Notes under the pieces: generated by a model
Told to the model about the DNA's origin: nothing
The model's database searches: none
Seen by the model: only the letters and a program-made list of their open reading frames with translations
Translations under genes and position numbers: made by a program
Source of the DNA: Facilibium subflavum
GTDB lineage: Bacteria > Pseudomonadota > Gammaproteobacteria > Francisellales > Francisellaceae
Length of the DNA stretch: 32,897 bases
Reading direction: 5' to 3'
Assembly (NCBI RefSeq): GCF_003574485.1
Contig: NZ_QLIT01000143.1
Span: 1-32,897 of the forward strand
Shown here: positions 1 to 32,897 of the stretch, piece by piece
Layout: the number at the start of each line of letters is the position of its first letter
Numbering within the stretch: the stretch's first letter is position 1

Positions 1-1201
1 GTGGGGTCAGATCATATCCTTTCTCACGAAAGTCTTCTAATTGTGCCTTGCAAATAGGGTCTAACTGATCGATTTCATTTAACATATAAGCCTTTCCCTG
101 GCTGTGAAGTGCGCCTTTTCTTTCATGAATAATATCGATATGAATATTTTGGGTGATATCATAAAATAAATGGTTATAAGGTCGTGTGACGTTCTTAAAT
201 ACATCGGCATAAATCTGTACAATATACTTAATATCGGCACAAAGCTTTAAGGCATTATTCACCGAATTTGGCTTATAGCTTTCGGTGTGATGCGCTACAC
301 TAAAGTAATGCATTTGTTCTGGGTTCTTATTGAAGAGTGAAGGAATTAAGATAAGCGGCACCTGAGTAGTTTGATAGATGTCTAAATAAGCCTGTTGAAT
401 CGCAGCCAATGGTAAGGCTGTATCATCGGTGGCAAAGGTGTGAATCGGAATATGGCCACAAAGTGCAAAGAATAAGTGCATAATAATCTGATTGGCATAG
501 GCATTTTGAAAAACAGTTTCGGTATAGTTACGACGGACTTTTGATAAAAGGTGTTGATAATAATGACTATGCCTATCATATGCCGTACGTTTAAACATAA
601 ATTGGTAAATTAAGTCCTTAAATGGATGCGCTTTGCTCTCTCGAACCATAGTCGCCCATTGTTGTGGGAAGCGTAAAAACTCTGCACGCCAGTCAGGGGC
701 AACATAGCTTGCAATCTCTTTAATGGTATTAAAATGCAAATGATTAAAATACGGGCGGGTAATATGGGTATCAAAATGCTCATTTAACGCGCGATGGCGC
801 TTTTCATCGGCCACACGACTGGCAAATAAAGGCTCTATCGTGCCGGCACCAATCCAAAAGTCCGAAGGTGAGTAATAATGAGAAACATCATTTGTGATAT
901 AGCTGGTAAAGATAAAATCACCGGCCTTATAGCTATAGTTAATTTGTATTGGTGTATTATTCAGGTAAAAATCAAATTGTTTTGATAAAAACATACCAAA
1001 GGGAATATTGGCGTCAACACGGGTGCCATCAGGTAGAAAGTGTCCTGTGTCATCGCCAACCACATCTCCATATTTATATTGCCAGATTTCAAAAGTATGG
1101 TTTCTGATATCCGGATCGGCATCTAATATTTCATGGGCTTTGGGATTTATCTCTTTTATACGCTTGGCGATGTCATCCCATTTGACTTTTATAATACTCA
1201 T
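1..1201 (-). CDS. Hypothetical protein, 3'-truncated by window edge
   Basis: An open frame of 400 codons runs from ATG at 1201 (protein start MSIIKVKWDDIAKRI) to the left edge without a stop, so the C-terminus lies outside the window. A TAA lies three codons upstream of the ATG, which fixes this start or a later one. The protein is rich in His, Tyr, Phe and Asn. It shows no signal peptide, no clear transmembrane segment and no motif I recognise. Codon use resembles its neighbours and the frame is long, so it is a real gene. A candidate promoter lies at 1234-1261. The Shine-Dalgarno sequence is weak. It may be an enzyme or an effector-like protein, but I cannot assign a function. Confidence 0.75.
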   Translation of the reverse strand, partial: MSIIKVKWDDIAKRIKEINPKAHEILDADPDIRNHTFEIWQYKYGDVVGDDTGHFLPDGTRVDANIPFGMFLSKQFDFYLNNTPIQINYSYKAGDFIFTSYITNDVSHYYSPSDFWIGAGTIEPLFASRVADEKRHRALNEHFDTHITRPYFNHLHFNTIKEIASYVAPDWRAEFLRFPQQWATMVRESKAHPFKDLIYQFMFKRTAYDRHSHYYQHLLSKVRRNYTETVFQNAYANQIIMHLFFALCGHIPIHTFATDDTALPLAAIQQAYLDIYQTTQVPLILIPSLFNKNPEQMHYFSVAHHTESYKPNSVNNALKLCADIKYIVQIYADVFKNVTRPYNHLFYDITQNIHIDIIHERKGALHSQGKAYMLNEIDQLDPICKAQLEDFREKGYDLTP

Positions 1202-1233
1202 GTACTTTTATGGTTCATTATTCGCTAGGCCAT

Positions 1234-1261
1234 ATTGTAACCATAAATACCAATAAGTAAA
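1234..1261 (-). promoter_or_regulatory. Candidate promoter of the left-edge gene
   Basis: Reading the minus strand, TTTACT (1261-1256) and TACAAT (1239-1234) are separated by 16 bases and lie about 33 bases upstream of the ATG at 1201. This is a reasonable sigma-70 match, seen by eye only. Confidence 0.4.
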
Positions 1262-1483
1262 TGCTTGCGTCAAAAATAGCCATGTATTAGCCTCACATCA
1301 GAAAACTGCCGCAACGCAATGGCAACTTTGAAGGTAATATCGCTTATAGCGTTTCACTTAAAAATATAGAGCTCTGCAGATTGTTCCAAAATACGAGAGT
1401 AAATTTTTGAAAATAAATAACAAATCATCTTGACAAAAATCGATAGAATTGCCAATATAAATCCTATGGAATTTTATGGCGAT

Positions 1484-1551
1484 AAAAAAACGCATTAAAT
1501 GTAAAGATGGATTATATGACCAGGGGGAGCTGGGATGCACTACCGCTAGTG
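1484..1551 (-). ncRNA. Possible second C-rich small RNA (about 68 nt)
   Basis: Downstream of an extended -10 promoter (1558-1566), the minus strand reads a small hairpin CACTA-GCGG-TAGTG. It is followed by a hairpin CCAG-CTCCCC-CTGG with a C-rich loop, and the stretch ends in a run of seven T at 1490-1484. The loop shares AGCTCCCC with the 3' single-stranded segment of the RNA encoded just upstream at 1633-1766. The weak point is the terminator: there is no GC-rich stem immediately before the T run. It could instead be non-functional intergenic DNA. The stretch contains no convincing coding frame. Confidence 0.35.
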
Positions 1552-1557
1552 ATAATG

Positions 1558-1585
1558 ATTATAACAAACGCTAGCGTAGTCAAAA
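1558..1585 (-). promoter_or_regulatory. Extended -10 promoter before the second C-rich RNA candidate
   Basis: The minus strand contains TGTTATAAT (1566-1558), a perfect -10 box with the TGn extension. A weak -35 TTTTGA (1585-1580) lies 16 bases upstream. Transcription would start near 1551. The surrounding CGCTAGCG palindrome lies in the spacer region. Confidence 0.45.
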
Positions 1586-1632
1586 CATATAAGACAATAT
1601 GCAAATTATCGAACCAAGAAAAAATAATAGAT

Positions 1633-1659
1633 AAAAAAATCGTGCCATTGGCGGCACGA
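1633..1659 (-). terminator. Intrinsic terminator of the C-rich small RNA
   Basis: On the minus strand a perfect 7-bp stem TCGTGCC/GGCACGA with a six-base loop (GCCAAT) is followed at once by seven T (1639-1633). This is a textbook Rho-independent terminator on this strand only. Confidence 0.88.
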
Positions 1660-1766
1660 GAAGGGGAGCTATAAGCTTGGGATTCTGGCAGAGGATCCTT
1701 GCTCGGTCTCAAGAGGGGGTATGGAAGATACCCGAGCGCTTCAGATGGGGGCTGAAGTCCTCTGCT
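1633..1766 (-). ncRNA. C-rich trans-acting-type small RNA, about 134 nt
   Basis: A complete transcription unit without a coding frame: promoter 1774-1802, predicted start near 1766, intrinsic terminator 1633-1659. The RNA begins with GCAGAGGA (1765-1758), which pairs perfectly with TCCTCTGC (1695-1688) to close a three-way junction. The first arm is CTTCAG/CTGAAG (1757-1752 with 1744-1739) with loop CCCCCAU. The second arm is closed by GCTCGG/CCGAGC (1737-1732 with 1706-1701) and holds an inner GUAU/AUAC hairpin plus a CCCCCUCUU stretch. A single-stranded AGCUCCCCUU follows before the terminator. Three exposed C-rich segments suggest base pairing with Shine-Dalgarno sequences, an architecture known from sRNAs such as Xanthomonas sX13. 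Homology to that family is not claimed. It does not match the 6S, tmRNA, RNase P, SRP or common riboswitch cores I know. Confidence 0.72.
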
Positions 1767-1773
1767 AATTCAT

Positions 1774-1802
1774 AATATATGATTGTCTCTTTATCTTGTA
1801 AA
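1774..1802 (-). promoter_or_regulatory. Sigma-70 promoter of the C-rich small RNA
   Basis: The minus strand has -35 TTTACA (1802-1797) and -10 TATATT (1779-1774) with an optimal 17-base spacer. The expected start (about 1766) falls exactly at the first base before the 5' strand of the closing helix of the RNA, which supports both calls. Confidence 0.75.
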
Positions 1803-1992
1803 TAATTTCTCCTGAAAAATTTGCAGTTTTTTTTACATTCGTATGTTATAGTTTCTAAAATTTACGAAAATTTCTTAAGAATTATATATATTTCATGCGG
1901 CTGTTTTTTAAAAAGGCGAAATCAGGCTGAATTTTATCGTTTACTCATGTTGCGTTGCAGCAAAATCCCTGTGGTGTTGCATAAACACTAAC

Positions 1993-4254
1993 TTACTGTG
2001 CAGTTCCAGCGCGTATTAGTTGTCCTAGATTGTTCTCAACAAGAAAATTCTCAAGATAGGTATGTACTTGCTCAGTTGTTGAGAGCTTTAGTACCTGCTT
2101 TAATACGTTTCGGCATTGTTTTTTACTGATATTGCGCAGCACATATTTGATTTTTAATAAAACCGCAGCATTCATGCTAATGCTATCAAACCCCATGCCG
2201 ATAAGTAGGGGAGTCGCTAATGGGTTGCCACCGATTTCACCACAAAGTGAGATTTCTTTATTGTGCTTTTGCGCACGTTTAGCTAAATAATAAAAAACCT
2301 TAATCATCGCTGGGTGTAGTTGGCTATAAAGTGAGGAGACTTTATGATTCGTCCGGTCAATAGCTAAAATATATTGAGTGAGATCATTCGAGCCGATCGA
2401 GATAAAATCGACAAGTTCAAGGGCTTTATCAATCATCATTAGCATGGAAGGTACTTCAATCATAACGCCAATTTTGGGCTTTTTAACTTCTAATCCTTCT
2501 TCAAGGATCTCTTTGTATGCCTGACGAATAAGGGTTTTTGCCTTTTTGATTTCCTCAATTGTTGTGATCATTGGCAGTAAAATACTTAAATTATGATACG
2601 TAGTACTGGCTTTTAGCATGGCACGAATCTGAACTAAGAACAGATCGGATTGATCCAGCATCATACGGATACCTCGCCAGCCAAGAGCCGGGTTTTGTTC
2701 TTCTTCATAAAAATAAGGCAAGGTTTTATCAGCACCGACATCTAATACGCGAATAACAGCAGGCTGATTTGGAAAAGCTTCTAATACCTGTTGGTAAATA
2801 ATACGTTGCTCATCTTCACTTGGGAAGCGCTCACGAATCATAAAGGGGACTTCTGAGCGATAAAGCCCAACACCAGAAGCCCCTTGTCTTACTGCACGAT
2901 CCAAATCCGCGATTAAGCCAACATTTGCCTTTAAATCCAGCTTAAATCCGTCAGTGGTCTCATTGCTTAAATATTTGATTTTTTGTAACTGACTAGCCTT
3001 TTGCAGCTCATTTTTAATAATGCGGTCATAGGCAGTTTTTAAGCCTGTATTTGGATTGACATATACACGACCGATATAACCATCAATAATCACATCTTTT
3101 TTGTCAATAAACTCAATGGGTAAGGCATGGATATTGGTGACAAAGGGCACATTTAAGGCTTTTGCTAGAATTGCTGCATGAGAATAAGATGAGCCGTGTT
3201 CTGTTACAACCGCTTTAAGGCGGCCTTTGGGAACCTCAGCGACCATGGAAGCCGTGACTTCATTGGCAACTAAGACCGTATCACTTGGATAGTGACTTTT
3301 TTTAACCGATTTATTTTCAAGTGCCAGCAGGATGCGTTTGCCCAGGTCTTTCATATCGCTGGCACGCTCTATAAAATAAGGCTCATCCATCTGTTCAAAA
3401 AAATCGGCATGTTTTAAAGAGATCTGTTTGATGGCTGATTGCACCCATACCCCCTGGCGAATCAGTTTGATAATTTCATCATAAAAACGATGACTGTCAA
3501 TCATCTGAAGATAAGCTTTGAAAAGCTCACCTTCATCACTACCGGCTAAAGTCGTGATGCGCTCCAGCATCTCTTGCAGTGAAGCTTTAACATCATTAAC
3601 TGCATCTTTGAAAAGTGTTTCTTCATCTTCCTCTTGTGTTGGTTTGTCAGGGATTTGTTCAATATCGGTGATATCATAACGAACAAAAGCAACACCTTTT
3701 GTTACACCTTCATTTGCACTGGCCCCATCAAAGTATAAAGTGTTACTGATTTTTTCCTCAATTCGCTCAGACACATCATCGACATGCATGGCACGATTTA
3801 ACGGTAATGATAAATTAGCACATAAAGTGACAATATCATTTTGCAGGGATTCGCTGATCCCTTTTTTTGCCTTGACTTGAAGTGCCAGGATTGCAATAAC
3901 CTGGCTTTTGTAAATAACAGGTGCAGCAAGAAATGCTTGGAATCTTTGTCTTGACAGGGTTTGCAAGACGGTGTATTTTTTTTCATCTTCTATGTTATCA
4001 ACGACAAGGGATTCCTCTCTGGCGGCTACTTTGCCAAGCAAATCTTCATTGGTATCCAGGTAGATCATGCCTGATTTGACTCGTGGAGCAAGTGTTGATG
4101 CGCTTAGTGTGAAAATATCCGGTGCATCCTCTAGCGTAAAAACACTACAGGCATCTATTTCAAAACGTTTGCACATTTCTTCACAAAACATGGACAGCAC
4201 GATATCCAGATCATGTTTTAGTTCAATAATTCTGACCAAAGGTTGCCAAAACAT
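1993..4254 (-). CDS. ptsP: Phosphoenolpyruvate-protein phosphotransferase PtsP (enzyme I-Ntr)
   Basis: Cytoplasmic enzyme that autophosphorylates with PEP and passes the phosphate to the NPr protein of the nitrogen-related phosphotransferase system, which modulates nitrogen, potassium and stress responses. The 753 residues match the family length (about 750). Order: N-terminal GAF sensor domain (about 1-160), EI helical/phosphohistidine domain with the active-site His in HGSSYSHAA (about residue 355), then the PEP-utilising TIM barrel with GLYRSEVPF, PALGWRGIRMML, IGSNDLTQY and CGEIGGNP, the last containing the catalytic Cys. The GAF domain distinguishes it from sugar-type EI (ptsI). The ATG at 4254 lies 3 bases after the rppH stop, preceded by GGAG inside the rppH end, so the two are co-transcribed and probably coupled, the same order as in E. 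coli. No hairpin terminator with a clear T run was seen after the stop. Confidence 0.95.
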   Translation of the reverse strand: MFWQPLVRIIELKHDLDIVLSMFCEEMCKRFEIDACSVFTLEDAPDIFTLSASTLAPRVKSGMIYLDTNEDLLGKVAAREESLVVDNIEDEKKYTVLQTLSRQRFQAFLAAPVIYKSQVIAILALQVKAKKGISESLQNDIVTLCANLSLPLNRAMHVDDVSERIEEKISNTLYFDGASANEGVTKGVAFVRYDITDIEQIPDKPTQEEDEETLFKDAVNDVKASLQEMLERITTLAGSDEGELFKAYLQMIDSHRFYDEIIKLIRQGVWVQSAIKQISLKHADFFEQMDEPYFIERASDMKDLGKRILLALENKSVKKSHYPSDTVLVANEVTASMVAEVPKGRLKAVVTEHGSSYSHAAILAKALNVPFVTNIHALPIEFIDKKDVIIDGYIGRVYVNPNTGLKTAYDRIIKNELQKASQLQKIKYLSNETTDGFKLDLKANVGLIADLDRAVRQGASGVGLYRSEVPFMIRERFPSEDEQRIIYQQVLEAFPNQPAVIRVLDVGADKTLPYFYEEEQNPALGWRGIRMMLDQSDLFLVQIRAMLKASTTYHNLSILLPMITTIEEIKKAKTLIRQAYKEILEEGLEVKKPKIGVMIEVPSMLMMIDKALELVDFISIGSNDLTQYILAIDRTNHKVSSLYSQLHPAMIKVFYYLAKRAQKHNKEISLCGEIGGNPLATPLLIGMGFDSISMNAAVLLKIKYVLRNISKKQCRNVLKQVLKLSTTEQVHTYLENFLVENNLGQLIRAGTAQ

Positions 4255-4257
4255 AAC

Positions 4258-4734
4258 CTAGCTCCGATTTTGAATAATTGGCAAGAAATGCGTTAATGCC
4301 TTGCGATAAACATGGCGCTTGAAGGCAACTACTTTATCTGCAGGGTACCAGTAATTGACCCAACGCCATTCATCAAATTCAGGTTTTTTGTTCAAGTGTA
4401 AATTAATTGCACTGTCAGGGGATTTTAATCGCAGTAAAAACCACTTTTGTTTTTGACCAATGCAAAGTGGGCAATTACGACGTATTAAAAAACGGGGCAA
4501 ACGGTAGCGTAACCATGTTCTTGTTGCCGCAATGACTTCAACGTCATACGGCATTAAACCAACTTCTTCTTTGAGTTCTCGATACATTGCTTCAATTGGT
4601 GTTTCTCCTGGGTTAAGTCCACCTTGTGGAAATTGCCAGGAGCTTTGGTTCACGCGCCGGCCCCAGAAAACTTTGTTTTGGTTATTCAAAAGAATAACCG
4701 CCACATTTGCTCTGAAACCTTCTTGATCTATCAC
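4258..4734 (-). CDS. rppH: RNA pyrophosphohydrolase RppH (Nudix)
   Basis: Removes pyrophosphate from the 5' end of triphosphorylated mRNAs, triggering RNase E-dependent decay. It may also hydrolyse dinucleoside polyphosphates. The complete Nudix box (G-x5-E-x7-R-E-x2-E-E-x-G) lies at about residues 38-60, from GGLNPGETP to RELKEEVGL. Length is about 158 residues, as expected for gammaproteobacterial RppH. I place the start at GTG 4734 rather than ATG 4740, because AGGA (4744-4741) would then have normal 6-base spacing (it directly abuts the ATG) and the N-terminus [13 protein letters not shown] aligns with E. coli MIDDDGYRPNVGI. It is the first gene of an rppH-ptsP operon, divergent from glnA. 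Confidence 0.93.
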
Positions 4735-4827
4735 GATCATTCCTAAAACTACGCTTCTACTGTTGTTTAGGATACCTGAAAGTCCCTTGTTTTTCCTCGA
4801 AATCTTGCTATTTTTTGCAAAAAATTC

Positions 4828-4836
4828 TGTTAGAAT
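4828..4836 (+). promoter_or_regulatory. Extended -10 promoter of glnA
   Basis: TGTTAGAAT (4828-4836) is an extended -10 box about 90 bases upstream of the glnA ATG. A TTGCTA at 4805-4810 is 20 bases upstream, too far for an ideal -35, so the extended -10 would be the main determinant. No convincing sigma-54 (GG-N10-GC) element was seen. Confidence 0.45.
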
Positions 4837-4926
4837 GCTTACTTGGAGATGAAAATAATTTGAGATACTTTGAAAACGGTTATGAACTGATAGAAAGTGT
4901 CTGTAACTTCAAGGAGCATTTAACCT

Positions 4927-6339
4927 ATGTCGGACTTTGTTACATTTGAGTCAATGGTTTTAAAGCACAATGTGGAATTTGTGGATTTGCGTTTTACTGA
5001 TACCAAAGGTAAAGAGCAGCATGTCACCATACCTGTTAAGGCAGTCGATGATGACTTTTTTACTGATGGGAAAATGTTTGATGGCTCATCTATTGAAGGA
5101 TGGAAAGGGATTAACGAATCAGATATGATTTTAATGCCAGATATTCACACGATGTTTTTAGATCCATTTTTCGAAGCGCCAACCTTGATTATCCGCTGTG
5201 ATATTTTGGAGCCTGCAACAATGCAGGCTTATGATCGGGATCCTCGATCTGTGGCAAAAAAAGCAGAGCGATATTTGCAAGCTACAGGTATTGCCGAACA
5301 GGTATTCGTTGGCCCTGAGCCTGAGTTTTTTGTTTTTGATAATGTTACCTTTAAGTCTGATATGCAAGGTGCGGAGTATAAAATCTACTCCGAAGAAGCT
5401 GCATGGGGCTCAAATGATTTCCCGGCTTATGGCAATAAAGGGCATCGCCCAGGCATTAAAGGCGGCTATTTCCCGGTCCCGCCAGTTGATTCTTTACAGG
5501 ATCTTCGCTCAGATATCTGCACTATTCTAGAAGAAATTGGTCAGGAAGTTGAGGTGCATCATCACGAGGTTGCAACTTCAGGGCAGTGTGAAATTGGAAC
5601 AAAGTTTTCAACATTAACCGATAAAGCTGATCAGCTGCAATCATTTAAATATATCGTCCACAATGTTGCACACGCTTATAACAAGACGGCAACCTTTATG
5701 CCAAAACCCATTCCAAAAGATAATGGTTCAGGAATGCATGTACATCAGTCACTGGTGAAAAATGGGAAGAACATTTTTGCTGGCAGCGGTTATGCGGGTC
5801 TTTCTGAAGAGGCATTATATTATATTGGTGGGATTATTAAACATGCTCGCGCATTAAATGCGTTTTGCAATCCATCAACCAATAGCTATAAGCGTTTGGT
5901 GCCAGGGTTTGAAGCACCTGTACTGTTGGCATATTCCGCACGTAATCGATCTGCGTCTATTCGTATTCCTTTTGTCAGCAGCGACAAAGCGCGACGAATT
6001 GAAGTACGCTTTAGCGATCCAATGGCAAATCCTTACCTTGCATTTTCAGCAATGCTTATGGCCGGGATTGATGGGATTAAAAATAAAATTCATCCAGGTG
6101 ATGCGATGGATAAAAACCTGTATGATCTGCCACCAGAGGAGCTTGTTGATATCCCGACGGTTGCCGCTTCATTAGAAGAAGCGCTAGCTGCACTTGATCA
6201 AGACCGTGAATTTTTAACAGCCGGAGATGTATTCTCACATGATTTAATCGATGCCTATATTGCGCTTAAATCAGCAGAAGTGCAAAAGCTTAATATGACG
6301 CCACATCCGGTTGAGTTTGAGATGTATTATAGCCTTTAA
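4927..6339 (+). CDS. glnA: Glutamine synthetase, type I (GlnA)
   Basis: Cytoplasmic dodecameric enzyme that condenses glutamate and ammonia with ATP to give glutamine, the main ammonium assimilation step. The 470 residues match the GSI family (E. coli 469). Visible motifs: N-terminal beta-grasp domain with [11 protein letters not shown], the latch [10 protein letters not shown], metal/glutamate-binding GPEPEFFVF, the ATP-binding [33 protein letters not shown], and [10 protein letters not shown]. The segment [10 protein letters not shown] carries Tyr near residue 399, the adenylylation site of the GSI-beta subgroup, so GlnE-type control is likely. An AAGGAG lies about 10 bases before the ATG. 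It is monocistronic, with a terminator at 6378-6412. Confidence 0.98.
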
Positions 6340-6377
6340 CCTTTCTATCTTTGTTTTTTTTATTCAAATCAGTTAGG

Positions 6378-6412
6378 TTCCTGAGATGCTGCCATCTAGG
6401 AATTTTCTATTT
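6378..6412 (+). terminator. Intrinsic terminator after glnA
   Basis: Stem TTCCT/AGGAA (6378-6382 with 6398-6402) stacked on AGATG/CATCT (6384-6388 with 6393-6397) across one bulged G, loop CTGC, followed by TTTTCTATTT. It lies 39 bases after the glnA stop. Confidence 0.7.
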
Positions 6413-6443
6413 ACGCTAAATTCCACTTGCAAAACCCATTTGC

Positions 6444-6471
6444 TTGCGGTCAAATAGCTAGCGGGTAAAAT
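6444..6471 (+). promoter_or_regulatory. Candidate promoter of the 6544 secreted protein gene
   Basis: TTGCGG (6444-6449) and TAAAAT (6466-6471) with a 16-base spacer, about 72 bases upstream of the ATG at 6544. The spacer contains the palindrome GCTAGC. By-eye assignment. Confidence 0.4.
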
Positions 6472-6543
6472 AATAGCGTTTTTTTAAAAAGCAGGGTTTG
6501 ATCAATTGAAAAAAGGGATAGTTCAACAAAAGGAGATTTAATA

Positions 6544-7011
6544 ATGATCAAAAACAGAATAATACTTTCAGTATCAGGTTTTATGGTGCTAACAGGCATG
6601 ACATTTGCTCACCCGTCTGTGCATACAACACACCATATTTATGCAACAAATGATGCAAGCAAGATAAAGCCTTGGTCAGTTCGTATTACGGGTATTGCGC
6701 CAAATGAAGCACCTTATTTTGTTTCAGGGGATGTCACCAGCAGTGATATAGTATTATCAGTAAGCAAGGATAAATCTGCTGAATATGGGTTTGGCTTTTA
6801 TCAAGGAAGTGATTTTAACGTTGCTTATACGTTAACAGCAATTGATACAAGTCAGACGGCTGATGCTTCACAGCACAAGACGAAATCATGCACCTTTATC
6901 GTTGGTGCCAATGGGCCTGCAAACCCTAACATCACCGTGAAAAACTATCAAGGTGCCAAGTGCACCTATAAAGATGAAACCGGCAACGGTGTTGATTTTT
7001 ATTTGGCTTAG
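6544..7011 (+). CDS. Small secreted protein, unknown function
   Basis: 155 residues. The N-terminus has Lys/Arg (MIKNRI), a hydrophobic core and a small-residue cleavage site after TFA (about residue 22), a typical Sec signal peptide, so the product is periplasmic or exported. The mature part is about 130 residues, beta-prone, rich in Thr, Ser, Asn, Asp and Gly. It has only two cysteines (KSCTF and AKCTY), which could form one disulfide. The start is secured by AAAGGAG 7 bases upstream. Its stop overlaps the stop of the convergent membrane-protein gene by 3 bases (TTAG). I recognise no family. An adhesin-like or host-contact protein is possible but not shown. Confidence 0.8.
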   Translation: MIKNRIILSVSGFMVLTGMTFAHPSVHTTHHIYATNDASKIKPWSVRITGIAPNEAPYFVSGDVTSSDIVLSVSKDKSAEYGFGFYQGSDFNVAYTLTAIDTSQTADASQHKTKSCTFIVGANGPANPNITVKNYQGAKCTYKDETGNGVDFYLA

Positions 7012-8642
7012 TCCATTTTATAATATTGATACTGTGCAATAAGATTTTCACGAAAACGCTTTTTAAGTTGTCGTATATTTGCATAAACTGTTTTGGATAG
7101 ATTGTGTGTTAATTCAGCCTTTTGTTTTGCTGAATAATTGGCTTCAACACAGCTGAAATTTGCTGCATTAGAAACTTCAATAGCATAGATAATCAAAGGG
7201 TTCTCCAAATTCAGTGGCTTAATAAGACACTTTACAATATATAGCGCATAAGCTTTAATATCTTTTTCGGTATCACCGGTACTTTGGTTGGCCGTGAAGT
7301 CCTGCAGTTGTTGTGCCAATGCAAGTCGGCTTTTTTCTTCAAGTTGAATACTGGCAAGTTTCACTTGTACCTTTTGATCATCCAGAATATTCTGCGGCGT
7401 ATTCTCAAGTTTATGCCATTTAAGCATCAAGGCATCTAATCGCTTAATAAGGCTATAAATTGTGTTTGTCGTCTGCTCAAACCGGTAGATTAGGTTTTTT
7501 AATTTTTGTCTAGTATCTTTATTAAAGTCATTGAAATGGATCTCTTTAATGGCTTGTTGCATCAGGTGAAGATTAGCTGGTGCATCTTTTTGAATGTGAA
7601 TAAGGTTTTTCAGTGGAAGCTCCGGTGAAAGCGCTTTACTGCTGAAGTAAATCTGCTCAACAAGACCATAGGCAAGCCAGTGCTTAAGACGTATTTTTTG
7701 TCGTGTTGTTTCAATTTGCTTGAATAATTTTTCAACAGCCAAATGATCAAAGTTTGTTATTGTCTTAAAGAAATAAATTGTCCTGCCTGCTAAAAGCTCT
7801 AATGAAAGTGTGATGATATCACTGGCATCATCAGTGTCAAAAAGGCTTAGCTGGCCGCCACTATTTAATACTTTTGTTAAAAATCCAGGGTTGCGTGAAA
7901 CACCTTCATTCAGTGAGATATGATCACCTTCAATTTTCCTTAAAGCCAGATATTTAAAGTTTTCAGATAAGTGCTCTTGAGAGATAATTTCCTGACGAAT
8001 TTCATGCAATTGCACGGAAAACTTGCAGGCATCTGCTGGAATGCCATTATTTTCATAAATCTGCATTAATTCGGCAAAGCGTGCTGCTTTTTCACTGAAA
8101 TGTGTCTGCATCGCAACGTAAATTTCGGTTGTACTTGGGTGCGATTTTGATAATAAGAAAGCTGAGATCATCTCTTGCTTTGCATTTTGTGCTAAAGCTG
8201 CAAATTTAAGGTTTCTCGCCTGTCTAAGTTTATCATAAGCAGTTTCGATCACGTTTAAAAAAGCCTGCTCTGATCGCTCTTGATTGCGCATACGAATCGT
8301 ATCTAGAATGATTTTGCTAATAAGACCACTTAAGCCGACGATAAAGACATAAATAGAAAAATAGATCAGTGTACTAAAGGGGACGACCGTACCATGGCTA
8401 AAATAATAACCCAACAAAATGGCCACAACCGTGATGGGCCCGGCGGTCCATACAATCGAGATCAATGTTGTTTTAAAGCCGCTACGGTGTATAGAAACCA
8501 TAAGATCACTTAAGTAGGAGCGATTGACTTCTTGTGAGGCAAACAGGTCTTTATCTTGTAGTGGTTTCATATATATACAGGTTTTTATTGTGATAGACAC
8601 ACCATAGTAGATATATGACGCATTCACAAGTCTGCGTTGCAT
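7008..8642 (-). CDS. Large membrane protein, unknown function
   Basis: 544 residues from ATG 8642. A second possible start is ATG at 8570 (MKPLQDKDLFAS), and neither has a clear Shine-Dalgarno. Two hydrophobic segments near residues 58-80 and 88-112 predict an inner-membrane anchor near the N-terminus. The remaining 430 residues are helical and charged, with heptad-like stretches (for example around LIYRFEQTTNTIYSLIKRLDAL), suggesting a long cytoplasmic helical domain. No catalytic motif is visible. It ends convergently with the secreted-protein gene. The architecture (two TM segments, then a helical soluble domain) would fit a scaffold or sensor, but I assign no function. Confidence 0.8.
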   Translation of the reverse strand: MQRRLVNASYIYYGVSITIKTCIYMKPLQDKDLFASQEVNRSYLSDLMVSIHRSGFKTTLISIVWTAGPITVVAILLGYYFSHGTVVPFSTLIYFSIYVFIVGLSGLISKIILDTIRMRNQERSEQAFLNVIETAYDKLRQARNLKFAALAQNAKQEMISAFLLSKSHPSTTEIYVAMQTHFSEKAARFAELMQIYENNGIPADACKFSVQLHEIRQEIISQEHLSENFKYLALRKIEGDHISLNEGVSRNPGFLTKVLNSGGQLSLFDTDDASDIITLSLELLAGRTIYFFKTITNFDHLAVEKLFKQIETTRQKIRLKHWLAYGLVEQIYFSSKALSPELPLKNLIHIQKDAPANLHLMQQAIKEIHFNDFNKDTRQKLKNLIYRFEQTTNTIYSLIKRLDALMLKWHKLENTPQNILDDQKVQVKLASIQLEEKSRLALAQQLQDFTANQSTGDTEKDIKAYALYIVKCLIKPLNLENPLIIYAIEVSNAANFSCVEANYSAKQKAELTHNLSKTVYANIRQLKKRFRENLIAQYQYYKMD

Positions 8643-8927
8643 ATTAGAAATACTTAATAATATATGTAAGTTTGTAGATTAAGGAATAAAATATGCTTAG
8701 TAACAAGTGACTAAAGTTACATATTTTTCATTTTTGTATATTACTTCAAGGACTTGTCATTCATTCTGCTTGGCGGGTCACATAAATATTCTCAGTGCCG
8801 TCATTCCCAAAAACAAAGCTTTGAGGTTGTTTCACAAGCTTAAAAATTTGTCACAGCATTGTGGTAAAGGGCAGAGTAATCCCTTGTATCATACTATTTC
8901 TTTATACTTGCAATAAACTAATCGAAT
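8643..8927. other. Intergenic stretch without a supported gene
   Basis: About 285 bases between divergent genes. It contains a GTAAC/GTTAC dyad (8701-8725 region) and a GTG-initiated 69-codon frame (8707-8916) that has no ribosome binding site and an unusual composition, so I do not call it. GTCATTCCC near 8798 recalls a fragment of dispersed intergenic repeats common in proteobacteria, but no second copy is in the window. Confidence 0.4.
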
Positions 8928-8955
8928 TAGACAGTTGAACAAATTTTAGTACACT
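8928..8955 (+). promoter_or_regulatory. Candidate promoter of the first TauE/SafE gene
   Basis: TAGACA (8928-8933) and TACACT (8950-8955) with a 16-base spacer, 34 bases upstream of the ATG at 8990. Moderate match to sigma-70. Confidence 0.35.
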
Positions 8956-8989
8956 TAAACTCAGATATAAATTTGAAAGAGTAAGACTA

Positions 8990-9808
8990 ATGTTATGGTT
9001 TGATATTTTAATCCTTATCCTGGCAGGAATAGCCTGTGGCTTTTTTACCAGCATGTTTGGCTGGGGTGGTGGTTTAACTGTTGTCCCGGCGTTATTGATT
9101 TATTTTCCCCTAGTGGGAGTAAACCTTGCAATGGCCGTGCATCTGGCCTTTGGAACCTGTTTTTTGGTGATGCTCATCACCAACTTTGTCAGTACTTATA
9201 AAAGCCATCGATCAGGGCATGTAATGTGGGATATTTTTTTATTGCTTTTGCCTTTAACAATCTTTGGGATGATTGTTGGTGGCTTTGTTGAGAAAGTTTT
9301 GCCTGCCAGCATGAATATTATCATTTTGATCTGCATTACCATCTATGCGTTTATCCGCTTTGTTCAGAAACTGATGGCGCATAAAAAAGCGATGCAACAG
9401 CCTAAAGAGATTAACATCAATAAAAAGAAATTTGCAGCCTTTGGCTTTTTTGTAGGTTTGCTATCTTCTTGTACAGGTGGAGGGTCAAGCTTAATGCTAT
9501 CACCAGTTTTAAAACATGCGAATTTGTCAATGAAGCAGACCATTGGGGTGATTACCGCCATGAATATGCTGGTTGCAATTATGGGGATTGTTGTATTTGC
9601 TATCATCGGCTTTCATGTGACAACATTGCCAGCGTACAGTGTTGGCTATATTAACCTGCCAGCAGCGATTATTCTGGTTTTAAGTTCTTTTATTGGCGTG
9701 CCTATTGGGCATAAGGTGGCAAAATGGTTAACTGAGATCCAATATACGATCCTTTATGTTCTCTCGCTGTTCGCTATTTTGATTATCTTGTTGGTGAAAC
9801 TGATTTAA
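8990..9808 (+). CDS. TauE/SafE family membrane permease (first copy)
   Basis: 272 residues, almost entirely hydrophobic, with about eight membrane helices. Members of this family export sulfite, sulfoacetate and other small organic anions, or take up some substrates. The specificity cannot be read from sequence. The duplicated family signature is visible in both halves: a Gly-rich loop GWGGGLTVVP near residue 25 and SCTGGGSSLMLSP near residue 160. The last 26 bases overlap the 3' end of the convergent MFS gene, a compact arrangement. A second TauE/SafE gene lies on the other side of that exporter (11194-12003). The two are divergent in sequence, so this is not a recent tandem duplication. Confidence 0.88.
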   Translation: MLWFDILILILAGIACGFFTSMFGWGGGLTVVPALLIYFPLVGVNLAMAVHLAFGTCFLVMLITNFVSTYKSHRSGHVMWDIFLLLLPLTIFGMIVGGFVEKVLPASMNIIILICITIYAFIRFVQKLMAHKKAMQQPKEININKKKFAAFGFFVGLLSSCTGGGSSLMLSPVLKHANLSMKQTIGVITAMNMLVAIMGIVVFAIIGFHVTTLPAYSVGYINLPAAIILVLSSFIGVPIGHKVAKWLTEIQYTILYVLSLFAILIILLVKLI

Positions 9809-11042
9809 TGGATTTTACATGATAATGCCAATAGGCAAAAACCCCGGCAAGGCCAAGCGCTAATGCAGCCAAGTAAAAAGGGGTGGTGATGTTGATATTC
9901 GCTGCTGGGCCTAAACTAAAAGCATTAATAAACCATGCGATGCCAAAAACAGATGTTGTTCCGCCCATGATAGCGCCTTGCTCATGTTCTTTAACCGCCG
10001 CTGCAATGACAGATAAAAGCGCAGTATAAAAAATAATCTGTAGCAATGCGCTTAAAAATGCGCTGATAATAACCATCCCTATTGTTAACCATATAGCAGA
10101 GACCAGGAAAATAATGGACAGCAAGGTTGCAATACTCAGCATGGCTTGTTTTGCTGTGAATCGCTTAAGCACCTTTTCCTGTGCCCACATCGTTGATAAG
10201 GCAAAACCTGCACTTAAGATAATAAAGATTCCACCAACGGCACTTTGTCCAAAACTAAGCGCTTGTGATAATACCAAAGGCAGTGCCTGGGCATAATAAC
10301 CCCAGCCAATTTGCAGCATTAAAAATGACAATGCAAGGATGCGTACGCGTTTATCAACAAACATTACACGGAAGCTGAAGATCAGTGAAATTAAATGTAA
10401 TTTGACTTTATGCACCGGCTTTTTATAGGTTTCAGGTAAAAACAGACACACGCTTAAGAGATTAATACAGGCTAAAATTGCGCCAAAAACAAAAGGCAGG
10501 CTTATTGCCTGGAAATCTGTGACAGCAAAGATGCCAACAAGGGTTGTAATGATCGGGCCAAATATAAAGCCAATGGATGCAGCTAATGTGATAAGGCTTA
10601 GATTGCGCATTCGGTTATCTGCATTAGAGATATCAAGCATTACTGTTTGTGCGATGCTGAAGCTTCCACCAAAAAAGCCACAGATAAAGCGACTGAAAAT
10701 AAATAAAGATAAGCTGCCGCTGTAAAAGGAGGTAACAGAAATTAAATAAGCCGCCGCAGTGCCAATAAGGGCGACGATTAAAAGTGTTTTTCGACCATAG
10801 ATATCTGAGAGCCTGCCAATGATGGCACTACCAATAAATATACCCAATGGCCACACAGCCATGGTAATGCCATAATAGAAATTTCTCAGTGTATCTGTGG
10901 CACTTTTGGCAAAAAACACGCTTTTCGCTGAAAGCATGATTTCTGGAATTACGGGAAAAACAAGTCCAACACCCATGATGTCAATAATAATCGTCAGCAT
11001 TAATATGCCGATTAATAAGCGTTGTTTATTTTGTGTAAGCAT
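9783..11042 (-). CDS. MFS exporter, TCR/Tet-like drug:H+ antiporter
   Basis: 419 residues with 12 predicted transmembrane helices. Helix 1 carries the TetA-like acidic motif DIMGVGLVFPVIPEIM, and the loop between helices 2 and 3 carries MFS motif A, GRLSDIYGRK. These place it in the DHA1 group near TCR/Tet proteins (tetracycline or multidrug efflux). The substrate is unknown, and chromosomal relatives are often not resistance genes. The ATG at 11042 has AAAGGAT 7 bases upstream. A TCAAAC/GTTTGA inverted repeat (11075-11097) sits in the upstream region and could be a repressor site, although no adjacent regulator gene exists. Flanked by two TauE/SafE permeases. Confidence 0.88.
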   Translation of the reverse strand: MLTQNKQRLLIGILMLTIIIDIMGVGLVFPVIPEIMLSAKSVFFAKSATDTLRNFYYGITMAVWPLGIFIGSAIIGRLSDIYGRKTLLIVALIGTAAAYLISVTSFYSGSLSLFIFSRFICGFFGGSFSIAQTVMLDISNADNRMRNLSLITLAASIGFIFGPIITTLVGIFAVTDFQAISLPFVFGAILACINLLSVCLFLPETYKKPVHKVKLHLISLIFSFRVMFVDKRVRILALSFLMLQIGWGYYAQALPLVLSQALSFGQSAVGGIFIILSAGFALSTMWAQEKVLKRFTAKQAMLSIATLLSIIFLVSAIWLTIGMVIISAFLSALLQIIFYTALLSVIAAAVKEHEQGAIMGGTTSVFGIAWFINAFSLGPAANINITTPFYLAALALGLAGVFAYWHYHVKSIKSVSPTR

Positions 11043-11074
11043 TGGTTATCCTTTAAAAGTATATATGCTATTCA

Positions 11075-11097
11075 TCAAACGATCACAAATGGTTTGA
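11075..11097. promoter_or_regulatory. Inverted repeat upstream of the Tet-like MFS gene, possible operator
   Basis: Perfect 6-bp arms TCAAAC (11075-11080) and GTTTGA (11092-11097) around an 11-base centre, 33 bases before the MFS start. Position and size suit a dimeric repressor. No -35/-10 pair of good quality could be assigned. Confidence 0.35.
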
Positions 11098-11193
11098 CGA
11101 TTTTTTGGTACTATTAGATTACTTGACAAGATGGATCACTGCTATAAGAGAGCCTTAGTCTACTATAGAATCAATAAGGGATAAAGAGAAATA

Positions 11194-12003
11194 TCAAAAG
11201 ATTTTTACTAACATGATTAAAATACAAAGACATAGTAAAAGGATAAATAAGTATTTGATTGCTTTTTCAGATAATTTATGCGAATACATAACACCTTTTG
11301 GTGTTAACCACAGGCTTGTCGGTAGAACGAGTATGACAACGATCCAGTTTAAATAACCAAGGCTCCATAAGATGGTGGGAGTATCATGAACAAGCCCGGT
11401 GATTGTCGCAATAATCGTACCGCCTGTGCCGATAAAAAGTCCTGACAGGCTTGAAATCGCAATGGCTTTTTTGATTGGGAGCCTTAAAATTTTTTTGCAA
11501 TAAGGTACGGTAAATGTGCCACCGCCCACGCCTAATAAAACAGAAAAAGCAGCAATTACTGTGCTGCCAATTGTCAGTTTTGCCGTTGTGACACGAGTTA
11601 ATCCATTCGTTTTTTTATCATTACCAAATAGTGAGAAAAGGCTAAAGATAAGCAGGCACAGAAAAAGTATTTTAAGCACAATTCCAGATAGTGTGAGCAT
11701 TAAAAGCGCACCGATAACAATGCCAATAAGTAAGCCAATCATCCAGCGCTTGAAAAGTGCCAGATCGAGATTATTGGCCTGGATTTGTTTTATGGATGAA
11801 ATCAGGGCGTTGGGAATAATGATGGCTAATGAGGTGCAAATTGCTGTATGTGTGCTTATCTCAGGGTTGCCAAAATGTTCAAAAATAACGATAAGTACCG
11901 GGACTAAAACAACACCACCACCAATGCCAAAAAGGCCAGAAGCAAACCCGGCAATTCCACCTGCAATTAAAATGGAAAAGATAAAAAAAACATCAAGTGC
12001 CAT
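11194..12003 (-). CDS. TauE/SafE family membrane permease (second copy)
   Basis: 269 residues with about eight membrane helices. The two half-repeats carry GIGGGVVLVP (about residues 26-35) and GVGGGTFTVP (about 158-167), the family signature. Probably an inner-membrane anion exporter/permease of undefined substrate. The ATG at 12003 is preceded by AAGGA at 8 bases. It lies downstream of higBA and upstream of the MFS gene, all on the minus strand, but with 148- and 151-base gaps, so separate promoters are likely. An inverted repeat at 12041-12074 lies in its upstream region. Confidence 0.9.
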   Translation of the reverse strand: MALDVFFIFSILIAGGIAGFASGLFGIGGGVVLVPVLIVIFEHFGNPEISTHTAICTSLAIIIPNALISSIKQIQANNLDLALFKRWMIGLLIGIVIGALLMLTLSGIVLKILFLCLLIFSLFSLFGNDKKTNGLTRVTTAKLTIGSTVIAAFSVLLGVGGGTFTVPYCKKILRLPIKKAIAISSLSGLFIGTGGTIIATITGLVHDTPTILWSLGYLNWIVVILVLPTSLWLTPKGVMYSHKLSEKAIKYLFILLLCLCILIMLVKIF

Positions 12004-12040
12004 GTATCATTCCTTGTAAGGGCGTGTTTTTCTAAGTGTA

Positions 12041-12074
12041 TATCACTGATCGCGTATTTCACAGGTGAGTGATA
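12041..12074. promoter_or_regulatory. Operator-like inverted repeat upstream of the second TauE/SafE gene
   Basis: Arms TATCACT (12041-12047) and AGTGATA (12068-12074), 7 bp perfect, 20-base spacer, located 38-71 bases upstream of the start at 12003. On the minus strand TGATATACA at the inner arm could act as a -10. This is suggestive of regulator binding. Chance occurrence is not excluded. Confidence 0.35.
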
Positions 12075-12091
12075 AACTTTTTATCGATATG

Positions 12092-12117
12092 CAAAGCATT
12101 TTATATAAGATGCTTTG
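12092..12117. terminator. Hairpin downstream of higA, weak terminator
   Basis: Perfect 8-bp stem CAAAGCAT/ATGCTTTG with a 10-base AT-rich loop, 36 bases after the higA stop. Neither strand has a T run directly after the stem, so it may be a Rho-linked or processing hairpin rather than a true intrinsic terminator. Confidence 0.4.
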
Positions 12118-12152
12118 GTGATGGGTATGGCAAACCTAAGGCCTGACCATGT

Positions 12153-12440
12153 TTATGCAGCAATAGGATCAATCGGTGTATGCTTTTGCTTTGCGTGCCA
12201 TAAATCATAAGCTAATTGTAGGTTTAGCCAGAACTCAGCCTCCATATTAAAAGCTTCGGCAAATGCTAAAGCAGTATCCGCAGTAATGCCTCGCTTGCCA
12301 TTTACAATTTCATTAACCCTTGCATAGGTCCAGCCTAGATGTTTTGCAAATTTAGACTGAGTTATCCCCATTGGCGCCAAAAAATCCTTTAATAGAATTT
12401 CACCCGCATGGGTTGGCTGTCTTTTGGTTGGAAGTCTCAT
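12153..12440 (-). CDS. higA: HigA-family antitoxin (XRE helix-turn-helix)
   Basis: 95 residues. The N-terminal RxPTHPGEIL-type signature of HigA antitoxins is present as KRQPTHAGEILLKDFL. It is followed by an XRE helix-turn-helix (ITQSKFAKHLGWTYARVNEIVNGKRGIT, about residues 26-53) and the typical end FWLNLQLAYDLWHAK. It should neutralise the HigB RNase and repress the operon. I choose ATG 12440, because GAGGAG sits about 6 bases upstream; a longer TTG-initiated form (12455) would place that Shine-Dalgarno inside the gene. The partner higB directly upstream is frameshifted, so the antitoxin may be orphaned or may act on another toxin. Confidence 0.9.
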   Translation of the reverse strand: MRLPTKRQPTHAGEILLKDFLAPMGITQSKFAKHLGWTYARVNEIVNGKRGITADTALAFAEAFNMEAEFWLNLQLAYDLWHAKQKHTPIDPIAA

Positions 12441-12451
12441 TTTATCACTCC

Positions 12452-12732
12452 TCAATGATAATCAACGATATCAACGTCTACTGCATTATTTTGAGTCCAC
12501 TTAAATATAATACGATACTGATTATTAATACGTATTGACCAATAATCTAATAACTTGCCCTTTAGTTTCTCTAGTTTGTTATTCGGCGGTACATTCAAGT
12601 CTTCTATTTTAGCTGCAGCATTTAGTTGATCTAATTTCCTCACTGCAAGCGGATGTAGATTTTTCTAGAGTATCTGCTAGATATGCCATTAAAAACATCT
12701 TCAGACAGCTTGCTGCTAAAATTCTTAATCAC
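12452..12732 (-). pseudogene. higB: HigB-family toxin gene interrupted by a frameshift
   Basis: HigB is a RelE-fold, ribosome-dependent mRNA interferase of about 92 residues. Here the reading is split. The first frame starts at GTG 12732 (MIKNFSSKLSEDVFNG...) and stops at TGA 12642-12640 after 30 codons. The second frame, entered by a -1 shift at CAG/GTG (12645-12641), encodes RKLDQLNAAAKIEDL, the conserved NKLEKLKG, WSIRINNQYRIIFKW and the terminal DIVDYH, which matches the HigB C-terminus. Joined, the two parts give about 92 residues, the expected length. The second frame alone (12452-12643, 63 codons) lacks the N-terminal helices and has no ribosome binding site. No slippery heptamer is visible, so mutation or a sequencing error is more likely than programmed frameshifting. 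Confidence 0.8.
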
Positions 12733-12779
12733 ACGTTAATGCCGCTTTTGGCTTTTAATTGATTTAGCCTTCCTATAAA

Positions 12780-12798
12780 ACTATACCACTTATGAGTG
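12780..12798 (-). promoter_or_regulatory. higBA promoter (extended -10) with overlapping palindrome
   Basis: On the minus strand TGGTATAGT is an extended -10 (TATAGT at 12785-12780), about 48 bases upstream of the higB GTG. Immediately upstream lies the dyad CACT-CATA-AGTG (12798-12787 on this strand), which overlaps the promoter and is a natural candidate for HigA autorepression. Confidence 0.45.
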
Positions 12799-12911
12799 AT
12801 TTTGCGGGTTTTAGTGACAAAGCAAAAAATACGGTAAAATGATTTACGATGGGTATAAATTTGCACAAAAAATTATGGCAGTTTCAGATTCCACAACCTA
12901 AGGGTTTTCGT

Positions 12912-12917
12912 TATAAT
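12912..12917 (+). promoter_or_regulatory. -10 element of the gcv operon
   Basis: Perfect TATAAT 37 bases upstream of the gcvT ATG at 12954, without a strong -35. Transcription would begin near 12924, which rules out the longer gcvT frame starting at 12849. No glycine riboswitch aptamer was recognised upstream. Confidence 0.5.
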
Positions 12918-12953
12918 AACTCCACCGCCAAACAAGCGTATTTAGGGATTACA

Positions 12954-14057
12954 ATGGGTTATAAAACCGCACTTTATGAGATGCACCAAAAGGCGGGTGC
13001 AAAAATGGTGGACTTTGCAGGCTGGGATATGCCAATTCAATATACTTCCGTGATGGAAGAACATCACCAGGTCAGAAAAGATGCTGGTATGTTTGATGTC
13101 AGTCATATGTTAACACTAGATATTAAAGGTGGCGATGCCAAGCGTTTTATTCGTTATTTGCTTGCCAATGATATTGCTAGAGTTGCCAAAGAAAAAGCCT
13201 TTTATTCATGTATGTTAAATGAAAATAGCGGTATCGTAGATGATTTGATCGCATATTATTTTAATGATGAATTTATCCGTCTTGTTATTAATGCCGCAAA
13301 TCGTGACTCTGATACAAAATGGATTAAACAGCATGCAAAAGCCTTTGATGTTGAGATAATTGTGCGTGATGATTTAGCAATTATCGCAATACAAGGTCCC
13401 AACGCAAGACAAAAGGCTGATAAAGTACTGGCGGAAAAGGCTGATGATGCCGTTAAAAACTTAGCACCTTTTGCAATGGTGCAATCAGGTGAATGGATGA
13501 TCGCCAGAACCGGTTACACCGGTGAAGATGGTTATGAAATTTCACTGCCGGCAGAAAAAGCTTCTGTTTTTTGGCAGCATTTACAAAGCGAAGGTGTGTT
13601 GCCTTGTGGTTTGGCCGCAAGAGATACATTGCGTCTTGAAGCAGGTATGAATTTATATGGTCAGGATATGGACGAGCATACAACACCAATAGAATCAGGA
13701 CTTATGTGGACAGTGTCAATTACTGATGATCGAGACTTTATTGGGAAAAGTGTATTGTTGGCCAAAAAAGAGACGATCAATGAGCAGTTTGTTGGCCTTG
13801 TGTTGTGTGATCGTGGTATTTTGCGTGCCGGACAAGTGGTCGAAGTCGATGGTGGGTGTCAAAAAGGCGTTATTACGAGTGGAAATTTCTCACCGACATT
13901 AGGGCAAAGCATTGCCATGGCAAGAATACCAAAAGCGGCAAAAGAGATTGCTGTCAGGATTCGTAATAAGGTAATTCCGGCAAAAATAGTTAAAATGCCA
14001 TTTGTGCGCAAAGGGAAAAAAGTTTATAAAGAATTAGAAGATACGGTAATACATTGA
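12954..14057 (+). CDS. gcvT: Aminomethyltransferase GcvT (glycine cleavage T protein)
   Basis: Transfers the methylene group from aminomethyl-lipoyl GcvH to tetrahydrofolate, releasing ammonia. 367 residues, the normal length. Signatures: KTALYEMHQKAGAKMVDFAG at the N-terminus, GMFDVSHM, the folate-binding region around DDLIAYY, RTGYTGEDGYEI and CGLAARDTLRLEAGM. The frame is open back to 12849, but the extra 35 residues have no counterpart in the family, the -10 box lies inside them, and AGGGA sits 5 bases before the ATG at 12954, so this start is chosen. It is the first gene of gcvT-gcvH-gcvPA-gcvPB. Confidence 0.96.
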   Translation: MGYKTALYEMHQKAGAKMVDFAGWDMPIQYTSVMEEHHQVRKDAGMFDVSHMLTLDIKGGDAKRFIRYLLANDIARVAKEKAFYSCMLNENSGIVDDLIAYYFNDEFIRLVINAANRDSDTKWIKQHAKAFDVEIIVRDDLAIIAIQGPNARQKADKVLAEKADDAVKNLAPFAMVQSGEWMIARTGYTGEDGYEISLPAEKASVFWQHLQSEGVLPCGLAARDTLRLEAGMNLYGQDMDEHTTPIESGLMWTVSITDDRDFIGKSVLLAKKETINEQFVGLVLCDRGILRAGQVVEVDGGCQKGVITSGNFSPTLGQSIAMARIPKAAKEIAVRIRNKVIPAKIVKMPFVRKGKKVYKELEDTVIH

Positions 14058-14082
14058 TATATCAACATATAGGAGAATAATC

Positions 14083-14469
14083 ATGGCGGAAATCAGAGAA
14101 GAATGTCGTTATACAAAGACGCATGAATGGGCGCGGCTTGAAGAGGATATTGCTGTTTGTGGTATCGATGATTACGCGCAGTCACAAACTGGAGAGCTTG
14201 TTTTTGTCGAGCTTCCTGAAGTAGGTGATGAGGTCAAAGCAGGTGATGATGTCTGTGTGATTGAGTCTGTAAAATCAGCATCAGATGTTTACACGCCTGT
14301 GTCTGGTACGATTGTTGAGGTCAATGATGCGCTTATCGATACACCAAACCTTGTCAATGAATCCTGCTATGATGATGGCTGGCTGTTTAAAGTACAGATG
14401 GATGATGTCAGTGAGTTTGATGATCTGTTAGCTGCTGATGAATATGCAAAAGAGGTTGATGAAGCATAA
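14083..14469 (+). CDS. gcvH: Glycine cleavage system H protein GcvH
   Basis: Lipoyl carrier that shuttles the aminomethyl group between the P, T and L proteins. 128 residues. The lipoylation site is Lys64 in VCVIESVKSASDVYTP, which matches the canonical E-S-V-K-A-A-S-D pattern. The flanking hammerhead fold is intact (THEWARLEEDIAVCGIDDYA at the start, SCYDDGWLFKVQ near the end). AGGAG lies 7 bases before the ATG, 25 bases after gcvT. Lipoate would be supplied by enzymes encoded elsewhere, and the L protein (dihydrolipoamide dehydrogenase) is not in this window. Confidence 0.97.
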   Translation: MAEIREECRYTKTHEWARLEEDIAVCGIDDYAQSQTGELVFVELPEVGDEVKAGDDVCVIESVKSASDVYTPVSGTIVEVNDALIDTPNLVNESCYDDGWLFKVQMDDVSEFDDLLAADEYAKEVDEA

Positions 14470-14513
14470 CCTGGTTGCCCTGTCAGATCAGATGTAATTT
14501 ATATTTTATTTTT

Positions 14514-14521
14514 AGGGGAGC
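14514..14521 (+). promoter_or_regulatory. gcvPA ribosome binding site, complementary to the C-rich small RNA
   Basis: AGGGGAGC, 3 bases before the gcvPA ATG at 14525, includes the Shine-Dalgarno. It is the exact complement of GCUCCCCU in the 3' single-stranded part of the small RNA at 1633-1766 (complement at 1662-1669). A functional interaction is inference. Confidence 0.5.
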
Positions 14522-14524
14522 GCA

Positions 14525-15898
14525 ATGCCTTTTATTCCAAATACAAAAAATGATGTGCAGCAAATGCTTGATGAAATTGGTGTGGAGAACATTGAAGTTC
14601 TTTTTGATGAAATTCCGCAAAGCATTCGCGCACAAAGCAATATTAATCTACCTGATGGCATGAATGAATGTCAGATGGATCGATTTTTCCGTGATAAGTG
14701 TGATAAAAACATTCAACAGACGAGCTTTATTGGCGCTGGTGCCTATCAACATTACACGCCATCAGCCGTTGTAGACATTATGACGCGAGGTGAGTTTTAT
14801 ACTTCATATACACCATATCAGGCAGAAGCATCACAAGGAACACTGCAGGTTGTATATGAATATCAAAGCATGATGGCCTCATTAACAGAATTGCAAATTT
14901 CAAATGCATCAATGTATGATGGAGCCACGGCGTTGGCTGAAAGTGTTTTAATGGCAACTCGTCATCAACGTAAGCTTAAACATAAAAAAGTATTGATCGC
15001 TGATGTGATATTTCCACAATATATTGATGTGATTAAGACGATTGCAAGTGCGCAAGGTGTTGAGGTCGAGGTAATTACCGTTGATCCGAAAAATGGCAAA
15101 ACCGATGTTAATAATTTGGCAAATAATCCAGATAACTATGCGGCGGTTATCGTTCCACAGGTTAATTTTTATGGTCAAATAACAGACTATGATGAATTGA
15201 CGGATTGGGCGCATGCCAATAATGCCATGGTGATTGCAGTTGTGAATCCAATTGTACTTGGGTTGCTTGAGGCCCCTGGAAACTGGGGCCAAAAGGGTGC
15301 CGACATCGCTTGTGGCGATGGGCAGCCTTTAGGTTTGCCTTTAAGTGCAGGTGGTCCTTATTTTGGTTTTATTACCGCCAAAGAAGCACTGGCAAGGCAA
15401 ATGCCAGGCAGGATTATTGGACGTACGGTTGATCAAGATGGCAAAGAGGCATTTTGTTTAACTTTGCAAGCCAGAGAGCAACATATCCGCCGGGCAAAAG
15501 CAACATCGAATATTTGCTCCAATCAGGGGCTGCTTGTTACTGCCGCTACCGTTTATATGTCGCTGATGGGGCCGCAAGGTCTTAAAGAAGTAGCATTACA
15601 ATCACATCAAAATGCGGCATTATTAGCCAGAAAAGCTGACCAGATTGATGGGGTGAAAGTCCGTTTTAACCAGAATTTTATGTATGAAATCATCATTGAT
15701 CTGCCAGTAAGCGCTAAAGAAGTATTAGCACTTGGTACAGAGCAACAAGTTCAATTAGGTTATGATATGGCAAATTTTGATGCTGCTCAGGCAAATAGCT
15801 TATTGGTTTGTACAACTGAAATTCACCATGAGGCAGATCTCGATCTTTATATCGATGTACTAAAGAAAGCATTATCAAAGCTTGCTGTGGGAGTATGA
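14525..15898 (+). CDS. gcvPA: Glycine dehydrogenase (decarboxylating) subunit 1, GcvPA
   Basis: Alpha subunit of the heterotetrameric P protein that decarboxylates glycine and loads the aminomethyl group on GcvH. 457 residues, normal for the two-gene form. Visible: [15 protein letters not shown] start, [51 protein letters not shown] and [20 protein letters not shown]. It has the aminotransferase-like fold but not the PLP lysine, which is in GcvPB. It follows gcvH by 55 bases. Split P proteins occur in Francisella, Legionella, Coxiella and many Firmicutes, whereas E. coli has one fused protein. Confidence 0.96.
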
Positions 15899-15899
15899 A

Positions 15900-17357
15900 A
15901 TGAGTGTAATATTTGAAAAATCTGTTGAAAATCGACGTGCCAATTCACAAAAATGGGCAACAACAGAGCTTATGTGCTTTGATGAGGGCAAACTACGTAA
16001 ACAAAAACCAGGCTTACCCGAAGTGGGCGAATTGGAAGTTATCAGGCATTATACAAAGCTTTCTCAGAAGAATTTCTCAATCGATACACAGTTTTATCCG
16101 CTTGGCTCGTGTACGATGAAATATAATCCTCGCATTGCTTTGAAATGTGCATTGAACCCTTCGGTGTTAAATATACATCCTTATCAGGATGAAAAAACAC
16201 AACAAGGTCTTTTAGAGATGCTTTATGAGCTGCAAGGGATCTTATCAGAGCTTACCGGAATGCATGCGGTATCTCTTGTGCCTTGTGCTGGTGCACAAGG
16301 TGAATTTGCCGGGGTTAAGATGATAAGAGACTATCATATTGCCAATGGTCAGGCGCATAGAGATGAAATTATCGTGCCAGATGCCGCGCATGGGACAAAT
16401 CCTGCCACCGCGATTATGGCAGGATGTAAGGTTATTGAGATTCCAACTTCACTTGAAACAGGTGATATTGATATCGATGCACTTAAAAAAGTATTAGGTC
16501 CAAATACAGCAGGTATTATGCTGACAAACCCATCAACAATGGGTGTGTTTGAGCGCAAGATTGAGGAGGTTGCGCGGCTTGTACATGAAGCCGGTGGCTT
16601 ACTGTATTATGATGGCGCGAACTTAAATGCGATTATGGGTAAAGCCAAGCCTGGGAAAATGGGTTTTGATGTGATTCATATGAATGTGCATAAAACCTTT
16701 GCCACACCGCATGGCGGTGGTGGTCCAGGTGGTGGTCCAATTGCAGTAAGCCAGCGTTTAAAGCCTTTTTTGCCAATGCCAGCGATTGTCAAAGAAAATG
16801 AAATTTATCGCATTAAACATAAAAAGGACTTTCCACAGAGCATTGGCTATTTGCATGCATTTTCTGGTAATATTGGAGTTTTAATCCGTGCCTATGTTTA
16901 TTTGAAAATGTTGGGTGGAAATGGATTAACCAAAGCATCTGAGATGGCAACATTAAATGCCAATTATATGATGGCACGCCTTAAAAAGGCAGGTTTTAAA
17001 ATCGCACTGCCAGATCGCCGTGCTTCACATGAATTTATCGTCTCATTAGCCCCAGAGAAAAAAGCGTATGGTGTGGATGCGAATGATTTTGCCAAGCAGT
17101 TGCTAGATCATGATATGCATGCACCAACCATGTATTTTCCATTGCTGGTTCCAGAATGTTTATTGATTGAGCCAACAGAAACAGAAACAAAAGCACAGAT
17201 GGATGCTTTTGTTGATGCTATGGTTGAGATTAGAAAACTTGCTGAGAAAGACCCGCAGAAAATGAAACAGGCACCACTAACACAACCGGTTAAGCGTGTG
17301 GATGATGTTAAGGCCGTACGTGAATTAGATGTTGTGTTTGGGCAGTGTTGTAAGTAG
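15900..17357 (+). CDS. gcvPB: Glycine dehydrogenase (decarboxylating) subunit 2, GcvPB
   Basis: Catalytic PLP-binding beta subunit of the two-part P protein. 485 residues. The PLP lysine lies in [19 protein letters not shown] at about residue 264. Other family marks are [45 protein letters not shown] and [15 protein letters not shown] 15900 is preferred over an upstream in-frame ATG at 15882, because GGGAG (15888-15892) is 7 bases before it and the N-terminus [14 protein letters not shown] fits the family. One base separates it from the gcvPA stop, so translation is coupled. Last gene of the operon. Confidence 0.96.
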
Positions 17358-17398
17358 TTGGGATTGCGCGTTTTTGTGTTTGTAATATTTGCGGTTTA

Positions 17399-17419
17399 GC
17401 TCCTCTTATAAAGAGGGGC
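17399..17419. terminator. Hairpin between the convergent gcv and ECF operons
   Basis: A 9-bp stem GCTCCTCTT/AAGAGGGGC (one T-G wobble on the plus strand) with a three-base loop, 42 bases after the gcvPB stop. The position suits a bidirectional terminator, but no T run follows on either strand. Confidence 0.4.
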
Positions 17420-17471
17420 AATAGTAAGAAAGAGAATGTGACGAAATAAGGTTCTCGCGCAGTTCGTTTTT

Positions 17472-18200
17472 TTAACCAATATGCTTTACTTTCAATGCGC
17501 CGAGATTGCTTTTATTTAGTTTTGCAAAGCCTGCGTACTGAATCTGTGCAGCTCCCATATTGGTGATATTAAATGTGCTATTGACATCAGATGAAAGCGT
17601 TAATTTACCCATGTTTGTCAGATCAAAATTTCCACTGCTTAATTCAGTAAAGTTTAGCTGTGATTTTCCTTTATTATTTAGCGAAATATTTTGTACCTGG
17701 CCGCTGATAAATGCTGTTGATTTGCCTAAGAGGCTAATATTCGCGATATTGGCGTATAAACCAGAAATCATTAGATCATCGTTACCCTTAGACTGTAAGG
17801 TGGCTGTATCAGTCGTAATTGCAGAAAATAAACCACTTGCTTTGCCTTGGTTGTCAAAAGAAAACTGTTTTGCCCAAATAGGTGCAAACCGATAGTGAAT
17901 ATTACCATCAAAGCTAATTTTATCTAAGGTGCTTGAGCTTAAATTAATTGTAATGGATTTGTTTTTCTCCCAAAAGCTTTTATGGTTTTGTTGAATTACC
18001 AGGCAGTTTTTATTCTGGGTAAGTGTGAGTTCCTTAAAATCTTGTTGATTTGTTTGTACCTGCGCCTTTCCTTGTGTCCAAGCAAGGTTAAAGTGACCAT
18101 CAAGTTTGAGACAATGATAGTCAGAAACAGATTTTGTCATTGCATTTATCCTTTGTGTGCTTATCAGTAAAACACCGGCAACCATGATCGATTTTTTCAT
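17472..18200 (-). CDS. Secreted GIN-domain (DUF2807-like) beta-helix protein
   Basis: 242 residues with an N-terminal signal peptide (MKKSIMVAGVLLISTQRINA, cleavage after about residue 20). The remainder consists of short repeated beta segments of the type (N/S)xG(K/N)(S/L)xLxxxS, for example NISLLGKSTAFISGQ, NISLNNKGKSQLNFT and FDLTNMGKLTLSSD, typical of the right-handed beta-helical GIN domain of putative adhesin head proteins. Likely periplasmic or surface-exposed. GGAGATAAAT precedes the ATG. It is the last gene of the sigma-factor operon, 12 bases after the putative anti-sigma gene, so it is a plausible regulon output or a component of the signal-sensing path. The exact role is unknown. 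Confidence 0.72.
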   Translation of the reverse strand: MKKSIMVAGVLLISTQRINAMTKSVSDYHCLKLDGHFNLAWTQGKAQVQTNQQDFKELTLTQNKNCLVIQQNHKSFWEKNKSITINLSSSTLDKISFDGNIHYRFAPIWAKQFSFDNQGKASGLFSAITTDTATLQSKGNDDLMISGLYANIANISLLGKSTAFISGQVQNISLNNKGKSQLNFTELSSGNFDLTNMGKLTLSSDVNSTFNITNMGAAQIQYAGFAKLNKSNLGALKVKHIG

Positions 18201-18212
18201 ATTTATCTCCTG

Positions 18213-18509
18213 TTAATGATCATTGTTAAAAATTACATCATAAATAAATAAGCATCCTAATGTGATGCCAACCAATAGTAAGCTTGTATGCATAGTCAGC
18301 TTGCTTATTGCAATTGAATAGAAATGCTTAGCACTGGCCATCAAGGCAAAGCTTGTGATAATGATCGAAATGCATATATTAAGCCACATAGCCCAACGTG
18401 GATAGTGTGGTTTTTTAGGAAGTTGTTGTAAAATTTTTTCACTAAAGCCATTATCTTCAATGGTGTTTTCGCATTGATCAAAGAGTTTTTTTAAGTCTTG
18501 ATCATTCAT
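18213..18509 (-). CDS. Putative membrane anti-sigma factor
   Basis: 98 residues. A short N-terminal cytoplasmic part (MNDQDLKKLFDQCENT, then GFSEKILQQLPKKP) is followed by two membrane helices at about residues 40-60 and 73-93. Its start overlaps the sigma factor stop by 4 bases (ATGA, 18506-18509), so it is translationally coupled. Overlap with an ECF sigma gene and the small helical plus membrane layout are typical of anti-sigma factors, and the FSExxLxxLP segment recalls short anti-sigma-like families next to ECF genes. There is no zinc-binding HxxxCxxC motif, so it is not a classical ZAS protein. The role is inferred from position. Confidence 0.6.
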   Translation of the reverse strand: MNDQDLKKLFDQCENTIEDNGFSEKILQQLPKKPHYPRWAMWLNICISIIITSFALMASAKHFYSIAISKLTMHTSLLLVGITLGCLFIYDVIFNNDH

Positions 18510-19030
18510 GGGTTTATACCTCCAAGTATTGTTTTTAATTTCTCTGCAGCACGTTTTAAATGTGATTTTACGGTGCCCATTGGCAGCTGTGTAATTTTAG
18601 TAATCTCCAGCTGGGTGAACTCACTAAAATAGTAGAGATTAACAACAAGCCTCTGCTCAAATGGTAGCTGTTTAAGCGCCTTTTCCAATTTGCTGTTTGA
18701 GAGTACATCACTGTGGATTTCATCTGTTTGCGTTTTTTCATCCAGCGCCTCCCATTGAGGTTTTTGTCGCTTGTGTTGCAAAAAAGTACGATAAGCAATT
18801 TGAAACAGCCATGCGGCAAATGAGTTAGCTAAATCAAGTTGTTTTATTTTGTAATAGGCGGTAATAAAGCACTCTTGTGCCAAGTCATCTGCCAGCGCAT
18901 AGTCATGTTGTGTCAAACGTCGTAAGAAGTTTCTGATTTTCGATTGGTAGCGTCTTATTAATGTTGCAAATGCATGGCGATCGTCGTCATGGATGATACG
19001 GTAAATTAAATCGGTTTCTAAATGTTCCAC
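18506..19030 (-). CDS. ECF-type RNA polymerase sigma factor (RpoE-like)
   Basis: 174 residues with the two ECF domains. Sigma region 2 spans about 10-80 (FATLIRRYQSKIRNFLRRLT, then DDLAQECFITAYYKI) and sigma region 4 spans about 118-170 (LPFEQRLVVNLYYFSEFTQLEI, then MGTVKSHLKRAAEKL), joined by a short linker with no extra domain. It starts at GTG 19030, 18 bases after the stop of the upstream membrane gene. Two GGAAC pentamers (19044-19040 and 19028-19024 on this strand) flank the start. GGAAC is the common -35 core of ECF promoters, so an internal autoregulated promoter is possible, though the second copy lies in the coding sequence. Downstream genes encode a putative anti-sigma factor and a secreted GIN-domain protein. 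Confidence 0.9.
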   Translation of the reverse strand: MEHLETDLIYRIIHDDDRHAFATLIRRYQSKIRNFLRRLTQHDYALADDLAQECFITAYYKIKQLDLANSFAAWLFQIAYRTFLQHKRQKPQWEALDEKTQTDEIHSDVLSNSKLEKALKQLPFEQRLVVNLYYFSEFTQLEITKITQLPMGTVKSHLKRAAEKLKTILGGINP

Positions 19031-19048
19031 GTTGATAACGTTCCATGT

Positions 19049-19411
19049 TTATTGATTAGTTTCTTTTTGCATCAACCTTCCTACAATTACTTCACTTATA
19101 CCAATAAAAATCCCTAATAGCCCCCAGCTCCAGTAAAACTCGGAAAATCCAAAAAGAAGCCATAAAATCGCTACAAATGCAATGCCGATACAAATAAGTT
19201 TTATGCCACGTTGCAGGTGTGAAAAGGGCGTGTTTGGGATAGTGTGTTGCTGAATAAACTCAACAGGAATGCCTTGGCCGGTATCAATCATTTTGCGTAT
19301 GGTTTTCTGGTATTCGCGTTTGCTGCGAAAACGCAGATAAAAAACAATAAATACGATTGTAATAACCATAATAAAAGGTGCCAACGGCACAAGTAGTCCT
19401 AAGTATTCCAT
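19049..19411 (-). CDS. Small membrane protein of the ECF operon (DUF6249-like)
   Basis: 120 residues: an N-terminal membrane helix (about 5-27), a basic cytoplasmic loop containing YQKTIRKMIDTGQGIPVEFI, then two further helices (about 69-87 and 92-110). The pattern of an N-terminal helix, a short motif of the type (M/L)IDxGxxIP and two C-terminal helices resembles the DUF6249 family, which is often encoded with ECF sigma factors. It may be part of the signal-sensing complex. First gene of the four-gene operon, starting 85 bases after the MFS gene on the same strand. The ribosome binding site is weak (GGTG). Confidence 0.65.
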   Translation of the reverse strand: MEYLGLLVPLAPFIMVITIVFIVFYLRFRSKREYQKTIRKMIDTGQGIPVEFIQQHTIPNTPFSHLQRGIKLICIGIAFVAILWLLFGFSEFYWSWGLLGIFIGISEVIVGRLMQKETNQ

Positions 19412-19496
19412 TTATTTTCACCAGTATGTTTTAACTTGATACTACTTAAGATGCAGCAAAGAATAGAATGGATGCAAATTTTTTTAAATTTTTCTG

Positions 19497-20702
19497 TTAT
19501 TCGGTTTTTATTGTGTTTTGCATCAGACAAAATCCTAATAAGCTCAAGATTGGCAAAATCGTCAATGCTAAGCCCATTGTCAGCGCGCTAAAGCTTGGTA
19601 AAAAAGCTAGAATGAAGCTTGTCAGTCCTGCAGTTAATGTCTGTATAAGCCCATATAAAGCAGCGGCAAAACCAATAATATGACCAAAAGGTGTAAATGC
19701 CTTTGAAAAGCTTGTCGGGAAAATAAAGCTTGCACCAATAACATACAAAGCAATCATCAGCATGATGTCAAGAATCCCAGCTGACTTCACAAGGCTTATC
19801 AGCGTAAGCAATATCCCGGCAAGCAACATAAGCAACAAGCCAATAAACATTGTTTTATCAACACTGAATTTTTTAAGCAGTTTTGAACTGCTGGTAAACC
19901 CAATAAACTGCGCTGCTGCGATTACAAGTGCCAATAAACCAAATGCATTAGGACTTAGATGCATGGTCTGTTGAAACAAAAAAGGTGCTATTGTGATATA
20001 TACGATAAGACCTGAAAAGGCAAGCCCGCTTAATAAAACGGGTATGACAAACTGTCCTGCGCAAATCAGTGTCAGATAACACTTTATCCAGTAAACAGGA
20101 TGTAATGAAGCTTTATCTCTTTGTTGATTGGTCTCGGGTAATTTCAGCAATACAACGATGAAAAACACAATCATGCTGATAAAGATAATGACAAAATTGA
20201 CCCGCCAATCAAGATAGTCTTGAATAAACCCAACTAATGTGGGGGCAAGCCCTAAGGATAAGGACGTTGCCATGCCAAGCTGCGCGCCTGCGCGTGCTAA
20301 GGCTGTTCCAGTAAAAGCATCACGAAAGATAGCGCGCATCATGGCACTTCCGGCTCCCATGCCAAGCCCTTGTATGGCACGTCCTGTCAATAACATTTCA
20401 ATATTGCCTGCGCTAAGACAAAAAAGACTGCCGATAATTGCAATAAAAAGCCCAGTGCAAAGGATTACCTTACGACCCAATTTATCAGATAATGGTCCGT
20501 AAATAACCGGCGAGATGCCATAACCGATTAGATAAAAGGTTACGGTAAGCTGGACTGAGCTGACACTGGTATGAAGTGCCTTGGTAATGGCAGGCAGAGA
20601 TGGGATATGCAAGTCAGTTGTACCAACCATAATAATAACTAATGTGATAACAATCGCCGTCAAGGTTTTAATTGGCAATTGGTTTTCTTGTTGTAAAGAC
20701 AT
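19497..20702 (-). CDS. MFS exporter, Bcr/CflA-type drug resistance family
   Basis: 401 residues with 12 membrane helices. Helix 1 carries the Bcr/CflA-type motif TTDLHIPSLPAI, and motif A is GPLSDKLGRK in the helix 2-3 loop. GRAIQGLGMGAGSAMMRAIF, with conserved RxxQG, is the helix 4 signature. Likely a proton-coupled exporter of drugs, amino acids or sulfonamide-like compounds, with unknown substrate. The start at 20702 has a weak GGAAAA upstream. It is preceded by a 467-base untranslated stretch with a palindromic operator candidate and a small leader frame, suggesting regulated expression. Confidence 0.88.
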   Translation of the reverse strand: MSLQQENQLPIKTLTAIVITLVIIMVGTTDLHIPSLPAITKALHTSVSSVQLTVTFYLIGYGISPVIYGPLSDKLGRKVILCTGLFIAIIGSLFCLSAGNIEMLLTGRAIQGLGMGAGSAMMRAIFRDAFTGTALARAGAQLGMATSLSLGLAPTLVGFIQDYLDWRVNFVIIFISMIVFFIVVLLKLPETNQQRDKASLHPVYWIKCYLTLICAGQFVIPVLLSGLAFSGLIVYITIAPFLFQQTMHLSPNAFGLLALVIAAAQFIGFTSSSKLLKKFSVDKTMFIGLLLMLLAGILLTLISLVKSAGILDIMLMIALYVIGASFIFPTSFSKAFTPFGHIIGFAAALYGLIQTLTAGLTSFILAFLPSFSALTMGLALTILPILSLLGFCLMQNTIKTE

Positions 20703-20947
20703 TACTTTTTTCCATATTTTATTTCTAGCGCTTAAACTGATTTAAAGCCGATGTCATTTTGTGAGCATCGTACTAGAAAAACAAGCCCATCAAAAGTGTG
20801 GTCACAACATTCGATGGCACAATTATTTAAAAACGCTAATGGTTTTATTTCATATTGTTATCGCTTTTAAAAAGCCAAAACAAATACAGTAGATGGTGAT
20901 AAAACCAGGGAAAAAAGGGAGGCAGAATTAGTATAAAGCGATAATCT

Positions 20948-21001
20948 TCAAGCAGCCCTTTTATCCATGCTGATTGTTAAGCTGTGTTGCCGCATTACCA
21001 T
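20948..21001 (-). CDS. Possible 17-residue leader peptide (MVMRQHSLTISMDKRAA)
   Basis: A short frame with a good ribosome binding site, CTGGAG (GGAG 9 bases before the ATG at 21001), ending in TGA. Three bases after the stop begins one arm of a long-range inverted repeat (20935-20944 with 20858-20867). The layout of leader frame plus downstream hairpin suggests translation-sensitive attenuation of the Bcr-like exporter gene, about 245 bases downstream. There is no run of identical regulatory codons. It could be a chance frame, since such short frames with GGAG do arise in 33 kb. Confidence 0.3.
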   Translation of the reverse strand: MVMRQHSLTISMDKRAA

Positions 21002-21042
21002 TTGTCTATTCTCCAGTGTAAATATTAAATTTCATCGGCAAT

Positions 21043-21060
21043 TTATCATAACTTTGATAA
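21043..21060. promoter_or_regulatory. Palindromic operator candidate upstream of the leader frame
   Basis: Perfect inverted repeat TTATCA-TAACTT-TGATAA (6-bp arms, 6-base centre). On the minus strand it lies between TTGCTC (21068-21063) and TAAATT (21045-21040), a possible -35/-10 pair with a 17-base spacer. A bound regulator would therefore block the promoter of the leader and the Bcr-like gene. Confidence 0.45.
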
Positions 21061-21169
21061 GTGAGCAAGTGGCTTGTGAACATTTATCCATCATTAGTTT
21101 TTTGTTATTGTACCTTGATTGTTAATGCACATGCTTTTAGCAAGAATATTAAGCCGTAGCCTTTTTAAA

Positions 21170-22351
21170 TCACACACGGGCCGGTTGCTTATATTTTGTG
21201 ATTAAGATAACCGTTGTAATATAGAAAAACAGGACAATGCCACTTAAGGTAAATAAATTGGCAAAAATTAAATTTGCCGCAACTAAAGAAGCGGCAACGA
21301 TAAAATCCACCATAAGACTGTAAATGGCAGATACGGCAGCGGTATAGGTTTTATCAAATATAATCAGTGCTATTGTCGATGCATTTACACTGACAATAGC
21401 CGAAGAAAAGCCAAATATAATACTGGCGAAACTCATCAGATAAATGCTTAAAAAGGAGTGATTTAAGCCGGTGAAAAGGAATAGAATACCGCTTAAAATT
21501 GCAATCCAGGCAAAGATAAGCGCGTTATTTTCATAGCTTAATCGATGGCTTATCCAGCGCATATTAATCCAACGGCCAACAGCGCCTGAGATTACCAGTA
21601 AAAACGACAGCCAGCCATATACGATGGTGCTATAGCCTAATGTATTGATCACGACATAGGGTGTGCAGATGTAAAACACTGACATCCCGCCCCAGGCGGC
21701 AGCTGTGATATAACAGTAACTTAAAAATTTGGTGTTGCTAATCACATGCCATAGTCTTTTAAAGCTGGGTTGCTTTTTGTGATTGTTTGTATGTGAAGCA
21801 TCTTGATGAAAAAGCAGCAATACGCAGACAAGGGTGATAAGGCTTAGCAGGATAACAATATTAAATACCCATTGCCATCCGCCATAATAAACGATATATC
21901 CACCGACAAATCCGGCAACTGATGGGGCGATATAAAACATTAAGGTTAATGATTGCCAGGCCTTGACAAATTCAGTGCCAGACAGCAGGTCTTTAGGAAT
22001 GCTTACAGCAAGGATGTAAAACCCTGAGGCAGCCATTCCCTGAAGAATACGCCCTGCATAAAAAAAGTAAATGCTGGGTGCAAATTGGCATAGAAGTGTT
22101 CCGATAATGATAAGTGCGGTGAAAACAGAAATAGTGTTTTTATGCCCAAGTTTGTCGTCTATAATGCCAGCTGGAATGGAAAAAAAGGCCCCGGCAATCA
22201 CAAAAATCGTTAAAGTTAATTGGCTTTGAGCAACATCAACATGAAAGTCATGGCGTAGTAACGGCAAGGCCGAGACATACATGTCATAGGCACTAACATA
22301 GATGCCAACAAACAGTAAGGCAAAAAAATAGACATAGTGCGTGGTTTTCAT
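21170..22351 (-). CDS. MFS exporter, DHA1-type
   Basis: 393 residues with 12 membrane helices. Helix 1 has YDMYVSALPLL, and the helix 2-3 loop has a variant motif A, GIIDDKLGHK, in which the usual Arg is His. GRILQGMAASGFYI is the helix 4 RxxQG motif. It belongs to the same broad drug:H+ antiporter class as the gene at 19497-20702, but the two are not close copies. No clear Shine-Dalgarno precedes ATG 22351, so the start is uncertain by a few codons. It is divergent from yaaA, with about 124 bases between starts. Substrate unknown. Confidence 0.85.
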   Translation of the reverse strand: MKTTHYVYFFALLFVGIYVSAYDMYVSALPLLRHDFHVDVAQSQLTLTIFVIAGAFFSIPAGIIDDKLGHKNTISVFTALIIIGTLLCQFAPSIYFFYAGRILQGMAASGFYILAVSIPKDLLSGTEFVKAWQSLTLMFYIAPSVAGFVGGYIVYYGGWQWVFNIVILLSLITLVCVLLLFHQDASHTNNHKKQPSFKRLWHVISNTKFLSYCYITAAAWGGMSVFYICTPYVVINTLGYSTIVYGWLSFLLVISGAVGRWINMRWISHRLSYENNALIFAWIAILSGILFLFTGLNHSFLSIYLMSFASIIFGFSSAIVSVNASTIALIIFDKTYTAAVSAIYSLMVDFIVAASLVAANLIFANLFTLSGIVLFFYITTVILITKYKQPARV

Positions 22352-22433
22352 AAAGCATTGGTTTTATAAAGTATTACGGCTATGGTAATACTGATATTTG
22401 CATGATACAAGACAAGCCTGTAGCAATAAGTTT

Positions 22434-22442
22434 TGTTATACT
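22434..22442 (+). promoter_or_regulatory. Extended -10 promoter of yaaA-rlmH
   Basis: TGTTATACT, an extended -10 box, 34 bases upstream of the yaaA ATG, with no strong -35. It resembles the TGTTA-type boxes before glnA and ubiG. Confidence 0.45.
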
Positions 22443-22475
22443 GTGTTTTATGCAAAATAAGTAAGAGATAATTTG

Positions 22476-23249
22476 ATGTTGAGCTTAATCTCACCGGCTA
22501 AAAGTCAGGATTTCAAGGTAAAGGCGCCTCTTGAGCATTTTACTTATCCGTTATTTCAAGATGACATCGTAAAGTTGGTCACAAAGCTCAAGCACTATGA
22601 GCCAGCAGAGTTTGAATCATTAATGCGTATTTCCTCTAAGCTTGCCAGCGAAGTCTTTGATAAATATATTAATTTTAATCCCAAGCAATATACACTGGAG
22701 AATGCAAAGCAGGCACTTTTTGCCTTTACAGGGGATGTTTATAAGGGGATAGAAGCCAACACACTTTCGCACGATCAGGCAGAATATGCCCAGCAGCACT
22801 TATTGATGATCTCAGGTTTATATGGCTTGTTGCGACCTTTGGATTTAATGCAGCCGTATCGTTTGGAGATGGGCACAAAGTTTTCTATCGATGATAAATC
22901 ATTATATGAATTTTGGCGTGATAAATTGACGATGATGCTGAACAGGCAGCTATCGACGCATCAAAATAAGGTTGTCGTGAATCTGGCGTCAAATGAGTAC
23001 AGTAAAGCGATTGATCATAAAAAAATTGATGGGCAATGGATTGATATTGATTTTAAAGAGTATCACAAAGGTAAATATCAAACGATTGCGCTTTATGCCA
23101 AGCGTGCACGTGGGCTTATGGTGCGTTTTATTCTAGATGGGAAGATCGATAATCTAGACACATTGAAAGCCTTTGATTATGCTGGTTATTCACTTAATCC
23201 AGATTACTCTAGCGATAAAAAGCTCTGTTTTTGTCGGGTAAAACCGTGA
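22476..23249 (+). CDS. yaaA: Peroxide stress protein YaaA (UPF0246)
   Basis: 257 residues. YaaA limits intracellular iron-driven damage during hydrogen peroxide stress and binds DNA. Family motifs are plain: LISPAKSQDF at the N-terminus, LMRISSKLA, ENAKQALFAFTGDVY, AQQHLLMISGLYGLLRPLDL followed by MQPYRLEMGTKF, NLASNEY, and ALYAKRARGLMVRFI. I place the start at ATG 22476 (MLSLISPAK, matching the MLILISPAK of E. coli) rather than at the TTG one codon earlier. The stop overlaps the GTG start of rlmH (GTGA), giving a coupled two-gene operon. Confidence 0.95.
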   Translation: MLSLISPAKSQDFKVKAPLEHFTYPLFQDDIVKLVTKLKHYEPAEFESLMRISSKLASEVFDKYINFNPKQYTLENAKQALFAFTGDVYKGIEANTLSHDQAEYAQQHLLMISGLYGLLRPLDLMQPYRLEMGTKFSIDDKSLYEFWRDKLTMMLNRQLSTHQNKVVVNLASNEYSKAIDHKKIDGQWIDIDFKEYHKGKYQTIALYAKRARGLMVRFILDGKIDNLDTLKAFDYAGYSLNPDYSSDKKLCFCRVKP

Positions 23250-23716
23250 AGATTAAAATTATTGCTTTAGGGCAGAAAATGCCAGGGTGGGTGAATGCTG
23301 GCTTTGATGAATACAAAAAACGTTTAAATGGTTCTGAAATCCAACTGGAACTTATTGAGTTACCCATTGCTAAAAGAGGAAAAACCGGCAGTATCTCGGT
23401 ATGGCTTGAGGAGGAAGCAAAGCGTGTTAAAGCGAAACTCACAGACCAGGATCACCTGGTTGTTTTAGATATTACCGCAAAGCTTATCAGCACAGAAGAT
23501 TTAGCAGAAAAACTTGATTATTGGCAGCAAAATCATAAAAGTGTTGCCTTGTTGATTGGTGGGCCTGATGGTATCGATAGCACCTTGAAGAAACAGGCAG
23601 GAGAGCGTATATCCTTTTCTAAAATGACATTTCCACATCCACTGGTACGTATTATTCTAGTCGAACAGTTGTATCGTGCCATGAGTATTTTAAAGGGGCA
23701 TCCTTATCATAAATAA
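23246..23716 (+). CDS. rlmH: 23S rRNA (pseudouridine-1915-N3) methyltransferase RlmH
   Basis: SPOUT-class methyltransferase that modifies helix 69 of 23S rRNA using S-adenosylmethionine, acting on assembled 70S ribosomes. 156 residues from GTG 23246 (MKIKIIALGQKMPGWV), the family length. The trefoil-knot SAM site is visible as LLIGGPDGI (about residues 102-110), followed by FPHPLVRIILVEQLYRAMSI and the terminal GHPYHK. The frame extends five codons upstream to a TTG, but the GTG overlapping the yaaA stop aligns with family starts (E. coli MKLQLVAVGTKMP). Confidence 0.96.
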   Translation: MKIKIIALGQKMPGWVNAGFDEYKKRLNGSEIQLELIELPIAKRGKTGSISVWLEEEAKRVKAKLTDQDHLVVLDITAKLISTEDLAEKLDYWQQNHKSVALLIGGPDGIDSTLKKQAGERISFSKMTFPHPLVRIILVEQLYRAMSILKGHPYHK

Positions 23717-23806
23717 TTGTTTTATATGGAATATAAGTTTTCATTGTTATTTTTAGGGTGATAAAAACATTGCGAGTGACTTGATATGCGCTTTAAATAA
23801 TTTTTA

Positions 23807-23815
23807 TGTTATGAT
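23807..23815 (+). promoter_or_regulatory. Extended -10 promoter of the ubiG operon
   Basis: TGTTATGAT, an extended -10 box with start expected near 23822, upstream of ubiG. No good -35 at the ideal spacing. Confidence 0.45.
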
Positions 23816-23846
23816 GTAACAAGGTATATAAATAGTGGTTGTTTGC

Positions 23847-24545
23847 ATGAACGTTGATCAAAGTGAAATCAGTAAATTCAGTGCCTTAGCACACCAGTGG
23901 TGGTGCGAGGATGGTGAATTTAAGACTTTACATCAAGTGAACCCTTTGCGTGTTCAGTTTGTTGAGGAATGTGCAGATGGGCTTGCGGGTAAAAATATCC
24001 TCGATGTTGGCTGTGGAGGTGGTATTCTCGCTGAAAGCATGGCCCGAAAAAATGCAAAGGTTACCGGCATTGACCTTGCTGAGGCATCACTTAAAGTTGC
24101 AAGGCTTCATTTACTTGAGTCTGAACTTGAGGTTGACTATCAATGCATTGCAGTTGAAGATATGGCTGAGAAAAGTCCTTTTTCTTTTGATGTGGTAACA
24201 TGTATGGAAATGCTTGAGCATGTGCCTGATCCTGTTAGTGTTATCCAAGCATGTGCAGCTTTGGCAAAAGAAGATAGCTGGGTATTTTTTTCCACATTAA
24301 ACCGTAATATTAAATCCTATTTATTATCTATTGTCGCCGCTGAGCATGTCTTTAAAATGATTCCAAAAGGCACGCATCGTTATGATAAATTTATTAAACC
24401 ATCCGAGTTAATTGACGCAGCTGGCAAATTTGGCCTTACCCCGGTTAAAATTAAAGGCATCCACTATAATCCATTAACACAGAAATTTTCAATGGGCGGC
24501 AATGCCGATGTCAACTATATCGTTGCCTTTAAAAAACAAGCCTGA
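23847..24545 (+). CDS. ubiG: Ubiquinone biosynthesis O-methyltransferase UbiG
   Basis: Performs both O-methylations in ubiquinone synthesis, at the membrane surface. 232 residues. SAM-binding motif I is LDVGCGGGILAESMA, the acidic post-I residue is in VTGIDLAE, motif II is FDVVTCMEMLEHVPDP, and STLNRNIKSYLLSIVAAEHV followed by MIPKGTHRYDKFIKPSEL is the UbiG-specific insertion. The N-terminal EISKFSALAHQWW matches E. coli EIAKFEAVASRWW. A longer GTG start at 23835 is better spaced from AAGG (23820-23823), so the start is uncertain by four codons. The gph-like gene begins inside its 3' end. Confidence 0.93.
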   Translation: MNVDQSEISKFSALAHQWWCEDGEFKTLHQVNPLRVQFVEECADGLAGKNILDVGCGGGILAESMARKNAKVTGIDLAEASLKVARLHLLESELEVDYQCIAVEDMAEKSPFSFDVVTCMEMLEHVPDPVSVIQACAALAKEDSWVFFSTLNRNIKSYLLSIVAAEHVFKMIPKGTHRYDKFIKPSELIDAAGKFGLTPVKIKGIHYNPLTQKFSMGGNADVNYIVAFKKQA

Positions 24546-25212
24546 GCTTGTTCTATTTGATCTGGATGGCACACTTTTAGATTCATCAAAAGGTGTTTTT
24601 GCCTGCATTGAATATGCATTTGCACAATCTGGCATTAAGGTTGATTTTAATCATGAAGACTTACGTTCATATGTTGGCAATGGTGTGGCTTTTTTACTGC
24701 AAAAGATAAATAATCAACTCACTGCAACGCAGTTGCAAGCGCTTAAGTCATTAGCTTTTACATATTACCAAACATATGCATATTCACTAACGTTTGCCTT
24801 TGACGGGGTAGCGTGTTTATTAACAACACTCAAGGAGTATAAGATTGATTGGGCGGTGGTAACCAATAAAACACGAACCTTAACAGAAGCCGTTTTGCAG
24901 AAGCTTCCTTGCCATGAGCAAATGAAAGCATTAATATGTGCCGATGATTTAACCTATAAAAAGCCCCACCCGCAACCATTATTGCAAGTGATAAAAGACT
25001 GTGATGCAAAGGTGGAAAAGACATTGTTCGTCGGGGATGGGTTAAATGACATGAAAGCTGCTAAATATGCCGGTTGCCAGGCTGTTTTAGCCACTTATGG
25101 GTATGTTGATGATAAGGCTTTGGCATACCCAGGTATTATAAAAATAAATGATTTGGAGCAACTAAAAACGTGGATTACTTATTTGAGTGTGCCGCACAAC
25201 AACTGCCAGTAA
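24502..25212 (+). CDS. gph: HAD-family phosphoglycolate phosphatase-like protein
   Basis: 236 residues. HAD motifs are all present: FDLDGTLLDS with nucleophile Asp20 and Asp22 (motif I), VVTNK (motif II, Thr), KKPHPQP (motif III, Lys) and GDGLNDM (motif IV). A helical cap lies between motifs I and II, as in Gph enzymes that remove 2-phosphoglycolate. A similar HAD phosphatase follows ubiG in many proteobacteria (named Gph or MupP); MupP acts in peptidoglycan recycling, so the true substrate is open. The start is ATG 24502 or 24508, both inside ubiG, a 38-44 base overlap. The stop lies 43 bases inside the next gene. Confidence 0.88.
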   Translation: MPMSTISLPLKNKPELVLFDLDGTLLDSSKGVFACIEYAFAQSGIKVDFNHEDLRSYVGNGVAFLLQKINNQLTATQLQALKSLAFTYYQTYAYSLTFAFDGVACLLTTLKEYKIDWAVVTNKTRTLTEAVLQKLPCHEQMKALICADDLTYKKPHPQPLLQVIKDCDAKVEKTLFVGDGLNDMKAAKYAGCQAVLATYGYVDDKALAYPGIIKINDLEQLKTWITYLSVPHNNCQ

Positions 25213-25931
25213 CAGGAAGCCTATACTATTACGCCTATCGGCGATTATCAAAAGATAAAATGATTGCACTATATGCGCTTGATCAGTTGAAGTATCAGTG
25301 GGTTAAGGCAGGCGAGCTTTATCATGAACCTTATCCAGCCTTGGAAAAATTGAAATGGTGGCAGCAGGAACTTGGTCGCTTAAAAGACGATAAGCCAACG
25401 GTACCGCTGGCACAGATAATTGCCAATAGTGCTAACACGGCGTATGCTTTTCAAAAGCTAAGCGATGACTTAGAACGTGTGATAGAAACGTTAGCTCAGG
25501 GACGAGAACATGAGCTTTTAGCACACTTCTCCCAGAATTTTTTGGGTATTGCCCTCATTAAGGCGGAGATTTTGGGTTGTAAACATGCTAAGGTGATAGA
25601 GGATTTACATATGTTTGATGAGATTACAAGACATATTTTACTGGCTGGAAAGCATTACTCACGAGGTATTTATCTGGATAAAAGCCTTACGCCTGAAACG
25701 GCCAACACAAAGTTTTCTCATATGGCAAATACATGGTTGGATAAAGCTGAAAGTTATCGAAATAAGGCATTAGCATCTAAGGATCTTCCACGCCCATTAA
25801 AACACTTTAGCAATATGCAGGCACTTGCCTGTCGTCAGTTTATTAAAAAAGTGGATAATCCCTTTAGACAAAGCATTCATTTATCACCCTTTCGTTTGTT
25901 ATTTGCTGTAACTTTTCCATTTAAACGTTGA
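25170..25931 (+). CDS. Squalene/phytoene synthase-like protein (NDUFAF6-like)
   Basis: 253 residues from GTG 25170, with GGAG 11 bases upstream, overlapping the phosphatase gene in another frame by 43 bases. The all-helical layout, the early segment YYYAYRRLSKDKMIALYALDQL, KLKWWQQEL and the C-terminal SPFRLLFAVTFPF recall the trans-isoprenyl diphosphate synthase fold of squalene/phytoene synthases. However, the two Asp-rich (DxxxD) metal-binding motifs of true synthases are not evident, so it is probably catalytically dead or altered, like the mitochondrial complex I assembly factor NDUFAF6. Its place after ubiG suggests a role in quinone or respiratory-chain assembly. This is inference from fold resemblance and position. 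Confidence 0.6.
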   Translation: MDYLFECAAQQLPVTGSLYYYAYRRLSKDKMIALYALDQLKYQWVKAGELYHEPYPALEKLKWWQQELGRLKDDKPTVPLAQIIANSANTAYAFQKLSDDLERVIETLAQGREHELLAHFSQNFLGIALIKAEILGCKHAKVIEDLHMFDEITRHILLAGKHYSRGIYLDKSLTPETANTKFSHMANTWLDKAESYRNKALASKDLPRPLKHFSNMQALACRQFIKKVDNPFRQSIHLSPFRLLFAVTFPFKR

Positions 25932-25955
25932 GTTGTATATTATTTTGCATACAAT
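25928..25955 (+). promoter_or_regulatory. Promoter of the 25991 secreted protein gene
   Basis: TTGAGT (25928-25933) and TACAAT (25950-25955), 16-base spacer, 36 bases before the ATG at 25991. It starts inside the stop region of the preceding gene. Confidence 0.5.
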
Positions 25956-25990
25956 AGGGTAAGGGTGTTTTTTTGGCTACTGAAGAAGAA

Positions 25991-26941
25991 ATGAAAAGTG
26001 TGTTTGTTATATTTGTCAGCGTTTTGTTTTGTATATTGGGTTATGCAAATGCAGATCAAGCCTCTGCAGTAAAGGTGCAAACGGAAGATAAAACACAGCA
26101 ACAATTAAACCAGTTAAAGCAAATTAATCAAGAGATTGCTGAATTGAGCGCTTCTTTAAGCCAGCTAGAGAAGGAAAATAAAAAAAAACCTTTAGCTAAA
26201 AAGCAAAGTGCTCAAGCACTATTATCTCCCATGGACCTCCAGGCGATGAACAGTCCAATTTTTTTGCCAGGTGGTGCTCCTGTTCCACTGGATATAAATC
26301 GTAATACAAACACACGCCAACAATCCAGTCAGGACAATAAAGATAACCCTTATAAAAATAAGGATCAATCAGACAGTGACAAGTCACCTGATGATCAAAG
26401 TACAAACAGCACATCAAGCGATACCCTAAATAATAACTATGGTACAGGTGGTGGCTATTATCCTTATAACACTTCTTCATCTTTTAAAGCAACATTTACG
26501 CCACAAAACAGTTACAGCTATGTTATTGCAAATACAGACAACACGGCGATCAACCCATTTGCCGGTGTTGCGAGTAACAATATTACGATTAAATTAAGTG
26601 GAAATAGCACGACTTACACGCAAATTCAGTTCTGTGATTCTAGTTATGCAACCTGCAACGATAAACAGGATTTAAGTAGCAATAGCATCACAATCAGCAC
26701 TCCCACAACAGCAATTAGTAGTACGGTTGGTGGATATGTATCTAAATCACTGACAGTAAATAGTACGACGGATACTTATTATGTGGGTACGGTTTATGCA
26801 AAGCTTTATACATCTTCAAGTGATACAAGCCCAACCAATGTACAGTTTTCGTTTCCAGTTGTTAACTGTAGTCAAAGCGATAGTGATTTAAGTTGTTCAT
26901 TAACAGACTCGACCAGTACGACAATCAATACGGTGAGTTAA
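25991..26941 (+). CDS. Secreted protein with coiled coil and Ser/Thr/Asn-rich domain
   Basis: 316 residues. Signal peptide MKSVFVIFVSVLFCILGYANA (cleavage near 21-22), then a Gln/Lys/Glu-rich segment (about 35-70, QLNQLKQINQEIAELSASL) predicted as a coiled coil. Next comes a disordered Asn/Asp/Ser/Gln-rich linker (about 90-160), and then a Ser/Thr-rich beta-prone domain with four cysteines (FCDSSYATC and NCSQSDSDLSC) that may form two disulfides. The frame is open upstream to a TTG at 25973, but ATG 25991 gives a proper signal peptide. The coiled coil plus linker resembles envelope anchoring or oligomerisation modules. No family recognised. Confidence 0.82.
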   Translation: MKSVFVIFVSVLFCILGYANADQASAVKVQTEDKTQQQLNQLKQINQEIAELSASLSQLEKENKKKPLAKKQSAQALLSPMDLQAMNSPIFLPGGAPVPLDINRNTNTRQQSSQDNKDNPYKNKDQSDSDKSPDDQSTNSTSSDTLNNNYGTGGGYYPYNTSSSFKATFTPQNSYSYVIANTDNTAINPFAGVASNNITIKLSGNSTTYTQIQFCDSSYATCNDKQDLSSNSITISTPTTAISSTVGGYVSKSLTVNSTTDTYYVGTVYAKLYTSSSDTSPTNVQFSFPVVNCSQSDSDLSCSLTDSTSTTINTVS

Positions 26942-26948
26942 GCATTTT

Positions 26949-26976
26949 TGAGGTTAATTTAATATTGAACCTCAAG
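26949..26976 (+). terminator. Probable terminator after the secreted protein gene
   Basis: Perfect 8-bp stem TTGAGGTT/AACCTCAA with a 12-base AT loop, 7 bases after the stop, followed by a T-rich stretch (GTAAATTTTCTTTG). The T run is not immediate, so strength is uncertain. Confidence 0.5.
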
Positions 26977-27019
26977 TAAATTTTCTTTGTAATCTGCCTA
27001 TTTTTATTTGAAACCATCT

Positions 27020-27047
27020 TTGGTTTTGCCACAGGCTCCGTTACACT
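27020..27047 (+). promoter_or_regulatory. Candidate promoter of the usp gene
   Basis: TTGGTT (27020-27025) and TACACT (27042-27047) with a 16-base spacer, 47 bases upstream of the ATG at 27094. Confidence 0.4.
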
Positions 27048-27093
27048 AGGATGAGTTAGTATAACGTTTAAGATGTCTAGTAGGAGATAATGT

Positions 27094-27528
27094 ATGTTTA
27101 ATTATAAAAAAGTGCTTTATGCGGTTGATGTAAATGATGAGGGTTTACAAAGGCGCCTTGCTAATATTGTGGAGCATACGAAGAAAAAACAAGCCACACT
27201 TTATATTGTGACAGTACATAAAACAATTTTTGACTACGGTTATGCTGCTGGTATTAGCGAGCAGACACCAAATGAAATGGTGAAAAAAAAGGTCAAAGAA
27301 AAGTTCCAGGAATTAACCAAATCTTATGAGCATGAACCGCATGTAAAAATTGAGCTTATTGAAGCAGATGGGATTGCTGAAGGGATTATTGAGTATGTCG
27401 AAAATGAAAGTGTTGAACAGCTTATTATCAATGGACATCACCATGGCTTATTAGGCAGAATGGGTTCTGTGGCAACAAAACTTGTCAATAATGCGCCTTG
27501 TGATGTCGTCGTATTAAAGCATGTTTGA
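27094..27528 (+). CDS. Universal stress protein, UspA family
   Basis: 144 residues, one Usp domain. The N-terminal strand YKKVLYAVDVND carries the Asp that binds adenine nucleotide in the ATP-binding subclass. The C-terminal segment LIINGHHHGLLGRMGSVATKLV resembles the nucleotide-binding G-x2-G-x9-G-S/T pattern, with His in place of some usual residues, followed by the family strand CDVVVLK. ATP binding is likely but not certain. Usp proteins act in stress survival and respiratory adaptation. AGGAG lies 8 bases before the ATG. The last 8 bases overlap the next gene (ATGTTTGA), so the two are coupled. Confidence 0.92.
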   Translation: MFNYKKVLYAVDVNDEGLQRRLANIVEHTKKKQATLYIVTVHKTIFDYGYAAGISEQTPNEMVKKKVKEKFQELTKSYEHEPHVKIELIEADGIAEGIIEYVENESVEQLIINGHHHGLLGRMGSVATKLVNNAPCDVVVLKHV

Positions 27529-30169
27529 TGCATATAATTCACTTTTATCAAAGATAGACAAACACACGCTTATTGTTGCAGCCACAAATCGACTTGCTGA
27601 GCATTTGCAAACACAATGGATGTGTTATCATAAAAAGGCGACAAAGCAAACAGTCGCGTTTGGCTTTCGGTGTGTAAGTTTGCAGCATTGGCAGCATCAA
27701 TTATGGCAAAGCGCACTGTTATTACAACCAACGCTTAGTCATGTTATTTCAGATCAAGAATGTTGTTTGTTAATCGAGCAGATTCTGGCACAAACGAATT
27801 CTCAATTGCCTGCAAACTCGGCCAAAGCCAAAGAAGTGCTCGGTGCATGGCAGTTATTGCAACAATGGCAATTAAATTTAGAGTCGTTAGCTGAGTATTT
27901 AAGTAATAAAAACACTGCAGTATTTATTGAGGTGGCAAGACGATTTCAGGCGATTTGTGCGCAACAAAAACTAATCGATAAAAGTCAAATACAGGGGGTT
28001 TTGCTTGAACATGAATTACTCGTCCCAGTTTTGCAACATCAAGGGATCCACCGAATTTTCTTTGTAGGCTTTGATACCTTCACACCTGTATTAGCGTATT
28101 CAATACAACAGCTTAAACTTAAGGAAATAGATGTTCAGCAATGGCGGCTACCAAATATCAATATAAAGACTGATGTTGTTGAGTATCCAGATGATAATGA
28201 TGAAATAATGGCTGTTGCGCAAAACGTAGCTGTATTATCTGATCAATACCCCAAAGCCAAAATTGGGGTGGTTGTGCCTGATTTGCAAGCACAGTTTTTA
28301 TCACTACAGCAAGCGTTTGATCTTGCACTGTTACCCAACATTCACCAACAAACCCCCTTACTTGATAATGCAAGTCGACCTTATACGATATCAGGGGGGC
28401 TTTTATTGAGTACCATCCCTGTGGTTGCGCAGCTTATGATGTGGCTGTCAATTACACAGGTAAAAGATTATTCACAGTTGATGTTAGCCCTTCAAAGTAG
28501 TTATATTACGGGCGGGCAGGAATATCAATTACAAAGACAGCAATTAGATTTGATGCTAAAAGCCGATTGTTACCGGCAGTACACATTGGCTCAGTTAGCG
28601 CATAATAGCTTATTTATTCAACATAGTGACCCTTTATTAAAAAGACTGGTACATGATGCTAAAGCAGCAAATCTTGCGCTAAATAAACATTATAGTGCCA
28701 AAGCAATTGTTGATGGCATTCTTCAGTATATACGGGTTGTTGGCTGGCCAGGCGATTTTGATTTAAGCAGTTTAGAATATCAGGCAGTAACACAGTTTTA
28801 TCAAGTGCTTAATCAGCTGCTGGTTTTTGAGCGTTTAGGCATAGTGCAAAATGGATATACCTGGCTTTCTGAGCTTAATCAGCTGTTACTTCAAGCAACT
28901 TTCCAGCCACAAAGTAACCCAAATGCCAATATTCATATTCTGGGTTTATTGGAATCTGCTGAGATTGCGTTTGATTATTTATTTGTGTTACGAATGAATG
29001 ATACGATTTGGCCAGATAGACCAAAACCGCATACACTTTTGCCATATGCGTTCCAAAAGCAATATCATATGCCACATTGTAGTGCTGATAAAGAGCTTGC
29101 TTTTGCAAAAGCGGTGATGGCTCGGTTATTTCACCAGGCAACGCATATAAACATAAGCTTTGCCATGGCAAATTCTGATCAATTACAAATGCCATCGCCA
29201 TTGATACGGAAATTTAGTGCCAAAAAACAATCTTCGGTATCGATAATGCCAGATTTAGCCGTCAACCAGGTTGAGGTTAAAAATAAACTTTCCTTAGTGG
29301 ATGATGTGGAAAAAAGTCAGATTAAAGGGGGTGTTCAACTGTTTAAAAACATGGCTGAATGTCCTTATCGTGCGGCTTTAATACACAGACTTTTTATTGG
29401 TGAAAAACCCTGTAATAAAAGACCGTTAAATGCACTTGATAGAGGCGTTGTAATTCATTTTGTCTTAGAATATCTATGGCGAGAATTAAAAGATATTCAC
29501 AATCTAAAAGCACTGTCTTCCAGCCAGCAAAAATCAAAAATTCGTCATTATATTGATATAGCACTAAAAGCAAATCCGGCTTATCTTATGCACATGCCAG
29601 TTTTTTTACAAACATTAGAGCGGCAACGTTTACTGGCTTTGATCAACAGGTGGCTTGAGTATGAAAAGACAAGACAGCAAAATTTTCATATAGAAGCCTT
29701 GGAAAAAGCGATCAGTATTACTTTATCAGGTGTTAAACTATCGTTTCGTGTTGATCGGATTGATCGACTTGATTCAGGCCATATTGTGATTATTGATTAT
29801 AAGACAGCTAAATCATTTAACAAAAAACAGCTTGTTGACTTTCCTGTTAAAGAACCACAGTTGCCACTTTATGCAACCTATGAAGGCGCTGATGCAATTG
29901 CAATTGCACTGGTTCATGGTAATAATATGACCTTTGAGGCAGTCTCTAGCATCGAAAATTGGATCAGTACATCAAGCCCACGTGTTTATTCACAAAAAAA
30001 CCCAATGCTGCCACAACACTATGATGCACTAAAAAAAGCGTGGCAAACTAACTTCAATGAACAGCTTAATGCCTTTATTGAAGGCGATGTGAAGTTAAAG
30101 CCTTCAGTGCAGCATTGCCAGTATTGCCAGTTTGCACGTATCTGTCGCCATAGTGCCAGTTCGACCTAA
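27521..30169 (+). CDS. AddB-like PD-(D/E)XK nuclease, probable DNA repair protein
   Basis: 882 residues. The N-terminal 600 residues resemble the inactive-helicase architecture of AddB, without a Walker A motif. The C-terminal PD-(D/E)XK nuclease of the RecB/AddB/Cas4 type is clear: GVVIHFVLEYLW (upstream helix His), VDRIDRLDSGHIVIIDYKT (Asp ... DYK catalytic core, about residues 742-761) and QLPLYA (helix Q-x3-Y). Four cysteines in the AddB/Cas4 pattern (one in ECPYRAA near 613 and three in HCQYCQFARICRH near 865-877) predict a 4Fe-4S cluster. It matches the 'probable DNA repair protein' family seen without a partner in some proteobacteria. No addA helicase gene is adjacent. Upstream usp overlaps by 8 bases. 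Confidence 0.85.
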   Translation: MFDAYNSLLSKIDKHTLIVAATNRLAEHLQTQWMCYHKKATKQTVAFGFRCVSLQHWQHQLWQSALLLQPTLSHVISDQECCLLIEQILAQTNSQLPANSAKAKEVLGAWQLLQQWQLNLESLAEYLSNKNTAVFIEVARRFQAICAQQKLIDKSQIQGVLLEHELLVPVLQHQGIHRIFFVGFDTFTPVLAYSIQQLKLKEIDVQQWRLPNINIKTDVVEYPDDNDEIMAVAQNVAVLSDQYPKAKIGVVVPDLQAQFLSLQQAFDLALLPNIHQQTPLLDNASRPYTISGGLLLSTIPVVAQLMMWLSITQVKDYSQLMLALQSSYITGGQEYQLQRQQLDLMLKADCYRQYTLAQLAHNSLFIQHSDPLLKRLVHDAKAANLALNKHYSAKAIVDGILQYIRVVGWPGDFDLSSLEYQAVTQFYQVLNQLLVFERLGIVQNGYTWLSELNQLLLQATFQPQSNPNANIHILGLLESAEIAFDYLFVLRMNDTIWPDRPKPHTLLPYAFQKQYHMPHCSADKELAFAKAVMARLFHQATHINISFAMANSDQLQMPSPLIRKFSAKKQSSVSIMPDLAVNQVEVKNKLSLVDDVEKSQIKGGVQLFKNMAECPYRAALIHRLFIGEKPCNKRPLNALDRGVVIHFVLEYLWRELKDIHNLKALSSSQQKSKIRHYIDIALKANPAYLMHMPVFLQTLERQRLLALINRWLEYEKTRQQNFHIEALEKAISITLSGVKLSFRVDRIDRLDSGHIVIIDYKTAKSFNKKQLVDFPVKEPQLPLYATYEGADAIAIALVHGNNMTFEAVSSIENWISTSSPRVYSQKNPMLPQHYDALKKAWQTNFNEQLNAFIEGDVKLKPSVQHCQYCQFARICRHSASST

Positions 30170-30265
30170 GAATAGCTTTTTATTATAATTCCCACTGGTA
30201 GAAACTTTTGCTTTTAAGACAAATACGTTAACATAGAATAGCGTTTGTCAGTTTAGGTTGAAGTT

Positions 30266-30766
30266 GTGCAAAAACAAAAAAGAAAGCCATTACAGTGGCT
30301 TGTACTCGTATTGCTTATTTTTATTTTTATCGGAATCATGCTTGAAAACATGCGTGCAGAAGATGATAGTTTCATTCGTGTGAATACTTATCAAGCGCTT
30401 ATCCGGCGTGATGCAAATACTCTGCTTAACCAGGTGCGACAGATTAAAACACCGAAAGTGGCATATCAAGAGGCTTATTTAAGCTTTACACATGAAGCAT
30501 TTAAAGAAAGTTACCTTCAAATATTGCCATATGCATTAAGTGGCAATATCGATGCAACTTTAATTATGGGATTTTTGAATGAATTTGGCCAGGATGTACC
30601 AAAAGACTTTAAGCGCGCTGCTATTTGGTATTATATTGGCATCAGACAAAATCACTATAATCGAAGAGCTTTAATGCGTGGTTTGCATGCTTATAATACA
30701 GGACAGTATCAAATGGCTGCAGAATGGTTTCGCTTGGCAAGCCAGCTTAATGTTGATCGTGCGTGA
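30266..30766 (+). CDS. Membrane-anchored Sel1/TPR-like repeat protein
   Basis: 166 residues from GTG 30266. A basic N-terminus (MQKQKRKP) and one hydrophobic helix (about 9-27) predict an inner-membrane anchor or uncleaved signal, placing the rest in the periplasm. The C-terminal half shows Sel1/TPR-like helical pairs (FKRAAIWYYIGIRQNHYNRR, YQMAAEWFRLASQLN). Such proteins usually bind partners. The function is unknown. Its stop overlaps an upstream GTG of the ung frame, so ung is probably translated from the same message. Confidence 0.75.
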   Translation: MQKQKRKPLQWLVLVLLIFIFIGIMLENMRAEDDSFIRVNTYQALIRRDANTLLNQVRQIKTPKVAYQEAYLSFTHEAFKESYLQILPYALSGNIDATLIMGFLNEFGQDVPKDFKRAAIWYYIGIRQNHYNRRALMRGLHAYNTGQYQMAAEWFRLASQLNVDRA

Positions 30767-30777
30767 AGGAGGGTAAA

Positions 30778-31455
30778 ATGGAACAAAACTGGCAAAGCTT
30801 GTTGGCAGAAGAAAAATCAAAAACTTACTTTCAACATATATTAAGCACGGTTGAGGATCAAAGAAGGCAAGGATATGTTATTTTCCCCAAAAAAGAGGAC
30901 ACTTTTAATGCCTTTAAGTATTGCCCATTAGAAGGTTTAAAGGTCGTTATTTTAGGTCAGGATCCTTACCATAACTTAAACCAGGCGCATGGCTTGGCTT
31001 TTTCGGTACAAAAGGGGATTGCCATTCCACCATCATTAATCAATATTTATAAGGAATTACAACAGGATCTAGGTTTGCCTATTCCACCGCATGGTTGTTT
31101 GACCAGCTGGGCAAGGCAAGGGGTGTTTTTGCTTAATACGGTGTTAACAGTACAGGCACATAAGGCACACTCACATACCGGTATTGGCTGGGAAAAATTT
31201 ACAGATACTGTGATTGAGAAAATTTCACAGCAAAAATCACATATCGTCTTTATGCTTTGGGGTGCACATGCACAAAAAAAAGTGTCATTAATCGATCAAA
31301 ATAAACATCTGATTTTAAAAGCACCACATCCATCACCACTATCTGCACATCGCGGCTTTCTAGGCTGTAAGCATTTTTCTCAAGCAAATGCATTTTTAAA
31401 AAATAACGGGTTAAGCGAGATTAACTGGTCTTTAGAAGAAGCCACGGTCGCGTGA
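30778..31455 (+). CDS. ung: Uracil-DNA glycosylase, family 1
   Basis: Removes uracil from DNA in base excision repair. 225 residues, the usual size. The catalytic water-activating motif GQDPYH has Asp62. FLLNTVLTV is the uracil-binding segment, and HPSPLSAHRGFLG has His184 with the minor-groove intercalation loop. The start is ATG 30778, because AAGGAGGG is 5-6 bases upstream. A GTG five codons earlier (30763) would overlap the preceding stop but lacks a Shine-Dalgarno at proper distance. Confidence 0.97.
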   Translation: MEQNWQSLLAEEKSKTYFQHILSTVEDQRRQGYVIFPKKEDTFNAFKYCPLEGLKVVILGQDPYHNLNQAHGLAFSVQKGIAIPPSLINIYKELQQDLGLPIPPHGCLTSWARQGVFLLNTVLTVQAHKAHSHTGIGWEKFTDTVIEKISQQKSHIVFMLWGAHAQKKVSLIDQNKHLILKAPHPSPLSAHRGFLGCKHFSQANAFLKNNGLSEINWSLEEATVA

Positions 31456-31469
31456 AAGCTCATTTCGTC

Positions 31470-31497
31470 CATACTTTGCTTTTTGTATGATTTTATC
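31470..31497 (+). terminator. Weak hairpin after ung
   Basis: CATAC (31470-31474) pairs with GTATG (31485-31489), followed by ATTTTATC, 15 bases after the ung stop. A five-base-pair AT-rich stem makes this only a possible terminator. Confidence 0.25.
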
Positions 31498-31561
31498 AAG
31501 CTCCCCTGTGTGATGTTAGCTATAATAAAATCAATCATTACCTTGCTGTATTTGCGTAAAA

Positions 31562-32839
31562 ATGGATACAAAACATCATTCCACAGATAAGCTTATCAAA
31601 AATGCCTTTTCTTTATTATCAGAACAAAAATTCACACAAGCACGTAAAATATTGATGTCTCTTGAAAAGGGCTGTGCTGATAATTATTTAGTGCCCTACG
31701 GTTTAGCGGTGATTGCACATCAACAACAGGACTTACATAAGGCAGAAGACTTATACTTACGCTCAATTCATCTAAATTCGAACTACCCGGGAAGTTTATA
31801 TCATCTTGCTAATTTATATAAGACAAAGGGGAATATTGCCAAGGCCGAAATATATTACAAAAAAGCACTGCTGATCAAGCCAGATTTTTTTGAGTGCTTG
31901 AATAACTTGGCTAATTTATATAAGGAAAATCATCAAGATGCACAGGCACAACAATATTATAAAAGCGCGCTATCACTGAAGGTGCATCCGGTGGTTTGCT
32001 TTAACCTTGGACATTTATATCAACAAAGGATGCAATGGGATCAAGCAGAACACTATTTTAAAAAGGCATTACAACTAAGACCAGATTATTTTGAATGTAT
32101 TAATAACCTTGCAAGCTTATATTTATCACAAGAAAAATATGATTTATCAGAACAGTACTATCAAAAAGCGCTTGCGTTGAATGCCAATGCTTTTGAGTGC
32201 CATTATAATCTTGGGAATTTATATAAGTTAGCAGGGCGTTTTAAAGATGCGGAAACCCATTACAAAATCGCGATGGAATTAGCGCCTGATTACAAACCAA
32301 GTTACCTTAATTATGCACTTTTAAAGTTATTATTGGGTCATTATAAAACAGGTTTCCAATATTATGAGCACAGGCCTGCTGTTAGAGATTTTGCTAAAAG
32401 TTATAAATTGTCTTCTGTGTTATGGAGTCCAAGCCACCGCTTAAAAGGCAAAAGCATACTGGTGATCGGTGAGCAGGGCTTTGGCGATAGTATTTATTTT
32501 TCACGATTCACCAAAGTATTAAAAGATCGAGGATGCCAGAAGGTGGTTTTCTGCTGTAATCCTGTACTTCACTCTTTGTTGTTAACAAACCCATATATTG
32601 ATGAAGTCACGGCAAGCGTAAATTCTGTGACAACAGATTTTCATATACTTGCAGGCAGTCTAATGCAATATATTAATTGGGAAGATGATCAATGGGTGTC
32701 AAGCACACCTTATCTATATGCTGATGCACGAAAAATCAAGGCATTGGCAAAGTATTTTGATAGCGAAAAACCGAAAGTAGGTATTAATTTTACGGGGAAT
32801 CCAAAACACAGAAACGACCAAAATCGCTCCCGACTTTGA
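31562..32839 (+). CDS. TPR protein with glycosyltransferase-like C-terminus, interrupted
   Basis: The frame gives 425 residues. At least five TPR units span about residues 40-275 (pattern W/Y-x-L-G/A-N-L/x-Y ... A-x-x-Y-Y-x-x-A-L-x-L-x-P, for example NNLANLYKENHQDAQAQQYY). Next comes the start of a GT41/ADP-heptose-transferase-like domain: SILVIGEQGFGDSIYFSRF and VGINFTGNPKHRNDQNRS. In relatives this last motif is followed by about 100 more residues. Here the frame meets TGA at 32837-32839, two codons after NRS, so the enzyme domain is cut. Either a nonsense mutation or an inserted element explains it. A nearby TATAAT (31521-31526) may be its promoter -10. Confidence 0.75.
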   Translation: MDTKHHSTDKLIKNAFSLLSEQKFTQARKILMSLEKGCADNYLVPYGLAVIAHQQQDLHKAEDLYLRSIHLNSNYPGSLYHLANLYKTKGNIAKAEIYYKKALLIKPDFFECLNNLANLYKENHQDAQAQQYYKSALSLKVHPVVCFNLGHLYQQRMQWDQAEHYFKKALQLRPDYFECINNLASLYLSQEKYDLSEQYYQKALALNANAFECHYNLGNLYKLAGRFKDAETHYKIAMELAPDYKPSYLNYALLKLLLGHYKTGFQYYEHRPAVRDFAKSYKLSSVLWSPSHRLKGKSILVIGEQGFGDSIYFSRFTKVLKDRGCQKVVFCCNPVLHSLLLTNPYIDEVTASVNSVTTDFHILAGSLMQYINWEDDQWVSSTPYLYADARKIKALAKYFDSEKPKVGINFTGNPKHRNDQNRSRL

Positions 32840-32897
32840 CACTTTTCAAAGTTATCCACAGGTTTGAAGAAAGATATTTTTGCTCAGGCCTTATTTT

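What the first reader, a model, noticed from the sequence alone, without database searches (positions are those of the whole stretch)
1633..1802. Complete transcription unit for a three-way-junction RNA with three exposed C-rich segments
Seen directly: a -35/-10 pair with 17-base spacing, a start at the first base before a perfect 8-bp closing helix, two internal hairpins, and a strong terminator with seven U. Unpaired CCCCCAU, CCCCCUCUU and CUCCCCUU all face Shine-Dalgarno-like sequence. Known sRNAs with C-rich loops (for example sX13 of Xanthomonas) repress or activate many mRNAs by this route. I could not match the RNA to a named family, so it may be an undescribed member for this lineage.
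Basis: partly seen in the sequence, partly recalled or inferred. Interest (0 to 1): 0.78.

Follow-up and report, generated by a model that had tools for sequence, protein, structure and literature searches.

The report
New C-rich small RNA gene family
This is very probably a real, previously unlisted family of bacterial small RNAs: five copies in two seawater relatives of Francisella share a folded clamp that displays runs of C, which could let them block the ribosome-binding sites of other genes' messages.

Summary
On the minus strand, 1766-1633 carries a TTTACA-N17-TATATT promoter, a three-way-junction core and a strong U7 terminator; it folds 4 SD better than shuffles. No Rfam family matches. 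I found four more members. One in a second genus (92% identical over 79 nt, same -35/-10 hexamers) has two compensatory pairs in helix 3. Three others (two in the window's own genome, one in the second genus) have different helix 1 and 2 sequences that still pair: 11 of 14 tested pairs change on both sides; 0 of 500 shuffles do as well. A structure-only search of 1.95 Mb finds just these five. Constant across the family are a C-run in the helix 2 loop, a second unpaired C-run after a small hairpin, and AGCGCU between them. The third C-rich segment (1668-1661) and the strong terminator are seen only in the window copy.

Best reading: a new family of trans-acting C-rich-loop sRNAs that works like sX13 or 6C/B11 but is related to neither. 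The RNA family is well supported; the antisense mechanism is inferred (only one C-run prefers start sites in a target test). No expression data. Found in 2 of 30 family genomes, by sequence searches that miss diverged members.

The parts
1797..1802 (-). -35 hexamer TTTACA
   Evidence: identical hexamer at the same place in G004 copy C3; TTGCAA in C53
1774..1779 (-). -10 hexamer TATATT, 17-nt spacer
   Evidence: same hexamer and spacing in G004 C3; TATAAT in C53
1633..1766 (-). predicted small RNA, 134 nt, start inferred at 1766/1765
   Evidence: fold z = -4.06; ends are inferred from promoter and terminator
1758..1765 (-). helix P1, 5' strand GCAGAGGA
   Evidence: all 8 P1 pairs change on both sides across the family
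1739..1757 (-). hairpin P2 CUUCAG-CCCCCAU-CUGAAG; conserved C-run in loop 1751-1745
   Evidence: 3 of 6 pairs covary; C-run in all five members
1701..1737 (-). helix P3 GCUCGG/CCGAGC with inner hairpin GUAU-CUUCC-AUAC
   Evidence: two double compensatory pairs
1707..1718 (-). second conserved C-run CCCCUCUUGAGA, unpaired in the comparative structure
   Evidence: C-run after the small hairpin in all five members; prefers start regions
1696..1706 (-). 3' strand of P3 and junction AAGGA; AGCAAGGA (1703-1696) is kept as AGCAWGGA in four of five members
1688..1695 (-). helix P1, 3' strand UCCUCUGC
1661..1668 (-). third C-rich segment CUCCCCUU, window copy only
   Evidence: absent after P1 in the other members
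1633..1659 (-). intrinsic terminator with U7, window copy only
   Evidence: no comparable terminator found on that strand in G004 C3, C53 or C35; only a weak one 124 nt after the C115 core

Best explanation
The region is a stand-alone small RNA gene, one of a family with at least three copies in this genome and two in a related genus. Helix P1 clamps the two ends of the core together. Inside it, hairpin P2 shows a C-run in its loop, a small hairpin follows, and directly after it a second C-run stays unpaired. Most likely the RNA acts in trans: the C-runs pair with G-rich ribosome-binding sites of several mRNAs and block translation, as in sX13 or 6C/B11, possibly with Hfq. Shown by computation: the architecture, its covariation, the conservation of the C-runs, and the promoter in three of five copies. 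Inferred: transcription, the 5' and 3' ends, trans action, Shine-Dalgarno targets and any role of Hfq.
For: Fold z = -4.06. Second-genus copy with two double compensatory pairs and the same -35/-10 hexamers at the same distance. Three further members with different P1 and P2 that still pair, 11 of 14 pairs covarying, 0 of 500 shuffles as high. Structure-only descriptor returns only the five members. C-runs kept while stems change. GGGG in 8.7% of start regions against 3.0% of internal windows, and the second C-run prefers start regions beyond its own shuffles. Hfq in all 30 family genomes. Intergenic position in every copy.
Against: No transcript data. Promoter not recognised for C115 and C35 and strong terminator only in the window copy. 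The P2-loop C-run shows no preference for start regions. No target identified. Known so far in two genera only.
Confidence: 0.62

Rival explanations
1. A structured RNA that works through a bound protein, not by base pairing: the conserved AGCGCU, ACUU and C-runs, or the ANGGA in the junction, form a protein-binding or sponge site.
For: AGCGCU, CUU(C) and the junction AGCAWGGA (four of five) are conserved outside the C-runs, more than antisense loops alone need.
Against: The C-runs are kept in loop and single-strand context; one of them matches start regions. No protein partner is indicated.
Confidence: 0.2
2. A cis-acting 3'-end element (stabiliser or processed 3' UTR) of neighbouring genes.
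For: C53 and C115 copies start 70 and 44 nt after same-strand paralogous genes; no promoter recognised for C115.
Against: The window and both G004 copies have no same-strand gene ending just before them, apart from ptsP 226 nt upstream in the window; good promoters at the core start in three copies.
Confidence: 0.1
3. A mobile or palindromic DNA repeat, or a chance structure, with no RNA function.
For: Copies at unrelated positions; narrow distribution.
Against: Helices change in sequence but keep pairing; promoter hexamers kept while the spacer diverged; rare in random sequence; no match in plasmids or phages and only chance-like viral hits.
Confidence: 0.05

Closest known systems
sX13 of Xanthomonas (PMC3771888)
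   Same: Structured intergenic sRNA of similar size (115 nt) with C-rich loops that face G-rich ribosome-binding sites
   Different: Three separate stem-loops and an unstructured 5' region instead of one P1-clamped junction; no sequence relation found by Rfam or model search; Hfq-independent in Xanthomonas, untested here
6C / B11 sRNA of mycobacteria (PMC10470900)
   Same: Two exposed runs of C that base-pair with ribosome-binding sites
   Different: Actinobacterial, two C-loops, no Rfam match to the present RNA
FtrC of Francisella tularensis (PMC3405028)
   Same: sRNA of the same wider lineage; several copies in one subspecies
   Different: 196 nt, pairs with the central part of its target mRNA; members of the present family were not found in the 19 genomes of the genus inferred to be Francisella

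Membership tests
any Rfam 15 family | match above the family's gathering score | tested here: not met
   no match for the window; only chance matches at permissive E-values for all five copies
C-rich-loop trans sRNAs (functional class: sX13, 6C/B11) | conserved unpaired runs of C in a structured intergenic RNA | tested here: met
   two C-runs in all five members
C-rich-loop trans sRNAs (functional class: sX13, 6C/B11) | C-runs matched to G-rich ribosome-binding sites | tested here: inconclusive
   second C-run prefers start regions beyond shuffles, P2-loop C-run does not
C-rich-loop trans sRNAs (functional class: sX13, 6C/B11) | repression lost on C-run mutation, restored by compensatory target change | not testable with these tools
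   needs bench work
sX13 (as a homologous family) | three independent stem-loops, unstructured 5' region | tested here: not met
   core is closed by P1 from its first base; sX13 layout from PMC3771888
Hfq-dependent sRNA | Hfq encoded in the genome | tested here: met
   all 30 family genomes
Hfq-dependent sRNA | Hfq binding or dependence | not testable with these tools
   needs co-immunoprecipitation or an hfq mutant
CsrA/RsmA sponge RNA | many GGA motifs in hairpin loops | tested here: not met
   loops are C-rich; GGA occurs in a junction or within P1, not in loops
riboswitch or leader element | regulated gene directly downstream on the same strand | tested here: not met
   G004 copies and C53 have no close downstream gene on the same strand; in the window the next one starts 430 nt after a strong terminator

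The most novel reading that the evidence does not exclude
A lineage-specific set of sibling sRNAs on one P1-clamped scaffold, whose stems evolve freely while two C-runs and the AGCGCU/CUU motifs stay. GAAG at the end of P2 could also pair with CUUC of the next hairpin (only three bases in the C53 copy), so the scaffold may switch between displaying and hiding its C-runs.
Probability: 0.15. Interest if true: 0.65.

Novelty: new member of a known kind. Interest (0 to 1): 0.5.

Why it matters
It adds an unlisted sRNA family to a little-studied group of seawater relatives of Francisella, and another apparently independent case in which conserved C-runs on changing stems look like a design for controlling many mRNAs. 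With five members it can be searched for and tested directly.

Tried and rejected
Rfam at gathering and permissive thresholds: only chance matches such as GadY, CRISPR-DR24 and snoRNAs. ptsP synteny: ptsP-nudH-glnA is conserved in G004, but the RNA is not beside ptsP elsewhere. Model R1 from the two closest copies gave weak hits in G093 and G384; G093 lies inside a coding sequence and was rejected, G384 (E 0.46) was not pursued. Viral contig patterns: counts I judge to be chance level; two exact motif hits do not continue into the structure. Plasmids and phages: no match. MAFFT misaligns the diverged members, so no five-member covariance model was built; covariation was counted on helix strands cut out and joined. 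Weak hits at L242:12809, C220 and C24 were inspected and lack the architecture. The first target run gave meaningless averages for internal windows and was redone. A resemblance to a permuted twister-sister ribozyme was considered from memory and dropped for lack of any Rfam match.

Full report
WHERE. The window is contig C138 of a 2.87 Mb, 378-contig genome. Its ptsP is 70-71% identical to that of Cysteiniphilum and of a MAG labelled Caedibacter. By size and contig number the genome fits Facilibium subflavum (2.87 Mbp, 389 contigs), and relative G004 (37 contigs seen, about 2.95 Mb) fits Fangia hongkongensis (2.95 Mbp, 38 contigs; table in PMC7297999). These names are inferences; the genomes bear none.

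OBSERVATION. The minus strand reads TTTACA-N17-TATATT, then GCAGAGGA...UCCUCUGC closing a junction, then a linker and a terminator with seven U. The 134-nt RNA folds at -43.5 kcal/mol, z = -4.06, with no shuffle as good. Nothing in Rfam 15 matches.

FIRST RELATIVE. G004 carries a 79-nt stretch at 92% identity, which is the junction core. The -35 and -10 hexamers and the 17-nt spacing are the same while the spacer differs, and close identity ends at the end of P1. Of six core substitutions, four make two double compensatory changes in GCUCGG/CCGAGC (GG/CC to AA/UU). They break the competing hairpin preferred by single-sequence folding, so the comparative structure leaves the second C-run free.

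MORE MEMBERS. An 18-nt exact match in the own genome opened up a second copy on contig C53: promoter TTGCAA-N17-TATAAT, P1 UGCAGAGUCAG/CUGGCUCUGCA, P2 with an ACCCC run in its loop, then CGCU and CUUCAGCCCCC. A search with that copy led to a further type in G004 contig C35, and a P2-plus-CGCU descriptor to another on own contig C115. The layout, checked letter by letter against the DNA: P1 of 8-12 bp; P2 beginning CUU and ending AAG with a C-run in the loop; CGCU; a small hairpin with ACUU(C) or CUUCC in its loop; an exposed C-run; a variable stretch, with AGCAAGGA or AGCAUGGA in four of five; P1'. In the C53 copy the small hairpin has only three pairs.

SIGNIFICANCE. On cut-out helix strands of the four distinct P1/P2 types, all 56 cells pair, all eight P1 pairs and three of six P2 pairs change on both sides, and 0 of 500 shuffles match any measure; sliding the partner drops pairing to 34-48%. 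Caveat: the strands were chosen because they pair, and P2 helped to find C115; P1 was not used to find C35 or C115. A descriptor with no sequence letters other than the C-runs returned only the five members in 1.95 Mb, against 2 hits in 4.43 Mb of random sequence. A looser version gave two further hits in 2.3 Mb, taken as false because they lack the shared motifs. About three quarters of G004 was read this way.

DISTRIBUTION. Sequence and model searches found the family in 2 of 30 genomes of the GTDB family and not convincingly in the other genomes of 369 drawn from the class. These searches miss diverged members (model R1 does not recover C53 as a whole), so absence elsewhere is not proven. 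No match in plasmids or phages; viral hits look like chance.

CONTEXT. Positions differ. The window copy lies between ptsP and a 400-aa gene of unknown family. The C53 and C115 copies follow paralogous genes by 70 and 44 nt (45% identical to each other, 22-25% to the window neighbour), beside divergent genes that I read as methyltransferase-like, i.e. a duplicated cassette. The G004 copies lie next to an ompH/skp-like gene and between transporter-like and sufE-like genes. The window neighbour's 64% orthologue in G004 has no such RNA close by.

MECHANISM. The C-runs persist while their stems change, as expected if they are the working surface. In 1155 predicted G004 genes GGGG is found in 8.7% of start regions and 3.0% of internal windows. 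The second C-run prefers start regions beyond shuffles of itself (1.36 against 0.20 +- 0.45 kcal/mol); the P2-loop run does not (0.44 against 0.34 +- 0.48); the window-only linker CUCCCCUU prefers start regions no more than its own shuffles (1.61 against 1.48 +- 0.42). Hfq is encoded in all 30 genomes. I therefore favour multi-target antisense repression at ribosome-binding sites, at 0.62; that this is a real structured RNA family I put near 0.93. sX13 and 6C/B11 are working parallels (PMC3771888, PMC10470900), not relatives.

Noticed in passing
window 2-1201 (-); L002:141-1379; L319:1409-2656; L196:7710-8921: A protein family without Pfam or NCBIfam match, with four copies in this genome; all three RNA copies of this genome lie within 500 nt of a member. 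Relatives occur across the family, and in several genomes of genus g4 they lie about 4-5 kb from hfq.
   Followed up: partly
L196:9182-9832 and L319:640-1314: Two genes 34% identical to each other, which read like methyltransferases, divergent from the RNA-linked genes: the sign of a duplicated three-part cassette.
   Followed up: partly
L010:512-1276 (-): A 254-aa protein next to the G004 copy with no confident Pfam or NCBIfam match; its Cys and His spacing recalls papain-like peptidases (impression from reading only).
   Followed up: no
window 1739-1742 and 1724-1727; equivalents in other copies: GAAG at the end of P2 and CUUC in the next hairpin could pair instead of P2, an alternative fold that may act as a switch.
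   Followed up: no
window 1545-1575: Inverted repeat GCTAGTGATAATGATTATAACAAACGCTAGC between the RNA and the left gene.
   Followed up: no
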